Shown here: positions 1-64,000 of the stretch, piece after piece
Numbering within the stretch: the stretch's first letter is position 1
Layout of the letters: every line of letters begins with the position of its first letter
Source of the DNA: Allopontixanthobacter sediminis
GTDB lineage: Bacteria; Pseudomonadota; Alphaproteobacteria; Sphingomonadales; Sphingomonadaceae
Assembly: GCF_009828115.1 (NCBI RefSeq)
Contig: NZ_WTYL01000003.1
Span: 382,501 to 446,500, forward strand
DNA length: 64,000 bases
Direction of reading: 5' to 3'
Program-made: the position numbers and the translations under genes
The notes under the pieces: generated by a model
Seen by the model: only the letters and a program-made list of their open reading frames with translations
What the model was told of the DNA's origin: nothing
Database searches by the model: none

Positions 1-1
1 C

Positions 2-715
2 GTCAATGTTCCCACCAGCTCGATGGCGCGGGAAGCGGACCTGTTGCTGCCGACCCATGCCGGCCCGGAAATCGGCGTCGCATCGACCAAGGCGTTCACG
101 TGCCAGTTGGCCGTGCTCGCTGCGCTCGCCGCGCATCTTGCGGTCAAGAAAGGCCGGATGGACCGGACGGAAGAACAGGAAGTCGTCCGGCATTTGCTGG
201 AAGCACCGGCTGCGCTTAACGCGGCGCTCGATCATGATGACGATATTGCCGCGATGGCGCCGCTGATCGCACCCGCGCGCGATGTGCTGTATCTGGGGCG
301 CGGCCCGGATTATCCGCTGGCGCTCGAAGGGGCTCTCAAACTTAAGGAAATCAGCTACATCCACGCGGAAGGTTACGCATCGGGCGAAATGAAGCACGGG
401 CCGATCGCATTGATTGACGAAGCGGTCCCGGTGATTGTGCTGGCACCTTCGGGACCGTTGTTCGAAAAGACGGTGTCGAACATGGAGGAAGTCCGTGCTC
501 GCGGGGGCCAGATCGTGCTGATATCGGACCGGGAAGGCCTAGCCGAAGCGGGCGACGGCTGCATCGCCACTATCGAAATGCCCCGCGTCCACCCGTTGAT
601 CGCGCCGCTGGTCTACGCGGTCCCCGTCCAGTTGCTGGCCTATCACACAGCCTGCGTTAAAGGCACTGACGTGGACCAACCGCGCAACCTGGCAAAGTCC
701 GTCACGGTCGAGTGA
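2..715 (+). CDS. GlmS-like SIS-domain aminotransferase/isomerase, 5' truncated by the window edge
   Basis: The 237 visible codons are the C-terminal part of a tandem-SIS sugar isomerase of the glucosamine-6-phosphate synthase (GlmS) family. They show PTHAGPEIGVASTKAFT, the second SIS domain with HAEGYASGEMKHGPIALID, and the C-terminal tail DVDQPRNLAKSVTVE, all typical of the fructose-6-phosphate-binding isomerase part of GlmS. The amino-terminal end lies outside the window, so I cannot tell a full GlmS with a glutaminase domain from the shorter stand-alone SIS proteins that sphingomonads carry next to N-acetylglucosamine genes. The frame is open from base 2 and stops at TGA 713-715. A short hairpin follows directly. 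Confidence 0.9.
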   Translation, partial: VNVPTSSMAREADLLLPTHAGPEIGVASTKAFTCQLAVLAALAAHLAVKKGRMDRTEEQEVVRHLLEAPAALNAALDHDDDIAAMAPLIAPARDVLYLGRGPDYPLALEGALKLKEISYIHAEGYASGEMKHGPIALIDEAVPVIVLAPSGPLFEKTVSNMEEVRARGGQIVLISDREGLAEAGDGCIATIEMPRVHPLIAPLVYAVPVQLLAYHTACVKGTDVDQPRNLAKSVTVE

Positions 716-718
716 CCT

Positions 719-733
719 CGGGACCAGGTCCCG
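719..733 (+). terminator. Possible short terminator hairpin
   Basis: CGGGACC-A-GGTCCCG is a perfect 7-bp inverted repeat four bases after the stop codon of the SIS-domain gene, followed by only TTTG. The stem is GC-rich and the position right, but the T-run is weak. Confidence 0.35.
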
Positions 734-1004
734 TTTGTATGTAGGCGGACAATATAAACTTCCGAGTTACATTAGAAAGTTCCGTCCAAAATCTTTATGA
801 CAAATAAAACTTCCGAGCGACCTCTTTGTCTATTGCCTTTTGGCTCAAGCACTTATTTGATAACTGATTGGCGATTTATCTAAGTATAGGTCGATGGGAA
901 GTGGACTCGATGAAGCACGGTGTCCAATTTCGCCACTAGGTCGGTCTCTTGCTTTGGGACTGCAACGGGGTAGCTATCGATCGCTCTGCACCTATCGCAA
1001 GGGC

Positions 1005-1077
1005 CGCATTCGCCGACAAAGCAGACGTAGGACAGGCAAAATCCGCGTCCTGAAAGCGGCCGTACGTTCATGAAGAA
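1005..1077. repeat. Partial family A intergenic repeat (A1)
   Basis: It contains CGCCGACAAAGC and, 28 bp on, TCCTGAAAGCGGCCGTACGTTCA, the 5' half of family A. The 3' half (TTTTAgGACTGCGAAAATCG) is missing. It lies in the 716-1403 gap, where I see no convincing gene. The short frames there lack plausible starts or composition. Confidence 0.6.
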
Positions 1078-1403
1078 ACATCCTTCAACAAATGGCGGGT
1101 ATCAGGAAATGTCATAGACCCGTGCAACGGCGCAAGTGTCGGGGGAGACGCCATTGCCATATTGCTGCCAAATGAGCCAGCATAGGCAATGGAAAGCCGG
1201 GACCGAGAGTCCGATGCCATGGACCTCGTTCCTCACGAGCGTGGCCTTCCCAGTGAATGGTCCACCTTTCAGATCGTCTGCTCCGTGATCTTGGGATGAA
1301 TGGGCACGGCGCCGTGGACTTCTTCAACAGCGTGCATGATCGGTCTGCTTTTCGTCAAACAAAGGTAGATCGGAACGTGCCAGCGCGGTGTTAAGGACCG
1401 GCT

Positions 1404-3452
1404 TCATTGACCAGCGAGTTCCGCCACAAGCGAGGGTGCGGGATAGATCGTTTCGAGCGCTTCCTGGATGGCATGGGTCGAAACAGCCACGGTGCGATTG
1501 CGCGTACCGTCATAGCCATAGTTTCCGCCAAGGGAGTGGATGTTGCCATCGAACGCCGCGCCGATCACCGTACCGGCGCGATCAATCACGGGACTTCCGG
1601 AATTGCCGCCGATAATATCGTTAGTAGTGACAAAATCGTAGGTCTTGGTCTTGTCGATATTCGCTTCGTTGGCAGCGAATGCCGAGGCAACGTCAAACGG
1701 GGCATTGCCGGTGGCGCGTTCGAACGTGCCGCCCAGTGTGGTGAGGATCGGAACCTCGTTGCCGCGCTCGGTCCAGCCCTTCACCCGGCCGTAGCTGATC
1801 CGCAACGTAAAGGTCGCATCGGGATAGACGCTATCGCCATAAGCGGCAAAGCGCGCGTCGGCGAGCCTGATTCCGGCAACAGCAAGCGGGCCGGAATACT
1901 GCGCATCGGACAGTGCCTTCAGTTCGCGCTGGCGTTTGGCAAGTTTCAGCGCGTACTGGATCATTGGATCGTCCGAGGTTTCGACCGCTTCGAGCCCGCC
2001 ATCCCACAGTGCCTGGCGGACCGCAGGATCGGCAAGCCGGGTGCCGTTCACCAGACGCTCGGCCAATTGCTCCGGGCTCTCCTTTCCAAGCAGCAATTGC
2101 GAATCGGGATCGTCGACACCGAGATATTCGCGCGCTTTCGACAGGCTCCACTCCATTGTCAGCGTGTCGAGCCAGGAATAAATCGGCCGCTCGTCAAGAA
2201 GCCGCTTCTCCGTCAGCGGCAGCGCGCTGTCGGTGTAGCCGGGCAGCCGTTCGGAATTGGGCTTGGAGCGTTCCTGCGCGGCGAAAACCAGCGTCTGGGC
2301 GTAGCCATAGAGGTCGCCCGACGGTTGCGTGAAGCGAAGCGGGTAATATAGCGTTCGGTAGGAATTTATTGCCTCATCGACTGTGCTCCAGGGATCGCCG
2401 ATCTCCGCGTTGCCCGCACTTTTGGCACGCAAATCGCTTTGCGCTTCGACCAGCTTGCCGGTGAACGCTGGATCGTTGAGCGCCGCGGTACGGCCGATAT
2501 AGACCTTTAGGCTGTTCTCGACCCCGCCGAGCATGTCGCGCCCTTCGCGGGTCTTCTCATCGCTTTCGTCCATCGCGCTGATGAGCCTCCCGCGCAGTTC
2601 GCTCAGAGTGGCGACCGTGACCGGCAGGCGCACTTCCCGCTCGAAAGCAAGCTGACTGTCCGTCCACAATCGACTTGTCGAACCCGGGTTCCCGACCACG
2701 AAGGTGATCTCGCCTTCTTGCGGCGCGCGCGGATTCCATTTCAGGTGATCGGGTGTCGCCACCGGCTGGCCGTTTTCGTAGGCGCGCAGAAAGCTGGCAT
2801 CGAGCGAATAACGCGGGAAGTTGAAGTTGTCGGGGTCACCGCCGAAGGTAGCCGCGCGGTCTTCCGGGGCCCAGGCGAGCCGTACGTCCGAGTATTTACG
2901 ATAGGTGTACAGCTTGTACTGACCACCACCGAACAGCGTCACGACCTGGCAGCGGGTGGTTTCGGTGTCAGGGCAGCCGGCGCTTTCCAGTTCGGCAATT
3001 TTGGCGTCGCGCGCCTTGGTCAGTGCCGCGCCGGAAAGCTCACCGATCGCTCCCATGACATCCCCGGTGACGTCCGAGATCGAAGTGACCACTTCCGCCT
3101 GCTGGCCCGGGCAAGTCAATTCTTCCTCTCGCTCCTTTGCGGTGAAACCATCGGCGAGGTAGTCCCTGGCATCGGTCGAATTGTCGAACAGGCAACTTGC
3201 AATGCAGTGGTGATTGGTAAGGATGAGACCATCGGAGGACACGAAGCTTGCCGAACACCCTCCGGTCAACCGCACTGCCGAATTGCGCACTGCATCGAGC
3301 CACGCCTGATCCGGAGCCCAGCCATATTGGTCGCGGACCCTCTCCGCAGGGAATCCGTCAAAGGTCCACATACCTTCTTCGGCCATCGCGGGCTGCGAGG
3401 CCAATGCGCAAAGAGCTGTTGCGGCAAAGAGTATGTTTCGGCGAAATTGCAT
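1404..3452 (-). CDS. S46 family dipeptidyl-peptidase, DPP7 type
   Basis: A 682-residue secreted serine peptidase that cleaves dipeptides from peptide N-termini in the periplasm. Residues 1-24 form a Sec signal peptide ending AMA. The catalytic His is in GLILTNHHC (about residue 81) and the nucleophile is Ser618 in GGNSGSPV, the usual S46 layout and length. The residue 18 positions after the nucleophile, which separates Arg in DPP11 (acidic P1) from Gly in DPP7 (hydrophobic P1), is Gly636 here, so I infer DPP7-like specificity. GAGGAA lies upstream of the ATG. The gene stands alone, with repeat-filled gaps on both sides. Confidence 0.93.
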   Translation of the reverse strand: MQFRRNILFAATALCALASQPAMAEEGMWTFDGFPAERVRDQYGWAPDQAWLDAVRNSAVRLTGGCSASFVSSDGLILTNHHCIASCLFDNSTDARDYLADGFTAKEREEELTCPGQQAEVVTSISDVTGDVMGAIGELSGAALTKARDAKIAELESAGCPDTETTRCQVVTLFGGGQYKLYTYRKYSDVRLAWAPEDRAATFGGDPDNFNFPRYSLDASFLRAYENGQPVATPDHLKWNPRAPQEGEITFVVGNPGSTSRLWTDSQLAFEREVRLPVTVATLSELRGRLISAMDESDEKTREGRDMLGGVENSLKVYIGRTAALNDPAFTGKLVEAQSDLRAKSAGNAEIGDPWSTVDEAINSYRTLYYPLRFTQPSGDLYGYAQTLVFAAQERSKPNSERLPGYTDSALPLTEKRLLDERPIYSWLDTLTMEWSLSKAREYLGVDDPDSQLLLGKESPEQLAERLVNGTRLADPAVRQALWDGGLEAVETSDDPMIQYALKLAKRQRELKALSDAQYSGPLAVAGIRLADARFAAYGDSVYPDATFTLRISYGRVKGWTERGNEVPILTTLGGTFERATGNAPFDVASAFAANEANIDKTKTYDFVTTNDIIGGNSGSPVIDRAGTVIGAAFDGNIHSLGGNYGYDGTRNRTVAVSTHAIQEALETIYPAPSLVAELAGQ

Positions 3453-4099
3453 CGGACTGTTCCTCGAGAACCAAGAATCGGTATAAGTTGCTGCCGCTAC
3501 ACGAGATAGCGGACTGCGTTCATCGGGCTTCTAGTCTCGATTGACGGCATAACGCCAGCCCCATGGCAACGAACATCAGCCAGTAAACGCGGTAGTCTTC
3601 CAATCATTCAGAAAGATTGAAAGACATTGGCAATAAAGCTGCTTTGTTACGCTACCACAAAGCACTAGGTTCGGGGGGGACTTAGCCGACATGGACATCT
3701 ACGGTCCTAAAAGTGAGGCCTGAACGTCCGCTCGGTCACCTAGTTCGGAAGTGCACGTCCTCCCCCCAGGCGGTTAGCTGCCGCTCGACCTAGGCGCTGG
3801 TAACGCGACGGCTTCCGCCGACAAAGCGGTCGTTCGCAGGTTTGTTTTTCTCATCTGAAACCTGCCATTCGTTCAGGGTTCGTGGAGCGCCCACGACTGG
3901 CGGTCATTAGGACTGCGAAAATCGGTGCTGGATGGCGAAAAGTCGCGGAAAGCAGACATCAGGTGAAAGAGTAGTTGTAGAATCTGCCGAACATGTGCCG
4001 ACAGGAAACGATGTCACCGAATATGTTGGTCTTGCGAGGATCGGTGCGAGTGTTTTTCTCGCCAACAAATGCGGATGTCGAAGCTCTTCCAGTGGCCGC
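3453..4099. other. Gap without a supported gene
   Basis: About 650 bp between the S46 gene and a small orphan frame. Family A copy A2 fills 3811-3960. The rest has no frame with convincing composition and no clear hairpin terminator. The short forward frames from 3932 run through the repeat. Confidence 0.5.
3811..3960. repeat. Family A intergenic repeat (A2)
   Basis: A nearly full copy. It has CCGCCGACAAAGCGGTCGTT, then CTGAAACCTGCC, CGTTCAGGgTTCGTgGAGC, TAGGACTGCGAAAATCGG, TGCTGGATGG and the end AAGCAGAC. The CTGAA and TTCAG arms can pair. Confidence 0.8.
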
Positions 4100-4447
4100 T
4101 CAGCCGAAGGCTTCTATTTTGCGGATTTCTACACCACCAACGGCATCTTTCGCTAAATCCTCTGACAACGAACTTATATAGGAGATTAGCGCTTGATTGA
4201 CACAAGCCCCTGCAAGACGGTTTCCTTCATTGTCTAAGGCCTCGAGAGCAACCTCTAGCAACGAGATAATCCCATTTGGAATATCTCCTTGGCAAAATGC
4301 GACTGATTGAAGTGCAGATTTCATATCGTTACACAGCCTCCAAAAATAGGTTGCGATGATCATGTTACTTCTTGCACTGGCCGTTAAGCAGTCGATTAAA
4401 ATGCCACTGACAGTATCTTTCTTATCATGAATTGCATTTGAGCGCAA
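4100..4447 (-). CDS. Small hypothetical protein, unassigned
   Basis: An open frame of 115 codons from TTG; an ATG at 4363 would give 87 residues and has AAGAAG upstream. The product is largely alpha-helical in appearance, with regular hydrophobic spacing (for example IISLLEVALEALDNEGNRL), no signal peptide and no recognised domain. Composition is protein-like on this strand and not on the others. It is isolated in a gene-poor, AT-richer stretch, which would fit an acquired orphan gene. I do not know its function. Confidence 0.45.
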   Translation of the reverse strand: MRSNAIHDKKDTVSGILIDCLTASARSNMIIATYFWRLCNDMKSALQSVAFCQGDIPNGIISLLEVALEALDNEGNRLAGACVNQALISYISSLSEDLAKDAVGGVEIRKIEAFG

Positions 4448-4508
4448 AAATCCTCAGATCGGCCAAATTGGTCTCTAATGCACAGATTTTTACAAATAGC
4501 CGATCTAC

Positions 4509-4676
4509 ATGCCGACAGTTCAAGTCATTTTATCGCCACCTTGTATGCAGTGCCAACTTGCGGCGCGGCTGATGGCAGCGGGACCACAGTGCGGAAGAAT
4601 TATCGACGTCGCTTACCAAGTACATCACTGTGTTTTCGAAGTTAATATACACGGGGACGATTTGCATGGCTTATAG
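4509..4676 (+). CDS. Possible 55-residue protein, unassigned
   Basis: ATG to TAG. The sequence begins MPTVQVILSPPCMQCQLAAR and contains a CxxC pair. No Shine-Dalgarno sequence is obvious and I recognise no family. It is the only plausible content of the 4448-4732 gap and could be chance. Confidence 0.2.
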   Translation: MPTVQVILSPPCMQCQLAARLMAAGPQCGRIIDVAYQVHHCVFEVNIHGDDLHGL

Positions 4677-4732
4677 GTCCCAGTCACCGATTGATGCCAC
4701 ACCCCGCTCGAAATTGCCGAATGAAAGAGCCA

Positions 4733-4939
4733 TTATCTGGGAGAGAAGAACTTTTTTAAAACGCCCCCTGAGGCAACGCCTCGGGTTTCAACCCTAGCAA
4801 GCTGGCGGGACAACCGGTCCTGTTGCAGGGCCAGCTCACGCAAGCGTCGCGCAACGAGCGGATCGGGATGCGCCGACGCAAGCTGACGGGCCTTCCGCGC
4901 CAGCTGTGAGTAATAAATCGAGTCGCGTAATTCCGACAT
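4733..4939 (-). CDS. Small helical hypothetical protein
   Basis: Sixty-eight residues starting MSELRDSIYYSQLARKARQLA, followed by DPLVARRLRELALQQDRLSRQLARVE. This is a charged, helical, coiled-coil-like pattern resembling small uncharacterised sphingomonad proteins that repeat xLAxxARxLA-type helices. AGGGCTGG precedes the ATG. No neighbour helps assign a role. It is the best supported small gene in the 3.5-5.4 kb gap. Confidence 0.55.
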   Translation of the reverse strand: MSELRDSIYYSQLARKARQLASAHPDPLVARRLRELALQQDRLSRQLARVETRGVASGGVLKKFFSPR

Positions 4940-5174
4940 TCGCCAGCCCTAGTAACAAGCCAACAGTTCGGTGGACATTTCTACAGCCTCGTCCTGTTTG
5001 AGCACACTTATACTCGAAATGCGTGTGTGGCAAAGATTACGCGCCGATCCGTGGAGCGGGAGGCGGTCCGGCAACTTAAGCTTGGCTGTTACCGAAATCG
5101 GTTAATCGCTACGACCTGACAAAGAGAGTTATCTTTGCCTGCGCTGCGCTGCGATTGCATGGTCTATCATCAGC

Positions 5175-5335
5175 TGCTTCCGTCGACAACGCGGTCATTT
5201 CCCGGCTCGAAGTTCTGACCTGATAGCGGCCGTCCGTTCAGGTACGTTGTCGTTCCATGCTCGGCCAATTACGTATTTAAGAAAAAGTGCCGCGATGGCG
5301 GTAGGTCTGAAGGAGCGGAATGTCCGTTTCTTGAT
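5175..5335. repeat. Degenerate family A repeat (A3)
   Basis: The segments TTCCGTCGACAACGCGGTCATT, CTGATAGCGGCCGTCCGTTCAGGT and a degraded 3' half ending GGAGCGGAATGTCC match family A with several substitutions. It fills much of the gap 4940-5391, which has no other supported feature. Confidence 0.6.
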
Positions 5336-5391
5336 GGTCCGATATCGGGCATCGAGCCCTTACTTCGAGTTTTGGCGCTGACAAACTAAAG

Positions 5392-5730
5392 TTAGCCTTC
5401 CGTTCGCACTGTCGTAAGGTTGAGGCCAATGGCGCCGATCAGGATCAGCGCCATAAACCCGACTTGCGCCAGTGTCAGGCTCTGGCGAAATACAACCCAG
5501 CCGATCACCGCGATGGCAACAATCCCTAACCCCGACCACATCGCATAGGCAACCCCCATCGGAATGCGGGTCATAGCGAAGGCCAACAGCCAGAAGCATA
5601 CGCCATAACCCGCCATCGCGGCCATGCCATACCCCAAGCGGGTCATTCCTTGCGAGGCGTTGAGTAGGCTGGTCGAGACAACTTCTAGCGCGATGGCGCC
5701 AAGCAGCAGCGCCCAGGGGTTGATGGTCAT
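5392..5730 (-). CDS. SMR-family small multidrug efflux protein
   Basis: A 112-residue inner-membrane protein with four predicted transmembrane helices, the EmrE/Gdx (small multidrug resistance) size. The proton/drug-binding Glu lies in helix 1 (GAIALEVVSTSLL), and YAMWSGLG in helix 3 matches the conserved Trp-containing YAxWxGxG motif. It should exchange protons for a cationic substrate. Its ATG (5728-5730) overlaps the stop of the upstream hydrolase as ATGA, so it is the third gene of a MerR-controlled operon. An open frame extends further upstream but only inside the hydrolase gene. Substrate (quaternary ammonium, guanidinium or other) cannot be told. Confidence 0.93.
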   Translation of the reverse strand: MTINPWALLLGAIALEVVSTSLLNASQGMTRLGYGMAAMAGYGVCFWLLAFAMTRIPMGVAYAMWSGLGIVAIAVIGWVVFRQSLTLAQVGFMALILIGAIGLNLTTVRTEG

Positions 5731-6728
5731 TGGCGAGTCTCCTTGGTGGTGGGTTGCTTCAGCGCCGCCTCGAGAAATGCAATGGTCCGCGGCCAGCCAT
5801 CCTTGCGGGCGGCAAGGTTGCCCTCTTTTGTGCCGCCGAACAGCGTAATGATCCACGGCGCCTCCCGGCCTTCTGCTAGCGGTGGTCCGACGCCGAAATG
5901 CCCTGCATCCTTATAGGCGAGCACAGTTGTCGCAGCCGCGCTGCCTTCGGCGTTGCGGCGGTCCCTGGCAGCGCGGGCCATCGTGCACGATGGCCAAAGG
6001 CTGTCTGCCTCCCCGCACAGCAGCAGTACCGGCCCAGTAATGCGTTCAGCCGGAATGATAGCCTCAGGATGCTTGTGCAAATTGGCGAGCGCGGGGGTAT
6101 AGACGTCGCCGTCCCAACCCACGTCAGTTATCGGCAGGAAGGGGACTGGCTTGCCGCCCACGCTCCAGCTTGAACCTTCGACGGGCGCAAGGTTCCAGTC
6201 GAATCCCTGCCACACAACGTGGCTGGGCGCAGCGGCAACCACGGCGCGCACATCCGGCCGGCGGCTCGCCACCAGCAGCGCGGCCTCGGCCCCCTTCGAG
6301 GTGCCCATCATCGCCAGCCGCTCTGGATCGACTGCGTCCTGCGCCTTCAGCCAGTCCAGCCCGCGGGTGATGGTCTCGATCGGCACGAGTTCCAACTTCG
6401 CTGGCTGATCCGGCAAACGATAATAGGCGATGGCAAGGACCGCAAACCCGCGTCTCGCCAACAACTGGGCTTGGCTGTCCACCCCGGCGGCAAGGCCACC
6501 TTCCGATCCGCCCAGAATGAGGATTGCCGGACGCCGGTCGCTCCCCTGGCCCGCGTAGAAATTGCCGATCAGTCCCGGCTGATTGATGCGCTGTCCGCTT
6601 GGCCCGGGCTCTGCCAGTTCAATCGCCGGTATCCATGGCTTGGTAGTCCAAAGCCAGACGCCGCCGACGATCAAAAACACTAACAGCACGGCAAGTATTA
6701 TGCCGATCCATTTCAACCATTTGCGCAT
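5727..6728 (-). CDS. Membrane-anchored alpha/beta hydrolase, BAAT C-terminal type
   Basis: A 333-residue protein with one N-terminal transmembrane segment (residues 6-27) and a periplasm-facing alpha/beta hydrolase domain of the acyl-CoA thioester hydrolase/BAAT C-terminal family. The nucleophile elbow is GTSKG (Ser144), the likely Asp is in LLCGEADSLWPS and the His in DAGHFGVG. It lies 3 bp after merR and overlaps the SMR gene by 4 bp. GGGGAG inside the end of merR serves as ribosome site. Substrate unknown; the link with an efflux pump suggests detoxification of an ester or amide compound, which is inference. Confidence 0.85.
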   Translation of the reverse strand: MRKWLKWIGIILAVLLVFLIVGGVWLWTTKPWIPAIELAEPGPSGQRINQPGLIGNFYAGQGSDRRPAILILGGSEGGLAAGVDSQAQLLARRGFAVLAIAYYRLPDQPAKLELVPIETITRGLDWLKAQDAVDPERLAMMGTSKGAEAALLVASRRPDVRAVVAAAPSHVVWQGFDWNLAPVEGSSWSVGGKPVPFLPITDVGWDGDVYTPALANLHKHPEAIIPAERITGPVLLLCGEADSLWPSCTMARAARDRRNAEGSAAATTVLAYKDAGHFGVGPPLAEGREAPWIITLFGGTKEGNLAARKDGWPRTIAFLEAALKQPTTKETRQ

Positions 6729-6731
6729 AAC

Positions 6732-7565
6732 CTAGCTCCCCTTTTTAGGTTGCTCGCCGAACCATGTCGGCACTGGACCGATGTCCGCGCCAGCGGCGAG
6801 CGCCTTCTCGGTCGCCTCGCGGATGAACCGCCATACCGCGCCGTCAAATCCCGGGTCGATTCCGCCTTGCCCGCGCCAGCTATCGACATCGTCATACATC
6901 GCTCGGGTACTGTTCCACATGCCGGGCGTGGCGACGGCCGAGAACGGGGCGAGCAGGGCCATCCACTCGCGCACGAAGGTCAGTGCTTCGGCACAGTCAG
7001 GTGCGAGCGGCAACGCGGCGCTGATGCGCTCACCGAGATCATGCCATTTTTCGCCATATTCTGCGCTGGTGAAATCGGATCCAATCGCAGGCATGGCGCG
7101 CGAGAACTCCTTCTGCACGCGCTCGTCCATGTAGCGATCCGTAAGTTTCTGCCACGCCTCCCGCTCCTTGGCCGATGCCTGTTGGCTGTCATGGATCAGT
7201 CGGCACAAAGTTGCAGGATCGAGCAATTGATTGCGTCCCAACCGTGCTTTCACCGCTAGCAAAAGCGCGCGCATGTCCGCCAGCCGGTCGGCCTCGGCCT
7301 CAACCGTTGCGATCTGCGCGTCGATCAGCTGCGCCAGGTCATGTTGTCCGCGGTCGAGAACAGTTCCGATGGCTTCCAGCGTCAACCCCGCGCGCTTCAG
7401 TGTGATAATCTGGTGAATACGCTCGAGCTCGGCCGCACCATAGAGCCGCCGCCCTGATGCCGCCCGCATCGGCTGGAGCAGTCCTCGCGCTTCATAATGC
7501 CGCAATGCCCGGCTGGTGAGTCCGGTCCGGCGGGTGACTGTGGCAATGTCCCAGAGTTCGGCCAT
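6732..7565 (-). CDS. MerR-family regulator with TipAS-like C-terminal domain
   Basis: A 277-residue regulator. Residues 1-70 are a MerR winged helix (TRRTGLTSRALRHYEARGLLQP, then GRRLYGAAELERIHQI), followed by a dimerisation helix and a C-terminal half resembling the TipAS drug-binding domain (AREAWQKLTDRYMDERVQKEF). MerR proteins activate promoters with over-long spacers by twisting operator DNA. It is the first gene of the operon with the hydrolase and SMR pump. The 19-bp-spacer promoter directly in front indicates autoregulation. The ATG has no Shine-Dalgarno sequence and sits where transcription should start. An antibiotic-like ligand is plausible but not shown. Confidence 0.9.
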   Translation of the reverse strand: MAELWDIATVTRRTGLTSRALRHYEARGLLQPMRAASGRRLYGAAELERIHQIITLKRAGLTLEAIGTVLDRGQHDLAQLIDAQIATVEAEADRLADMRALLLAVKARLGRNQLLDPATLCRLIHDSQQASAKEREAWQKLTDRYMDERVQKEFSRAMPAIGSDFTSAEYGEKWHDLGERISAALPLAPDCAEALTFVREWMALLAPFSAVATPGMWNSTRAMYDDVDSWRGQGGIDPGFDGAVWRFIREATEKALAAGADIGPVPTWFGEQPKKGS

Positions 7566-7571
7566 ACCGGC

Positions 7572-7602
7572 ACGATAGCACTTGACGCTACGTCAAGTTC
7601 AA
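7572..7602 (-). promoter_or_regulatory. MerR-type promoter with operator in a 19-bp spacer
   Basis: Read on the minus strand: -35 TTGAAC (7602-7597), a 19-bp spacer, -10 TATCGT (7577-7572). The spacer and the last base of the -35 hold the perfect palindrome CTTGACG-TAG-CGTCAAG (7597-7581), the classical MerR layout. The predicted start falls at the A or T of the merR ATG (7565), so the transcript should be leaderless. The same palindrome also gives a 19-bp-spaced TTGACG...TAAAAT arrangement on the plus strand (7582-7612). Confidence 0.75.
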
Positions 7603-7626
7603 GAGGTAAAATGCAGGATGCAATAA

Positions 7627-7926
7627 GTGTTTGCAGTTTTTCGCTGTAGCTATTGCCACAAGGGGAAGCATAACCGCCTTGCCGGACATTTTGCGCAACA
7701 AATTATCGATTGGCTTGAACCGCTGACAAAGCCGACATTGATCCGCCCGGGCCGATCTCCCAAACCAGTCGTAGGTTCACACAGAAACTTGTGGCAACAA
7801 AAAGCCAATTATTACGGGGCGCGCGGTCCGCTCGGCATCGGAATGGATTATAACCAGATTGACACCTATTGGCGCAATGGCCGGACATTCCCCTTTGATA
7901 ATCTGACCAGCGCCTATTTCTCTTGA
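7627..7926 (+). CDS. Doubtful hypothetical frame
   Basis: Ninety-nine codons from GTG, ending FDNLTSAYFS and overlapping the 3' end of the convergent XRE gene by 13 bp. The second half (NYYGARGPLGIGMDYNQIDTYW) has codon use like real genes; the first half does not. It may be a gene remnant. It lies 15 bp after the plus-strand MerR-type -10 box, which is the main reason to record it. No family recognised. Confidence 0.22.
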   Translation: MFAVFRCSYCHKGKHNRLAGHFAQQIIDWLEPLTKPTLIRPGRSPKPVVGSHRNLWQQKANYYGARGPLGIGMDYNQIDTYWRNGRTFPFDNLTSAYFS

Positions 7927-8123
7927 AGCTGGAAAAGGTCCTCGACCGAAGCTTCAAGAGCGTTTGCAAATTTCAAAGCAACAACGATTGAAGGAGCGAA
8001 AATACCATTCTCCACGGTGTTTACCGTCTTTCTGCTCACTCCCATCCGCTCGGCCAACTCCATTTGTGTCAGGTCTGCAGCTTCGCGATAGCGTTTGATG
8101 GCATTGGCGAGCTCCTCAACCAT
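7914..8123 (-). CDS. Small XRE/Cro-type transcriptional regulator
   Basis: Sixty-nine residues consisting almost wholly of one helix-turn-helix domain: LTQMELAERMGVSRKTVNTVENGIFAPSIVVALKFANALEASVEDLF. This is the compact regulator class usually paired with a small membrane protein. I chose ATG 8123 (GGTGAG upstream); GTG 8138 would add five residues. The start overlaps the end of the upstream membrane-protein gene by 8 bp, indicating translational coupling. The TGTAAC dyads before the operon are its probable operator. Confidence 0.85.
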   Translation of the reverse strand: MVEELANAIKRYREAADLTQMELAERMGVSRKTVNTVENGIFAPSIVVALKFANALEASVEDLFQLQEK

Positions 8124-8556
8124 TGGAATAGAGCTCACCGATTCCCAGCGCTACGAAGGCAGTGCCCAGGCCCATGCTTGCAATAATGTGGCCGGCTCGC
8201 TGCGCGGGAAGCGGGTCGAACGGGCTGACAGCCACCACCAGGAAGCAAGTGAAGATGGAGACCACGAACCCGATTTTTATCGCCCTGTCGCGGTTTGCCT
8301 TCGACGGTTCGTCATCCGCGAGAGTCCGCGCTTTGCGGGGTAAGAACCAACCTCCGCCAGAAAGTAGCAGGAGTAGCATGACGATGGCAAAAAAGAGCCA
8401 AGCGGAGGTTTGAATTAAAGCCCCAGACGACGTTGACCCCCAGTCCCAAGCAAACACGACGCCCTGCTGTAGCGCCAGTATGAACGCGCCGATGAAAGGC
8501 GCGGCGAGCGCTCTCGTTTTCCCAAACTGCTCGGCTGTCTCGTAATCATCGACCAT
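8116..8556 (-). CDS. Four-helix inner membrane protein of an XRE pair
   Basis: A 146-residue protein with four hydrophobic segments (about residues 20-36, 48-68, 95-113 and 122-142) and short charged loops. No catalytic motif is visible. AGGAG (8563-8567 on the complement) precedes ATG 8556 by six bases; a TTG one codon upstream is less likely. It is the first gene of an operon with the XRE regulator, and such pairs recur in bacteria with mostly unknown function. I infer a membrane-stress or signal-coupled role only from that arrangement. Confidence 0.75.
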   Translation of the reverse strand: MVDDYETAEQFGKTRALAAPFIGAFILALQQGVVFAWDWGSTSSGALIQTSAWLFFAIVMLLLLLSGGGWFLPRKARTLADDEPSKANRDRAIKIGFVVSIFTCFLVVAVSPFDPLPAQRAGHIIASMGLGTAFVALGIGELYSNG

Positions 8557-8566
8557 CAATCACTCC

Positions 8567-8610
8567 TGTAACTTGTAGGTTACATGTAACCCGTGGGTGA
8601 CAGATGTCAA
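8567..8610 (-). promoter_or_regulatory. Promoter with TGTAAC/GTTACA operator for the membrane protein-XRE operon
   Basis: GGTTACATGTAACC (8578-8591) is a perfect 14-bp palindrome. A third half-site TGTAAC lies at 8567-8572, so TGTAAC-N6-GTTACA-TGTAAC is present. On the minus strand a consensus -35 TTGACA (8610-8605) lies upstream, which places the dyads over the -10 and start region, as expected for repression. Confidence 0.6.
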
Positions 8611-8749
8611 TATTGTCAGTGATGTGTACGCAGTTGGAGCCGAGGCTCGTTTCTCCAAGCACATCTCACGTAATGGGCTCGGGTAGGGAAACTGCATCGG
8701 GTTTGCTGCGTTTTCGATTCAATATTGATTTAAGTTAAAGGCAGTTTGC

Positions 8750-9769
8750 ATGAAATCGTTCAAAGGGGATTCACCGGCAGCCGCTCTTGCGAGCGTGCTG
8801 TCGGACCGAAGCGAGCTTGCTCTGGTCGCGGTCGAACGCACCCGTATGCCAATGGTCGTTACGGACCCTCTGCAACCCGATTCTCCGATCGTGCTGGCAA
8901 ACGAGGCCTTCTTAAAATTGACGGGATACTCGGCCAACGAGGTGATCGGCAGCAATTGCCGATTTTTGCAAGGTCCGAATACCGCGCCGGAGGCGATCGA
9001 GGAAATCCGGCGGGGCATCGCTGCCGATGATCACTTTGTGACTGTTGAATTGCTGAACTACCGCAAGGATGGATCCACGTTCTGGAATCAACTGGAGATC
9101 AGCCCCGTTCACGATCAAACCGGCCAGACGATTTACCACTTCGCCTCACAGAAGGATGTCACTGAAAGACGCCGGGGAGAGGAACTCGAAGTGATCGAAC
9201 GGCTGCTGTTGATGGAAGTCGACCATCGGTCAATGAACGCTTTAGCCTTGGTGCAAAGCATTCTCCAACTTACACAAGCCAACGATATATCGGGCTACTC
9301 GGCGGCGGTTATGCAGAGGGTCGACGCGATCGCGCGCGTTCATCGGCTTCTGGCAAAGTCGAGCTGGAGCGGGACGTTGCTCACCGATCTCATCACCGAA
9401 GAAATGCACGATGAGCGAGTGCAGCTAAATGGGCCCAGAGCGCTAATTTCTCCACGTCTTGCTCAGCCGCTCGCGGTCGTTCTTCACGAGTTAACTTCCA
9501 ATGCACGGCAACACGGAGCGTTGCTGACGAAGAAGGGCCGGATCTCTGTGTCTTGGACTGTCGCGGCCGAGGAACTGCAGATTGAGTGGTGGGAACAAGG
9601 AACCCATCCGATTGTTCCCGAACCGCAAATCGGGTTTGGGCTTTCTCTTGTCCAGGCAGCGGTCAACCGCCAGCTTCAGGGGACCACGAAATTGAACTGG
9701 GGCAACGACAGCTTTCGGGCGCGGATGGTCATACCTACCGACGGTGATGTGAGAATTGTAGCTTCGTAG
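8750..9769 (+). CDS. LOV-domain HWE histidine kinase (blue-light receptor)
   Basis: A 339-residue soluble sensor kinase. Residues 25-140 are a LOV domain with GSNCRFLQGPNT, whose Cys70 forms the flavin adduct in known LOV proteins. The kinase core is of the HWE/HisKA_2 class: phosphoacceptor His159 in MEVDHRSMNALAL, N-box HELTSNARQHGAL (246-258), WWE (280-282) and G-box IGFGLSLV. Architecture and length match the small LOV-HWE kinases such as EL346 of Erythrobacter litoralis. The usual HRxKN is HRSMN here. There is no response regulator nearby, so the partner is unknown. No strong Shine-Dalgarno sequence. Confidence 0.93.
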   Translation: MKSFKGDSPAAALASVLSDRSELALVAVERTRMPMVVTDPLQPDSPIVLANEAFLKLTGYSANEVIGSNCRFLQGPNTAPEAIEEIRRGIAADDHFVTVELLNYRKDGSTFWNQLEISPVHDQTGQTIYHFASQKDVTERRRGEELEVIERLLLMEVDHRSMNALALVQSILQLTQANDISGYSAAVMQRVDAIARVHRLLAKSSWSGTLLTDLITEEMHDERVQLNGPRALISPRLAQPLAVVLHELTSNARQHGALLTKKGRISVSWTVAAEELQIEWWEQGTHPIVPEPQIGFGLSLVQAAVNRQLQGTTKLNWGNDSFRARMVIPTDGDVRIVAS

Positions 9770-9825
9770 CATTATCGCGCTGTACTCAGGCCGTGTGTGG
9801 CAAGACGGCCTGACCAAGCATTGTG

Positions 9826-9960
9826 GCGGTATCGCCGACAAAGCCGCCATTCCGAGCCTCATTTTGCGTCATCGAAACCTGCCGTCCATTCAGGTTTCGT
9901 CGAGCAATCCCGATTGACCGCTGCTAGGGTCGTAATAATCAGGCCTAGAGGGACCAAATG
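9826..9960. repeat. Family A repeat (A4)
   Basis: TCGCCGACAAAGCCGCCATTCC, GAAACCTGCCGTCCATTCAGG and TTTCGTCGAGC match family A; the 3' third is diverged. It occupies most of the gap 9770-10090, where nothing else is seen. Confidence 0.7.
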
Positions 9961-10090
9961 CAGTGGGTTGCTGCAGACCGTCTTTCACTCGCAAAGACCG
10001 CCACACCGGACAAAAGTTCGGCCGCTTACGTTTCAGACATCCTAGTTCTGCAGCTTCCACCGAATGGAAGAGACTTTGATTTTAGGCATA

Positions 10091-10618
10091 TTAGCGGGTC
10101 ACGACGTCTTTCGACATGGGAGCCAGCTTAGCGAGAAAACGGTTTTGCACCGCAAACGGCACTCTCTCTTCGCGCATGGCTTTTTGAAGGTTCTCAACCA
10201 GGGCATTCAGGTCAGCCATTTTCACACCCAAATCAGCATGCGCAGTAATCATGTCCCGGCCCGAGTAATCACAGCCCGCATCCAGAAGGTAACAGAATTG
10301 TTCAAACAGCGTGCGCTTTAGCCGTACCGTGTCGCGCGCCACGAATATCGCTGAAATGCGCGGGTCCTGTTCGGATAATTCAACGGTTCGTTCCGCAATT
10401 TTCCGGATGCCTTCATGGCCGCCGAAGTAACTGGCCATCTTGGCATTGTCGAAAGGCTCGGCGCCTGCATTGGCATTGTCAGGGGCAAATGGTTCGATCG
10501 GAAATTCGCCGGTAAGCGGGTCGCGGACTTTTTCCTCGACGCCAAATTCCTTGTCCCAGTCGATATTCGAGGCTGGGCTTTCCTGAAGCATGACAAGTGT
10601 GAGTATTATTGAAAACAT
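10091..10618 (-). CDS. Group 1 truncated haemoglobin with N-terminal extension
   Basis: A 175-residue protein. The C-terminal 120 residues have the truncated-globin pattern: YFGGHEGIRKIAERTVELSEQDPRISAIF, then LFEQFCYLLDAGCDYSGRDMITAHADLGV, where the His of AHADLGV is the expected proximal haem ligand. The helix-B Tyr common in trHbN is not evident. The first 15 residues are hydrophobic like a signal peptide or anchor, and a linker precedes the globin, so it may be exported, which is unusual. It starts 11 bp after the DUF3034 gene, with AAGG as ribosome site, and is its operon partner. Ligand (O2, NO) unknown. Confidence 0.82.
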   Translation of the reverse strand: MFSIILTLVMLQESPASNIDWDKEFGVEEKVRDPLTGEFPIEPFAPDNANAGAEPFDNAKMASYFGGHEGIRKIAERTVELSEQDPRISAIFVARDTVRLKRTLFEQFCYLLDAGCDYSGRDMITAHADLGVKMADLNALVENLQKAMREERVPFAVQNRFLAKLAPMSKDVVTR

Positions 10619-10629
10619 GCAAAATGACC

Positions 10630-11508
10630 TTAGAATGCGATCTGCGCCGACAGGAACGCGCCGCGCTGATTTTCAAATGTGGCGATAGATCCTAAATCGG
10701 CATAAGCGGCTGTTACCGTAACATTATCCGTTACCGCAAAGGCGGCGAACAGGTCCATCCAGTTGTCTTCTCCCAATCCGAGATTATCGGGTTTGGTCCG
10801 CATTTCCGCACCGATTATGGCGCGGCGCGAGAGCTGATAGGCCAGTGAACCTTCGAACTGGAAATCGTAACCTTTTCCCGCAGCGCTGCCAAAACCCAGC
10901 AAGCCAGTTTGATTTGCCTCGGTATAGCGCGCCGTGGCGGAAACTAGCAGACTGCGCGAAAGGATCAGTTTGGATGCGCTCAATGTGAAATCGGTGCCAT
11001 TTGGGCTGTCAGCACCCACAGCCGTGGTGACCGCCCCGTCAAGATTGCGCTTATGCTGAACGCCGACACTGATTTGCGGAACAAGTGGCTCACCATAAAC
11101 CAGGTCGCCCGCTAGGCGCAGCTTTGCGGCAAAGACATCCTGATTTAGCGTGTACCCCTGTCCGAGGCCCAGCGCCGTTCCGACATCGCGTGTATCGAAA
11201 TTTTGGCGAGCATAGGACAGCTCGACCCGGTTCGCGATCCCAATGGCCACCCCGTGGCTCTGCCATCCATAATCGGGAAGTTCGATCACCGTAACATGGC
11301 CGGTAACTCCGATACCGCGATCGGTTTCGAGCCCGCTGATCGTGGCCCATGTGGCAATACCGCCGCCGCTGGCACCCTCGATGGAGCTGGCTGCATTGGT
11401 TAACACCAGCTTGCCGCCATCCAGAAAATCGCCGTCTTTTGCAGCGACATTCGAAGGGGATGCGACAATTGAGAGAATGAACGCAGTGAAGGAAAGGAGC
11501 CTAGCCAT
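10630..11508 (-). CDS. DUF3034-family outer membrane protein
   Basis: A 292-residue exported protein with a signal peptide (residues 1-23, ending VAA), the DUF3034 start (GGKLVLTNAASSIEGASGGGIATWATI) and alternating amphipathic strands ending in the terminal aromatic FLSAQIAF, typical of an outer-membrane beta-barrel. Function of the family is unknown. It is the first gene of a transcript with the truncated haemoglobin and is divergent from the cupredoxin-like and GGDEF/EAL genes. DUF3034, methylamine-utilisation-like and GGDEF/EAL genes are often neighbours in proteobacteria, to my knowledge, so the locus is probably one functional unit. Confidence 0.85.
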   Translation of the reverse strand: MARLLSFTAFILSIVASPSNVAAKDGDFLDGGKLVLTNAASSIEGASGGGIATWATISGLETDRGIGVTGHVTVIELPDYGWQSHGVAIGIANRVELSYARQNFDTRDVGTALGLGQGYTLNQDVFAAKLRLAGDLVYGEPLVPQISVGVQHKRNLDGAVTTAVGADSPNGTDFTLSASKLILSRSLLVSATARYTEANQTGLLGFGSAAGKGYDFQFEGSLAYQLSRRAIIGAEMRTKPDNLGLGEDNWMDLFAAFAVTDNVTVTAAYADLGSIATFENQRGAFLSAQIAF

Positions 11509-11607
11509 CTCTGTTCATTGGCGGATGATGGTTAAATCCTAGTTAATCACCATTCGCGCCCGGACCGAAGAGCTTTGTTAAGTCTTTCCGGCTATTCCGG
11601 CACCACT

Positions 11608-12219
11608 GTGAAATTCCTTCTCTTTCCTCTCGTATTGGTATGCCTCGGCCTCCCATTGGCTACGTCATGGGCGGCGGGCAACTCTGCCGTGCGCATCCAG
11701 GTCGTGGACGAGAACGGTGTTCCGGTGCGCGATGCCGTGGTCGAAATCACACCCGCCAGCAGCAGCGGCAACGAATTCCGATTTCCGTGGCGCGCAGCGA
11801 TGGCACAGAAAGACCTGGCTTTCACTCCCGGCACTTTGGTTGTGGCAAAGGGCAGTTCCGTCGCGTTCCCCAATCTCGACCGCGTACGCCACAGCATCTA
11901 CAGTTTTTCAAAGGCAGCACGCTTTGAAATCGACCTCTACGGACGAGACCAGACACGCAGCCAATCTTTCCCGGCAACCGGAACTGTCTCGCTGGGCTGC
12001 AACATTCACGACATGATGCGGGGATACATTCGCGTCGTCGATACTCCGTATGCAGGCATGACCGATCACAATGGCATCATGTCAGTTGCGGGTGTACCCA
12101 ACGGCCGCGCCACGGTCACCTTGTGGCACCCGCGCCTTCGTTCGCCGGCTAATGAGTCCAGCAGCAGCATTACAATCGCTGGTAGCCTGTCGAAGAAATA
12201 TACGGTCAAATTGAAATGA
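11608..12219 (+). CDS. Periplasmic cupredoxin-like protein (methylamine utilisation/MauL type)
   Basis: A 203-residue secreted protein. The preferred start is GTG 11608, which gives a clean signal peptide (KFLLFPLVLVCLGLPLATSWAAG); a TTG at 11575 would add 11 residues. The mature part has a plastocyanin/azurin-like fold pattern: VVAKGSSVAFPNLDRVRHSIYSFSKAARFEI, later GTVSLGCNIHDMMRGYIRVVDTPYAGMTDHNG. These hold the His and the Cys-x-x-His-x-x-Met set of a blue-copper site. Such genes are annotated as methylamine utilisation protein, often without methylamine dehydrogenase genes, as here. It overlaps the GGDEF/EAL gene by 4 bp, so it may feed a copper or redox signal to it. Confidence 0.8.
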   Translation: MKFLLFPLVLVCLGLPLATSWAAGNSAVRIQVVDENGVPVRDAVVEITPASSSGNEFRFPWRAAMAQKDLAFTPGTLVVAKGSSVAFPNLDRVRHSIYSFSKAARFEIDLYGRDQTRSQSFPATGTVSLGCNIHDMMRGYIRVVDTPYAGMTDHNGIMSVAGVPNGRATVTLWHPRLRSPANESSSSITIAGSLSKKYTVKLK

Positions 12220-14528
12220 CCCCGACGTTGCAACGGATTGCTTCGTTACGCTTTGGTTCGCTCAGGCTGCGCATTGCCGTACTGTACGCTGCCCTGTTCG
12301 CTGCAGTCATAGCGGTGATCATGATCATTGTCGGCCAGGGCATCGCCCGTTTCGGTGAAAACAGTGCGACCCGCGATCTGGCTGCCAACGCCCGCGTATT
12401 CGACGAAATTCTGGATTTGCGCGCCCGCCAGATGCGCGGTGCAGCCGATGTCCTTTCCCGTGACTTCGGATTTCGTGCAGCAGTCGCGACTAACGACAGG
12501 GCAACCATCTCCAGCGCACTCGATAGCCTGCGTAACCGTTCGCGCAGCAGCGCTGCATTTGTGGTGGGGTATGACGGGTCATTGATTGGTTCTACCGGTA
12601 ACCTCCTTCCCGATGGCGAGAAACTGTGGGCGCCTTTGGATGATGGCACCGAGCGCGGCGTCATCCGGGTCGGAAATGACATGGCTCTGGCCGCCGCTTC
12701 ACCTATCGAAGTCCCAGATCTGGTAGGCTGGTTAGTGGTCACGCAGCCGCTCGATAAAGTCGAGATGGATAGGCTGGTAAAGCTGGCTGCAATAAATTTG
12801 AGCGCCAAGGTCATCCGTACGGCTGACCTGTCCCCCAGTTTGAAATCGGCACCTCTGGGGAAAGTGTTCGAACACAGTGATGGCGACCGCTTTCTCGTCC
12901 GGATATCAACTCTACCAGCGCTTGAGGATGGATTGGCACCCCTCCTCGTGCTGCGCCATTCACTGACCGGATCGCTAGCGGAATATAACGGGTTGAAATG
13001 GTTGCTGGCACTTCTCGCGATTGCAGGACTTGCGCTAGTCATCGCATTAAGCTGGCGCGTGGCGCGAACAATCACAGCGCCGCTTCGCAAACTCGATGAA
13101 GCAACGCGGCTGGTTGGCGAAGGTCGCCAAGTGGAAGTGCTGGTCGAGACAAATGACGAAATCGGGCGTCTTGCCGGCAGCTTCAACACGATGATCAAAG
13201 CCATCGACGAGCGCGAGAAGCGTATTATCCACGTCGGCTTGCATGATGGACTAACTAGCCTGCCCAATCGCAAACTATTCGTTGAACAATTGGCGCAATC
13301 CCTTGCCCGGCAGAAGGAGGATGACCGTTTGATGGTCATCTATGTCGATCTGGATGATTTCAAGGTAGTCAACGACACGCTCGGACATCCGGCAGGCGAC
13401 GCATTGCTGCGCAATGTGGCGAACCATTTGCAGTGCCAATTGAAGGATGCCACAATCGCGCGATTAGGCGGCGACGAGTTTGCAATTTTGATCGACGGAG
13501 TGGGATCGGACGAAAGCCTCGCTTCGATCGCGCGAGATGTCCAATCATGCTTCATGCGAACCATTTCCATCGATGGGCAACAAGCCGACTGTTCGGCCAG
13601 TCTTGGCATAGCAGTGGCTCCGGGAGACGGCGCTGACAGCAATACGTTGATGAAGCATGCCGACCTCGCTCTTTACCGCGCGAAACGCGAAGGCAAATCC
13701 GGCCATCATTTCTTCGAACCATCGCTCGACGAACAGGCACGCATCCGCCGCCAGATGGAACTGGACCTGCGCCAGGCAATCCGCGAGGGCGAGTTCGAAT
13801 TATACTTCCAGCCGCTATACAGTCTGACCGAGGAGAGGCTGAAAGGTTTCGAAGCATTGATCCGCTGGCAGCATCCGCAGCACGGCCAGATAAGCCCACT
13901 GGAATTCATCCCACTGGCGGAAGAGACCGGACTAATTCTTCCAATTGGTGAATGGGTGATCCGCGAGGCATGCCATCAGGCCAGTATGTGGAACGACAAA
14001 CTGTCAGTTGCGGTCAATGTCTCGCCCAAGCAATTCACCTCGCCCGATCTCACTGGCAAGATTCTTCAGGCAATCGCCGCGTCGGGCATCTCCCCGAACC
14101 GGCTCGAGTTGGAGATTACTGAAAGCATCTTCATCGCGAACGTCGAAAAGACAATGGCGATACTGCACAGGTTACGTGATTTGGGTGTTAAGATCGCTCT
14201 GGACGATTTTGGGACTGGCTATTCGTCGCTTAGCTATCTGCGTTCTTTCCCCTTCGATAAGGTGAAGATAGACAGATCCTTCGTCACCGATCTTGCCAAT
14301 GGCGGCAATGGCCATGCCATTATTCGCGCGATCACGACGCTGGCTGATGCGCTGGGGATGGAAACGCTGGCGGAAGGGGTGGAGGAATTCGATCAGCTCG
14401 ACATTCTCCGGCGCGAAGGCTGCCGCAATGTGCAGGGCTTCCTGCTCAGCAAACCGCTGTCGGCATTGATGGTCCGCCAATGGATGAACGGTGACGCAGA
14501 GAAGAACTTTCGCGCCAGCGCGGCTTAG
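12216..14528 (+). CDS. Membrane diguanylate cyclase/phosphodiesterase (HAMP-GGDEF-EAL)
   Basis: A 770-residue c-di-GMP enzyme. It has TM1 (18-41), a periplasmic sensor domain of about 220 residues, TM2 (260-282), HAMP (283-335), GGDEF with an intact GGDEF at 418-422, and EAL with EAL 546-548, ELEITES and DDFGTGYS (663-670). Both active sites look complete, but the RxxD product-inhibition site before GGDEF is not present (QLKD). Its ATG overlaps the stop of the cupredoxin-like gene as ATGA, so the periplasmic copper-type protein is the best candidate for an input to the sensor domain. No PilZ or biofilm gene is nearby. Confidence 0.93.
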   Translation: MTPTLQRIASLRFGSLRLRIAVLYAALFAAVIAVIMIIVGQGIARFGENSATRDLAANARVFDEILDLRARQMRGAADVLSRDFGFRAAVATNDRATISSALDSLRNRSRSSAAFVVGYDGSLIGSTGNLLPDGEKLWAPLDDGTERGVIRVGNDMALAAASPIEVPDLVGWLVVTQPLDKVEMDRLVKLAAINLSAKVIRTADLSPSLKSAPLGKVFEHSDGDRFLVRISTLPALEDGLAPLLVLRHSLTGSLAEYNGLKWLLALLAIAGLALVIALSWRVARTITAPLRKLDEATRLVGEGRQVEVLVETNDEIGRLAGSFNTMIKAIDEREKRIIHVGLHDGLTSLPNRKLFVEQLAQSLARQKEDDRLMVIYVDLDDFKVVNDTLGHPAGDALLRNVANHLQCQLKDATIARLGGDEFAILIDGVGSDESLASIARDVQSCFMRTISIDGQQADCSASLGIAVAPGDGADSNTLMKHADLALYRAKREGKSGHHFFEPSLDEQARIRRQMELDLRQAIREGEFELYFQPLYSLTEERLKGFEALIRWQHPQHGQISPLEFIPLAEETGLILPIGEWVIREACHQASMWNDKLSVAVNVSPKQFTSPDLTGKILQAIAASGISPNRLELEITESIFIANVEKTMAILHRLRDLGVKIALDDFGTGYSSLSYLRSFPFDKVKIDRSFVTDLANGGNGHAIIRAITTLADALGMETLAEGVEEFDQLDILRREGCRNVQGFLLSKPLSALMVRQWMNGDAEKNFRASAA

Positions 14529-14610
14529 GCTCAGGGCTTAATTCGGTCGACAATTGGGCAGCAGACTTTATGCAAAAGTGCAGATGAACTGCCTTCAGGA
14601 CTGCTCGTTG

Positions 14611-14770
14611 GTAGCGCGACCGCTACCGCTGACAAAGCGGTCATTCCCGCGCTCATTCTACTCCCCTGAAAGCCGCCCTACGTTCAGGTTTCGTTGAGCG
14701 CCCCGAACGGCAGATTTTAGGGCTGCGAAATCGGTGTTGGATGGCAAGAATTAAGGTGGAAAGCGGACAT
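14611..14770. repeat. Family A repeat (A5)
   Basis: A full copy: CCGCTGACAAAGCGGTCATTCC, CTGAAAGCCGCCCTACGTTCAGG, TTTCGTTGAGCGCCCC, TTTTAGGGCTGCGAAATCGG, TGTTGGATGGC and the end GGAAAGCGGACAT. It fills most of the gap between the GGDEF/EAL gene and the VOC gene. Confidence 0.85.
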
Positions 14771-14828
14771 TCGCGGGATCGCATGATCGAGGTCCGCTAG
14801 GTTTAGAAGCAGACCCGTGCCGGACGGA

Positions 14829-15227
14829 TCAGGCAGGAAAATGAATTCCGCACAGTTTGTTGCCGTCGGGATCACGAAAATAGGCCAGTTCGATGGTGCC
14901 CATGGAGGCAGTTTCGCGCGGTCCTGGCGGAGCTTCGATCGAGGTTCCGCCAGCGGCAACGGCGGTATCGTGAAGCTGCTTCACCTGCTCGGACGAGTCG
15001 CAGGAAAAGGCGACTGTGCTGCCGTTGGCGACGCTTGCCGGTTCGTCGTTGATCGGCTGGCTGACGATGAAGTTGGTTCCGTTGCCGTTATTGTAGATCA
15101 GACGGGTATGGCCGCTGTCGGCGATGTTCCGTGTCCCTTCCCCTGCACCCAAGGTGCCGAGCACCGTGTCGTAGAAGCGCTTGGATCGTTCAATGTCGTT
15201 CGATCCGACCATGGTGTGAAAAAGCAC
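14829..15227 (-). CDS. VOC (glyoxalase/bleomycin resistance) family protein
   Basis: A 132-residue metal-binding-fold protein with VGSNDIERSKRFYDTVLG at the N-terminus and FRDPDGNKLCGIHFPA at the C-terminus, the usual single-unit VOC length. I chose GTG 15227 because AGGAG lies 7 bases upstream and the family begins with a short strand (LFHTMVG). An internal ATG six codons later is possible. The isolated single-copy gene gives no substrate hint. Confidence 0.85.
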   Translation of the reverse strand: MLFHTMVGSNDIERSKRFYDTVLGTLGAGEGTRNIADSGHTRLIYNNGNGTNFIVSQPINDEPASVANGSTVAFSCDSSEQVKQLHDTAVAAGGTSIEAPPGPRETASMGTIELAYFRDPDGNKLCGIHFPA

Positions 15228-15330
15228 GCATACTCTCCTGAAGGCTGATCGACTTCCGATCGCCATTATCGGTCTCACCTAACAGGCACGTAACCCGCAG
15301 TCACCCCCGGCCCTTGGAATGTCCGCTTGT

Positions 15331-15402
15331 GGGTCGCGTCCTGCCGGTCTGCTTTTGGAGCCATCTGTAGGCAGCTGGAACGTCAAAACCTGGGTGGTTA
15401 GC
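15331..15402. repeat. Family B intergenic repeat (B1)
   Basis: TCGCGTCCTGCCGGTCTGCTTTTG, then GCAGCTGGAACGTCAAAACCTGGG. The element covers the stop codon of the small convergent gene that follows, whose last codons derive from it. Confidence 0.75.
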
Positions 15403-15634
15403 TGCTTGTCGTATCAAGAACGGATGAAACAGCATTTTGCCAGTCAGACCATGATGCCGGGTCACCGGGTGATCCATTCGCCCAGATGTTACGGCTCACA
15501 TCTGAAAGTAAGTTCGCGATGTCATCCGACGATTTTCCGTGCATTTGCCAATAAGACTCAAGGAAAGCGATCATTACGTCGAAAGCTTGCAACTCAGTTA
15601 GGCTTCGAAGCTGGTTCGTCGGAAAATCGGTCAT
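15398..15634 (-). CDS. Small acidic hypothetical protein, immunity-protein-like
   Basis: Seventy-eight residues: TELQAFDVMIAFLESYW, SSDDIANLLSDVSRNIWANGSPGDPASWSDWQNAVSSVL. The acidic, helical pattern with Asp-Pro-x-x-Trp-x-Asp-Trp resembles small cytoplasmic orphan or immunity-type proteins found in toxin-immunity regions, but I cannot name a family. No toxin gene is visible nearby. Composition supports a real gene; its final residues lie inside repeat B1, so the C-terminus may have been altered by insertion. Confidence 0.6.
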   Translation of the reverse strand: MTDFPTNQLRSLTELQAFDVMIAFLESYWQMHGKSSDDIANLLSDVSRNIWANGSPGDPASWSDWQNAVSSVLDTTSS

Positions 15635-15670
15635 AGTGCGAGATTAAGCACCAAGTCGCCATTTCTGCAA

Positions 15671-15752
15671 TTGGGTGGTGTCCTGCCGGTCTGCTTTTAG
15701 GTGCAGCTCCAGGCGGCTGGAACGGCAAAAACTGGGGTGGGTAGCGGACTTA
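15671..15752. repeat. Family B repeat (B2)
   Basis: A complete copy: TGTCCTGCCGGTCTGCTTTTAG, CAGCTCCAGGCGGCTGGAACGG, CAAAAACTGGGGTGGGTAGC and the end GGACTT. The CAGCTCC and GGCTGG segments can pair. Confidence 0.8.
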
Positions 15753-15757
15753 GCCTC

Positions 15758-16057
15758 TCAAGGGTAAAATGTGGCCCCTAGATTGTCCTTGAATAGGCCC
15801 TTGTAAAAGGGTGCCGTCTTTATCTCATCGACCTCCAGTCTCAGATCGAGAAGGTCGCTGACGAACCAGTCGGTGGTATCCTCGTAATAGGAACGCACAT
15901 CCGCGAGGACCTTGGTGGCCGCATCGTCAGGCGAACTCGCGAAAACATGTCTATGGCAATAGAAGCCGCTCGGGCGGGTTACTGGAATTTGGAATTTTTC
16001 GACAGCCCTCGCCGACCAGTCCAAGACCCCATGCACAAGTAACCTGTAACACCGCAT
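15758..16057 (-). CDS. Small hypothetical protein
   Basis: Ninety-nine residues from ATG 16057 (MRCYRLLVHGVLDWS). It contains two adjacent aromatic-rich segments (GFYCHRHVFASSPDDAATKVLADVRSYYEDTTDWFVSDLL) and no signal peptide or membrane segment. The frame is open further upstream, but that part crosses repeat B3. Composition is protein-like. No family recognised. It lies between B2 and B3, part of an alternating gene and repeat stretch. Confidence 0.55.
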   Translation of the reverse strand: MRCYRLLVHGVLDWSARAVEKFQIPVTRPSGFYCHRHVFASSPDDAATKVLADVRSYYEDTTDWFVSDLLDLRLEVDEIKTAPFYKGLFKDNLGATFYP

Positions 16058-16092
16058 TGGCGGGGCATATTTCAACCGGGCAATGTCAGCAA

Positions 16093-16206
16093 TGGGGTTG
16101 CTTCCTGTCGGTCCGCTTTTATCAACAACCCGCGATAAGCCGACGGTCTGCTTTTGGTGAAATACAAAACAGTGCTGAACGGCAAAAACGTCGTGGAGAG
16201 CTGACT
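16093..16206. repeat. Family B repeat, rearranged (B3)
   Basis: The left end appears twice: GCTTCCTGTCGGTCCGCTTTTA and, 42 bp later, CGACGGTCTGCTTTTGG. Then come GAACGGCAAAAACG and AGAGCTGACTTC. It is probably one copy inserted beside or into another. Confidence 0.6.
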
Positions 16207-16476
16207 TCAGGTCTGGTTGGGTGCCGCGCCGCATCTGTTGCAGGCGTTCTCGAAAGGCCAGACTGGAAAGGTGACAGAGAAAAACCGACCGCCGCATTCA
16301 GGACATCTGGCGCTCAATAGTGAGAAAAGCGCTAGGGCCATTGCCGAGAACATAAAGATCGGCGCTAGGAAAATGAAGGCCAACCCTATCGAAGGATAGC
16401 CGCCTAGGAAACTGAATATACCCGCAATGAAGAATGCCAACGCGCCGCAGGAAAGCCCGGCGGACCAGCGGCTCAT
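16207..16476 (-). CDS. Two-helix membrane protein with C-terminal zinc ribbon
   Basis: Eighty-nine residues from ATG 16476. Two transmembrane segments (about 8-27 and 31-54) are followed by CPECGGRFFSVTFPVWPFENACNRCGAAP, a CxxC...CxxC zinc ribbon on the cytoplasmic or periplasmic side. A GTG at 16485 would add three residues. Short membrane-anchored zinc-ribbon proteins of this kind are common and uncharacterised. It is bounded by repeats B3 and B4. Confidence 0.65.
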   Translation of the reverse strand: MSRWSAGLSCGALAFFIAGIFSFLGGYPSIGLAFIFLAPIFMFSAMALALFSLLSARCPECGGRFFSVTFPVWPFENACNRCGAAPNQT

Positions 16477-16549
16477 GAGCTTCACTCTTAACAATCGACG
16501 TCCCCTCGACACCAGCGCAAATCGAGCACGATACCCGAAAGGCCAATGA

Positions 16550-16637
16550 CCGCAATTCGGTCGCTTCCTGCCAGTCTGCTTTTAGGGCCAGCAGCGAACG
16601 GCTGAAAGGGCAAAAACTGGGGTGGGGAGCGGACATT
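16550..16637. repeat. Family B repeat (B4)
   Basis: GGTCGCTTCCTGCCAGTCTG, CTTTTAGGGCCAGCAGCGAAC, CTGAAAGGGCAAAAACTGGG and GTGGGGAGCGGACATTG. A full copy. Confidence 0.8.
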
Positions 16638-16670
16638 GCCCAGATCGCGCGTTCCTGCCAACGTGCTTTC

Positions 16671-17141
16671 ATGGAGCAGGAGACTGATAAATCGGGAAAG
16701 TGGAAGCTCTGGGCGATAGGCTGCGGTTGCCTGTTGTTGATCTTCATCGCGCTCCCGTTGCTCCTCCCCTTCTACCAGGCGTCTCGCAGCGATCACTACG
16801 AAGAGAACTCATCATACAACGGCCATTTCATTTGCCCCAAAGGCAAGCTCCATCAACTCTTCTCTTCTTTCGGGCGCCTGTCGCCAGAGGACCGCTTCGA
16901 TTTCGTTCTGAACTCGCCCAATGCGGGCGTGAGTAGCACATTTGAGGATGTCGCTATGGTGTCCGTCATCGTGCGGGGCGAGCATGCCGATCTTGCGGTA
17001 TTCAATCACCAATCCCTTAATGACGGCCAGAAGGTTCCAGCAGACATTCTTCCTCTGTTGGAGAGATATGAATCTGCTCTGATCAGCTTTGGTTGCCGCA
17101 AGGGCGAAGTTACTCTCGGGAGTCAGCGGACCGGGAGCTGA
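16671..17141 (+). CDS. Hypothetical protein with one N-terminal membrane anchor
   Basis: A 156-residue protein starting MEQETDKSGKWKLW with a transmembrane helix (about 13-34), then a soluble, probably periplasmic domain with two cysteines (FICPKG, FGCRKG). The N-terminal stretch is short and charged, so an N-in anchor is likely. I recognise no domain. It is flanked by B4 and B5. The frame has good codon use, and the ATG is in the right place relative to the anchor. Confidence 0.6.
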   Translation: MEQETDKSGKWKLWAIGCGCLLLIFIALPLLLPFYQASRSDHYEENSSYNGHFICPKGKLHQLFSSFGRLSPEDRFDFVLNSPNAGVSSTFEDVAMVSVIVRGEHADLAVFNHQSLNDGQKVPADILPLLERYESALISFGCRKGEVTLGSQRTGS

Positions 17142-17144
17142 ACG

Positions 17145-17215
17145 ACCGCAATTGGGTCGCTTGCTGCCAGTCTGCTTTTAGGGTCGGCTCCGGAACGGCA
17201 AGTTTCTCGCGCAGC
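17145..17215. repeat. Family B repeat, 3' truncated (B5)
   Basis: TTGGGTCGCTTGCTGCCAGT, CTGCTTTTAGGGTCGGCTCC, GGAACGGCAAG; the AGCGGAC end is absent. Confidence 0.7.
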
Positions 17216-17247
17216 CTGCAGGGCAACAAAAATAGCAGGCCTCCGGT

Positions 17248-18390
17248 TTAGCCCTCAGCGGCAATCAAACAATCTGCATAATCGCCGAAAAGCTCTCTCG
17301 TCTGGTCCGGAGCACCTTGGTTCAAGTCATGATCGGACTCCCAGACTTTCACAAAGGATGGAAGTTTATTGTTCACCGCCAAATAGTCGGCAGTTCGCGG
17401 ATCTTTGGTTCCCAAGACTATTTTGGAACAGCGGCACGTCGGTGTGACGTCGTGCCACGGCAGGTCAACTTGGCCAAAGAACCGCGATCCAAAGTTGGAC
17501 AATTCCAAATTGCGAGAATGGTCAAAGGTCACCTGACTGCCTGATCGCTTGTAAATGCTGAACCTTTTCCATTCTCCAAAGAAATCTCCGCTGGCCTTTG
17601 CCTTCGCATTCTCGAGCTTTGCGCGAGCCAAATGATGCTGAAGCCCATCCATCACCGGTACGAGAGAAAGAAAATTCATACCCTCCAAGCGCTCCTTGCC
17701 GATCGCTCCCAGGGCAAGATGATTGCCTAGGCTGAACGTGATCAAAGGCGGATCCCTGCCAAGTTCGTCGCGGTAGTAATCAATGGCCAGTCTGACATCG
17801 CGCATCGCGAGTTTGATCTCGTTAGGCTCTTGTACTGTCCGAATATTTGTACCCCAATACCCAACTGACGCGATCGTATAGCCTCGTTGTAAGACTTGAT
17901 ATGCCGGCGAATCTTCCATCGCTCCACCAAGCATCTTCAACATGCCTCTCTGCCGGTGCACCTTGACAACTTCGTCAGTCATGGCCGGATTGCTATGGAA
18001 CGGCGTTCCACCAGGGCCACCCACAATATCTACCACTAGGCGCTTATCTACCGTTGCCCCTGAAAGCCGGCTTTCGACAACAGGTACGGAATCGTCTCCG
18101 ATCCTCAACGCGAACAGGGTGGATGTCACACCTTGAGCTACCCAGGTCTCACATGGAAACTTTTCCCGCGGAGCCACAGGCCCGGACTGGAATCGCTTAA
18201 GGCAATTTAGCCAGTCAAAAGGTAGCCCCATCGCCGGATCGTCGGACCGGTAATCCCTGACGATTTGGAGTAATCTCGCCCTCTCATCCGCTGCGGCTTT
18301 TTCATTTTCGAAATAGCTCCATCCGGAGGCAACAATACCACATAGTGCCAGAATCGATACGATCACGATCATCCGTTTGCGCAATTTCAT
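17248..18390 (-). CDS. Membrane-anchored alpha/beta-hydrolase-like protein, uncharacterised
   Basis: A 380-residue protein from ATG 18390 (GGGG upstream); a start at 18417 would add nine residues. It has an N-terminal anchor or signal (MIVIVSILALCGIVASGWSYF). The rest looks like an alpha/beta hydrolase: an oxyanion-type HGGPGG equivalent as DIVGGPGGTPFHS, AIDYYRDELGRDPPLITFSLGNHLALGAIG with a possible nucleophile Ser in SLGNH in place of GxSxG, and a C-terminal WESDHDLNQG. The altered nucleophile motif means activity is uncertain. The gene stands alone between repeats. Confidence 0.6.
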   Translation of the reverse strand: MKLRKRMIVIVSILALCGIVASGWSYFENEKAAADERARLLQIVRDYRSDDPAMGLPFDWLNCLKRFQSGPVAPREKFPCETWVAQGVTSTLFALRIGDDSVPVVESRLSGATVDKRLVVDIVGGPGGTPFHSNPAMTDEVVKVHRQRGMLKMLGGAMEDSPAYQVLQRGYTIASVGYWGTNIRTVQEPNEIKLAMRDVRLAIDYYRDELGRDPPLITFSLGNHLALGAIGKERLEGMNFLSLVPVMDGLQHHLARAKLENAKAKASGDFFGEWKRFSIYKRSGSQVTFDHSRNLELSNFGSRFFGQVDLPWHDVTPTCRCSKIVLGTKDPRTADYLAVNNKLPSFVKVWESDHDLNQGAPDQTRELFGDYADCLIAAEG

Positions 18391-18564
18391 CGGTCCCCAT
18401 GAGCAATATCCAAACATTACTACGACAGATTGCTTGTTAGTTTACGAGTTTTCCTGAGGCGCCGCGCGCCTCCGCAAGTGATACTGGTAACCGTATTGTG
18501 TTCGGGCTGGCAAATTCCGGATCAAGTATCACGCTTAGCTGGCAGCCACCGCGGCTAATCGCCG

Positions 18565-18708
18565 CTTGGCTGTAGCCGCCGACAAACCGGTCGTTGCCAA
18601 GCCCGATTCAAACACCCGAAACCGGCCGTACGTTCAGGTTTCGTAGAGCAACTACGCCGACAGCTTTTAAGACTGCGAAAATGGGGGCAAAATGGCGGAT
18701 ACGTCGTG
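18565..18708. repeat. Family A repeat (A6)
   Basis: CCGCCGACAAACCGGTCGTTGCC, CCGAAACCGGCCGTACGTTCAGG, TTTCGTAGAGCAACTACGCCG, CAGCTTTTAAGACTGCGAAA. The 3' end runs to the stop of the next small gene. Confidence 0.8.
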
Positions 18709-18709
18709 C

Positions 18710-18895
18710 TTACCGCGCACCCCCGGACTTCCTTTTTTGGCCGCCCACAAATGTCAAAACGACACCCGGAATCAAAAACAGGAGCGTCCAGGAACCAATC
18801 TCTTCCATATCCCAGAACCATTTAGCGATCGTGAGTAAGATTCCCACAAGCACCAAAGTCCGACCGATAACTGCAATCTCTAACTTCTTGGGCAT
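18710..18895 (-). CDS. Two-helix small membrane protein
   Basis: Sixty-one residues from ATG 18895 (MPKKLEIAVIGRTLVLVG). Two hydrophobic segments are separated by WFWDMEEIGS, and the basic tail GGQKRKSGGAR would face the cytoplasm. No family recognised. An upstream in-frame ATG (18946) gives an unlikely extension. The stop lies one base from repeat A6. Confidence 0.5.
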   Translation of the reverse strand: MPKKLEIAVIGRTLVLVGILLTIAKWFWDMEEIGSWTLLFLIPGVVLTFVGGQKRKSGGAR

Positions 18896-19047
18896 GTTCG
18901 CGATCGAACCTCCGGCTAAACAGATCCTATGGGCGCGGCCCGACATTCGATGATATCGCGCATATCCGCAAGAGCGCCGTGTGTTGCCTGATCAGTCTAA
19001 GCGCCGACATCAGGAAAGCTTGCCTTAACCAAAGCATCAAACCCAGT

Positions 19048-19145
19048 CAGCATCCGCCGACATAGCTGTTGTTCCCTGCTTCGGATTAGCGCGCTGAAAG
19101 CTGCCCAACGTTCAGGCGCTGCCAGCGACGGCAGCTGGGCCGGTT
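19048..19145. repeat. Family A variant (A'1)
   Basis: CATCCGCCGACATAGCTGTTGTTCCC and CGCTGAAAGCTGCCCAACGTTCAGG as in family A, but after TTCAGG it changes to CGCTGCCAGCGACGGCAGCTG. The same variant junction is at 54561-54660, so this is a second subtype. The reverse frame at 18997-19251 is made of this repeat and is not a gene. Confidence 0.65.
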
Positions 19146-19296
19146 TCGGACTGTCCGGTCTTGGTCGCTGAATCGAGCTAAGCTGCCATTCGACCATGGC
19201 AATGTCCGCGTTCGTTTCCGACCACCTTGCGCCATTCGCATCAGCTGCCATAAACGCCCGCTTCTGACAGAATCTGCCGATGCTAAGGGCACTGTT

Positions 19297-19533
19297 GTGC
19301 TTCGATCGGTAACGATTGGCTCAGTGGGCCGCTCTGAAAGAAGTGGCGCTTACTTCCTCGCGCCGGTAACCTTTGCAGCAACCATTGTGAAAGAATTGGC
19401 CGCCAAAAGATTGGTGAGGATTCTGATTGCTGCTGAAGCTAGCCCTGCTGAACGGTCCGAGGCTGTGGCTGCGGCAATGTTCAACACCATAGAAGACGCA
19501 ACATCAAAAAAAGGCAGAGCGGAACAGGGGTAA
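19297..19533 (+). CDS. Doubtful small hypothetical protein
   Basis: Seventy-eight codons from GTG. The middle part (AATIVKELAAKRLVRILIAAEASPAERSEAVAAAMFNTIEDA) looks like a helical protein. The start is uncertain and no ribosome site stands out. It could be the remains of a longer gene. No neighbours in an operon. Confidence 0.3.
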   Translation: MLRSVTIGSVGRSERSGAYFLAPVTFAATIVKELAAKRLVRILIAAEASPAERSEAVAAAMFNTIEDATSKKGRAEQG

Positions 19534-19581
19534 GCGACTAAGCTTCACCGTTGACACGACCGCGAACGCTACTCCGCGATC

Positions 19582-19618
19582 AAAAAAGGGGCAGCCCCTC
19601 GTTAGAAGAGCTGCCCCT
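19582..19618 (-). terminator. Rho-independent terminator (minus strand)
   Basis: On the minus strand, AGGGGCAGC and GCTGCCCCT form a 9-bp stem around a 14-base loop and are followed directly by TTTTTT. No annotated minus-strand gene ends here, so it points to an unannotated short transcript coming from about 19620-19740. Confidence 0.7.
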
Positions 19619-19740
19619 GAAGTCGAGGAACTCTTTGCATACCTGCCAAGAGCCCTTCGGGTCGCGGGTCGTACATACACACGGGTCCAGCGAGCCCGTT
19701 GTAATTACGCGACAATACTTACTAATGTTAGTTAGATAAG
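19583..19740 (-). ncRNA. Candidate small RNA or micro-gene ending at the strong terminator
   Basis: The orphan terminator at 19582-19618 implies a minus-strand transcript. Upstream of it lies a 5-bp hairpin (ACGGG-N9-CCCGT, about 19681-19700). A 24-codon frame (19676-19602) begins MYDPRPEGLLAGMQRVPRLQ and ends inside the terminator stem. Promoter boxes are weak. The remaining 19741-20132 shows no convincing gene. Confidence 0.3.
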
Positions 19741-20132
19741 AGCGATCAACCTGTCGTTTGGCCTTTCGCTACCTGCGAGTGCGCCGACGATGATGGGAGT
19801 GCGCGGTCTGCGAGGCTAGCGGCCATCCCAGCCGAACTTCAGCGAACGGGGTAGCGATATCCACCCTCAGTTGAACCTGACAAACAGGCTCTATGCTTAC
19901 ATCCTCGCGAGGATCGAATGACTGCCTTTGTAATCGCGTGGCTGCATCAGGAACGTTTGAATTTGGGGCGCTTATCGGCCGGCAAGAACTGGTCCGAGAG
20001 AGGAAGGTCCGGCCTTGGTAGTCGCTTGTGTCTAAGCTGACACTCGGCTCGCTGCGACACCGCGGACCTTGTGTATCGGGAGCATGTCGCAAAAGGGGGT
20101 ACGCTTGGGCGCGCGCCAGTCAAATAATATTT

Positions 20133-20501
20133 TCACGTTGGCGGATGCGAAAGTTTCGAGAGCGCGTCGATGAGGCACGGGAGACCGGTTGGCTTTGTGC
20201 ATACCAGTATTTCAGGATACAGTTTTGCTATCTCATGCCGTTGCCCATGCCCGGTATGAAAAACGAATGGGACTCCGCGTTCGATCAAAATATCGGCGAT
20301 GGGGAATGACTCTTGCCCACCAAGGTCGATGTCGAGAAGAGCGACATCAACGACCCTCTCTTGTGCGGCCTTTACCCCCTCATCAAGTCTCCCGATCGGG
20401 CCAACTATAGATGCTCCGGCATTCTCGACTGCCATCTCAAGCTCCATAGCAATTAAAGCTTCGTCCTCGATTATGAGAACGGAAATTCCGGCCAGTACCA
20501 T
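20133..20501 (-). CDS. Single-domain response regulator (receiver only)
   Basis: A 122-residue receiver: acidic pair at IIEDEA (12-14), phosphorylatable Asp57 in VALLDIDLGG, switch Thr in FHTGHG and the Lys of CTKP. No output domain follows. It lies 53 bp downstream of an HWE histidine kinase on the same strand, which makes a kinase-receiver pair likely. Receiver-only proteins with HWE kinases act in phosphorelays, for instance in general stress or light signalling of alphaproteobacteria, but no PhyR, NepR or sigma gene is present here. Confidence 0.9.
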   Translation of the reverse strand: MVLAGISVLIIEDEALIAMELEMAVENAGASIVGPIGRLDEGVKAAQERVVDVALLDIDLGGQESFPIADILIERGVPFVFHTGHGQRHEIAKLYPEILVCTKPTGLPCLIDALSKLSHPPT

Positions 20502-20554
20502 TGTTGCGCCCTACAGTTTCGCCGCCGTATCAGGCGAACGGATGAGCCTCGCGG

Positions 20555-21562
20555 CTATCTTCGATCCGATTGATCTTTATCAACGTAGAACGTGAAAGAA
20601 GTTTCCAGACCTCTATCTGTCCAGCTCTGTTCGAATTCACCGGATAGTTGCCGGGCGGAATCGCGCATTAACCGTGAACCAAAACCAGGAACGAGATCGG
20701 ACTGGGATATTCCGGACAAATTCGTTGTTTCGCTCCAATTGACGGTGACAGTATTCTGATTGTTCGCCGATGGCTCCACTGTCCAAGAGATGCGTACCGT
20801 GCCATCATCTTTGCTCAACGCGCCGTACTTTACCGCGTTGGTTGCCAACTCATGGAGGATCATTCCGACAGGTGTCACTGCTCTGCGCGGAATTTCGATA
20901 ACTGGAAGATCACCGTCAAATATCAGGTTATCATCTTCGTATGGCGAAAGCACATTATGCACAATGTCTGAAAAGCTGACGGCAGCAAGCTCCCCGGCTT
21001 CTGTCGACACGGCGTGAGCTGCGGCCAAGGCCGCAACACGGTGACGAATTTTTTCAGCTAGTGCCTTGGGGTCGCTCTCGCCTCTTGCGCTCATTGTGAC
21101 AAGCGCCTGCACCAGGGCGAAGAGATTCTTTACACGGTGATGAAGTTCACGCCCGAGAAGCAGCTGCATCTCCTGAGCTTGCACTTCAGACGTAATATCA
21201 AGCGCTTTCTGAATCACACCGCAGACGCTTCCATCGTCGGCATAGACGGGGGCCTGATGGCAGTCCCACCAGACCTCTTTCATACCGCCGCCATCATCTA
21301 CTGGTATTGGAATGGAATATCGCTGGCGGGCGAGAACGTTGGCTTCACCGTCCAAGGCACGTTGAAACGCCTTCCGGAACAAAGCGAGACGTTCGCCGCT
21401 CTCTGGAAAAGCGTCGAACACATAAGCGCCCCTTAACTCATCGATCGAACGGTTCACCGTTTCCAGGTAAATTTCGGTCGCATCGACGAAGCGAAGCTCC
21501 GTATCGAGCATCATGCACGACGCAGGAAGATTCCGAAAGAATCGGTTGGGATCGATATTCAT
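20555..21562 (-). CDS. PAS-HWE sensor histidine kinase
   Basis: A 335-residue cytoplasmic kinase from ATG 21562 (GGAAG upstream); ATG 21619 would add 19 residues of unconvincing sequence. A PAS domain (FFRNLPASCMMLDTELRFVDATEIYLETVNRS to about residue 125) is followed by the HWE core: GRELHHRVKNLFALVQALV with the phosphoacceptor His, LHELATNAVKYGAL and NWSE (WxE). The PAS lacks the LOV cysteine motif, so it is not a blue-light LOV sensor. It is followed by its probable receiver partner. Confidence 0.9.
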   Translation of the reverse strand: MNIDPNRFFRNLPASCMMLDTELRFVDATEIYLETVNRSIDELRGAYVFDAFPESGERLALFRKAFQRALDGEANVLARQRYSIPIPVDDGGGMKEVWWDCHQAPVYADDGSVCGVIQKALDITSEVQAQEMQLLLGRELHHRVKNLFALVQALVTMSARGESDPKALAEKIRHRVAALAAAHAVSTEAGELAAVSFSDIVHNVLSPYEDDNLIFDGDLPVIEIPRRAVTPVGMILHELATNAVKYGALSKDDGTVRISWTVEPSANNQNTVTVNWSETTNLSGISQSDLVPGFGSRLMRDSARQLSGEFEQSWTDRGLETSFTFYVDKDQSDRR

Positions 21563-21889
21563 GTCTTCCAACCTCGTATACTTCGCGACCGAAGCTCTGG
21601 CGCTAACACTTTTTCGCATGCGATTTCCAGAGCGAGTTGGCCATGCATGATGCTATTTCAAACTGATGGCTACCAGAAATACGATAGAGCAATAGCGTTT
21701 AGACACCAAAAAACGGACTGTCTGTTTTCCACCCCATCTCGGGCATTGCTACAAGAACCTACAGAGCCGGAAATCGGCCATCTCATAGGCAGCATTTGAT
21801 CGGCAAAATTGGGCCGGTAGCAGTCAGTCCGCTCTTGGCGGCAAGCGAATCGAAAGCGGAGATCAGCATTAGCGGGCGAGGAGTTCGCA
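21563..21889. other. Gap without a gene
   Basis: It holds a degraded repeat (AGTCAGTCCGCTCTTGGCGG, then CGAAAGCGGAGATCAGC, near 21823-21875) resembling the ends of families A and B. Otherwise I see only AT-richer sequence that probably carries the kinase promoter. Confidence 0.4.
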
Positions 21890-22621
21890 TTATTTCTGGC
21901 TACGGATACCTCGCTCTGCGGCGGGGATTTTCAGCGCGATTTCGGCCATTACTCTGGCAATCGACACAAGTTTCCGCCGCGGCAGCCGTTTTGCCGCGCC
22001 GTTCAGGCAAAGGCCCCCGACCGTCTCGCCGTGCAGCCGCAGGGGTATCGCCACGCAGTTGAGCCCGGACTGGTATTTACCCTCCTCGAAAGCGAAACCG
22101 CGCTGGCGCGCCTGATCCAGCTCTTCGGTCAGGCTTGCCCGCCGCTCTATGGCCCCCAGGGATTGCGCAATACCGGGCATGAACGCGGCCATCACCAGGC
22201 CGATAGCGGAACCGGACAAGGGTTCGCGGCGGCCCAGGCGGCTGTGAGCGGTCGGGTTGTTCGGCAGTTCGAGACCGTCGAGATAATAGAGTTCATCGCC
22301 GCTCGGCACGATCAGATAGGTTGATTCCTCGAACCGCCGTGCCGTCTCTTCCAGCAAGGGCCTGAAATGCCGCCGCAGCGCGTCGTCATTGCCCGCGATC
22401 CGGGCGAGGTTGAGAATACGGCCACCCAGCCGGTAGTCGGACCCTGTCGCGGGACGCCGCACATAGCCCAGCGCGACGAGCGTCGCGAGGATGTTGTGAG
22501 CGGTCGACGATTGCACTCCGGCGGCGTTCGCAATCGCGCCAAGCGGCGCGGCGCCTTCCGCCTGCGCGAGAAATTCCAGCATCCGCATCGCACGTTCGAC
22601 CGACTGGATCGGCTTGCTCAT
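21890..22621 (-). CDS. IclR-family transcriptional regulator
   Basis: A 243-residue regulator: N-terminal winged helix (QSVERAMRMLEFLAQAEGAAPLGAIANAAGVQSSTAHNILATLVALGYV) and a C-terminal IclR ligand-binding domain (LSGSAIGLVMAAFMPG, then GFAFEEGKYQSGLNCVAIPLRLHGETVGGLCLNG). It is divergent from the ABM-VOC and EthD genes, which it probably controls, with an imperfect 23-bp palindrome in between. IclR proteins commonly regulate aromatic or small-acid catabolism; the ligand is unknown. Confidence 0.92.
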   Translation of the reverse strand: MSKPIQSVERAMRMLEFLAQAEGAAPLGAIANAAGVQSSTAHNILATLVALGYVRRPATGSDYRLGGRILNLARIAGNDDALRRHFRPLLEETARRFEESTYLIVPSGDELYYLDGLELPNNPTAHSRLGRREPLSGSAIGLVMAAFMPGIAQSLGAIERRASLTEELDQARQRGFAFEEGKYQSGLNCVAIPLRLHGETVGGLCLNGAAKRLPRRKLVSIARVMAEIALKIPAAERGIRSQK

Positions 22622-22640
22622 CGGCGTCGACTTTCGCGTA

Positions 22641-22663
22641 TATCTTCAATCATGTTGAAAATA
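22641..22663. promoter_or_regulatory. Candidate IclR operator
   Basis: TATcTTCAA-TCATG-TTGAAaATA is a palindrome with one mismatched pair, 19 bp from the iclR start and 88 bp from the ABM-VOC start. The AT-rich TTCAA/TTGAA arms suit IclR-family sites. Confidence 0.45.
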
Positions 22664-22751
22664 TGGGCGAAGTAGCAGCCAATGGCCAGAGCGGCGGAAC
22701 GGCAAGGCGCGAAATTCCATTGCCGATGTGTACGAACAAGGAGATCAGCAA

Positions 22752-23585
22752 ATGCCACATATCGTGATGGCGCAATGCACCGCGCTTCCCGGTCAGGAAG
22801 ACGCGCTTGAAAGCCACATTGCCTACCTCGCCAAGGCGGTTCGCAAGGAGGCCGGCAACGAAGGGTTCGAGGTGTTTCAGCAGCCCGCAACCAAGCGCGG
22901 CTGGACGATGATCGAACGATATCGCGACCGGGAAGCCTTCGACACGCATCTCGATCAGCCGCACACCAAATCGTTCAATGACGCGCTGGAAGATCTGGTT
23001 GAGGGCGGGGCCTCCGATATTACCGAACTTGCCCCGGCCTGCCAGCCGGACGACGCCGCCCCTGGTGTGCGCGGGATTGACCATGTCGGGATTACAGTGC
23101 CCGATGTAGACGCGGCGTCCGAATTCCTTTCCCGCGCGTTCGGCGCGCGAACGCTTTACGATGTGCTGCCGGCCGATGCGGACCCAATGGAGGGAGCTGA
23201 GGTGGAGCATCAGCTCGGAATTCCAGCGGGGGCGCGGATCGAACATATGCGGCTCATGCGGATCGGCGCATCTGCGAATATCGAAATGTTTTGCATCGGC
23301 AATGCCGATCAGGCCGACGCCGCCGGGCTTGTCGATTACGGACTGCAGCACATCGCGCTCTATGTCGACGACATGGACGCTGCCGCACAGCGGTTGACAA
23401 AGGCGGGCGGCACCTTGCTGTCCGATCCGCATACACTGGCCGGCGTCGAGGGGGGCGAGCGCAATTCAGGCGTCTATGCCCGCGCGCCATGGGGGGGGCT
23501 GATCGAACTAATCTCGACCCCGGATGGGATCGACTACCCCTCCGATTGCCCGATGCCGCGTTGGAAACCCCAGCCCAACACATGA
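22752..23585 (+). CDS. ABM-VOC fusion protein (monooxygenase-like plus glyoxalase fold)
   Basis: A 277-residue protein from ATG 22752, with AAGGAG 7 bases upstream. Residues 1-90 form an antibiotic-biosynthesis-monooxygenase (ABM) ferredoxin-like domain (MPHIVMAQCTALPGQEDALESHI, QQPATKRGWTMIERYRD). Residues about 105-265 form a two-part VOC domain (GIDHVGITVPDVDAASEFL, DYGLQHIALYVDDMDAAAQRLTKAGG). The VOC metal ligands appear present (His in GIDHVG, His in LQHIAL, Glu in GLIELIS). ABM-VOC fusions are rare to my knowledge; with an EthD gene 32 bp downstream and IclR control, a cofactorless oxygenase and isomerase or dioxygenase acting on one substrate is plausible. Confidence 0.85.
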   Translation: MPHIVMAQCTALPGQEDALESHIAYLAKAVRKEAGNEGFEVFQQPATKRGWTMIERYRDREAFDTHLDQPHTKSFNDALEDLVEGGASDITELAPACQPDDAAPGVRGIDHVGITVPDVDAASEFLSRAFGARTLYDVLPADADPMEGAEVEHQLGIPAGARIEHMRLMRIGASANIEMFCIGNADQADAAGLVDYGLQHIALYVDDMDAAAQRLTKAGGTLLSDPHTLAGVEGGERNSGVYARAPWGGLIELISTPDGIDYPSDCPMPRWKPQPNT

Positions 23586-23617
23586 TGCCGAAAACCCGGA
23601 TTCGAGGAGACATACCA

Positions 23618-23977
23618 ATGATCAAGATGACCATGTTCCTGAAACGCAAGGCAGGGATGAGCCACGAGGATTTCGTGAAGCACCATGTAGAAGTTCACGG
23701 ACCCAAGTTTCGCTCCATTCCGGAAGCGGAGGCGCATTGCCTGCGCTATATCCAGACGCATCCTGTCGCGCTGGAAACCGATGTGGCCAAAAATGCCGAT
23801 TTCGACGGCACCGCAGAGCTCTGGTTCGACAGCGAGCAGGGCATGGAAGTGGTGCTAACGTCCGACACCTACCAGAACGTCGTCTTTCCGGATGAGAAAA
23901 CCTTTCTCGACCACGACAACACACTGATCCTGGTCGGCGAGCAGGTGGAAATAATCGGCGATCGTCGTGAGGGGTAA
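23618..23977 (+). CDS. EthD-domain protein
   Basis: A 119-residue ferredoxin-fold protein of the EthD family: MIKMTMFLKRKAGMSHEDFVKHHVEVHGPKF at the N-terminus and a Phe/Asp-rich C-terminus (VVFPDEKTFLDHDNTLILVGEQVEII). GAGGAG precedes the ATG. EthD proteins accompany degradation of ethers, aromatics and polyketide-like compounds, mostly without a settled reaction. It is second in the IclR-controlled operon after the ABM-VOC gene. Confidence 0.88.
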   Translation: MIKMTMFLKRKAGMSHEDFVKHHVEVHGPKFRSIPEAEAHCLRYIQTHPVALETDVAKNADFDGTAELWFDSEQGMEVVLTSDTYQNVVFPDEKTFLDHDNTLILVGEQVEIIGDRREG

Positions 23978-24177
23978 TTCCACCTTAGCGGTATGGGCGA
24001 GATCGACAGGCGATTGACGACGAACCATCCGCCGTTCGCTCTCGCGAAGTGCGAGAGATTAGCAGAATGTCTGACATAGGGCCGCCTAGCTGCCATAGAC
24101 CTCAGCCTGAGTTGATGGCAGCTTTCGGGCAAAATTTTCGACCGCACTAATGACCGGAATTGGGGCGCAAAGCTGAC

Positions 24178-24258
24178 GATGGCATCCGCTAACAAAGTGG
24201 ACGTTTACTTACACAAATCGCTCTCCCGAAACCCACCGTACGTTCATGCAGAGACAAG
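24178..24258. repeat. Partial family A repeat (A7)
   Basis: GCATCCGCTAACAAAGTGGACG and CCCGAAACCCACCGTACGTTCATG match the 5' half of family A; the 3' half is missing. The gap 23978-24355 has nothing else. Confidence 0.55.
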
Positions 24259-24355
24259 TTGCGTGTGCATTCCGCTACTCGAATTATTTGCTTGGGCAAG
24301 GCAAACCATCGATCAGCGCTTTGGGCACCCGCGAGCAATGGCTATACTCCCGAAG

Positions 24356-24781
24356 ATGAGTGACCCGCACAACCTTGGCCGGTTCTTGGAAGCACAGGCG
24401 GGCCGTTATGAAACCGCCGTCAACGAGGTCCGGCGCGGCATGAAGCGTAGCCACTGGATGTGGTTCATTTTTCCGCAATTGGCGGGGCTTGGCCGTAGCG
24501 CGACAGCGCAGCACTATGCCATCCGTTCGCTGAATGAGGCTCGCAGCTATCTCTCGCATCCTGTCCTTGGCACTCGGCTGCGCGAATGCGTGGCGTTGCT
24601 GCAGGACTTGGACGGTCTGACGGCTCAAACGGTGTTTGGGGAGGTGGACGCTTTAAAGCTGCGCTCCTCGCTGACCCTCTTTATCGAGGCGGGCGCGGGC
24701 CCGCTATTCGTTGCAGCACTTGAACGCTGGTTTGCCGGGGAGAAAGACACCGCCACACTCGCCTTGCTCAATAGAGAATAG
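24356..24781 (+). CDS. DUF1810 family protein
   Basis: A 141-residue cytoplasmic protein from ATG 24356. DUF1810 signatures are complete: LGRFLEAQAGRYETAVNEVRRGMKRSHWMWFIFPQ, AIRSLNEARSYLSHPVLGTRLRECVALL and FIEAGAGPLFVAALERWFAGEKDTATLALL. The family (about 140 residues) is related to MACRO-type and ADP-ribose-linked proteins by some annotations, but its role is not settled. The longer open frame upstream runs through repeat A7 and is not coding. No operon partner. Confidence 0.9.
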   Translation: MSDPHNLGRFLEAQAGRYETAVNEVRRGMKRSHWMWFIFPQLAGLGRSATAQHYAIRSLNEARSYLSHPVLGTRLRECVALLQDLDGLTAQTVFGEVDALKLRSSLTLFIEAGAGPLFVAALERWFAGEKDTATLALLNRE

Positions 24782-24840
24782 GCGGCCAAAGTCAGCAAAT
24801 TGCTCCGTCCGCCTGCGCCGCGAGTATATCCGCGCGTCAT

Positions 24841-26004
24841 TTACAGTGCTTCAACAAAACTTTTCGCAAGCTCCTTGGCAGCCGTGGCGATTGCAACCCG
24901 CTCCGTCTCGTCGCCTACCTCATATGTGTATGATGGAATGAGGTAGTTGGCATAGAACCAGTTTTTTGCAGTGCCTGTGCCAGGGTTGGCGTTGCGACGC
25001 TCAATAGCGAAGTGATAGCCTGCGATCTGGCCCTCCTTGCCGACGAGCCAACGAGCCAGGAATTGTTCCTGCCCTTCGCTGGCTTCATCGCCCTGCACAT
25101 AAAACAGGTTTCGAGACGTCGAATGAAAATCGACCATCGCAATCGGGCGAACGTGGTCCGGCAGCTTTTCCAGCCATTGCGCAATTGAGCGGGTTTCTGG
25201 CTGGCTGAATGTTCCCCAGTCACGATTAAGATCCACGCCGCCCAAATTGGCCCGCCAATGTCCGCGCGCGACACCATCCGGATTGAGCAGCGGAACCGCA
25301 AGAATTTGCAGATCTTCTGCATCGTATTGCTTCGTGTCGGCAAGCAAAACTAGGGTTTCGAGAAAATGCTCCATGGCGATCGCACCGGTCACTTCGGGTG
25401 GGTGCTGACGCCCAAGTAGGATCACCAGCTTTTCTGCATTCGGGTTACCGACCCGGAGCGCCTCGATGGGTCGGCCATCGTGAGAGCGACCGAGCGTGAG
25501 CCGCCTGACTGCCGCGCTGCGATCCAGACGCGTCAAGAGAGCCTCGTGCTCCCTCACCCCGAGCAATTCTTGAGCGCTGACGATGGCTTGCCCCGGGGGC
25601 AGGGTAAGTGATGCCGTCTTGCCATCATCGCGCACTTGGGCGTCCACGACTCCGAACCGCTCGCTACTCTGCCATTTCGGGCTGTAGCGATGTTTCGCCC
25701 CCAGGTAGCGGAGGTGGACGGTGACGTTCTCCTTTCCGCTCGCGGTGTAGCGGAACGCGTACCACGGGCTGGGATTGATCGGCGGGGCGTGCTCGGGCGA
25801 GATCAGGATGGAAAACTCCTTCTCGCCCTCGACAACGCAGCGCGAGGGCGGCGCACCTTCGAAATCAAAACTGATGCCCACGGACCGGGTTGAGCAACCC
25901 GGCAGTTGAGAGCCAGCCAAATGGCCAAGTGGAGGCGCCCCCGCACACGCCCCCAAGAAGACCAACACACCGCCCAGCAGCAACCATGTCCGGTATCGTG
26001 TCAC
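24841..26004 (-). CDS. M14-family zinc carboxypeptidase lipoprotein
   Basis: A 387-residue exported peptidase. The GTG start at 26004 gives a lipoprotein signal (WLLLGGVLVFLGAC), with the lipidated Cys near residue 18. The N-terminal beta domain (about 30-150) resembles cytosolic-carboxypeptidase-like M14 proteins. The catalytic domain has zinc ligands in GRQHPPEVTG (His, Glu) and DFHSTS (His), LNPDGVARGHW, VDLNRDWG, and the catalytic Glu in TYEVGDETE. It starts 4 bp after the TonB receptor with no ribosome site of its own, so it is coupled to it and ends the dctA-esterase-receptor operon. It should remove C-terminal residues from peptides or conjugates. Confidence 0.88.
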   Translation of the reverse strand: MTRYRTWLLLGGVLVFLGACAGAPPLGHLAGSQLPGCSTRSVGISFDFEGAPPSRCVVEGEKEFSILISPEHAPPINPSPWYAFRYTASGKENVTVHLRYLGAKHRYSPKWQSSERFGVVDAQVRDDGKTASLTLPPGQAIVSAQELLGVREHEALLTRLDRSAAVRRLTLGRSHDGRPIEALRVGNPNAEKLVILLGRQHPPEVTGAIAMEHFLETLVLLADTKQYDAEDLQILAVPLLNPDGVARGHWRANLGGVDLNRDWGTFSQPETRSIAQWLEKLPDHVRPIAMVDFHSTSRNLFYVQGDEASEGQEQFLARWLVGKEGQIAGYHFAIERRNANPGTGTAKNWFYANYLIPSYTYEVGDETERVAIATAAKELAKSFVEAL

Positions 26005-26008
26005 AAGG

Positions 26009-29000
26009 TTAGAACTTTTTCCTGAGCTCGACCGCAAACTGCCGCCCGCGCGGACTGTGCAGATCGCTGTAAAAGCCATAGGATTCATCAGCCAGCGGCG
26101 GATCCTTGTCGAACAAGTTATTGATGGCAAAGCGCAAGCGGGTTCCATCAAGAGCGGTGTTGTTATTGATCGAATAGGCGATAGAGACATTCATCGTGAA
26201 CTGATCATCGATCGGATAGAAATTGGCGTTCGGATCATCGGACACAATGAGCTCATCGCGGACTACGCTGGTATCGTAGAACGAACCGACATAGGCTCCG
26301 AATACCCCGATATCTACCGGGCCTTCTTCCCAATTGATCGATCCACTGGCCCGCCATTTTGGACGGCCATCGACTTCGAGCAATTCACCAAGACCTCCGA
26401 CGGTCACGTCGAGGGGCAGGATGCCGGCAGCGATTGCATCGAGAATTTCTTGCCCGTCAGGACCGGCGCTCTGGACGAAGCCCAGAAGGCGAGCCGCATT
26501 TAGCCGTACCCGGAACTTGCCTAGCCCGAAATCCGGTACCCGGTAATGCAGACCGAAATCCCAACCCTTAGAAACTCGGCTGTCGAGATTCAGATAGGGA
26601 TCGAGGACCTGGATGATCTTCCCAGCAGGGTCCAGGCTAGTGCCGGTGAACAGTACGATATCCTCCGCTGTCGGCGCTTCGCGGATAACGTTGGGATTGC
26701 TGCCGCCATTGAGCCGGCGCAAGAAATCGAGCGCGATCGCGTTGTCGTCTCCGAATGTGCCGACAAGACCTTTCTGTTTCACGCGCCAATAGTCCGCCGT
26801 CAACGTAAGGCCGGGGACGAAGGCCGGTTCAAGAACTATACCGAGGTTGATGCTCTCGCTTTTCTCCGGCTTGAGGTTCTCGCCGCCTGTACGAAAACTG
26901 ATCACGCCCGCGCCGAAGCAGCCGTCCAGGCCGTCCAGTAGCCCTTTCTCGACCTGTGCCTGGCAGACTACGAAATCGTCGCGCGTGTTGGAGCGGGTGG
27001 TCCCGGAGTCGTTCACCTGGACGAGGTTGGGAGCGCGGAAGCCTTGCGACCACGCGCCACGGAATGTGACCCCTGGCACCGTCGTCCACGAGGCGGCAAT
27101 GCGCGGCACTTTCGCGGTGGCCTTGATATCGCTGAAACGCTCAATACGGCCTGCTACCTGAAGGTTGAGTTCATGCACCAAAGGAATGTCCATGTCGGGA
27201 CTTACGATCGGAACGAACACTTCCGCGAACGCCGAATAAACATCGCGGTTACCGCTGCTATCCGGCGTTTCGCTGGTGCCGGCGACATCGCTGCCGTTGA
27301 AGACTCCCGTGACGCTATCGGTAAAGGAAATGGTGCCGTCCAGACGCGGATCGCGATCGTCAAAGAACGTCTCATGCCGCCACTCAACCCCGGCCGCCAC
27401 ACCGACGTCGCCGCCTGGAAGCTGGAACAGGTCGTTGCGGCTGACCTTGAAATCAGCCAGCGCCAGACTGGTCCCACCCTTGCGGAACACGTCGATCCGG
27501 AACGAATCTATCACGGACGCAGCGTTGGGCGTGCAATCGCCTTCCCCCGGATCCCCAAGGCAGCCGCCGTTAAACGGGTTGTAGGCATCGGGCGTTGTGC
27601 GGTTGATTGCTTGTTGCATCAAGGTAAGGGAAACGCGGTTGCGCGCCAGATCGAGCGATTTCGATTCCGAATACAGCAGCCCGGCATCGAAGTCCCATGC
27701 GCCGAAGTCGCCGCGCAGGCCGCCAACGAGCCGGAAGTTGTCCTTGTCGACCGACACGTCGCGATTGCCGACATCCACAAAGCGATAGCGCTCCATGATG
27801 AGGTCGGCACCACCGGCGGCGATGGTCGTACCCGGCAGGCGGTTCGGGCTGCCCACGGGGCCGAACGGGTTCCAGTAGGCGGTGCGCGAAATGCCGACGG
27901 GCACGGCGCTAAGGATCGCCGATGCCTCGATATTGCGGCGGTTTTCCGACCGGTAATAGCTTCCCTCGAAATAGGCCTCCAGGCTGTCGGTAATTTCGTA
28001 GCTCAGCAAAGCGAGCGCATTGTAGCGGCTCTTGCGACTGATCAGGTGGTTGCCGAAATTGGTGTTGTAGCGCACGTCGCTCGTCGGCGTGGTGCCGTTG
28101 CGCGCGCAAATCCCGCCGCCGAAATCCAGGCGGCAACCAGGAAATGTGCCCGGCTGAAGGTAGAAGTCGTCGTCCCCAATCGGTGTGCGGTTCGACGGTG
28201 CCTGAATGTCGAACTGACCAAAGGGGCCGAAAGTATTTCGGTTGTTGAACGACGCATCGCCCTCGAATTCGGTGCCTTCGACCAACGGGAGCCGGTTTTC
28301 TTCGCCGGCATAATCGCGTTTGTTGGCAAGAAGGCCGTTCTCGTGAAAATAGCCACCGTAAACGGTCAGGTTGCCGCGGCCGCCACCGAAATCGAAACCC
28401 AACCCTCCATTGATCGAATAATTGTAGAGGCCGGTCCCGTCTGACAAGCGGACATCGGCTTCGACGAAACCTCCCTTCAAGCCGCCTTTGAGGACAGTAT
28501 TGACCACACCTGCAACCGCGTCGGCGCCATATATAGCCGAGGCCCCGTCGCGCAGGACCTCGATCCGCCGGACGCTGCCTGGAGCAATCTCGTTCGTATC
28601 GGACGAAACTACGGGAACCAGAAGTTCGGTCTGGAAACCCGGATGCAGGGTCATTCGCCGGCCATTAATCAGCAACAGCGTATTGCCGGTACCAAGGTCG
28701 CGCAGATTGATCGATCCGACATCACCGCGTGCGCTGTTCTGTGACGAATTGTTCTGCTCGTTGAACGCGACCGTCCCGGCTTGAGGAATTGAACGAAAGA
28801 TTTCGTCGCCAGAACTGGCTCCCGAGTTCTCGATTTCCTGTTCGTCGACCACGGTGACGGGCAGGATATCGTTGATCTGCGCGCCCTGGATCTGGGTGCC
28901 GGTGACGACGATCTCGGTATTGTTTCCGACCGTCGACTCGGCAGGGCCGGTGGTGCTGGTTTCGGGCGCAGCGGCCGGCTGTTCCTGAGCAGCAGCGGCC

Positions 29001-29062
29001 GTCGCCGCGAGCAGGCTCGTACTGCCTAATAGCGCCAGCTTCGCGATTTTCTTGATGTGCAT
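26009..29062 (-). CDS. TonB-dependent receptor
   Basis: A 1017-residue outer-membrane receptor from ATG 29062 (GGGAGGAA upstream); a further ATG seven codons earlier is less likely. Signal peptide (MHIKKIAKLALLGSTSLLAATAAAA), TonB box EIVVTG, plug domain (EIFRSIPQAGTVAF, LLLINGRRM, VLRDGASAIYGADAVAGVVN) and a barrel ending AVELRKKF. It resembles the long sphingomonad and Caulobacter receptors for oligopeptides or complex organics. Cotranscription with an M14 peptidase, an esterase and a DctA-like symporter suggests a peptide- or amino-acid-containing conjugate, which is inference. Antisense frames of up to 466 codons are shadows. Confidence 0.95.
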   Translation of the reverse strand: MHIKKIAKLALLGSTSLLAATAAAAQEQPAAAPETSTTGPAESTVGNNTEIVVTGTQIQGAQINDILPVTVVDEQEIENSGASSGDEIFRSIPQAGTVAFNEQNNSSQNSARGDVGSINLRDLGTGNTLLLINGRRMTLHPGFQTELLVPVVSSDTNEIAPGSVRRIEVLRDGASAIYGADAVAGVVNTVLKGGLKGGFVEADVRLSDGTGLYNYSINGGLGFDFGGGRGNLTVYGGYFHENGLLANKRDYAGEENRLPLVEGTEFEGDASFNNRNTFGPFGQFDIQAPSNRTPIGDDDFYLQPGTFPGCRLDFGGGICARNGTTPTSDVRYNTNFGNHLISRKSRYNALALLSYEITDSLEAYFEGSYYRSENRRNIEASAILSAVPVGISRTAYWNPFGPVGSPNRLPGTTIAAGGADLIMERYRFVDVGNRDVSVDKDNFRLVGGLRGDFGAWDFDAGLLYSESKSLDLARNRVSLTLMQQAINRTTPDAYNPFNGGCLGDPGEGDCTPNAASVIDSFRIDVFRKGGTSLALADFKVSRNDLFQLPGGDVGVAAGVEWRHETFFDDRDPRLDGTISFTDSVTGVFNGSDVAGTSETPDSSGNRDVYSAFAEVFVPIVSPDMDIPLVHELNLQVAGRIERFSDIKATAKVPRIAASWTTVPGVTFRGAWSQGFRAPNLVQVNDSGTTRSNTRDDFVVCQAQVEKGLLDGLDGCFGAGVISFRTGGENLKPEKSESINLGIVLEPAFVPGLTLTADYWRVKQKGLVGTFGDDNAIALDFLRRLNGGSNPNVIREAPTAEDIVLFTGTSLDPAGKIIQVLDPYLNLDSRVSKGWDFGLHYRVPDFGLGKFRVRLNAARLLGFVQSAGPDGQEILDAIAAGILPLDVTVGGLGELLEVDGRPKWRASGSINWEEGPVDIGVFGAYVGSFYDTSVVRDELIVSDDPNANFYPIDDQFTMNVSIAYSINNNTALDGTRLRFAINNLFDKDPPLADESYGFYSDLHSPRGRQFAVELRKKF

Positions 29063-29079
29063 GTTTGTGTTCCTCCCAA

Positions 29080-30027
29080 TCAATTCTTTTTATTCATGGT
29101 GCTTGCGAGCCAGGTATCGAACAATGTCGGCCACTGGCTCAGAGTCTGCTCTGGCTTACCCAGGCCCCATCCGTGGCCGCCGGCCGAAAAAATGTGCATC
29201 TCGACGTTTGCGCCGGCACCATTCAGTGCTTCGAAAAGTGCAATGTTGTGGCCGGGCGGCGTGATCGGATCGTCGGCCGAGGAAAACAGGATCGTCGGCG
29301 GAGCGTCTTTCGAGACATGCGTGTCGAGCGACCAGGCTTCCTGCGCAGCGAGTGAGGGTTCGCGGCCGACAATCTCGCGCCGGGTTCGGGTGGTATCAAA
29401 TGGTTTGCGCAGCGAGACCACGGGGAAAAGTAGCGCGGCGAAATCGGGCCGCGCCGATGCCGCTTCGAATGTGTCGCGTCCCTCGTACAATGCCTGGCCC
29501 GGGTTCAGCGCCGTGTAACCCGCCAGATGGCCCCCTGCCGAAAAGCCCATGATGCCGATGCGGTCGGACCGAATGCCGAATTCATTAGCGCGATGACGGA
29601 TAATCTTCATCGCCCGCTGCGCATCCATGAATGGAACTGCAGCGTCCCAACCGTCCCCCGGAAGTCGGTGTATCAGCTCGAAAACAGTGTAGCCCCTAAG
29701 CTGCAGCCACTTGGCTGCAGGCGTGCTTTCCTTCCATAACTGAATCCGGAAGTACCCGCCGCCGCCAATAACCAGTATTGCGGTCCCGTTTGGTGCATTG
29801 GGGCGGTAGACCCTCATGCGTGGGTTCGAAACGTTCGATACTGCCCCATACCCGGCGCCTTCGGCCCCGACCTTCTCGGGTCCGCTGACCTCGCCATTGC
29901 CAGGCGCCTTGCCGAGCCAAAGCGGTATTTCTTCGAAATCATGGGCGTTCAGCACAGAGCCAGTGGACAAGCTTATTGCCGAAATCAGCATCGAGGCGCC
30001 GGTGATAATCGTACGGCGGGAGATCAT
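29080..30027 (-). CDS. Secreted alpha/beta hydrolase (acetyl-esterase/xylanase-like)
   Basis: A 315-residue exported esterase. The N-terminus [19 protein letters not shown] has a twin Arg and hydrophobic stretch, compatible with Tat or Sec export. The fold is that of the BD-FAE/endo-1,4-beta-xylanase B-like esterases: oxyanion GGGGYF, nucleophile Ser in GFSAGGHLA, Asp in [10 protein letters not shown], His in GGHGWG. Its ATG overlaps the dctA stop as ATGA, and the receptor gene follows 17 bp later. It likely hydrolyses an ester of the substrate taken up by the receptor. Confidence 0.87.
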
Positions 30028-31409
30028 GGCACTTCTCCGACTACCGCTGCCATGCCTTCGCTATACGGACCAGTTCGCTCGTGGTGCTCGATATCTGCTT
30101 CGGGAAGCGGCATTGGATTGCCGGCCATGGCTGCAGCGAGGCGCTGGGTGTCGAGCGCGTTCTCCCACTTCGCGACCACGATGGTAGCGACCGCATTGCC
30201 GATGAAATTGGTGAGCGCACGGCATTCACTCATGAAACGGTCAATGCCCAGGATCAGTGCCATCCCGGCCACTGGAACCGAGGGAATAACCGACAACGTG
30301 GCAGCCAGGATCACGAAACCGGCTCCGGTAACACCCGCCGCGCCTTTGGAACTGATCATCGCCACCAGCACCAAGGTGATCTGTTCGCCAAGGGAAAGTT
30401 CGATACCCACGGCCTGCGCGATAAATAGCGCGGCGAGGGTCATGTAGATGTTGGTGCCGTCCAGATTAAAAGAGTACCCGGTCGGTACGACAAGCCCGAC
30501 CACCGTCTTGCGGCAACCGGCTATTTCCATTTTCTCCATCAGGCTGGGCAGCGCTGCTTCTGACGAGGATGTGCCGAGAACCAGCAGAAGCTCTTCGCGC
30601 AGGTACTTGATGAGGCCAAAGATTGTGAAGCCCGCAAGGCGTGCAACAGTGCCCAAGACCACCAGCACAAACAGCAAGGAAGTCAGGTAAAAAGTGGCAA
30701 CCAACGCGGCGAGGCTGGCGAGCGAACCGATCCCGAATTCGCCGATGGTGAAGGCGATTGCCCCGAAAGCGCCGATCGGTGCGAACTTCATCAACATGTG
30801 AACAAGCTTGAAAATCACTTCGTTGAATGATCCGAGCACGTCAAACACGAGATCGCTGTGCGGCCGTGTTGTCGCGATGGCGACACCGGACAGGATTGCT
30901 ATCAGCAGCACCTGGAGGATTGATCCGCTGGTCAGGGCACTGAACAGGGTGGTTGGAATGATGCCCAGCAAGAAGGCAGAGATAGTCTGTTCTTCCGCAG
31001 TCTCCGCATAGGCTGCCACCGCGGTGGTATCGAGCGACGCGGGATCGATGTTGAGCCCGGCACCTGGCTGCACCACGTTTGCCACAACCAAACCGATGAT
31101 GAGCGCGATGGTCGAAAAGAACAGGAAATAGACAAAGGCCTTGCCGGCGACGCTTCCCACCGCCGTCATGTCCTTCATCCCGGCTATTCCGGTAGCGACT
31201 GTCAGGAAAATGACCGGGGCGATGATCATTTTGACCAAAGCGATAAAGCCATCCCCGAGCGGCTTCAGCGAGGAGCCCCATTCCGGAAACATGTGACCGA
31301 CTGCGGCGCCGAGAATAATGGCAGTTATGACCTGAAAATACAGATGCCGATAGAACGGAAGCTTCGGGGCTTGCACACGTTCTCCATCAGTAGTCGCTGC
31401 CAGTGCCAT
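30024..31409 (-). CDS. dctA: Dicarboxylate/amino acid:cation symporter (DctA/GltP family)
   Basis: A 461-residue inner-membrane transporter of the DAACS family: [23 protein letters not shown] at the N-terminus, the serine-rich re-entrant motif region [21 protein letters not shown], and [25 protein letters not shown], both hallmarks of DctA. Family members carry C4-dicarboxylates, aspartate or glutamate. It leads the operon with the esterase, TonB receptor and M14 peptidase, and is divergent from a DctB/DctD-like pair. The symbol rests on homology and on the regulator pair; substrate may be an acidic amino acid instead. Confidence 0.93.
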
Positions 31410-31543
31410 TGCTCACTCTCTCGCCACAAATTATATTTTTCTGATGTCGATGATAAGCGCCCTGAACCGCTTGGCATAGTTTCGGAGCTGACATATTCTT
31501 AGTTATACAAAACAATGGCTTGAGTTGATTCACTACACAACCT

Positions 31544-31561
31544 TGTGCGGGTTTCCGCACA
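31544..31561. promoter_or_regulatory. DctD-like binding site 1
   Basis: TGTGCGG-GTTT-CCGCACA is a perfect 7-bp dyad. It matches the known rhizobial DctD-type half-site TGTGCGG. It lies about 135 bp upstream of dctA and in front of dctB. Confidence 0.75.
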
Positions 31562-31575
31562 TATAGTTTGCATAT

Positions 31576-31593
31576 CGTGCGGATTACCGCACA
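31576..31593. promoter_or_regulatory. DctD-like binding site 2
   Basis: GTGCGG-ATTA-CCGCAC is a perfect 6-bp dyad. Its centre is 32 bp (three helical turns) from site 1, and it ends about 9 bp before the dctB ATG, so binding here could also repress dctB. I found no -24/-12 sigma-54 promoter before dctA. Confidence 0.72.
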
Positions 31594-31601
31594 AACCCCG
31601 C

Positions 31602-33299
31602 ATGCTCCGTCTCCTTGATTTTGTCCCATTTGATCGTCGGCGACTGGGCTTGGCCGCGATCGCTGGCCTGGCATTGTTAGCCGGCCTGATCTGGTCCGTT
31701 GACCGGGTCATGTATTCGCGTGCGCTCTCCCAGGAAAAAGCCGCTGCTCGTGACGATGCGGAAATCCTTGCAGCCGGACTGAGAAGTGAGCTCGACAAGG
31801 TGAGCCTGCTTCCTATCGCGTTGGCGGGAGATCTTCAGGTTCGAGAATTCCTAGAGGGCGACCCAAGCCAGACCGGAGATCTCGACATCCGGCTCGCGAA
31901 TCTGGCGAAGCAATCAGGTTCCGCAGCAATCTACGTGATGGACAAAAGTGGTTTGACCCGCGCTGCAAGCAATTGGAATCAGCCGACTAGCTTTATTGGT
32001 TCCAACTATTCGTTCCGGCAATATTTTCGGCATGCTTTGACCCAGGGTACCTCCACCGAATTCGCGCTTGGCACTGTCAGCCGAAAACCGGGGCTGTATA
32101 TCGCTCGCAGAATTGGCTCGGCCGCGGATCCACTCGGCGTTGTGGCCGTGAAGATCGAATTCGATAAGCTTGAGGAAAGCTGGCGAAAAGCAACTGACGG
32201 TGTTTACGTCACAGATGCCAGCGGCGTTGCTCTTCTCGCGACCAATCCGATCTGGCGCTTTCGGTTGACCGAGGAAGGCCAGTCGCGCCCTCGCAATGTT
32301 GGGCAGGATAAGAAACGCTTCGGCCTCGCCAAGCTGGAACCACTTCTAATCGGCAGTGCTCGAGGCAGCGAGAAGCGAGAGATTGTCGAAGCGCCACTGC
32401 TTGACACCTTACAGCCAATTTCTTCTGAAGGTTGGGACTTGCACCTGCTGGTCGATCCGGGACGTAGCGCCGCGGCTGCCATAGCCAGTGGCAGGCTGGC
32501 AGTTGCGCTTGCGCTCGCCACGACGGTTGCGCTCGCCTTTGCCATGTTTTTCGTACGCCGCAGGAGGGAATCCTTGCAGGAAGAGATGGTGGCGCAACGC
32601 ACGCGCACCTTGCGTGATCAATTGTCACAGGCGAACCGCTTGGCAACGCTTGGCCAGATCTCTGCCGGCGTGGGGCACGAGATCGGGCAGCCCGTTGCGG
32701 CGATGCGCGTCTTCGCGGAAAATGGGGTGAAATTGATAGGTTGCGGCCGGGTTGACGACGCGTCGGCGAACTTCCGAGAAATCGTGGGGCTTGCCGACCG
32801 GCTCGGGCTGATAACAGGCGAATTGCGCCGTTTCAGCCAGCGGCAGCCTGGGCCCCGGCGCCTGGTCCAGATTGGTGAGATCGTGGACGGGGCGCTTCTG
32901 CTGCTGCGCGACCGGATCATGTCGATGAACGTGACGCTGCGGGTGCCGGCGGCAGAAATGCTCGACATCGCTGTTGTCGCCGAACACGTCAGGCTTGAAC
33001 AGGTTCTCGTGAACCTCCTCCAGAATGCGCTGGATGCGGTAGACAAAAATGGAGAAATCGTCATCGAGGTTTCTCTGATCGATGACAAGGTCGGCCTGCG
33101 CGTGCTGGATAGCGGAGCGGGTATCGGAGCGGAAGATTCAGCGCAGCTGTTTCACCCCTTCGCCACGACCAAACCGGATGGTCTGGGCCTCGGCCTGGTT
33201 ATCTCGCGTGATATCATGCGTGACCATGGCGGCGATCTCGTCTTCAATGATGGCGAACAGCGGACGTGCTTCACCATGATCATTCCGCATACACAATGA
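31602..33299 (+). CDS. dctB: DctB-type sensor histidine kinase
   Basis: A 565-residue membrane kinase from ATG 31602. TM1 (15-33), a periplasmic double-PAS/dCACHE sensor with FIGSNYSFRQYFRHALTQGT and GLYIARRI (a DctB/CitA-like signature), TM2 (297-318), a coiled coil, DHp with His359 in GQISAGVGHEIGQPVAAM, and a catalytic domain with LVNLLQNALDA and DGLGLGLVIS. There is no ribosome site and dyad 2 lies directly in front, so the mRNA may be leaderless. It overlaps the response regulator gene by 4 bp. It should sense a C4-dicarboxylate or similar acid outside the inner membrane. Confidence 0.93.
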   Translation: MLRLLDFVPFDRRRLGLAAIAGLALLAGLIWSVDRVMYSRALSQEKAAARDDAEILAAGLRSELDKVSLLPIALAGDLQVREFLEGDPSQTGDLDIRLANLAKQSGSAAIYVMDKSGLTRAASNWNQPTSFIGSNYSFRQYFRHALTQGTSTEFALGTVSRKPGLYIARRIGSAADPLGVVAVKIEFDKLEESWRKATDGVYVTDASGVALLATNPIWRFRLTEEGQSRPRNVGQDKKRFGLAKLEPLLIGSARGSEKREIVEAPLLDTLQPISSEGWDLHLLVDPGRSAAAAIASGRLAVALALATTVALAFAMFFVRRRRESLQEEMVAQRTRTLRDQLSQANRLATLGQISAGVGHEIGQPVAAMRVFAENGVKLIGCGRVDDASANFREIVGLADRLGLITGELRRFSQRQPGPRRLVQIGEIVDGALLLLRDRIMSMNVTLRVPAAEMLDIAVVAEHVRLEQVLVNLLQNALDAVDKNGEIVIEVSLIDDKVGLRVLDSGAGIGAEDSAQLFHPFATTKPDGLGLGLVISRDIMRDHGGDLVFNDGEQRTCFTMIIPHTQ

Positions 33300-34621
33300 G
33301 CGGCGATCGCGTCTTGGTAGTCCTCGTAGAAGATGACGAAAGCCTCAGAGCAGGGACGGTTCAGGCGCTGCAACTTGAAGGCTTCGATGTCGCACCGTTT
33401 TCGGCAGCTGGTGCCGCCTTGCGCGAGATCGGTCCTGAATTCGGCGGAGTCGTCGTCAGCGACGTTCGCTTGCCGGGCCTTGATGGAATTGAGTTTTTTG
33501 CCCGTCTTCGCGAGATCGACAGGGACATTCCGATAATCTTCACCACCGCCCACGGGGATGTTTCGATGGCCGTAAATGCCATGAAGGACGGCGCGGCGGA
33601 TTTCTTCACAAAGCCGTACTCAATCGACCGGTTGGTCCGATCAGTTTCACGGGCGGCAGACAAACGCATGCTGGTGCTGGAAAATCGCCGACTTCGCTCC
33701 GAACTTGAAGGTCGCACCAAGGCTGGCTGGATGGGTTCGTCCTCGCTGGCAAGCCGCACGGAACGGATCGTGCATGAAGTGGCGCAAACCGATGCCGATC
33801 TGCTGATTTGCGGCGCACAAGGCACCGGCAAAAGCCACATCGCACGCTTGGTCCATGACCTCAGCCCGCGTCGCAATCGACCGTTCGTAATCCTCGATCC
33901 GGGTGTTTTCGCAAATGAGGAAGCCAATGTTCTGGTTTACGGCCGCGATCCTTCCATCGCGCTCTCGAGATCCGGCATGGTTGAGAGGGCAAATGGCGGG
34001 ACACTCGTCATCGAAGCGCTGGAAAGTATTCCTTTAGACGACCAGCCCCGTTTGATCAGCCTGTTTGACCACCGAAGCTTCATGGCCCTCGGTGCCGACC
34101 GTCCCCGGAATGTGGACATCAGGATAATCGGAACCACCACATCGCCCAACCCGAGCGAAGAAATGGCGCCGGTACACGATCGCGGGCTTGAGGGCAGGCT
34201 CAGCGGAATTACCGTCATTTTACCCAAGCTGATCGAGAGGCGAGATGATATTCCGGAGATGTTCCGCATGTTTGTTGCTGAATTTGAACGCAGCCTCGAG
34301 CGGTCAGCTGGGGATCTCAGCGAGATCGAGTGGCAACATCTTGTCAATCACGACTGGCCCGGCAATCTTCGGGAGTTGCGGATGTTCGCGCAGAATTTCG
34401 TTCTCGGCCTGACGCGGCTCGCCCAGCCTGCGACCCCCGGCGCGAAGGCAGTGAGCCTCCAGGAATTGGTTGGCAACTTCGAACGAACCCTGCTCGAAGA
34501 TGCAATGCGACGTGCTGGTGGCAGTGTCGCAGAAGTTCAGCGCAGTTTGGATATTCCCCGCAAGACCTTGTATGACAAACTTGCCAAATATGGCCTGCAA
34601 GCCCGCAATTTTCGCCCGTAA
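33296..34621 (+). CDS. dctD: DctD-like NtrC-family regulator lacking the sigma-54 loop
   Basis: A 441-residue response regulator. Receiver with Asp56 (VVVSDVRLPG) and Lys106; AAA+ domain with Walker A GAQGTGKS (173-180); Fis-type C-terminal HTH (LEDAMRRAGGSVAEVQRSLDIPRKTLYDKLAKYGL). Where sigma-54 activators have ESELFGHEKGAFTGA, this protein has NVLVYGRDPSIALSRSG and no GAFTGA loop. Walker B, normally GGTLFLDE, is GGTLVIEA, so the catalytic Asp/Glu pair is altered. It therefore probably cannot remodel sigma-54 polymerase and should act as a sigma-70-type activator or repressor through the two dyads. ATGA overlap with dctB. Confidence 0.92.
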   Translation: MSGDRVLVVLVEDDESLRAGTVQALQLEGFDVAPFSAAGAALREIGPEFGGVVVSDVRLPGLDGIEFFARLREIDRDIPIIFTTAHGDVSMAVNAMKDGAADFFTKPYSIDRLVRSVSRAADKRMLVLENRRLRSELEGRTKAGWMGSSSLASRTERIVHEVAQTDADLLICGAQGTGKSHIARLVHDLSPRRNRPFVILDPGVFANEEANVLVYGRDPSIALSRSGMVERANGGTLVIEALESIPLDDQPRLISLFDHRSFMALGADRPRNVDIRIIGTTTSPNPSEEMAPVHDRGLEGRLSGITVILPKLIERRDDIPEMFRMFVAEFERSLERSAGDLSEIEWQHLVNHDWPGNLRELRMFAQNFVLGLTRLAQPATPGAKAVSLQELVGNFERTLLEDAMRRAGGSVAEVQRSLDIPRKTLYDKLAKYGLQARNFRP

Positions 34622-34796
34622 CCGGTTCCGGAAAGACGTATTCGCAGCGGCCGCCGCTAGTCAGGCAGCAAGGTGTCCCCAATCAGCAGCATCCTCCAGA
34701 TGACAAAGCAGGAACAGGCAATATCCGGGCAGAAACAGGAGGCGCAGAGGTGGGCGTGGCGGCGTAGACAGGGGTCCCACAATAAGGACCCACGAT

Positions 34797-34952
34797 ATGA
34801 CCATCGCAATCATGACCGGCGCAAGCCGCGGCCTGGGACGGAGCGCAGCGCTACAATGCGCGGCGCGCGGCAGCGGAGTAATCCTTACCTACAACAGCGA
34901 TCTCGAATCTCGCAACGGGCACAATGCCGTGGTTTTTCCACTATGTGAATGA
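34797..34952 (+). pseudogene. SDR-family dehydrogenase gene fossil
   Basis: ATG with AAGGAC upstream opens a short-chain dehydrogenase N-terminus, MTIAIMTGASRGLGRSAALQ, with the TGxxxGxG cofactor motif followed by GVILTYNS. It then loses the family pattern and stops at codon 52 (TGA). The Rossmann core, catalytic Tyr/Lys and C-terminus are absent. Tandem repeats begin exactly at the stop, so the gene was probably cut off by their insertion. The gap 34622-35261 holds no other gene. Confidence 0.6.
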
Positions 34953-35150
34953 ACGGCAGCTAATCGCGTGCGCCACCCCAAGAGCGGACTTTCCGGATCG
35001 TCCGACGAAGCGGTCGTTCAGAACCTTGAATCGGGATAGATGAACGAACGGCAGCTTAGGCGGTTTGACGTCCGAAAGGAGACGTTCCGGAGTGTCCGAC
35101 GAAGCGGTCATTCAGGAACTGGATTCTGGTTCGATGAACGAAGGGCGGCT
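34951..35150. repeat. Tandem repeat of about 95 bp, two copies plus a partial third (family C)
   Basis: GAACGGCAGC occurs at 34951 and 35046 (period 95), each followed by a GTCCGACGAAGCGGTC and TTCAGgAaC...GAATCgGgaTaGATGAACG block. A third start, GAACGAAGGGCGGC, occurs near 35136. CCGACGAAGCGGTC.TTC relates it to the 5' part of family A. Confidence 0.65.
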
Positions 35151-35261
35151 TTGGCAGAGCGGCGTCTGATAGGGGGGATTGCCAGTCAATCCGTCAGCCA
35201 GGCTACCTGCCTCGACGCTGACAGCTCCTGTATTTTTTTGCGAAGATCCTCGTTGCGCGGC

Positions 35262-36284
35262 TCATCGGCATCGCATCATTGTGGCGTGGGCGAGGGCGAT
35301 CAAGCGTGGTAAATTGGCGGCGCGCGTACGCGCCTCGTCACTGGCGGCGTTTCCGCGGATGACCCGCCCCTTGATGCCATGGAAAATCGCAGCGAGGCGG
35401 AACAAGTTGAATGCGATGAAGTATTCCCAGCCCGGAATTTCGGAAATTCCTAAACGCCGACAATATGCGGATACGTAGTCTTGTTCGCTCGGAATATTCA
35501 GGCCGGAACGGTCCGCACCCGCCAAGCCGGCGACGATGTCTGGCGGCATCCGATACATCATGGCGTGATAGGCAAAGTCCGCAAACGGGTTGCCTAGGGT
35601 CGACAGTTCCCAGTCCAGCACGGCGAGGATGCGTGGCTCCGACGGGTGAAAAATCATGTTGTCGCAGCGGAAATCACCGTGGCAAATTGTCGTCCGCTGG
35701 CCCTCTGGGATATTTTTCGGTAGCCAGGCGATCAACTCGTCCATGGCCGGATCGCGGCCAGCTGCCTCATCTGCGAGATATTGCCTGCTCCACAAGGCGA
35801 TTTGCCGTTCGAGATATTGCCCTGGTCTGCCGAAGTCGGAAAGTCCCGCCGCCGCGTAATTTACGGTATGCAGCCGCGCGATCGTCTCGTTCATTGCTTC
35901 GAAATATGCCGGGCGTTCGGCGTTTGGCACATCGGGGAAGGTGGCGTCCCAAAAGATCCGACCCTTGACCAGCTCCATGACGAAGAAACTCGTGCCGATG
36001 ATGGCCTCGTCCTCACATACGGCATGGATGGCCGGTACCGGGACACCGGTGTCCGCGAGTGCGGACATAATCCATGCTTCGCGCTCGACGGCGTGGGCGC
36101 CCTTCAGCAGCTTTCCAGATGGCTTCTTGCGCAGCACGTAGTTGCGGCTTGGGGTCTCCAGGCAGTAGGTTGGATTTGACTGACCGCCGGCGAAGCGCTT
36201 GACTGAAAGCGGACCGGCGAAGCCCGCTACTTCGAGAAGAAGCCAGCCGGCCAGTCGATCAATATCAAAGTCAGTTGTGTTCAT
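35262..36284 (-). CDS. Phosphotransferase family protein (APH/ACAD10-like kinase)
   Basis: A 340-residue aminoglycoside-phosphotransferase-fold kinase: VKRFAGGQSNPTYCLET, RKKPSGKLLKGAHAVEREAWIM (Lys/Glu of the ATP site), catalytic loop ICHGDFRCDNMIFHP and metal-binding ILAVLDWELSTLGNP. These proteins accompany acyl-CoA dehydrogenases and probably phosphorylate a hydroxyacid or hydroxyacyl-CoA intermediate, as in human ACAD10/11. It overlaps the old yellow enzyme gene by 14 bp and is the last gene of the minus-strand catabolic operon. A second APH-like gene lies at 44036 on the plus strand. Confidence 0.9.
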   Translation of the reverse strand: MNTTDFDIDRLAGWLLLEVAGFAGPLSVKRFAGGQSNPTYCLETPSRNYVLRKKPSGKLLKGAHAVEREAWIMSALADTGVPVPAIHAVCEDEAIIGTSFFVMELVKGRIFWDATFPDVPNAERPAYFEAMNETIARLHTVNYAAAGLSDFGRPGQYLERQIALWSRQYLADEAAGRDPAMDELIAWLPKNIPEGQRTTICHGDFRCDNMIFHPSEPRILAVLDWELSTLGNPFADFAYHAMMYRMPPDIVAGLAGADRSGLNIPSEQDYVSAYCRRLGISEIPGWEYFIAFNLFRLAAIFHGIKGRVIRGNAASDEARTRAANLPRLIALAHATMMRCR

Positions 36285-37416
36285 ATTGCTCGAGCGCGAC
36301 GGCGCGGTCGTATGAAGTCAACTCTTCAATGCGCCCTTGCTCGATCTTAATCAGCCAATCAGGATCGGCGAGTAGGACCCGGCCAAGCGCGACAAGATCG
36401 AATTCGCCGCGCTCGAACATCGCGACCAATTCCTCCATGCGATTGAGCATTGGCGAGGAAACACCTTCGACAAAATCCTGCATAAGGTCGCGGTCCATGC
36501 CGATCGAGCCTACCGTGATGACCGGTTTGCCGGTCACTTCTTTGATCCATCCGCCAAGATTTTTGGGGTCGCCGTCGAATTCCGGTTCCCAGAAGCGGCG
36601 CTGGGAAGCGTGGAAGATGTCCACTCCTGCCTGCACAAGTGGTTCGAGCCAGCGGTGCATTTCATCAGGATCGCGCGCCAGTTTCGCGTCGTAGTCGTAG
36701 GTCTTCCATTGCGAAACGCGCAAGATGATGGCGAAGTCCTCCCCGACCGCCTCGCGGCAAGCGGCGACGACCTCGGCGGTGAACGTCGCTCGGTCGGCGA
36801 TGTCAGGTCCGCCATAGCGATCCTCCCTGAGGTTAGTCTTATCCCAGAAGAACTGGTCGAAGATGTATCCGTGGGCGCCGTGCAATTCGATGGCATCGCA
36901 GCCCATTTCCTTTGCGGCCCGCGCCGAATGGGCGAAGGCCGCCGCAGTGTCGGCGATGTCGCTCTCGGTCATCGCGCGGCCGCCCGGCACATCGGGGCCG
37001 GCAAAGCCGGATGGGCTGACCAGCGGTGCATGCGGGGAATCAGGGTAGTTGAAATCCTCGCAGCCGCCGACGTGCCATAGTTGCGGGACGAACATTCCGC
37101 CTTCGGCATGGACGGCGTCGACCGCGCCTTTCCAAGCGGCGAGGGGCTCTTGCCCGGCAAATATCGGTACGTTGTCGGCGGCGACAGTGTGATCGATGGC
37201 GACGCCCGTGCCTTCAGTGATGATCGTGCCGATTTCCGCGGCAGCGCGTCGGCGATAATAATTAGCACCATCTTCAGTCAGCAAGCCGCCTGGTGCAAAA
37301 TAGCGGGACATCGGCGCCATGCAAAAGCGATTTTTCGGTCGGAACGATTTCAGTTCGAAGGGTTCGTGCAGCGGTTTGAGCAGCGCGGCGAGACCGGCGG
37401 CGTGCGAGTTCTTCAC
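36271..37416 (-). CDS. Old yellow enzyme-family NADH:flavin oxidoreductase
   Basis: A 381-residue FMN-dependent (beta/alpha)8 ene-reductase: KNRFCMAPMSRYFAPGGLLTEDGANYYRRRA at the N-terminus, DAIELHGAHGYIFDQFFWDKTNLREDRYGG (active-site His and substrate loop), and FDLVALGRVLLADPDWLIKIEQG. It lacks the FeS and second flavin domain of 2,4-dienoyl-CoA reductase. It would reduce a C=C bond of an enone or enoyl intermediate. The GTG start at 37416 overlaps the hydrolase stop (GTGA) with AGGAG upstream; it is fifth in the SDR-ACAD operon. Confidence 0.92.
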   Translation of the reverse strand: MKNSHAAGLAALLKPLHEPFELKSFRPKNRFCMAPMSRYFAPGGLLTEDGANYYRRRAAAEIGTIITEGTGVAIDHTVAADNVPIFAGQEPLAAWKGAVDAVHAEGGMFVPQLWHVGGCEDFNYPDSPHAPLVSPSGFAGPDVPGGRAMTESDIADTAAAFAHSARAAKEMGCDAIELHGAHGYIFDQFFWDKTNLREDRYGGPDIADRATFTAEVVAACREAVGEDFAIILRVSQWKTYDYDAKLARDPDEMHRWLEPLVQAGVDIFHASQRRFWEPEFDGDPKNLGGWIKEVTGKPVITVGSIGMDRDLMQDFVEGVSSPMLNRMEELVAMFERGEFDLVALGRVLLADPDWLIKIEQGRIEELTSYDRAVALEQYEHN

Positions 37417-38219
37417 TTCAACTCTCCTAGAAATGACAGAAGGGCTTCGTGATAGCGGACAGGATCTTCCAGGTGCGGGGAGTGCCCGCTATCCTCGAAC
37501 GTCAGAAGCGTTCCATTAGCGGCGCATTGGGCGGCATAGCCGGCAATTGCGGGATCCGCGATCGTGTCCTTACCGCCCCCGATCGATAAGATTGGGAACC
37601 GGAAGCCAGCCAACATATCTCGCTGATCGAGAGTAACGAGGCCCATAAGGGTTTCGCTTGCGCGCGGCCCACTTGCCAGGAAGCCCCGTTCGAACCAGTC
37701 GATTAAGGCCGGATTGGCTCCTTCAGCTGCGGCGCCTTGCGCTAAGGTTCTGAAGAACCCCGCCCGATCAGCTGTAATTGCTCCAGCGATCGCAGAAACG
37801 TCTTCCGGTGTGCCCCCATGAGGAAAATCTTCGCCCTGCACATAACGCGGAGATGCAGCACATGTGAGTACCAAGCCGGCGATTTTGTCAGCAAGAAGGT
37901 CAGCGGCGGCGACTGCGACCGCGCCGCCGAGCGACCAGCCATTGAGTGCGACCCGATCGAGGCCGCTACCTTTGACGATTGCTTCGACGTCACTCGCAAT
38001 TGCGTCGATTGAAAGGTCATCAAAATCACGGTCTGACCGTCCACAGGCGCGATGATCAATTAAGATAGCACCGTGTCCCGAGGCGGTCAGGGCCTCGGCT
38101 GCCGAGTTCCAGTACTCGCCCGACATTCCCCAGCCATGGATGAAAACCATTGGCAATTTCTCGCCTCGGTGATGCTCGAAATAGGTGCGAGATCCATTTT
38201 TGGTTTCTAGATAAGGCAT
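37413..38219 (-). CDS. Alpha/beta hydrolase
   Basis: A 268-residue cytoplasmic hydrolase: oxyanion HGWGMSGEYW, nucleophile Ser in LNGWSLGGAVAV, Asp near SIGGGKDTIADPAIAGYAAQ, His in SGHSPHLEDPVRYHEALLSF. Length and pattern match esterases/lactonases (BioH or PcaD-like). In a cluster with a Baeyer-Villiger monooxygenase it could open a lactone, or cleave a ring C-C bond. It is between the SnoaL-like and OYE genes, 10 bp from the former. Confidence 0.9.
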   Translation of the reverse strand: MPYLETKNGSRTYFEHHRGEKLPMVFIHGWGMSGEYWNSAAEALTASGHGAILIDHRACGRSDRDFDDLSIDAIASDVEAIVKGSGLDRVALNGWSLGGAVAVAAADLLADKIAGLVLTCAASPRYVQGEDFPHGGTPEDVSAIAGAITADRAGFFRTLAQGAAAEGANPALIDWFERGFLASGPRASETLMGLVTLDQRDMLAGFRFPILSIGGGKDTIADPAIAGYAAQCAANGTLLTFEDSGHSPHLEDPVRYHEALLSFLGELK

Positions 38220-38229
38220 GGGCTTAGTC

Positions 38230-38691
38230 CTATTCCGGAGGGCTGAGGGTTACGCCGGGGAGGGGACTGAAGTGATGCATTGCCACCCTACGCCGTAGAA
38301 TTTTCCAGATCCCGCTACGCCGTTCATAATCATCCCGGTAAGTCGCACTGATTGTCTGGGCCACGCCATCCGAGGTGGTTCCGATGCAGTCCACGTCGCA
38401 GATTCCAGATGCGCTGTCATCGCTGTCAAAGGTGAGGACTAGATTAGTGGTGAAATGGCTGGATGCTAGCCATGCGTCCCACAAGATATCCCGTGTCACA
38501 TGGGAGATGCCTTCATGACCCTCGAAATTGCCGAATGGCGGACCAATTTCCCACGTCGCGTTCTCCCACCAGATGCCAATGAACCGGTCCCAGTCGCGTT
38601 TATCGAAACCATGGCAATAATTGCTCACGAGCTCATGGATCGCGAACCGGCTTTCCATGCGATCTAGGCGGGTCTCAATCGATTCACTCAT
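38230..38691 (-). CDS. SnoaL-like/NTF2-fold protein
   Basis: A 153-residue protein of the SnoaL_4 (nuclear transport factor 2-like) group: ETRLDRMESRFAIHELVSNYCHGFDKRDWDRFIGIWWENATWEIG, then CDVDCIGTTSDGVAQTISATYRDDYERRSGIWKILRRRVAMHHF. Members include dehydratases such as scytalone dehydratase and BaiE-type steroid dehydratases, and isomerases. His and Asp/Tyr residues suitable for such chemistry are present. A dehydration or isomerisation of a cyclic intermediate is a reasonable guess from the operon. Confidence 0.85.
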   Translation of the reverse strand: MSESIETRLDRMESRFAIHELVSNYCHGFDKRDWDRFIGIWWENATWEIGPPFGNFEGHEGISHVTRDILWDAWLASSHFTTNLVLTFDSDDSASGICDVDCIGTTSDGVAQTISATYRDDYERRSGIWKILRRRVAMHHFSPLPGVTLSPPE

Positions 38692-38712
38692 TTCCAGCTC
38701 TTTCTTATCGCT

Positions 38713-40005
38713 TCAGTCAAGATATGCTGCGAATTTGGCGCGCGCTGCCTCCCGCTGGGTGGGGGTGTGATAGCTAGGAAACACACCATCGGATGGTTTG
38801 ACGTCCCGCAGGATATCCTTGGCGACAACGATCTTGTGCACTTCGGTCGGTCCATCGACGATGCCCATTTCAGGAACGTATTGCCACATGTCCATCAGCG
38901 GCGTTTCGTTGGACATGCCGAGCGAGCCGTGCAGGTGGAGCGCCCGATAGACAACGTCTTGAAGCACGCCGGGCATGGCCGCCTTGATAGCGGAAATTTC
39001 GCGTCGGACCGGGCGAGTATAGGATTGGTCGCGGTCGAGCAGCCAAGCGGCATAGAGAACATGCAGTCTGAACTGCAGGATTTGCGTGTAACTATCCGCG
39101 ATTTTTTCCTGGACCATCTGCTTGTCAGCCAGTCGTTCCCCCTTGGTCTGGCGGCTGACGACACGCTCCTTCATGTACTCCATGGCTTTGTTGAGCATGC
39201 CGACGGTGCGCATCGCGTGATGAATTCGCCCACCTCCAAGGCGCGATTGAGCAACCTTGAAACCCTCCCCGGCGGGGCCCAGCCGGCTATTCTCGGGTAC
39301 GCGGCAATTAGTGAAGCGAATATAGCCGTGCACGCCCTCGTCAATCTCGTCCTTCGGGCCTACTGCCGTGTTGCGGATGATCTCCATTCCCGGGGTGCCC
39401 TTTGGCACGATGATCATCGTCGATCCCTCGTGAACTTTAACGTCCGGATCCGAGATCGCCATGACGATCAGGAACTCGGCAATGCACGCGTGGCTGGCAA
39501 ACCACTTCTCGCCGTCGAGGACCCACTCGTTGCCGTCGAGACGGGCGCGGCACGTAAATTGGCCTGGGTCGGAGCCGGCCTGAGGCTCGGTCATCGAATA
39601 GCATGAGACTATTTCGCCATCGAGCAGCGGCTGAAGATATTTCTGCTTCTGCTCCTCTGATCCAAAGCGCGCGAGGATTTCCGCATTGCCGGTATCGGGA
39701 GCCTGGGTTCCGAAGACGGTTGGCGCAAAGCGGCTGCGGCCGAGAATTTCGTTCATGAGGCCCAATTTGAGCTGACCGAAACCCCCACCGCCTAGTTCAG
39801 GGCCTAAGTGACAGGCCCACAGGCCCTTGCTCTTAACTTCCTGCTTAAGAGGCGCCATCGCCTTGGCTGCGGGCGAGGCTGGATCGAAAGGCGCGGCCGG
39901 AGACCGGAAAACAAGGTCGAGCGGTTCGATTTCCTCGGCGACAAATTTTCGCATCCATTCGAGCTGCTGTTCGAAATCCGGATCGGTTGAAAAATCCCAA
40001 GCCAT
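38713..40005 (-). CDS. Acyl-CoA dehydrogenase
   Basis: A 430-residue FAD enzyme from ATG 40005; a longer open frame upstream is not coding. It has FVAEEIEPLDLVF, CYSMTEPQAGSDPGQFTCRARLDGNEWVLDGEKWFASHA, SRLGGGRIHHAMRTVGMLNKAMEYMKERV and GSLGMSNETPLMDMWQYVPEMGIVDGPTEVHKIVVAKDILR, the full family pattern of the FadE-like class that pairs with APH kinases. It would form the 2,3-double bond of an acyl-CoA, likely branched. Second gene of the operon after the SDR. Confidence 0.93.
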   Translation of the reverse strand: MAWDFSTDPDFEQQLEWMRKFVAEEIEPLDLVFRSPAAPFDPASPAAKAMAPLKQEVKSKGLWACHLGPELGGGGFGQLKLGLMNEILGRSRFAPTVFGTQAPDTGNAEILARFGSEEQKQKYLQPLLDGEIVSCYSMTEPQAGSDPGQFTCRARLDGNEWVLDGEKWFASHACIAEFLIVMAISDPDVKVHEGSTMIIVPKGTPGMEIIRNTAVGPKDEIDEGVHGYIRFTNCRVPENSRLGPAGEGFKVAQSRLGGGRIHHAMRTVGMLNKAMEYMKERVVSRQTKGERLADKQMVQEKIADSYTQILQFRLHVLYAAWLLDRDQSYTRPVRREISAIKAAMPGVLQDVVYRALHLHGSLGMSNETPLMDMWQYVPEMGIVDGPTEVHKIVVAKDILRDVKPSDGVFPSYHTPTQREAARAKFAAYLD

Positions 40006-40045
40006 TAACGCTGCGTCCCTTTGGTGAAATCTGGTTGAGTGGGCA

Positions 40046-40798
40046 TTACTGACCTGCGTACCAAGCACCGTCGATCCAGAGTTCCGCACCCGACACGTAC
40101 TTCGCCTCGTCAGACGCGAAGTAGAGGCTGCCATAGGCAATATCGATCGGATCCCCTGCATCGCCCATGGGGATCATGGCCTTGATTGCCTTGTCCTGCT
40201 CGGGAGTGATATCGCCCAGGATCGGAGTGCGGATCTGACCCGGGAAGATGGTATTTACTCGCACGCCCTTCTTCGCGAATTCAAGTGCTGCCGCCTTGCC
40301 CATCACCCGCACGGCTGCTTTCGAAGCATGATAGGAGATAGCACTTGGGCTTCCGATCAGGCCAAATAGCGATGATATGTTGACGATAGAGGCGTTGCCG
40401 GTTTCTTGCAGGGCCGCCGCGGCCGCTTTCATGCCTAGAAAAACGCCGGTTTGATTGATGGCGATCATCCGGTTCCAACCCTCAGATGTCTCATCGACGA
40501 TCCCTCCTGGATGAAAGATACCGGCGTTGTTCACTAACGTGGTAAGTTTTCCAAACCGAGACAGGGCCTCGGTGACCGCATTGTCCCAGCTTTGCGTCTC
40601 AGTGACGTCAAGCCTCACGAACGCTGCCTTGCCGCCTTCCTTCTCGATGGCGGCGACGACCTGAGCGCCCTTTTCTTCTTGGATATCACCAACCAGGACC
40701 GAAGCACCCTCGCTGGCAAAAAGCGTCGCCTGAGCCTCACCGAGACCACTTGCCCCACCTGAAATCAACGCTGTCTTGCCCGCTAACCGTCCTGCCAT
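40046..40798 (-). CDS. Short-chain dehydrogenase/reductase
   Basis: A 250-residue classical SDR: GGASGLGEAQATLFASEGASVLVGD (NAD-preferring Asp at the end of beta 2), LVNNAGIFHPGG, SIVNISSLFGLIGSPSAISYHASKAAV with the Ser, Tyr and Lys of the active site, then FPGQIRTPIL. Such enzymes oxidise secondary alcohols, for example 3-alpha-hydroxysteroids or terpene alcohols. It is the first gene of the minus-strand catabolic operon, divergent from the TonB receptor across the 11-bp-arm dyad. Confidence 0.92.
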   Translation of the reverse strand: MAGRLAGKTALISGGASGLGEAQATLFASEGASVLVGDIQEEKGAQVVAAIEKEGGKAAFVRLDVTETQSWDNAVTEALSRFGKLTTLVNNAGIFHPGGIVDETSEGWNRMIAINQTGVFLGMKAAAAALQETGNASIVNISSLFGLIGSPSAISYHASKAAVRVMGKAAALEFAKKGVRVNTIFPGQIRTPILGDITPEQDKAIKAMIPMGDAGDPIDIAYGSLYFASDEAKYVSGAELWIDGAWYAGQ

Positions 40799-40979
40799 CC
40801 CATCATCCTCTCGTGGTCATTATTTAACCGTTCTTGCCCTTCTACACAGATAGTAGATGAGAACAAGCAAGAATCACAGATGTGACTGGCGCGAAGAATA
40901 AACATCGAAATACAATGGGATAACGCAAAAACCGCAAAGCCTGATAGATTAAGCCCACATGGAATCCATTGTGAAAGCA

Positions 40980-41008
40980 AAATTTGCTTGTCGACAGCAA
41001 GCAAATTT
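40980..41008. promoter_or_regulatory. Large dyad operator between the divergent catabolic operons
   Basis: AAATTTGCTTG-N7-CAAGCAAATTT is a perfect 11-bp inverted repeat. Inside it is TTGCT-N7-AGCAA (40984-41000), which recurs at 47472-47488. Position between SDR (minus) and receptor (plus) and the TetR gene in the plus operon suggest a TetR operator. Confidence 0.72.
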
Positions 41009-41107
41009 GACATGTGTCACCAAGTTAGCAAATCACGGCCGCCAGGTGCGGCCGGATGGCAACCGCCGAGGCCAAAGATGTCCGGTGTTGGGAGAGGAAG
41101 AGCAGAT

Positions 41108-43324
41108 ATGATCAATCGCTATCGAACAATAACCCTTCTGGCTTCGGCCGCCACTCTACCACTTGGAGCTCAGATCGCGTTCGCACAGGATGCACGCCCC
41201 GCCGATGACCCAGTGCAAGTCTCCGGCGGTCTAGATGTGATCGTCGTTACGGCCCGCAAGCGGACGGAAAACCTGCAGGACGTTTCGGCATCAGTGAGCG
41301 CGCTATCCCAGGCTGAACTCGCTCGTCGCTTTGATTCGGACGTGCGAGACTTTGCCAGTGCTTCGCCCAACGTGATCATTGACGATACGCAGCAGGGGCC
41401 AGGCGGTGTAGCCGCCACCACAATTCGGGGCATCGGGGTCGCTGACGTGGAAAAATCTGTCGATCCAGCGGTCGGGGTTGTGCTTGACGAGATCTATCTG
41501 GGCACATCATCAGGCAATTTGGTGAAGGCGATCGACATCGACCGCGTCGAGGTGTTGCGCGGTCCGCAAGGCACCCTGTTTGGGCGCAACGCTATCGGCG
41601 GCGTCATTAATCTGGCGCGCTCGCGTCCGACCGACGAACTGACGGGCAAGTTGCGCGCAACCTATGCTAATTACGATACTGTGGAAGCTGAGGGGCTGGT
41701 TAGTTTTCCGCTCACGGAATGGGCCGCAGTGAAGTTTACGGGCGCCTATCGCCAATCCGATGGGTACATCTTCAATGAGTTCTACAACCAAGATGGACAG
41801 CGCAGCGAGTTTACCGCGCTGGGTGTCCAATTGCTGCTGAACCCCACTCCCAACCTCGAATTAAGCTTCAGCTTTGATGATCAGAACACGCGTCAGGACC
41901 CACCCCAACTGCACAATCTGGCTAAGCCATCGGATCTCTTTTGCGCGGTTTACGGGCAGTGCCGGGTCGATTTAACGACCCCGCAGTCAGGGGACCGGTA
42001 CGTGTCGGTGTCCAACGGGCCCCTCAATAAAAATGCCTTCTTCGACATGAATCTCGGCATTGCGCGCGCGACTTACGATCTCGGCAGCGATTTGGAGGTT
42101 AACTACATCTATGGTCGGATGGAAACAGACGAAGGTATTACCCAGGACTTCGATGGAACCCCGTTAACGCTATACGATACGGACCGTCCCGCGGTATATC
42201 ATCAGGATACTCATGAGCTGCGGCTATCAAAAGGCGGTAACGGGCCGCTGACCTTTGTTGTCGGCGGTTACTATTGGGACAGCGCCTACACGATAGACCT
42301 CGTAAGTTACATTGGCTTTGCGATCCCCGGTACTATTCTGGCAATTCCGCAAACAGTGCGTCAGACTACCAAGTCCTACGCGGCTTTTTTCGAGGGCGAC
42401 TATAAAATCAGTGACCGTCTGACTCTCACTCTTGGCGGACGCTATACCCACGACAAGAAGACCAGCGGGGTCAACGACTACGGCTTCGGGCCGAACGACA
42501 ACCTAGACAATCCTGAGGAAGCTGATTGGTCGAAGTTCACGCCTAGGGCCAGTCTGTCGTTTGATGTTACCGAAGACGTGATGATCTATGGTCTCTATTC
42601 GCGCGGCTATCGTTCTGGTGGCTTCACGGGCCGACCTACTACTGAAAACACCGCGAAAACGCCTTACGAGCCGGAGACCGTCGACAACTTCGAACTGGGC
42701 TTCAAGTCCGAATTTGCGGATCGCAGGGTGCGCCTAAATGCTTCGGCCTTCTTGATGAAATACAAGGATAAGCAGGAAGATGTCGATGTGCCGGCACCGA
42801 CTGGTACCGGCCGCGAAAACCGCACGATCAACGCGTCCAGCGCCGAACTAAAAGGTATCGAGATCGATCTGACTGCGCGGCCGATGGACAGCCTCACGTT
42901 TAACGCCAACCTTGGTTACCTCGATGCGAAGTACAAGGAATTTATCGCCGATACGAATAACGACGGGATTCTCGACGACAACTCGGGTCTGGCACTGCGC
43001 AGGGCTCCCGAATGGAACTGGACGCTCGGCGCAACCTACGAGATCGCTGTTGGGCCTGGTGAGTTCTGGGTCTCGGGCGACGTGCATTACATCGGCGCTC
43101 ATGAAATTTCATTCCTCAACAACCCGTCGCTGCGCAATGATGGACAATACCTGATCAACGGATCGCTGAACTACCAGATTAACAACACTCAGATCAGCGT
43201 ATTCGGCCGTAATCTCGCGAACGAGGACGGTTGGACAATTGGCTACGACGTGCAGGGTTTGTGGAGCTATGGTGCGGCGCGTCCACCCCGCACTTACGGT
43301 GTCGTCGTCACCCAGAAGTTCTAA
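41108..43324 (+). CDS. TonB-dependent receptor
   Basis: A 738-residue outer-membrane receptor from ATG 41108 (GAGAGGAAG upstream). Signal peptide ending AFAQ, TonB box region DVIVVTARKRTENLQDV, plug domain with VLRGPQGTLFGRNAIGGVINLAR and a barrel ending in VVVTQKF. It belongs to the smaller sphingomonad receptor class found next to catabolic genes for hydrophobic organics. It is the first gene of the plus-strand operon (receptor, SDR, APH-like, acyl-CoA synthetase, TetR) and likely imports the compound that the cluster degrades. Confidence 0.94.
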   Translation: MINRYRTITLLASAATLPLGAQIAFAQDARPADDPVQVSGGLDVIVVTARKRTENLQDVSASVSALSQAELARRFDSDVRDFASASPNVIIDDTQQGPGGVAATTIRGIGVADVEKSVDPAVGVVLDEIYLGTSSGNLVKAIDIDRVEVLRGPQGTLFGRNAIGGVINLARSRPTDELTGKLRATYANYDTVEAEGLVSFPLTEWAAVKFTGAYRQSDGYIFNEFYNQDGQRSEFTALGVQLLLNPTPNLELSFSFDDQNTRQDPPQLHNLAKPSDLFCAVYGQCRVDLTTPQSGDRYVSVSNGPLNKNAFFDMNLGIARATYDLGSDLEVNYIYGRMETDEGITQDFDGTPLTLYDTDRPAVYHQDTHELRLSKGGNGPLTFVVGGYYWDSAYTIDLVSYIGFAIPGTILAIPQTVRQTTKSYAAFFEGDYKISDRLTLTLGGRYTHDKKTSGVNDYGFGPNDNLDNPEEADWSKFTPRASLSFDVTEDVMIYGLYSRGYRSGGFTGRPTTENTAKTPYEPETVDNFELGFKSEFADRRVRLNASAFLMKYKDKQEDVDVPAPTGTGRENRTINASSAELKGIEIDLTARPMDSLTFNANLGYLDAKYKEFIADTNNDGILDDNSGLALRRAPEWNWTLGATYEIAVGPGEFWVSGDVHYIGAHEISFLNNPSLRNDGQYLINGSLNYQINNTQISVFGRNLANEDGWTIGYDVQGLWSYGAARPPRTYGVVVTQKF

Positions 43325-43328
43325 CGCT

Positions 43329-44048
43329 ATGGCTGAAGAAAAGAGTCAACGCTGGCTGGTAACTGGGGCATCCCGGGGTATCGGCAAGGCAATTGCCGAG
43401 GCTGCGTTGGCACGTGGATGTCGGGTCGCCATGCTTGCGCGCACAGAATCAGCTTGCGACGAGCATGGCCCTCGGGCCCTTTCTCTTCGCGGCGATGTCA
43501 CCAATCACCAATCGATGGGCGACGTCGCCGCGCAGGTAGGTAAGGCCTGGGGCGGGATTGATGTGCTCGTAAACAATGCTGGCCTGCATCGCGGTGGGTT
43601 GGTTGATCGCATCAATCTCGAAGATTTTGATGCAGTGTTGAGGACCAATTTGAGCGGTCCGCTCAATACAGTGCGAGCGCTGTTACCACACTTCGGTGAG
43701 GGCGGCGGGGCAATCGTCAATATCGGTGCGGTTGTAGGCTTCAGGGGCTTTGCGGGCGATGTCGCTTATGGTTCTAGCAAAATGGGGCTTGCGGGAATGA
43801 CGCAAGTGCTGGCGGTTGAGCTGGCTAGGCGGGCAATCCGTGTAAATCTCGTCATACCGGGCTTCGTTTCGACCGAAATGACCGCCGAGATTTCCGCCAA
43901 AGCGCGCGAACAGATGGATCAAAAGATTCCACTCGGCCGTCAGGGTACACCAGAAGAGATCGCTGAAGTCGTGTGGTGGGTAGCGCAATCGACATACATG
44001 ACCGGCTCCACCGTTGCCACCGACGGAGGGTTGATGTGCGGGCTTTGA
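43329..44048 (+). CDS. Short-chain dehydrogenase/reductase (FabG-like)
   Basis: A 239-residue SDR from ATG 43329, four bases after the receptor stop: WLVTGASRGIGKAIAEAALARGCRVAML, VLVNNAGLHRGG, AIVNIGAVVGFRGFAGDVAYGSSKMGL, where the active-site Ser position reads GAV, so only Tyr and Lys are clear. The motif IPLGRQGTPEEIAEVVWWV and GSTVATDGGLMCGL end it as in 3-oxoacyl reductases. NADP preference is suggested by the short basic loop after beta 2. The lack of a clear Ser makes activity less certain. Confidence 0.88.
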   Translation: MAEEKSQRWLVTGASRGIGKAIAEAALARGCRVAMLARTESACDEHGPRALSLRGDVTNHQSMGDVAAQVGKAWGGIDVLVNNAGLHRGGLVDRINLEDFDAVLRTNLSGPLNTVRALLPHFGEGGGAIVNIGAVVGFRGFAGDVAYGSSKMGLAGMTQVLAVELARRAIRVNLVIPGFVSTEMTAEISAKAREQMDQKIPLGRQGTPEEIAEVVWWVAQSTYMTGSTVATDGGLMCGL

Positions 44049-45067
44049 GCGACACTGCTAGTCGGTTCGCGCGTTGGGCACAGGAGCAGGCAGGCATTGA
44101 TGAGGCCGTAATTGGTCAGACCCTAACTGGCGGTAATGCCAACGTCACCAGGCTGGTTGATACTGCTCAAGGGCAAATGGTGCTGCGTCATCCGCCAGCG
44201 GATACGGTATCGGCGCTTGCCGGGGCAGGGATAGAACGCGAGTACCGATTTCTTGAAGCCCTGGGCGGCAAGGCTCCAGTGGCAAACCCTATAGCCTGGT
44301 GCGGAGATTCCGCCGTACTAGGCGTTCCATTCTCTTTGACCGGCTTCGTGCATGGAGTCTCGATCACCGAAGATCTGCCCGTCAGTTATCAAGACTCCAT
44401 CGAAACTCGTAGCTCAATTGGAGCGGCACTGATTGCTGCTTTGGCCAGCATTCATGTGATCGATCCTGAAGGACTTGGCCTTGGCGACCCAGACAAGGCG
44501 CGCAGTTTTGTGAGAAGGCAGGTCACGCGCTGGCGCGATGTGCGAAGGAAGGACCAAGTCAGGGTCTTGCCGCAGATCGACAAGATTGCTGCGTGGCTAT
44601 TGACGAACTGTCCCGATCCGCAAGCAATCCGTATCGTTCATTGCGATTATCATCTCGACAATACGCTGATGGATGAGACCGCTCTGAAGGTGAATGCTAT
44701 CCTGGACTGGGAGATGGCAACCTTGGCGGACCCCATGGTAGATCTCGGCCTCGTCACTGCGCTGTGGAACCGCGATGAAGATGGCCCCCTGGGCTTTCGT
44801 TTCGTGCAACGAATATCGAACCGTGGAGGCGTGGTTTCTGGTTCAGAATTGGCCGCGCAGTGGGCGCAGACGACTGAACTTAGCATAGCGCAACTCCAGT
44901 ATTACCAGGTCTTCGCCTTATGGCGGCTCGCCGCGATCGTCGAAGGGGCTTTTGTTCTATACCGCAAGGGGCAGGTCGATGGTGCCTATGAGCGCGGCCT
45001 GGAGCAGGACGTTCCCGCATTGCTTTCGGCAGCAGACTTACTGACCCGTACGGGGGTAACTGCCTGA
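44036..45067 (+). CDS. Phosphotransferase family protein (APH/ACAD10-like), second copy
   Basis: A 343-residue kinase-fold protein from GTG 44036, with GGAGGG upstream inside the SDR gene and 13 bp overlap: LTGGNANVTRLVDTAQGQMVLRHPP, catalytic loop IVHCDYHLDNTLMD, and NAILDWEMATLADPMVDLG. It resembles the gene at 35262 in family only, so the two may act on different hydroxy-acyl intermediates. It is coupled to the acyl-CoA synthetase gene by a TGATG overlap. Confidence 0.88.
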   Translation: MRALSDTASRFARWAQEQAGIDEAVIGQTLTGGNANVTRLVDTAQGQMVLRHPPADTVSALAGAGIEREYRFLEALGGKAPVANPIAWCGDSAVLGVPFSLTGFVHGVSITEDLPVSYQDSIETRSSIGAALIAALASIHVIDPEGLGLGDPDKARSFVRRQVTRWRDVRRKDQVRVLPQIDKIAAWLLTNCPDPQAIRIVHCDYHLDNTLMDETALKVNAILDWEMATLADPMVDLGLVTALWNRDEDGPLGFRFVQRISNRGGVVSGSELAAQWAQTTELSIAQLQYYQVFALWRLAAIVEGAFVLYRKGQVDGAYERGLEQDVPALLSAADLLTRTGVTA

Positions 45068-46692
45068 TGGAAGCAACCATGATGGATGTTCAGTTAAACA
45101 CTGGAGCAATCCTCGCTCATGGTGAGCGAATTCATGCCCGTAGCCAGATAGGGCTTTTCGACGGGGAAAATGTTGAATGGCGGAGCTACGCTGAAACAGC
45201 TCGTCGTGCGCGCAAGTTGGCTGCCGCACTGAAGGCAAGTGGTGTGAGCGCAAACACGAGGGTAGCTACGCTTAGCTGGAACGATTTCGCGCATTTCGAA
45301 GCATATCTCGCGGTACCCTCAATGGGTGCGGTCCTTCACACACTTAACCTACGCCTCCATGCCGAGCAGCTCGCCTTCATTCTCGCCGATGCAGAAGATG
45401 CGGTGCTTATCGCGGATGGAACTTTGCTGTCCCAAATCGTCGAAGTGGTAAATGGCCTCGAACATCTCAAACAGATTATCGTGACCGGATCGAGTGACGG
45501 ACTCTGTGAATTGACCAAGCCATGGTCCAATTATGAGGATTTTATTGCTGGCCAAGAACCAATTTTTGAGTTTCCCACGCAGCGCGAAGATGCCGCTGCT
45601 GCGTGCTGCTATACGTCCGGGACTACCGGCAATCCCAAGGGCGTAGTCTATTCGCATCGAACGATATATCTACATAGCCTAGCCTCGATGGCCTCCAATG
45701 CCTTTAGCCTTAGCGACCGCGACAGGATCATGCTGCTGCCGCCTATGTTTCATGCCAACGCATGGGGGCTGCCATTTTCTGGCTGGCTCGCAGGATCCGA
45801 TTTCGTGCTTCCTGGCCCGCACTTGCAGGCGCCAGCTATCCAACGGATGATTGCCGCGACTGAACCGACGTTCACAGCAACCGTTCCAACTATCTTAAAC
45901 GAACTCCTTCGCGCGGACGCCCACTCACCGATCAACATGTCTTCGTTCCGCACCATCGTATGCGGCGGATCTTCGGTGGCCGAACATCTTATAGTCGAGG
46001 TGGAAGAACGTTGGGGGGTTCCACTAATACAAGGCTGGGGGATGACTGAAACAAGCCCACTTTGTGTCCTGTCTCATCCTCCTTCCGATACGGCTGGAGC
46101 CGAGGCGCATCAACTGCAAGCCAAAAGCGGGCGCCCTGTTGCCGGGGTTCAGGTGCGGATAGTAGATCAGGAAGGTGATCGCTTACTTGAAGACGGTGTT
46201 GCGGTAGGGCGGTTGCAGCTGCGGGGCCCCTGGATCGCCCGTGGATATTACGGTGTGGGTGATGTCCTGACCGACGACGGCTGGCTAGACACAGGCGACG
46301 CTGGAACCATCGATGAGCGAGGTTATGTCCAAGTAACGGATCGACTGAAAGATCTCATCAAGTCGGGCGGCGAGTGGATTCCTTCGGCTGAACTTGAAAA
46401 TCACATAGCCAATTTGCCCGGCATCGATGACGCGGCAGTCGTCGCGGTGCCCGACAAGCGATGGGACGAGCGGCCCCTGGCAATCGTAACCTCACAGGCT
46501 GATACAGAGCCCGACTGGGCGCATTTGCGCGGGCAACTGGCGGCGCGCGTAGCTAGGTTCTGGGTGCCTGAATACTGGGCTCTGGTGACGAAGTTGCCGC
46601 TAACTGGTGTTGGCAAGGTCGACAAGCTGGCCTTGCGCGAGCAGGTAGCGTCTGGAACGATACAATATCATCGAGTAGACATTTTTTCATGA
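45067..46692 (+). CDS. Acyl-CoA synthetase (fatty-acid--CoA ligase)
   Basis: A 541-residue AMP-forming ligase. P-loop CYTSGTTGNPKGVVYSHR, motif LIQGWGMTETSPLCVLSHPP, WLDTGDAGTIDERGYVQVTDRLKDLIKSGGEWIPSAELENHI, and the C-terminal adenylation Lys in LPLTGVGKVDKLALR. Similar to medium/long-chain and isoprenoid acid ligases. It activates an acid made by the upstream oxidations to its CoA ester for beta-oxidation. ATG overlaps the preceding stop; the TetR gene overlaps its end. Confidence 0.93.
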   Translation: MEATMMDVQLNTGAILAHGERIHARSQIGLFDGENVEWRSYAETARRARKLAAALKASGVSANTRVATLSWNDFAHFEAYLAVPSMGAVLHTLNLRLHAEQLAFILADAEDAVLIADGTLLSQIVEVVNGLEHLKQIIVTGSSDGLCELTKPWSNYEDFIAGQEPIFEFPTQREDAAAACCYTSGTTGNPKGVVYSHRTIYLHSLASMASNAFSLSDRDRIMLLPPMFHANAWGLPFSGWLAGSDFVLPGPHLQAPAIQRMIAATEPTFTATVPTILNELLRADAHSPINMSSFRTIVCGGSSVAEHLIVEVEERWGVPLIQGWGMTETSPLCVLSHPPSDTAGAEAHQLQAKSGRPVAGVQVRIVDQEGDRLLEDGVAVGRLQLRGPWIARGYYGVGDVLTDDGWLDTGDAGTIDERGYVQVTDRLKDLIKSGGEWIPSAELENHIANLPGIDDAAVVAVPDKRWDERPLAIVTSQADTEPDWAHLRGQLAARVARFWVPEYWALVTKLPLTGVGKVDKLALREQVASGTIQYHRVDIFS

Positions 46693-47396
46693 AATCCTCC
46701 TCCCCCGAAAAAGCTAAGGTGACATTACGAGAGGCAACCAACGGCAAGCCGTTGGATCGCTCGAAGAAGCCCCGTAGAGCCAAGATTGGCCGGCGCACCC
46801 AAGCTGAACGCACGGCTTTATCCGACGAACGGATGTTCGACGCGGCGATGCAGATCATCATAGAGGAAGGGACGCATTCGACGACGCTGAAGGCCGTCGG
46901 GGAGCGTGCCGGCTACAGCCGCGGACTTGCCAGTAATCGCTTCGGATCGAAGCAGGCGCTGTTTGGACAGCTGGTGGTACGGTTCAATAATGAGTGGGCC
47001 GAGGAACTGGCCAGCAAAGTTGGGCAGCAAACCGGCGCGCAGGCATGCTTATCGGCCCTGCATGCCGTCGAGGGGTTTCTGCTTAACCACTCCGAATACA
47101 TGAAGGCGATGTACATTCTCTGGTTCGAATCAATCAGTACTGACAGCGAAGTCCGCAGCCATCTGACTGACTATCATCAAATATATCGCAAAGACGTCGC
47201 TTTCTGGGTTCGCGAGGGCATAGAAAAGGGAGAAATTGATAACCGCGTTGATCCAGAATGCTACGCATTTCAGTTCAACAGTTTTATCTTCGGGACGATT
47301 TACCAGTGGTTGGTGGCCCCGGAGAAGGTGGATCTCGCGATGCAGTTCAAAATGTATCGCGAATCGACCGAAAGCACATTCCGAAAGCGCGACTGA
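46689..47396 (+). CDS. TetR/AcrR-family regulator
   Basis: A 235-residue regulator with a basic N-terminal extension of about 40 residues, then the TetR HTH (RMFDAAMQIIIEEGTHSTTLKAVGERAGYSRGLASNRFGSKQALFGQLVVRF) and a helical ligand domain (ALHAVEGFLLNHSEYMKAMYILWFESI) of the kind binding acyl-CoA or hydrophobic ligands. It overlaps the ligase gene (ATGA), ending the receptor operon. The two TTGCT-N7-AGCAA dyads are its probable operators. Repression lifted by the substrate or its CoA ester is the likely mode. Confidence 0.9.
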   Translation: MKSSSPEKAKVTLREATNGKPLDRSKKPRRAKIGRRTQAERTALSDERMFDAAMQIIIEEGTHSTTLKAVGERAGYSRGLASNRFGSKQALFGQLVVRFNNEWAEELASKVGQQTGAQACLSALHAVEGFLLNHSEYMKAMYILWFESISTDSEVRSHLTDYHQIYRKDVAFWVREGIEKGEIDNRVDPECYAFQFNSFIFGTIYQWLVAPEKVDLAMQFKMYRESTESTFRKRD

Positions 47397-47471
47397 ACCG
47401 GCGCTCGGCCTATTATTAATTCTTTTTTATCAGTGATCTAACCTGCCATCTATGCACCTTTTCAGATTAAG

Positions 47472-47488
47472 TTGCTAGACGCTAGCAA
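47472..47488. promoter_or_regulatory. Second TetR-type operator
   Basis: TTGCTAG-ACG-CTAGCAA is a perfect 7-bp dyad, 65 bp before the racemase gene. TTGCT-N7-AGCAA and the total length of 17 bp equal the core of the site at 40984-41000. Confidence 0.7.
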
Positions 47489-47552
47489 ATAACGTAATCA
47501 GTCGAGATCCAGGCGGTTTTGGGTGACCTGATCGGGTAGGGGAGAGGTTTGT

Positions 47553-48728
47553 ATGAAAGTCGACCATATGCGCCCCCCGCTTCAAGGGGTGAGGGTCATA
47601 GAATTGGCTGGGATCGGTCCGGCACCATTTTGCGGCATGATGCTCGCCGATCACGGTGCGGACGTCATCCGTATTGATAGACCTGGCGGTAGCGATCCGA
47701 TGGGGCAGGATCAGCGGCGCGATATTCTGCTGCGATCGCGGCGGTCGATCACGCTTGACCTGAAGCAACCAGAATCAATCGAGATTGTCTCGAGGCTTAT
47801 CGAAACTGCCGATGGCTTGATAGAAGGCTTCAGGCCAGGCGTTGCTGAACGCCTTGGGCTCGGGCCCGACGTACTAATGAAGCGCAATCCGGCGTTGGTT
47901 TATGGCCGCATGACGGGCTGGGGCCAAGCAGGGCCGCTGTCCGACAAGGCAGGGCATGATCTCAATTACATATCGCTGAGCGGATGCCTCGCAGCGATTG
48001 GGCCTGAAGGACAGCCACCATTACCACCGCTCAACTTGATTGGCGATTATGGTGGCGGAGGAATGATGCTCGCTTTCGGGTTCGTTACGGCTTTGCTCGC
48101 GGCCCGACAGAGCGGCGAAGGACGGATCATTGACTGCAGTATGGTCGACGGCGCGGCGGCGCTGATGGCAGGCATGTGGTCGCTTAAGCATAATGGGACC
48201 TGGGAGGCGGCAAGAGGTCAGAACCTCCTAGATGGTGGGGCGCCGTTCTATGCCTGCTATGCATGTGCTGATGGCGCCTTTGTTGCAATCGCCGCGATAG
48301 AGAACAAGTTCTTCTCGCGTCTGCTGGAGGCGTTGGACTTGGGTAACGACCAGTTGTTTGCCGATCAGTACGACCAATCGAATTGGCCCGGGATGAAGTC
48401 CCGCCTTTCCGACGTATTCAGCTCTGCACCTCGTGAATTCTGGACTGAAAAATTACTAGAACGCGATTGTTGCTTCAGCGAGGTGCTGACGATGGACGAG
48501 GCTCTTGCCAATGATCACAATCGAGCGAGGGACAGTTATTTGGAGGGCGATGGCTATGTTCAGCCGCGTCCAGCGCCGCGCTTCGTAGCAACCGAGACAA
48601 TCACGCCTAAGATGTGGAAGCGAGACTCTGATCGAGAAGCGATCCTGAGAGAGGCGGGGGTCGACGCAACTGGAAAGCTCGCCAACCACTGGCCTAGCAA
48701 GCAGCAAGCCGCGGCCGGAATTGGTTGA
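47553..48728 (+). CDS. Alpha-methylacyl-CoA racemase-type CaiB/BaiF family protein
   Basis: A 391-residue family III CoA-transferase fold enzyme: GVRVIELAGIGPAPFCGMMLADHGADVIRIDRP and LVYGRMTGWGQAGPLSDKAGHDLNYISLSG. His135 (in AGHDLNY) and Asp165 (in IGDYGGGG) are spaced by 30 residues like the catalytic His126 and Asp156 of the M. tuberculosis racemase MCR, which favours racemase over CoA-transferase. It would epimerise 2-methyl-branched acyl-CoAs so that the acyl-CoA dehydrogenase can act, as in steroid side-chain and isoprenoid degradation. GGGGAGAGG precedes the ATG. Confidence 0.9.
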   Translation: MKVDHMRPPLQGVRVIELAGIGPAPFCGMMLADHGADVIRIDRPGGSDPMGQDQRRDILLRSRRSITLDLKQPESIEIVSRLIETADGLIEGFRPGVAERLGLGPDVLMKRNPALVYGRMTGWGQAGPLSDKAGHDLNYISLSGCLAAIGPEGQPPLPPLNLIGDYGGGGMMLAFGFVTALLAARQSGEGRIIDCSMVDGAAALMAGMWSLKHNGTWEAARGQNLLDGGAPFYACYACADGAFVAIAAIENKFFSRLLEALDLGNDQLFADQYDQSNWPGMKSRLSDVFSSAPREFWTEKLLERDCCFSEVLTMDEALANDHNRARDSYLEGDGYVQPRPAPRFVATETITPKMWKRDSDREAILREAGVDATGKLANHWPSKQQAAAGIG

Positions 48729-49010
48729 GTATGACTGAAAATTCTCCCCGTTTCTTTGATTCATCACCCGGCACTAAGCCGCCTATTTGATATTCTACAT
48801 GGCCGGTTTTCGCTGGTGATGGAAAATAAGAAGGCCCGTTTGCCGCCTTGCTGTCCGGCATTTGTTTAGGAGAAAGTGCGGCTGCGGTGTGCAGATTTGG
48901 TTCTAGATCAGGGCAAGCTAGTCGCCCCTGAATTGATGTTAAATTGAGACTTTTGGCTAAAAAATACGGGCACCGAAAAGGCGCCGTTAGGTGAGAGGAG
49001 AGTAGGACTG
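48729..49010. other. Short gap before the BVMO gene
   Basis: An 18-codon frame (48731-48790, MTENSPRFFDSSPGTKPPI) starts two bases after the racemase stop and could be the cut-off start of a lost gene. The rest is AT-richer and should hold the BVMO promoter. No copy of the TTGCT-N7-AGCAA site is visible here. Confidence 0.35.
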
Positions 49011-50687
49011 ATGACCAATATGAACATTAGCGCGGGCGAGGCTCCGGCAACGCAAAAGACCAAGTCGATCGATGTCGACTACGACGCGATCGGTATTGGT
49101 GCAGGCTTTGCAGGGCTGGCCTTGATCCATTACCTGCGGGATGCGGGCCTTTCCGTGCGTGTGTTTGACCAAGCATCAGATATCGGCGGCACATGGACAT
49201 GGAACCGCTATCCGGGTGCGGCCACAGACAGTGAGAGCTATTACTACTGTCTCACATTTTCTAAGGAAATATTACAAGATTGGTCTTGGTCGAAACGGTA
49301 TCCAGATCGGCAGGAAACCCAAAGCTACATGCGCTTCGTCGCCGATAAATGCGACATGTGGCCCCACATACAATTGAACACAGAGATTGTGGAGGCACAG
49401 TACCTTAACGACCAGGGGATCTGGCGTGTGACCACCGGTGCTGGCGATACCTTTACTTGTAAGTACTTCATCAGCTGCATGGGCATGATCTCGGAGCCGA
49501 TGATACCCGAGATCAAGGGTATGGATCGGTTCAAGGGCCCTATCTTCCATTCCTCGCGCTGGCCTCAAGAAGAGCTTGATTACGCTGGAAAACGTATCGG
49601 AATCATCGGTGCCGGAGCTTCGACTGTGCAAATGGTGCCCGTCCTAGCTGAGACCGCCGGCAATGTGACAGTTTTTCAGCGCACGCCGAACTACATCCTT
49701 CCCGCTATGCAAAAGCCAATGACACCGGAGTGGTCAAAGGAAATTAAAGAAAACTACGATGCTATTGTAGCGAAGTGTCGTGGTCACGCATTTGGGATGG
49801 CCTTCGACAGCCCTGCAGGCCGAAACGCCGTGGACACCCCACCAGAAGAGAGGCAGCGTATCTTCGAAGAAAACTGGACTGGCAGTTTCCGCTGGGTTTT
49901 CGAAACCTTCGATGATCTACTCGTCAACCCAGAGGCCAACCGCTTGGCTTCGGAGTTCATTATATCGAAGATGAAGGAACGGGTCGAAGATCCCGAAATC
50001 GCGGATTTACTGGCGCCGAGGTCGGAAGATTATCCGCTGTTTGCCAAGCGTCCCCCGTTGGACCACGGTTACATGGAAGCTTTCAATAGAGACAACGTGC
50101 ACTTGGTGGACATTAAGGACCGCGAGCCGCTGGTTGAAATCACGGAATCAGGCATCCGTACGACCAACAAACACTATGAATTCGACATTATTGTACTGGC
50201 AACCGGGTTCGAAGCTTATACGGGTGCGTTGGAAGCCTTCCCGATCCGCGGCAGCAGCGGCCAGACGCTCCGAGAAAAGTGGCAAAAAGTGTCTGAGTGC
50301 ATCATGGGAGTTTGCGTTGCAGATTTCCCGAACATGTTTGTTGTCACGGGCCCTCAAGCGCCTTTTGCCAACCTGCCCACTTCAATTGAGCAGAACGTGA
50401 TCTGGATCACCCGATGTATCGACAAGATGGAGCGCGAAGGTTTCGACGTATTCAAACCGCGTCGGGAAGCGGAGCAAGCTTGGACCGCACAGACTGCAGA
50501 CATTCACGGTCAGACCCTCATGGCCGAGGGGGACAAGGTCAATTCCTGGATGATGGGCGCAAATCGACAAGACAAACCTCCGCGTGTGTTGGTCTATTTT
50601 GGCGGCGCAAATGTCTACTACGACATTCTGGATCAATCAGCCGACGCGGGCTTTCCTGAACTTGAGTTTGAGAGGCTCGCAAGGTGA
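49011..50687 (+). CDS. Flavin-containing Baeyer-Villiger monooxygenase
   Basis: A 558-residue class B flavoprotein. FAD site GIGAGFAG (28-35), SDIGGTWTWNRYPGAATD, BVMO fingerprint FKGPIFHSSRWP (174-185), NADPH site IGIIGAGAS (197-205) and VLATGFEAYTG. It inserts oxygen next to a ketone, converting a cyclic ketone to a lactone or a linear one to an ester, with NADPH and O2. GAGAGGAG precedes the ATG. Its Rossmann motifs and length resemble cyclohexanone/cyclopentadecanone and steroid-type BVMOs. Sixty-eight further in-frame codons follow the TGA. It probably produces the lactone opened by the hydrolase of the opposite operon. Confidence 0.94.
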   Translation: MTNMNISAGEAPATQKTKSIDVDYDAIGIGAGFAGLALIHYLRDAGLSVRVFDQASDIGGTWTWNRYPGAATDSESYYYCLTFSKEILQDWSWSKRYPDRQETQSYMRFVADKCDMWPHIQLNTEIVEAQYLNDQGIWRVTTGAGDTFTCKYFISCMGMISEPMIPEIKGMDRFKGPIFHSSRWPQEELDYAGKRIGIIGAGASTVQMVPVLAETAGNVTVFQRTPNYILPAMQKPMTPEWSKEIKENYDAIVAKCRGHAFGMAFDSPAGRNAVDTPPEERQRIFEENWTGSFRWVFETFDDLLVNPEANRLASEFIISKMKERVEDPEIADLLAPRSEDYPLFAKRPPLDHGYMEAFNRDNVHLVDIKDREPLVEITESGIRTTNKHYEFDIIVLATGFEAYTGALEAFPIRGSSGQTLREKWQKVSECIMGVCVADFPNMFVVTGPQAPFANLPTSIEQNVIWITRCIDKMEREGFDVFKPRREAEQAWTAQTADIHGQTLMAEGDKVNSWMMGANRQDKPPRVLVYFGGANVYYDILDQSADAGFPELEFERLAR

Positions 50688-50894
50688 GTATACCAGAAGG
50701 CAGATGCGGAATTCCTTGAGAGTCATCATTGCCTTGGACGACTGGACTCTGAAGCCCTCCCTGTCCGGGCAAACGCCTTTAGCTGGAAGCCGCTGTTTAT
50801 CCTGAATCCGACGCTTGAAATCAACGAGCGTGCCCGGGCCTTTTGTGAACGCTGGAAAGAGCACAAGGTATTCCTGCATGCGTCCATCGGCTAA
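50688..50894 (+). other. Startless open frame in phase with the BVMO gene
   Basis: After the TGA at 50685-50687 the BVMO frame stays open for 68 codons to TAA 50892-50894, with no ATG, GTG or TTG. The translation contains SWKPLFILNPTLEINERAR and then AFCERWKEHKVF, which looks like real protein. It may be the tail of a decayed gene or a C-terminal extension cut off by the TGA. I do not recognise it. Confidence 0.35.
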
Positions 50895-50906
50895 TGAAGG
50901 CCTGGT

Positions 50907-51734
50907 GTGCATGAAGAGGATACAGGATTGAAAGCCAGGGCAATGATCGAGGTTCCAACATTGTCGCTCGCGGGCACCTATCGCCGGCGCGTAAATGCGT
51001 CGCTCGAACGTATCTGGGAAAACGTTTTGGACTGGGAGCATCTCGCGCATTTCCACGATGGCAGCTTCTCCGAGTGTGAGCTTCTCGCTTCCGGGCCGTG
51101 GGGCTGGCGGGTCGAATTGACCCCTCGGGGCGGCACGCCGCAGCGCATCGAGCTGCGCGCTGATCGCGTGGCCGGACGATATGTATCAACAACAATCGAA
51201 GGTAGCACCAAGGGCACCGAAATACGTGTTGCGCTCGAACCGATCGACACGAACCTCGTCGATGTCACGGTCGAATTCCATCTCCCGGAAGCACGGCCGG
51301 ACCGCCTTGAAGCGCTGGGCGAGGTCTATTGTGCGGCTTATGCCAAGCTGTGGGACGAAGACGAAGTCATGATGCAGGCGCGTGAGCGCGCATTGGCCCG
51401 CCGGACAACACCGGATCGGACTGCACCGGCCCTCGACCTTGGCGCGGAGCAGGCTGTGCGCGCCATGCTTCCGATGCCGTTTGAATTTGGCGGAGCCATG
51501 TTCCGACTGATCGACCATGAAGGATCCCTCGTCGCGCACTCCGCCGTGTGTCCGCATTGGCTTGGACCGCTGGACGAAGCTCCGGTTGTTGACGGCTCAA
51601 TCCGGTGCCCTTGGCATGGCTATGTCTTTGATGTGGTCGATGGAAGATGCCAATCCCAACCAGCGCTGAAGCTGGCGCCGCCGCCAGAAGTCCGATTGAT
51701 CGACGGATGCGTCGTTGCTGCAAGGGCATTTTGA
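50907..51734 (+). CDS. SRPBCC-Rieske fusion protein (reversed domain order)
   Basis: A 275-residue protein from GTG 50907; TTG 50928 or ATG 50943 are alternatives. Residues 15-165 look like an SRPBCC (START/polyketide-cyclase) domain: GTYRRRVNASLERIWENVLDWEHLAHFHDGSF. Residues 185-275 are a Rieske [2Fe-2S] domain with Cys215-x-His217 and Cys234-x2-His237 (CPWHGYVF). Ring-hydroxylating oxygenases have the Rieske domain first and the SRPBCC-fold catalytic domain second, with a His-x4-His-Asp iron site that I do not find here. So it is an odd Rieske protein, possibly an electron carrier or ligand-binding partner of the BVMO pathway. Confidence 0.8.
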   Translation: MHEEDTGLKARAMIEVPTLSLAGTYRRRVNASLERIWENVLDWEHLAHFHDGSFSECELLASGPWGWRVELTPRGGTPQRIELRADRVAGRYVSTTIEGSTKGTEIRVALEPIDTNLVDVTVEFHLPEARPDRLEALGEVYCAAYAKLWDEDEVMMQARERALARRTTPDRTAPALDLGAEQAVRAMLPMPFEFGGAMFRLIDHEGSLVAHSAVCPHWLGPLDEAPVVDGSIRCPWHGYVFDVVDGRCQSQPALKLAPPPEVRLIDGCVVAARAF

Positions 51735-51932
51735 GCGCGCCCTTAGATTGAGCCTTCTTGTGAAGGGAAGGGTCCCCCGATTCTATGCTCTTGAGAAGAT
51801 CCAGCAATTTGTAACACAATGAAAAAGAACGATATTCAACGCTGGTTGATCATCGAAGAATGGAAAGTTTCTAATGTCACAACCATGCATGAAATCAGGC
51901 GATCAATGGACAAGATGACTGGAAAAGCAGAA

Positions 51933-51958
51933 AAATGGACAAACTCTTTTGTCCATTT
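51933..51958. promoter_or_regulatory. Perfect 26-bp palindrome
   Basis: AAATGGACAAA-CTCT-TTTGTCCATTT, 11-bp arms. A further half-site ATGGACAA occurs at about 51905. It may be an operator or a bidirectional hairpin; the flanks do not show a typical terminator T-run. Confidence 0.5.
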
Positions 51959-52005
51959 AACCTTCAGGAATGGCGCAAATCCGTGACTGAAACGGCAAGT
52001 CTTTG

Positions 52006-52035
52006 TTGTCCCACTACATTGTTGTAGTCGGACAA
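52006..52035. promoter_or_regulatory. 30-bp near-perfect palindrome
   Basis: TTGTCC-c-ACTACA-TTGT-TGTAGT-c-GGACAA: both arms pair except for one C/C position. It shares TTGTCC/GGACAA with the palindrome at 51933-51958. Confidence 0.5.
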
Positions 52036-52812
52036 TAGAAAAATTCCATAATACAATAGAAACGGTCACTTTGGGAACTTGGACCAATAGAAATGTTCCA
52101 TTTCCAAATCGTAAATTTGCTCAAATTACAATCAGTTATGATAAATTATCACCGCAACCCCCTTTTTTGCGCGCTTCGAACGAGCTCTCCATCAAGCCGG
52201 AAATTCGACGATCTTGAGCGCTCCGCGTAAGGCTGCGCTGCCTGAGAGGCATGCCCAACATTTTTTGTTTTGCACCTCCGACTCTCGCAATCGATATCAT
52301 TCTTCGATCGAGCGAAAGCCGACATTAGATGGCGGTAGTTGGTTTCCTTGAAAAACCCGAGCGGCTTCCTTTAGAAGCGCGATCGGGTTGGGAGAACTTT
52401 AGCCGGTGCGTCAGCATCTCGCCCCAATTTTGGTCCTTCGAGCAGTCGAAGGTTGATACCAAGGGCCGTCATTCGTTAAGGCACGTTGATCGACGGGCCG
52501 CACGGAAACCGATCGGCGAATGGAAGGCATGATTAAGAAGGCAGCTGCATCCGGATCGCAGGAGAGCGCTACTTTTCGCGTTTTTTGAGCCGAGTGAAAA
52601 CCGGCTGAGTTGCTGTGCTCGGCGATACGATAGAAAGGGCGAAATGCGACTTCGATGTCAGCTTCGCGCCCTAATCTCGGTCATCAGGATAAGTCATTGT
52701 GCTGCCCGAAAGCGGTCATCGGTGTCGCGGCAAAAACGTCCGGTTTCGGCGGTGGCCTTGGGTACCCTTGACGCCGTGACTGAGGTGGAAAGCGGACAGT
52801 CGACTAGCGCTT

Positions 52813-53358
52813 CTAGCCTGACCTTGAATAAGCTTCCTTGATCCAATCTTTGGCCTCGTCATCGAAATCTGCGACGGTCTCAAGACGGACTTTGTGACTG
52901 CACATTGCATTATAGGTTTCCAGCCTCTCGGTTGGCTCTTCCCCTTTGAGCGCTACGCCCATGTCAATGCGCGTCTTGGTAGCTGGGGTGATCAAAGCAA
53001 ATTGCTTCTTTCTGCGAAGACTGACGCTGGTCTTCTTGGGAGCGATTTCGACATCGGAGCCGAGCGTCCGAGCAAACTTGACAATGTCTTCGTATAGGGG
53101 ACGCAACGCCTCTTTAGATCCCGAATATTGAACGGCGACCGGATCGACTTCCTCGCCCGTTTCACGGGCCTTTGCCGCGATCAGGTTGGCGAAGCCGTGG
53201 GTTACACCGTGTTCTTCCTTGAGTAGCTTGAGAATAGCGCCGTGTTTTTCCAGACCACTCTTTTCAATAATCGCAATCCATTCCGGCAGCGGTTTCCCAG
53301 TCTTTTCAGAAATGTTCGCTATCATGGTGGCTAATTGGTCTTCTGGTGAACTCGTCAT
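52813..53358 (-). CDS. DUF4287/DUF5655 domain protein
   Basis: A 181-residue cytoplasmic protein. Residues 8-65 fit DUF4287 (ATMIANISEKTGKPLPEWIAIIEKSGLEKHGAILKLLKEEHGVTHGFANLIA) and residues 75-178 the DUF5655 nuclease-like domain (YSGSKEALRPLYEDIVKFARTLGSDVEIAPKKTSVSLRRKKQFALITPATKTRIDMGVAL). The Lys/Arg-rich middle strand recalls DNA-binding or nuclease folds, but function is unknown. It stands alone, divergent from a doubtful small frame. Confidence 0.88.
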   Translation of the reverse strand: MTSSPEDQLATMIANISEKTGKPLPEWIAIIEKSGLEKHGAILKLLKEEHGVTHGFANLIAAKARETGEEVDPVAVQYSGSKEALRPLYEDIVKFARTLGSDVEIAPKKTSVSLRRKKQFALITPATKTRIDMGVALKGEEPTERLETYNAMCSHKVRLETVADFDDEAKDWIKEAYSRSG

Positions 53359-53425
53359 TATCCGATCTCCCGTGTGACATATTGCTCTCTGGTAATCCGG
53401 CGCATTTAGGGCTATCTAGGAATTC

Positions 53426-53626
53426 ATGAAGACGCTTGAACTCAACGGCTACCTTGCAGGCGTGAATGCGCGCAAGGCAAAGCTGGCACCCGAAGGCGCG
53501 GTGCTTGCGGTTGAGTCCTGCCGTAATGGTGGTGCGCGCCGCACTGCCGGAAAGCGGTCTGCGCTTAAGAGTGCCGATGCCCGCGCACAGGCTGCGAAGG
53601 TTCAACCGGTTCTCTCGAACTATTGA
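53426..53626 (+). CDS. Doubtful small basic protein
   Basis: Sixty-six codons from ATG (AGGA five bases upstream), MKTLELNGYLAGVNARKAKLA, rich in Ala, Lys and Arg, no recognised domain. Codon use is acceptable, and the frame lies just upstream of and divergent from the DUF4287 gene. It could be a real small protein or a chance frame. Confidence 0.3.
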   Translation: MKTLELNGYLAGVNARKAKLAPEGAVLAVESCRNGGARRTAGKRSALKSADARAQAAKVQPVLSNY

Positions 53627-53764
53627 ATCCATCTCAACGGCCTTGTCGCGCCTCGCGTCGGGACGAAAGACCTTCACGTTCTAAGAGTTTCATTGCTCCT
53701 GTGGCGGTGTGGCTAAATTCCGGCTGCGCATAAAGACCAAAGGGTCGGGCAAGCATCGGAGGGC

Positions 53765-53915
53765 GGCATCCGCCGACATAGCTGCCGTTCCCAAGCTCGT
53801 TCTTCTCTCCTGAAACCGGCCGTACGTTCAGGTTTCGTCGAACGCTCATGACCGGCACCTATTAGGACTGCGCAAATCGGTGCTGGATGGTAAGAATGTC
53901 GTGGGGAGCGGACTG
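53765..53915. repeat. Family A repeat, best conserved copy (A8)
   Basis: CGGCATCCGCCGACATAGCTG, CTCCTGAAACCGGCCGTACG, TTCAGGTTTCGTCGAACGCTC, ATTAGGACTGCGCAAATCGG, TGCTGGATGGTAAGAATGTCG and the end TGGGGAGCGGACTG. CCTGAA and TTCAGG can form a stem. Confidence 0.85.
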
Positions 53916-53993
53916 TCTACTAGGAAGAAGCCAACTCAATTACGCCCGCCCGCCACGGTCTATTTAAGAGTCGGACTACGCGAACCCCAAAGC

Positions 53994-54365
53994 CTAAACG
54001 TGTTGATCGATTAAGATCGTATTTCCATCCGGATCGGTCAGCATAAGGCTGGCAGGTCCATTGTTGGTTTCATCAGCCTCAGAGGTCAATTCTACTCCAC
54101 TGGCTTTCAGTGATTTCTGAATATCTCGGATGTCTTCAAACTCATCGAGCTGCTGGGCATTGCTATCCCAACCCGGGTTGAAGGTCATGATATTGGAGGG
54201 AAACATTTCCTGAAACAGGCCGATTACGCTTTCACCGTTTTTCATAATGAGCCAGTTCTGGCTTTCTTCACCATGGAAACTTGCGAAACCCAGCTTTTCA
54301 TAGAAGGCTTTGGAAGCGCCAAGGTCCTTGACCGCTAGGCTGATTGAGAAGGCTCCTAGTCTCAT
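53994..54365 (-). CDS. VOC family protein (glyoxalase fold)
   Basis: A 123-residue VOC protein: MRLGAFSISLAVKDLGASKAFYEKLGFASFHGEESQNWLIMKNGESVIGLFQ, and DPDGNTILIDQHV at the end. The motif set is that of the small stand-alone VOC proteins of unknown substrate. AAAGGGAGAATACC precedes the ATG. It lies between repeats A8 and B6 with no operon partner. Confidence 0.88.
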   Translation of the reverse strand: MRLGAFSISLAVKDLGASKAFYEKLGFASFHGEESQNWLIMKNGESVIGLFQEMFPSNIMTFNPGWDSNAQQLDEFEDIRDIQKSLKASGVELTSEADETNNGPASLMLTDPDGNTILIDQHV

Positions 54366-54427
54366 CTGGTATTCTCCCTTTGCTTATCTCTTCCCATATT
54401 TGATGATTCATTGCTTGACTGTCGGCA

Positions 54428-54505
54428 ATTGTGTCGCGTCCAGCCGGTCTGCTTTTATCGCAATCATCAAACGGCTGGAACGACAAAAACTGGGTCGTGT
54501 CCGGA
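54428..54505. repeat. Family B repeat (B6)
   Basis: TGTGTCGCGTCCAGCCGGTC, TGCTTTTATCGCAATCATC, GGCTGGAACGACAAAAACTGGG, then TGTCCGGAAC. It lies just upstream of the VOC gene start. Confidence 0.72.
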
Positions 54506-54560
54506 ACAGCAGGTTGTTCGATAGTGGGGAATAGCTGCCGTCAGACCTGGGCGCTAGCAC

Positions 54561-54660
54561 TATGACTGCATCCGCTAACATAACCGTTGTTCCGTGCCTC
54601 GGATCAGCTCGCTGAAAGCTGCCCTAAGTTCAGGCGCTTGCCTGCGACGGCAACTGCGCC
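54561..54660. repeat. Family A variant (A'2)
   Basis: TGCATCCGCTAACATAACCGTTGTTCC, CGCTGAAAGCTGCCCTAAGTTCAGG and CGCTTGCCTGCGACGGCAACTG, the same subtype as 19048-19145. The IS110 element begins 40-60 bp downstream. Confidence 0.65.
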
Positions 54661-54709
54661 GAGGGCGGAACATCAGTTTTCGTATTGGCCTATGTCAAAA
54701 GCGTTGGGG

Positions 54710-55830
54710 TGGACGCCCCCTGACGGCATCGATGTGCCATATTGGGGGTGTTGAATCACCAGAGCAGGAGGCGTCCATGACTGAAGTTAGCACAGTTGGT
54801 ATTGATCTGGCGAAGTCGGTTTTCCAGATCCACGGTTCGGATTGTAGCGGTGCGCTTCTCATTCGCAAAAAGCTACGTCGGGATCAGCTTTTGCCGTTCA
54901 TGGCAACATTGCCGCGATCCGTGGTCGCGATGGAGGCCTGTTCGAGCGCTCATTACTGGGCGCGCGAGATCGCCGCAGTCGGGCACGATACGAAGCTTAT
55001 CCCTACGGCATATGTGAAGCCGTTCGTCAAACGGCAGAAGAACGACATGGCCGACGCGGAAGCGATCTGTGAGGCGGCACAGCGTCCGACGATGCGGTTC
55101 GTTCAGGGCAAGAGCGCGCAGGCGCAGGCGTCAGCGGTTGTGTTTCGCACCCGCGATCTGCTCGTGCGCCAGCGCACGCAGCTGATCAACGCGGTCCGCG
55201 GTCACCTAACTGAGTTCGGTTACGTGGTTCGCAAGGGTGCTGGGCACGTCGGTAAGCTCGTTGAAATTATCGCCGATCCGCAATCCGACATCCCCGTCGA
55301 AGCTCGACCAGTGCTGGCGATCGTCGCACAAGGCCTTGAGGCGCTTCAGGCGCAGATCGCACTGCTTGATCGGGAAATCGCCAGTCGCGCAAAGGCTGAT
55401 CCGGTGGCTCAACGGCTGATGACAATCCCCGGTGTCGGACCTGTCATCGCGACTGTGCTGGTAGCGCTGGCGCCTGCTGCTGGCACTTTCCGTCGTGGGC
55501 GCGACTTTGCCGCGTGGCTCGGCTTGGTGCCCAGGCAGCACTCCAGCGGCGGCAAGGAGCGGCTCGGGCGCACGACCAAGATGGGTGAGCGCAGCCTGCG
55601 TCGGTTGCTGATCCTTGGTGCCAGTTCGGCGACAAAGGTTGCAGCACGCAATCCCGAAAAGGCCAGTGCCTGGCTGGTGGGTACGCTCGCGCGCAAGCCA
55701 CGAATGCTGGTGACCGTCGCGTTGGCGAACAAGATGGCGAGGATCGTCTGGGCGCTTATGGCGCACGGAGGAACCTACAGAGCTCCGGCCGCGGCGGCGT
55801 GACCGCCACGGCTTGAGGCGTCAGGGACGC
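54710..55830 (+). mobile_element. IS110 family (IS1111 group) insertion sequence, limits approximate
   Basis: One transposase gene with short flanks. Subterminal inverted repeats CCCTGACG (54718-54725) and CGTCAGGG (55820-55827) flank it, as in IS1111-type elements, which lack true terminal repeats and target duplications. The right end could extend into the gene-free stretch to about 56050. Confidence 0.75.
54777..55802 (+). CDS. IS110/IS1111 transposase (DEDD recombinase)
   Basis: A 341-residue transposase from ATG 54777 (GGAGG upstream). The N-terminal RuvC-like DEDD domain shows VGIDLAKSVFQIH, VAMEACSSAHYWAREI and KNDMADAEAICEAA; a coiled region follows; the C-terminal transposase_20 domain shows LMTIPGVGPVIATVLVA and AAWLGLVPRQHSSGGKERLGRTTKMGERSLRRLLILGA, with the serine of SSGGK. 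All motifs are intact, so the element may be active. Confidence 0.95.
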   Translation: MTEVSTVGIDLAKSVFQIHGSDCSGALLIRKKLRRDQLLPFMATLPRSVVAMEACSSAHYWAREIAAVGHDTKLIPTAYVKPFVKRQKNDMADAEAICEAAQRPTMRFVQGKSAQAQASAVVFRTRDLLVRQRTQLINAVRGHLTEFGYVVRKGAGHVGKLVEIIADPQSDIPVEARPVLAIVAQGLEALQAQIALLDREIASRAKADPVAQRLMTIPGVGPVIATVLVALAPAAGTFRRGRDFAAWLGLVPRQHSSGGKERLGRTTKMGERSLRRLLILGASSATKVAARNPEKASAWLVGTLARKPRMLVTVALANKMARIVWALMAHGGTYRAPAAAA

Positions 55831-56081
55831 AAGGGAAGGTCAGCAGAGAGGTATGGCGCGACGGTCAGAAGACGGGATCGGGATAACCAGTGTAATGTCC
55901 AAGCGTCTTAAACGCGCAAAAGCGGTTTGGACCCGATCCACGATCTCCATACAGGCCAGCAGCCGTGTGATAGGGCTGCGTCAACAGGCCGGACACACGG
56001 AAGCACCTGAACCTGAGCGCAAAAAAATCTCTCAACACCCTCTTGAATCCGAAGGGGCGTCTACACACGGACAGTCTTCTT

Positions 56082-57119
56082 CTAAGTGCTGCCTCGCACA
56101 ATTAATTGCGGAGGCAGCACCAGGCTTTCCGTATCTTCTCCTGCGAGACGCCGCAGCAAAAGGTCCACAAGCCCTCTGGCACCTGCAGCTATATCCTGCC
56201 TAACAGTTGTTAGCGGAGGGATGGTCTGGCTTGAGATTGGCAAATCGTCGAAACCCACAATCTTGAGTTGAGCCGGCACATCGATGCCGCGGTCCCTAAG
56301 CTCTTTAAGGCAACTGACAGCGATCGTGTCGGTTGCCGCGAAGATACCGTCGATCTTCCCTTCAATCTCGAGCAAATGCTCTGCGATCTCTTCGCCGGTT
56401 TGATCCCGTGACAAGTGTGTCGGAAGCGCGCGAATAGACACGCCCATCTTTTCGGCGACGTCTTTGGCGCCTGCAAAACGGGCCGCAAACTCGATTGGCT
56501 GTGTGTCGCCCAGAAATGCGAGACTCTTGCATCCTGAGGCAATCAGCTTTTCAGCTGCAAGCTTTCCGCCCAACCGGTTATCAGTGCCGACGACGCAGTG
56601 CCTCTGGCCCTCCTGATGGTTGCCCCACACGACCATGGGCAGATAACCATCTGCAACGTCCTCAATCCGTTCGAACTGGTCGGATTGGCCGACCACGATG
56701 ACGCCATCGATCATGCCTGAACCGATGAATCGGTCGAGCCAATCCTCGTCCTGTGAGGGGATAACCCGCCTCAACATGATGTCATAACCCTTCTCGGTCA
56801 GCTGGTCCGCCAAGTGACCAAGCAGTGTCATGAAAAAGGCATCAGAAATCTGCTGTCTTTCGTCATGACCCAGTGGAATCGCAACGCCGACGGCGCCTGT
56901 CTTTTGCCTGCGCAGCTTGCTTGCCATCTGGTTTGGGCGAAAACCGTGTTCGCGCGCGATGGCTTCAATTTTTTGGCGTGTCTTCGTATTGACGAGGCTG
57001 TTGCCCGACAGCGCCCTGGAAACAGTTCCAGCAGATACGCCCGCGATCTTTGCAAGATCTGTTATCGTGCGCACACGTTGGGGCAAGTCATCGGGAATCT
57101 GAGTGTCGGTATCTGTCAT
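56082..57119 (-). CDS. LacI-family repressor of the sucrose module
   Basis: A 345-residue repressor: HTH RTITDLAKIAGVSAGTVSRALSGNSLVNTKTRQKIEAIAREHGFRPN, hinge KLRRQKTGAVGV and a periplasmic-binding-like ligand domain (DGVIVVGQSD, IDGIFAATDTIAVSCLKELRDRG, VGFDDLPISSQTIPPLTTV). It is coded after the MFS gene on the same strand, 9 bp away. Its operators are probably the TTGCAA dyads at 58535-58574. The last codons form a 10-bp hairpin (GTGCTGCCTC 56086-56095 with GAGGCAGCAC 56111-56120) just before the stop, without a T-run. Confidence 0.93.
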   Translation of the reverse strand: MTDTDTQIPDDLPQRVRTITDLAKIAGVSAGTVSRALSGNSLVNTKTRQKIEAIAREHGFRPNQMASKLRRQKTGAVGVAIPLGHDERQQISDAFFMTLLGHLADQLTEKGYDIMLRRVIPSQDEDWLDRFIGSGMIDGVIVVGQSDQFERIEDVADGYLPMVVWGNHQEGQRHCVVGTDNRLGGKLAAEKLIASGCKSLAFLGDTQPIEFAARFAGAKDVAEKMGVSIRALPTHLSRDQTGEEIAEHLLEIEGKIDGIFAATDTIAVSCLKELRDRGIDVPAQLKIVGFDDLPISSQTIPPLTTVRQDIAAGARGLVDLLLRRLAGEDTESLVLPPQLIVRGST

Positions 57120-57128
57120 CTCGATGCC

Positions 57129-58463
57129 TTAGCCTGCTAGCGCCTTTTGTTCACGCGGAACTCTGTGTCCTGCGTCGACAAAGAGAGTTGCAATGGCACC
57201 AACAAACATGAGCGCACCGCCAAGCATCAATACATTCCGCGGATCTCCGCCCAGCACCGGATTGTAAATCAGCGGCATAGTCAGCGTTTGAAACAGCATT
57301 GGGATGACGATGAACATATTGAAGATGCCCATGTAAATGCCGTTGCGGTCCGCCGGAATCGAATCTGCCAGCATCACGTATGTGTTGCCCATCATCCCGG
57401 CCCATCCGATGCCAATCCCCAGCATCAGGACGAACAACGCCATCGGTGTCTCGACACCCGGGATGAGCAGCATTGCTGTGCCCGAAGCAGACAAACAAAT
57501 TGCGTGCGCGATTCTTGCGCCGATCCGCGCCACGATTGGTATGAGCAACAAGGCACCCAAAAAGGCGATGAAGTTGTACAGCGCACCCGCCTGCTGTGTG
57601 GTCAGCGTGGCTTCACGAAACGCAGCGGTAGATGGATCGGATGTAACGTAGAGTGAGCGGCCAACTGCGAAAGTAATGTACTGCCAGTATGCGAACATCG
57701 CATACCATTGGCACAGCATTGCAAGCGCGAGTTGGCGCATCGGCTTTGGCATGTCGCGGATCGCCTTGACGATCTCTGCGAACGTGTCTTTCACGGTCAA
57801 AGGCTTCTGTTCCAGAGCGGCCTTTTCATCATCGGTCATCGGCAACTCGGGTACGCGCCATACCGACCAGACAATGGTCGAGATCGAAAGTATAGCGCCT
57901 ATGATGAACGCGATGCGGACGATTACCGGGATACCATTATCGTCGAGCACGTCCTGCGCAATAAAAGCGGTCAGCAAAGTTGGCGCGAGATAGGACAGAG
58001 TCTGCGCCAGCCCGGTAAATGCGCTCTGTGTCAGGAACCCCACTGACCGTTGGCCGGGCACGAGGCGGTCTGCAACATAGGCGCGGTAGGGCTCCATTGT
58101 GATGTTGTTGCCAGCATCAAGTATCCACAATAGCGATGCCGCCATCCATAGCGTAGAAGAATACGGCATCAGGAAAAGGCTAATCGTGCAAATGATTGCA
58201 CCGATCAGGAAGTAAGGTGTGCGGCGCCCGAAGCGGGTGTTGGTGCGGTCGCTCATTGCGCCCACAATTGGCTGGATGATGAGACCGGTCATTGGACCAG
58301 CTAGCCACAAGAGCGGCATCGTCGCCTCGTCGGCGCCGAGGAAGCCGTAGATTGGCCCCATATTGGCTTGCTGCAGGCCGAAGCTAAACTGCAGACCAAA
58401 AAAGCCAATGTTCATTTCGATGATTCGCAGCAGCGGAAGCCGTGGTTTTACCGCGGTTTGCAT
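57129..58463 (-). CDS. MFS sugar transporter, SLC45/sucrose type
   Basis: A 444-residue inner-membrane protein with about 12 transmembrane segments: MNIGFFGLQFSFGLQQANMGPIYGFLGADEATMPLLWLAGPMTGLIIQPIVGAMSDRTNTRFGRRTPYFLIGAI, including the D-R-x-x-x-R-x-G-R-R loop of the MFS and the GxxSDRxxxxxGRRxP signature of plant-type sucrose and SLC45 carriers. It moves the intact disaccharide, with protons, into the cytoplasm, where the GH68 enzyme lies. It is divergent from the TonB receptor. Confidence 0.9.
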   Translation of the reverse strand: MQTAVKPRLPLLRIIEMNIGFFGLQFSFGLQQANMGPIYGFLGADEATMPLLWLAGPMTGLIIQPIVGAMSDRTNTRFGRRTPYFLIGAIICTISLFLMPYSSTLWMAASLLWILDAGNNITMEPYRAYVADRLVPGQRSVGFLTQSAFTGLAQTLSYLAPTLLTAFIAQDVLDDNGIPVIVRIAFIIGAILSISTIVWSVWRVPELPMTDDEKAALEQKPLTVKDTFAEIVKAIRDMPKPMRQLALAMLCQWYAMFAYWQYITFAVGRSLYVTSDPSTAAFREATLTTQQAGALYNFIAFLGALLLIPIVARIGARIAHAICLSASGTAMLLIPGVETPMALFVLMLGIGIGWAGMMGNTYVMLADSIPADRNGIYMGIFNMFIVIPMLFQTLTMPLIYNPVLGGDPRNVLMLGGALMFVGAIATLFVDAGHRVPREQKALAG

Positions 58464-58534
58464 GGGTCAGTATCCTCTCACTTGCCGTTATGCTCTCGGC
58501 CTTGTTGCATTTTCGTTACATAGATTGCGCATAA

Positions 58535-58550
58535 TTGCAATCGTTTGCAA
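58535..58550. promoter_or_regulatory. LacI-type operator 1
   Basis: TTGCAATCGTTTGCAA: TTGCAA arms around a CG centre, as in LacI-family sites. An exact second copy lies 24 bp on. Confidence 0.8.
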
Positions 58551-58558
58551 CTTTATCG

Positions 58559-58574
58559 TTGCAATCGTTTGCAA
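58559..58574. promoter_or_regulatory. LacI-type operator 2
   Basis: A second identical TTGCAATCGTTTGCAA. The pair lies between the divergent transporter (58463) and receptor (58635) genes and can control both. Confidence 0.8.
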
Positions 58575-58634
58575 TCGAGTTATGTCTTACTGCGAATCGC
58601 GCAATATAGTGCGAGGTATCCAGGAGAGATTGTC

Positions 58635-61088
58635 ATGAAGTTTCGTCACGCTTTGGCCTTTGGCGTCGCGCTAAGTGCCTTTTCAACCCCTGCCTTTGCG
58701 CAGGATCAGGAAGTCGCCTCTCATGAGGCTGTTGAACCCGGTAACGAGATTATCGTCACTGCAGTTGCACGCGGCCAGAACCGGCTCGAAAGCTCGGTCT
58801 CGGTCAGCTCCATAGGCGCGGAGCAGATCGCCGATCTTGCTCCGCCATCGTCGGCCGACCTTATCCGTCAGATCCCCGGTATTCGCGCCGAAGCTTCTGG
58901 TGGTGAAGGCAATGCGAACATCGCTGTTCGCGGTATTCCCGTTTCAACTGGCGGCGCCCGTTACATCCAGCTTCAAGAAGACGGCCTGCCAGTTCTCGAG
59001 TTCGGCGACATCATCTTCGGTAACGCCGACAACTTCCTGCGCGCTGACCGCAACATCGCCCGCGTCGAAGCGGTTCGTGGTGGTTCGGCGTCTACCTTCG
59101 CATCCAACGCCCCCGGCGGTGTTATCAATTTCATCTCTAAGACCGGCCAACGTGAAGGCGGCGCAATCCAAGGCACCATCGGTGTCGATTTTGAGACCTA
59201 TCGTCTCGCCTTCGATTATGGTGCCCCGCTAGCCGACGATCTGTATTTCCACGTCGGTGGCTTTTACCGCACCGGCGAAGGCCCGCGTGATATCGGATAT
59301 AACGGCTACGATGGCGGCCAGATCAAGGCCAATATTACGAAGGAATTTGATGGCGGTTACATTCGCTTCCACGCCAAATTTCTCGATGACAGCACTCCTA
59401 CCATTCTCCCTCAGCCAGTTGCTGTTGGCGGTACGGATGGCAATCCAGACTACACGGCCATTGCTGGTTTCGACCCGCGCTCGGACTCGCTGTACAGCCC
59501 GTTCATCACAACCATCACGACCCTTGATGGCGGCAATAACCCTACCACCTACAATTTCCGTGATGGCCTCTCGGTTGAATCGCAGGCGTTCGGTGTAGAA
59601 GCAGAGATCGATGTTGGCTCTGGCTGGACACTGACCAACCGTTTCCGTTACGCCAACAATTCGGGCAGCTTCGTTTCGCCATTCCCAGCGGGCGCGGACT
59701 CGGCTCAGGCCATTGCGGACGGTATCGGTGGCGCGGGCTCGAGCCTTGTGTTTGCCAGCGGTCCGAACGCTGGTTCAGTGGCAGACGCCTCTACTATCGG
59801 CGGCAACGGTCTGCTGGCGAACATTGTGAACTTCAATGTTCGCCTGAACAGCCTCGACAACGTCACCAATGATTTCCGCATAAGCAAGGATTTCGACTTT
59901 GGCGGCGGTTCGGCAACCTTCACTTCGGGCTTCTATCTGTCGCGTCAGGACGTTGACACTAATTGGCTTTGGACATCGCATGTCCAGACTGTTCAGGGTG
60001 ACGGGCAAGCCGTCCTTGTCGACATCGTTGATGCGGGCGGGAACACGGTCACCGACAATGGCGTTGTTGGCTTCGGTGCCAATTTCTTTGGCAATTGCTG
60101 CCGTCGTAACTACGACGTTGCGTACAGCACCTATGCACCGTTTGCCTCACTCAGTGTCGAATTGGATCGCCTGACACTGGATGCCAGCATCCGCTACGAT
60201 TATGGCGATGCCAACGGAACGGTGACCGGCGATGGTCCGGTCACCAGCTTCGATTTCGACAATGACGGCAATATCAGTCCGGCCGAAGCACAAACCAGCG
60301 TCCTGCCGCTGGGTAGCCCTGCTCCGGTGAATTATGATTTTAACTATTTCTCATGGTCGATCGGTGCGAACTACCTTGTGACTGATGATCTGGGTGTCTT
60401 TGCCCGCTACAGTCAGGGTGGTCGTCACACAGCTGACCGCAGCCTGCTCTCGCCAGCTGTTAGCACCGTCGATGGCGGTTTGCCGGGCGGCGACGATGGC
60501 GTGATTGCCGACGTCAACCAACTCGAAGTGGGCTTGAAATATCAGGCAAACGGCCTCTCGCTTTTTGCCACCGGCTTCTATGCCGAAACAAGCGAGACCA
60601 ACGTCGAAATCGCTCCGCTGCTGCTGACGGATACCGACTACGAGGCCTTGGGCATCGAGCTTGAAGGTGCCTATTCGGTTGGTCCGTTCTCGCTTTCTGC
60701 GGGTGTGACATGGACCGATTCCGAAATCGTCCGTTCGCTCAACACTGGCCTAATCGGCAACACGCCGCGCCGTCAGGCAGACTTCGTCTACCAAGCATCC
60801 GCGCAGTATGATGACGGCTTCTTCAAAGCAGGTGCCAACATCATCGGTACCACCGACAGCTTCACGCAGGATAATAACCAGTTGGAACTGCCGAGCTACA
60901 ACCAAGTGAACGCCTTCCTCGCTATCCGTCCGGTCGATCGGGTGGAAGTTGCACTGAATGCGACCAACCTGTTCAACAACTTTGGCTACACTGAGGCTGA
61001 AGAAGGCTCGATCCCGGGCAACGGCCTGGTTCGTGCACGCTCCATCGCGGGTCGCACGATCGCAGCATCGATCCGCTTCGACTTCTAA
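58635..61088 (+). CDS. TonB-dependent receptor for sucrose/fructoside
   Basis: An 817-residue outer-membrane receptor from ATG 58635 (AGGAGA upstream): signal peptide MKFRHALAFGVALSAFSTPAFA, TonB box EIIVTAVARGQNR, plug (LIRQIPGIRAEASGGEGNANIAVRGIPVSTGGARYIQLQEDGLPVLEFGDIIF, RVEAVRGGSASTFASNAPGGVINFISK) and a C-terminal strand SIAGRTIAASIRFDF. It is the type of receptor found in alphaproteobacterial sugar clusters. First gene of the receptor, GH68 and fructokinase line, under the LacI dyads. Confidence 0.94.
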   Translation: MKFRHALAFGVALSAFSTPAFAQDQEVASHEAVEPGNEIIVTAVARGQNRLESSVSVSSIGAEQIADLAPPSSADLIRQIPGIRAEASGGEGNANIAVRGIPVSTGGARYIQLQEDGLPVLEFGDIIFGNADNFLRADRNIARVEAVRGGSASTFASNAPGGVINFISKTGQREGGAIQGTIGVDFETYRLAFDYGAPLADDLYFHVGGFYRTGEGPRDIGYNGYDGGQIKANITKEFDGGYIRFHAKFLDDSTPTILPQPVAVGGTDGNPDYTAIAGFDPRSDSLYSPFITTITTLDGGNNPTTYNFRDGLSVESQAFGVEAEIDVGSGWTLTNRFRYANNSGSFVSPFPAGADSAQAIADGIGGAGSSLVFASGPNAGSVADASTIGGNGLLANIVNFNVRLNSLDNVTNDFRISKDFDFGGGSATFTSGFYLSRQDVDTNWLWTSHVQTVQGDGQAVLVDIVDAGGNTVTDNGVVGFGANFFGNCCRRNYDVAYSTYAPFASLSVELDRLTLDASIRYDYGDANGTVTGDGPVTSFDFDNDGNISPAEAQTSVLPLGSPAPVNYDFNYFSWSIGANYLVTDDLGVFARYSQGGRHTADRSLLSPAVSTVDGGLPGGDDGVIADVNQLEVGLKYQANGLSLFATGFYAETSETNVEIAPLLLTDTDYEALGIELEGAYSVGPFSLSAGVTWTDSEIVRSLNTGLIGNTPRRQADFVYQASAQYDDGFFKAGANIIGTTDSFTQDNNQLELPSYNQVNAFLAIRPVDRVEVALNATNLFNNFGYTEAEEGSIPGNGLVRARSIAGRTIAASIRFDF

Positions 61089-61102
61089 CCGTCCCAACAA
61101 GA

Positions 61103-61140
61103 GGAAGCTGGTATAGACCCTACAGTCTCGACCAGCTTCC
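61103..61140 (+). promoter_or_regulatory. 10-bp hairpin between receptor and GH68 genes
   Basis: GGAAGCTGGT (61103-61112) and ACCAGCTTCC (61131-61140) form a perfect stem with an 18-base loop and no T-run. It may stabilise the receptor mRNA end or lower downstream expression. Confidence 0.5.
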
Positions 61141-61241
61141 GAACCCGGAGCGGTTAGCTAAGACAGCTTTCTGAAATTATAGCAGGATAGCGACGCAAGC
61201 GCTGTATCGCGACGTGCCTGGCGCCTATCAAAAATGTTACG

Positions 61242-62387
61242 ATGGGACTTATGACTGCAATCGACAACAAACTCGCAGCTCTTAAACCCTCCGCAACGTC
61301 ATGGACGCCGGAGATTGTGGCCGAACTTGCGGGTGGCCTATTTGATCAGCCAGCAATCATCGATGCGGGTAGTGCCAAGCCAATGTCGCCCGACCTTGAT
61401 GTGTGGGATGCATGGCCGCTTGCCGACCCAACCGGCAATCCGGTCCCGTGGGGCGGCGGCGAACTGTGGTTCGCCCTTGCAGTGGTGCGAGCGGACGACC
61501 CCGAGCAACGCCATCATCTCGCCCGCATCCATCATTTCCACCGCATGGGCGATGATTTCACACATATCGGTTTGACGCTCCCCGAAGCGACTTCGCCAGC
61601 CGCACGCCAATGGTCAGGTTCGGCCAGGCTGGACAACGGGGAGGTTACCCTGTTCTTCACCGCCACCGGGCACAAGGGCGATGCTTCTCTGTCTTATTAT
61701 CAGCGCCTGTTCCTGACCCGTGCGCCATTGATGGCAGACGGAGAGTTCGGCGCATGGTCAGAACCGGTAGAATTTGTTCAAGCCGATGGACATTTTTATC
61801 GTCCAGCCAACGAAAATGAAGGGGAGCCGGGCAAGATCAAAGCGTTTCGCGATCCCTCGCATTATCGCAGCAGCGACGGTCAGGATTACGTCCTGTTTAC
61901 CGGCTCATCGGGCACGCAGCCCAGCCTGCATGACGGTGTCATTGGCGCAGCGACATCGAACGGCGATGGGTATCGGTTGCTCCCTCCGCTAATAACCGCA
62001 TCCGGCGTAAATAACGAGCTCGAACGGCCCCATGTCGTCGAGCATGGAGGACGGATCTATCTGTTCTGGTCCACCCAGCGTGGTGTGTTCGCGCCGGGTA
62101 TCGTCGCTCCAACGGGGCTCTACGGCGCAACGGCGGAATCGATCGATGGCCCGTGGACCTTTTTGAACGGACATGGACTTGTGATTGCCAATCCGGTCGA
62201 AAGGCCGACACAGGCGTATAGCTGGTGGGTTTTGCCTGATCTCAGCGTCACCAGCTTCGTTGATTATTGGGGGCCGGAAGACAACACTCGGCCCGAAGCA
62301 GAAACACGCAGGGCACGTTTTGGTGGCACCTTCGCTCCATTTGTGCGGCTTGAACTTGTTGGCGCGACATCGCGATTGGTCGGGTAA
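61242..62387 (+). CDS. GH68 family beta-fructofuranosidase/levansucrase, cytoplasmic
   Basis: A 381-residue glycoside hydrolase family 68 enzyme: nucleophile Asp56 in VWDAWPL, stabiliser Asp204 in FRDPSHY, acid/base Glu261 in NNELERPHVV, and YSWWVLPDLSVTSFVDYWG. No signal peptide, and shorter than secreted levansucrases (about 420 or more), so it works on sucrose imported by the MFS carrier. Hydrolysis to glucose and fructose is more likely than levan synthesis in the cytoplasm. The start may be ATG 61242 or 61251. It is coupled to the fructokinase gene, 2 bp away. Confidence 0.92.
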   Translation: MGLMTAIDNKLAALKPSATSWTPEIVAELAGGLFDQPAIIDAGSAKPMSPDLDVWDAWPLADPTGNPVPWGGGELWFALAVVRADDPEQRHHLARIHHFHRMGDDFTHIGLTLPEATSPAARQWSGSARLDNGEVTLFFTATGHKGDASLSYYQRLFLTRAPLMADGEFGAWSEPVEFVQADGHFYRPANENEGEPGKIKAFRDPSHYRSSDGQDYVLFTGSSGTQPSLHDGVIGAATSNGDGYRLLPPLITASGVNNELERPHVVEHGGRIYLFWSTQRGVFAPGIVAPTGLYGATAESIDGPWTFLNGHGLVIANPVERPTQAYSWWVLPDLSVTSFVDYWGPEDNTRPEAETRRARFGGTFAPFVRLELVGATSRLVG

Positions 62388-62389
62388 GA

Positions 62390-63268
62390 ATGACACTTGT
62401 GGGAAATATGGGCCTGATTGGCGGGATAGAGGCTGGTGGAACCAAGTTCGCACTTGCTGTCGGTCACTCGCCAACCGAAATTATCGCTCGGCACGAAATC
62501 CCCACCGGGTCTCCCGCAAAAACCCTTGAAGAAGCAGCCGCGTGGCTTGAAAGTCATGGCCAGATAAGTGCCTTGGGCATTGGCAGTTTCGGACCCGTCG
62601 ACCTCGATAGAACTTCTCAAATGTGGGGGCACATCACCAATACTCCCAAACCGGGCTGGGCGATATGCGAAATAGCCGGATTCTTCGCCGAGCGATTTAA
62701 GGTGCCGATTGGTTTCGATACTGATGTGAACGGCGCAGCGCTCGCCGAACATCAGCTTGGCGCTGGGTTGGATGCTTCGTCACTTGCCTACATTACGGTC
62801 GGCACCGGTATTGGTGGAGGCCTGATAGTCGGCAGCAAACCGGTTCATGGGGTCGCGCATCCGGAAATGGGACACATTTTGCCTCGTCGCCATGCGCTCG
62901 ACCTCGAGTTCATTGGGATATGCCCTCACCACCGCGATTGCCTCGAAGGATTGGCTAGCGGCCCGGCTATCAATGCACGTTGGGGAGCGTCGCTATCCGA
63001 ACTGCCATCGGATCACATCGCGCATGAGATCATCGCCGACTACCTGGCACAACTTGCCCATACTCTGATTGCTCTGACTTCGGTAGAAGTGATCGTCATG
63101 GGCGGTGGTGTGATGAAGACGCCTGGTTTGCTAGACCGCGTGCAACATAGAGCATCGGAATTGGGCGCCGCGTATTTTCCCGGGAATACCAAACACAAAA
63201 TCGTGGCGCCAGGCTTGGGCGACCAAGCGGGCATCACCGGAGCGCTTTTGCTCGCGCCTTCGGCTTAA
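62390..63268 (+). CDS. ROK-family fructokinase
   Basis: A 292-residue sugar kinase: IGGIEAGGTKFALAVG (ATP-binding), GIGSFGPVDLDRTSQMWGHITNTPKPGWA, FDTDVNGAALAEHQLGAG (catalytic Asp), ITVGTGIGGGLIVG, and the zinc motif HPEMGHILPRRH with CPHHRDCLEGLASGPA. The combination is that of bacterial fructokinases such as YdhR/ScrK of the ROK class. It phosphorylates the fructose released by the GH68 enzyme and completes the sucrose module. Confidence 0.93.
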   Translation: MTLVGNMGLIGGIEAGGTKFALAVGHSPTEIIARHEIPTGSPAKTLEEAAAWLESHGQISALGIGSFGPVDLDRTSQMWGHITNTPKPGWAICEIAGFFAERFKVPIGFDTDVNGAALAEHQLGAGLDASSLAYITVGTGIGGGLIVGSKPVHGVAHPEMGHILPRRHALDLEFIGICPHHRDCLEGLASGPAINARWGASLSELPSDHIAHEIIADYLAQLAHTLIALTSVEVIVMGGGVMKTPGLLDRVQHRASELGAAYFPGNTKHKIVAPGLGDQAGITGALLLAPSA

Positions 63269-63340
63269 TGTCCGCATTTAGGGGGTGGGTTAAACCGGGT
63301 GAAGCTGCGACTTATTTGATGGCCTACATTGCGGCGCGAA

Positions 63341-63500
63341 GCTGCCGTCAGCATCCGCCGACATAGCTGCCGTTTAAGAGATGAGATCGCGAAACCGAAA
63401 CCGGCCGTACAACCAGGTTTCCTTGAGCGCCCCAAACCGGCAGCTTTTAAGACTGCGAAAATCGATTTTTAATGGCGGAAACGCAGTGGGAAGCGAACAT
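63341..63500. repeat. Family A repeat (A9)
   Basis: GCATCCGCCGACATAGCTGCCG, CCGAAACCGGCCGTACAACC, AGGTTTCCTTGAGCGCCCC, CAGCTTTTAAGACTGCGAAA and the end AGTGGGAAGCGAACATTAG. It fills the gap after the fructokinase. Confidence 0.8.
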
Positions 63501-63513
63501 TAGCGCGGGCTGC

Positions 63514-63810
63514 TTATCGGCCAGATTGTCGCTCCAACCAGTATATTTTTGCGTAAATGTAGAAGTGTGAACTGATGAATAGCGAAGCGCCAAACATTGC
63601 GACGGTGAGGCTAGCGACAACTGACGCATGGGCAATCACTAGCGATGACGCCGCGATGCCTACCAATCTGCCATCGAGGAAGTCGCGGTAGGGGTGTTGC
63701 TCTTTGACCGGAAAAGATCCGCGGATGATATGAATCATGCTGTCAAAGTACAGCCAATCCAAAAGCATACCGACCGCTGGTGCAGCAATGTAGAGAACGA
63801 CATTTTCCAA
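63514..63810 (-). CDS. Small membrane protein, unassigned
   Basis: Ninety-eight residues with three hydrophobic segments (MENVVLYIAAPAVGMLLDWLYF, VGIAASSLVIAHASVVASLTVAMFGASLFI) and a charged loop PVKEQHPYRDFLDGR. No recognised family. Composition and hydropathy support a real gene; the start has no strong ribosome site. It lies between repeats A9 and B7 with no other neighbour in the window. Confidence 0.55.
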   Translation of the reverse strand: MENVVLYIAAPAVGMLLDWLYFDSMIHIIRGSFPVKEQHPYRDFLDGRLVGIAASSLVIAHASVVASLTVAMFGASLFISSHFYIYAKIYWLERQSGR

Positions 63811-63866
63811 TTCTTCCTACTCCGTCCCCCCCTGACATAGCTCGCCCAGCTTAGCCTAAGCACAAA

Positions 63867-63955
63867 TGTCGGCAACGGGGTCGCTTTTTGTCGGTCTGCT
63901 TTTAGAGCCAGCTCCAGGGAGCTGGAACGTTAAAAACCTTGAGGATAGCGGAACG
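63867..63955. repeat. Family B repeat (B7)
   Basis: GGGGTCGCTTTTTGTCGGTC, TGCTTTTAGAGCCAGCTCC, AGGGAGCTGGAACGTTAAAAACC and GATAGCGGAACGG. The CCAGCTCC and GGAGCTGG arms pair perfectly. Confidence 0.8.
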
Positions 63956-64000
63956 GCAGATCATAGCCGCAGCATTCTCGGCTTCGACGTATTTACCGGG

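Follow-up and report, generated by a model that had tools for sequence, protein, structure and literature searches.

A conserved set of globin, DUF3034, cupredoxin-like and c-di-GMP enzyme genes in Pseudomonadota as a candidate envelope signalling module

Genes and features of the locus

The window analyzed here is a stretch of 64,000 nucleotides from the alphaproteobacterium Allopontixanthobacter sediminis. The genes and features under study are as follows.

10091..10618, minus strand: truncated globin of group-1 type, predicted to be exported (Pfam Bac_globin, 3.7e-7); globin domain at about residues 62-173, after a hydrophobic N-terminus and a linker; proximal His127 (F8), CD1 Phe92 and Cys109-x6-Cys116; apolar distal residues Val79 (B10), Leu100 (E7) and Leu104 (E11)
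10630..11508, minus strand: DUF3034 protein, predicted outer-membrane beta-barrel (Pfam, 3.9e-89)
11530..11546, minus strand: CtrA-type box TTAACTAGGATTTAACC (TTAA-N7-TTAAC; motif definition in PMC3692519), 5' of the DUF3034-globin pair
11608..12219, plus strand: periplasmic cupredoxin-like protein, with GTG 11608 as the preferred start and the longest reading frame from TTG 11575; predicted copper ligands His106, Cys142, His145 and Met148, numbered from TTG 11575
12216..14528, plus strand: inner-membrane protein of 770 aa with a periplasmic dCache_3/CHASE4-like sensor, HAMP, GGDEF and EAL (Pfam domains)

The original prediction, made from the letters of the window, described two divergent pairs, DUF3034 with a globin and a cupredoxin-like gene with a GGDEF/EAL enzyme, and all four genes were found at the coordinates listed above. 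DUF3034 is followed by the globin gene after a gap of 11 bp on the minus strand, and the claimed 4-bp overlap of the cupredoxin and c-di-GMP enzyme genes on the plus strand is real (ATGA). For the cupredoxin, GTG 11608 (MKFLLFPLVLVCLGLPLATSWAAG) is more likely to be the start than TTG 11575, because it gives a clean signal peptide and a protein of 203 aa, which is the length of close homologues.

Distribution and co-occurrence of the four genes

We extracted the neighbourhoods of all DUF3034-positive genomes and annotated them by means of profiles derived from the proteins of the window. DUF3034 is present in 39 of the 398 sampled Pseudomonadota genomes, and in 15 of 120 genomes (14 of 96 genera) of the family to which the window belongs. 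The globin gene adjoins DUF3034 in all 39 positive genomes and such a globin occurs at all in only 2 of the 359 genomes without DUF3034, while the cupredoxin (at least 130 bits) is found in 38/39 positive versus 13/359 negative genomes; these counts treat genomes as independent, although they are related. The reverse search with the globin gave 42 matches of at least 140 bits, 40 of which lie beside DUF3034, the next match having 93 bits. The globin, whose frequency the original prediction had left as a question, is thus the most faithful partner of DUF3034 and not an optional extra. One genome, G078, has DUF3034 without any cupredoxin. Within the window's family the inheritance is all-or-none: DUF3034 and the cupredoxin occur in the identical 15 of 120 genomes, and the globin in 14 of these 15, the locus of the fifteenth stopping at a contig edge.

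A further 80 named loci come from Erythrobacteraceae, Sphingomonas, Novosphingobium, Brevundimonas, Phenylobacterium, Caulobacter and relatives of Hyphomonas; the neighbourhood is conserved far beyond close relatives, contrary to the doubt attached to the original prediction. At least six gene arrangements keep the four-gene set, including divergent pairs in most alphaproteobacteria, the order DUF3034-globin-cupredoxin, tail-to-tail variants and others, and the colinear order cupredoxin-EAL-DUF3034-globin was found in 22 survey loci. This retention across rearranged orders is a sharper argument than the raw genome counts: the four-gene set is real and widespread, and the neighbourhood is not due to chance. 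The two halves can also be separated. DUF3034-globin stands alone in four genomes, each of which carries a cupredoxin-EAL pair elsewhere (L177-L180); the DUF3034-globin pair lacks a linked cupredoxin-EAL pair at L046, L047, L050 and L057, and the cupredoxin-EAL pair occurs without DUF3034-globin at L182, L189-L193 and L202.

Properties of the four proteins

The DUF3034 protein matches PF11231 over positions 1-255 of 255 (299 bits against a gathering cut-off of 25), and has a signal peptide, a conserved Gly-rich N-terminal segment and a C-terminal Phe. Its AlphaFold model (pLDDT 82) contains 12 strands long enough to span a membrane, and Foldseek matched this model to FapF (2.6e-8), NanC and KdgM, outer-membrane barrels of similar size, with TM-scores by target of up to 0.85. 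The protein is therefore modelled as a 12-stranded outer-membrane beta-barrel, as the original prediction had proposed.

The globin is assigned to the group 1 truncated hemoglobins by its profile match to HbN of Mycobacterium (PDB 1idr/2gkn; 9.8e-25). All 130 sequences have the proximal His and 129 of them CD1 Phe, and the Y-T-G-x-x-M-x-x-x-H segment is conserved as well. The distal side differs from HbN: position B10, which is Tyr in HbN, is V, L, I or M in 126 and Tyr in none of the 130 sequences, and E11, which is Gln in HbN, is Leu in 119 and Gln in none. A polar distal network of Tyr B10 with Gln or Thr E11 was not found in these 130 sequences. When the distal Tyr of one globin-coupled sensor is mutated, stable O2 binding is lost and heme oxidation becomes faster (PMC12805357). 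Because the distal Tyr is absent here as well, O2 is a very improbable ligand; we rejected an O2-binding globin, and the part of the original prediction that named O2 as a sensed ligand found no support. The heme may instead serve NO, CO or a redox role, and the distal pocket is compatible with NO.

All of the globins have a hydrophobic N-terminus, and a lipobox is predicted in 22 of the 25 globins from colinear loci, two more being lipobox-like by eye. In E. coli, a lipoprotein without Asp at position +2 is sent to the outer membrane. Asp was never seen at +2 in the lipobox globins of colinear loci, which under this rule therefore point to the outer membrane. The window's own globin is without a lipobox, and its export, already suggested in the original prediction, is inferred from its N-terminus and from its relatives. 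The C-x6-C pair is present in 121/130 globins, and the other nine lack both cysteines, so that the two are always gained or lost together; a disulfide would be expected to give this pattern in a protein that is exported. The predicted export or lipid anchoring and the cysteine pair are further differences from HbN.

In the cupredoxin-like protein, the His-Cys-His-Met ligand set of a type-1 copper site is kept in 140/140 sequences, which contradicts the incomplete copper site that the original prediction had considered as a counter-argument. The loop spacing, C-x2-H-x2-M, is of the amicyanin type. The model (pLDDT 92) matches the fold of amicyanin (1e-6) and also NirK, the best matches being amicyanin and the C-terminal domain of NirK. 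Identity with amicyanin itself was rejected, with TIGR02657 giving 18.2 bits against a cut-off of 110.2. Pfam CarboxypepD_reg gives a partial match before the cupredoxin domain and, in one relative, a partial match after it; because these matches flank the cupredoxin, they suggest that it is inserted in a CarboxypepD_reg-like beta domain.

Among 144 cupredoxin genes, 129 adjoin an open reading frame with the sensor domain of this locus. This neighbour is usually a GGDEF-EAL protein, and is a dCache_3-nucleotide (guanylate) cyclase at L183 and L185 and a dCache_3-Ser/Thr kinase at L194. What stays constant in these neighbourhoods is the input domain, whereas the outputs vary, and the cupredoxin therefore looks like a co-receptor that serves the input end of dCache_3 proteins. 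At L181, L198 and L201 cupredoxins lie beside other predicted barrels without the sensor, and L184 and L188 appear by eye to be iron-uptake-like loci with cupredoxin relatives.

The c-di-GMP enzyme of the window has an intact GGDEF motif and all EAL catalytic residues, and no RxxD I-site was seen in it; its periplasmic sensor domain, part of the original prediction, is recovered as dCache_3/CHASE4-like. Across relatives, the ten EAL catalytic positions are conserved in 118-119 of 119 proteins, as would be required of a c-di-GMP phosphodiesterase, and 71 of 123 aligned sequences retain an intact GGDEF motif. Because the EAL residues are almost invariant and GGDEF is often decayed, the common output is probably mainly phosphodiesterase activity. 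The earlier claim that the locus sets c-di-GMP can thus be retained in a narrower form, with degradation as the likely main output.

A CtrA-type box in the DUF3034 promoter

We compared the DUF3034-cupredoxin intervals of 75 alphaproteobacterial loci with 198 other intergenic stretches. The relaxed box TTA[AG]-N7-TT[AT]AC occurs in 13/75 loci, against 0.28 expected and 0/198 controls, an enrichment overstated by the kinship of the box loci. It peaks sharply at the 7-bp spacer, other spacers giving 0-4. The half-site TTAACCAT was found in 14/75 loci and 0/198 controls. TTAA-N7-TTAAC is the definition of the CtrA full site (PMC3692519), and CtrA controls c-di-GMP genes too (PMC7200025); the boxes in these promoters, including that of the window at 11530-11546, appear to correspond to CtrA full and half sites. 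Genome-wide, TTAR-N7-TTAACC showed no enrichment (7 sites versus 11 for the reversed control); the case for CtrA rests on the promoter comparison, the motif by itself being uninformative at the genome scale.

Candidate ligands

A link to endogenous denitrification was rejected: with a rough choice of negatives, drawn partly from earlier match lists, neither NnrS (19/39 DUF3034-positive versus 14/34 DUF3034-negative genomes) nor NirK (3/39 versus 4/34) is associated with DUF3034. The window's genome has no match above cut-off to either. We regard NO as a possible but rather doubtful ligand of the set, and give copper or redox state, taken together, about an even chance.

Interpretation and alternative explanations

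We think it somewhat probable that the four genes encode one undescribed envelope-to-c-di-GMP signalling module similar in layout to YfiBNR. In this module, the globin, which many lineages are predicted to make as a lipoprotein of the outer membrane, and the 12-strand DUF3034 barrel would be the sensing end at the outer membrane. The heme of the globin, with no hydrogen-bonding distal residues, would bind NO or another ligand or merely change its redox state, and this state would be passed on to the periplasmic copper protein. The type-1 copper protein would act as a co-receptor whose copper occupancy or redox state is the signal presented to the inner-membrane transducer at its dCache_3 domain; the transducer would then alter c-di-GMP, its conserved activity being breakdown. 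The contacts among the four proteins, the direction of signal flow and a motility or biofilm output (stick or swim) are our inferences. The whole route, from NO or redox state read by globin and barrel through the copper co-receptor to c-di-GMP breakdown, as a new class of sensor for gas or redox state that spans the envelope, is a tentative proposal that we hold with clearly less confidence than the module itself.

A single module is called into question by G078, which lacks any cupredoxin, by the cupredoxins next to other barrels with no sensor, and by the missing association with NnrS and NirK. The observation that each pair is found without the other, so that the halves can work apart, likewise speaks against a single module and suits another explanation, in which two separate two-gene units became neighbours through shared conditions and their proteins make no contact: DUF3034-globin would be a pore with a heme protein for detoxification or transport, and cupredoxin-phosphodiesterase a copper or redox sensor. 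The divergent transcription of the pairs in the window and the HbN-like group of the globin are also in line with this, NO dioxygenation being the known role of HbN-like globins. The apolar distal pocket, however, is unsuited to O2-dependent NO dioxygenation, and separate units fit poorly with the all-or-none inheritance in the window's family, with the presence of the cupredoxin in nearly all DUF3034-positive genomes even when unlinked, and with the operon-like colinear order in many genomes. We therefore consider separate units unlikely, though the likeliest of the alternatives.

Somewhat less probable still is that the set moves electrons or metal (copper or iron) across the envelope and is regulated by the c-di-GMP enzyme. 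Electron transfer is the normal task of type-1 copper sites, and the type-1 site of the cupredoxin, its best matches to amicyanin and NirK, and the relatives beside other barrels or in iron-uptake-like loci agree with such a role; but the cupredoxin recurs beside a signalling receptor whose outputs vary, none of the constant neighbours seen is a cytochrome or an oxidoreductase, and each set offers one heme and one copper site only. Chance neighbourhood or hitch-hiking without any functional link was rejected and has a negligible probability, as no point in its support was found and it is contradicted by the association counts and by gene orders that are rearranged yet retained across many families.

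Comparison with known systems

In YfiBNR (TpbB/YfiN) of Pseudomonas aeruginosa, an outer-membrane lipoprotein, a periplasmic protein and an inner-membrane c-di-GMP enzyme are encoded together (PMC2837407). The putative module shares this layout of lipoprotein, small periplasmic protein and c-di-GMP enzyme, as read here from the genes. Its enzyme, however, combines a dCache_3 sensor with a conserved EAL phosphodiesterase, whereas YfiN is a diguanylate cyclase; its lipoprotein is a heme globin, whereas YfiB is OmpA/Pal-like; and its periplasmic part is a copper protein, to which an outer-membrane barrel is added. Pfam scans gave no YfiB or YfiR homology, and globin, DUF3034 and cupredoxin-like matches instead. 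The cupredoxin shares its copper loop and fold with amicyanin, but it is apparently inserted in another beta domain and it is paired with a signal receptor instead of methylamine dehydrogenase.

Sensors in the cytoplasm are known to control c-di-GMP through heme. Globin-coupled sensors, H-NOX and NosP, like the present globin, are heme proteins genetically tied to c-di-GMP turnover; they sense in the cytoplasm, and are fused to the enzyme or contact it directly, whereas the heme protein here is predicted to be exported, with a copper protein in between. No description of the four-gene set was found in the open-access literature searched; the parts are of known kinds, and within this literature their combination is new.

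If the interpretation as one module is true, it would reveal an unrecognized way to read the chemistry of the envelope, present in about a tenth of the sampled Pseudomonadota. DUF3034 gains a testable role, and its promoter becomes a candidate addition to the CtrA regulon in alphaproteobacteria. To our knowledge, the ligands of dCache_3 receptors are mostly unknown, and the copper protein is a possible partner for them. The module might also account for the position of such cupredoxins beside signalling genes; in the more tentative sensor proposal above, the copper protein would serve dCache_3 receptors of differing output as a general adaptor.

Surroundings of the four-gene set

The set of globin, DUF3034, cupredoxin-like and dCache_3-HAMP-GGDEF-EAL genes has on either side a copy of a dispersed intergenic repeat with the core TTCAGGTTTCGTYGAGC, of which further copies are present in the window. 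Nine copies were found in the whole genome when up to one mismatch was allowed; eight of the nine point the same way, and the majority are clustered in about 85 kb of contig C3.

Repeat copies in the window
9889-9905 and 14683-14699, bracketing the four-gene set
3872, 18633 and 53827, further copies

Two genes outside the conserved set border it, the first adjoining the module and the second downstream of the EAL gene.

Bordering genes
8750-9769, + strand, histidine kinase of the LOV type, activated by blue light (483 bits to NCBIfam NF052306, whose cut-off is 450)
14829-15278, - strand, glyoxalase-family protein (Pfam, 3.2e-12)

Variant loci and other relatives

In the nearest relative examined, which belongs to the same genus, the EAL gene is in two ORFs (loci L085 and L097), and this split may reflect a frameshift or a MAG assembly error. 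At another locus (L167:1757-5348), DUF3034 and globin genes are followed by a short cupredoxin of 97 aa and a HAMP-PAS histidine kinase, a possible variant output. In family f38, many small genomes have lower-scoring relatives of the exported globin (about 60 bits) as tandem pairs, not adjacent to DUF3034, e.g., at G029:C4:64743-65609 and G056:C44:10896-11741.

Cupredoxin relatives without the sensor adjoin proteins of about 400 aa that have an exported appearance; three of the four neighbours were scanned against Pfam and gave no match. These proteins may represent a second barrel family paired with the same copper protein.

Exported-looking neighbours of sensor-less cupredoxins
L181:5718-6971
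L198:3670-4905
L201:3646-4908
L188:5377-6606
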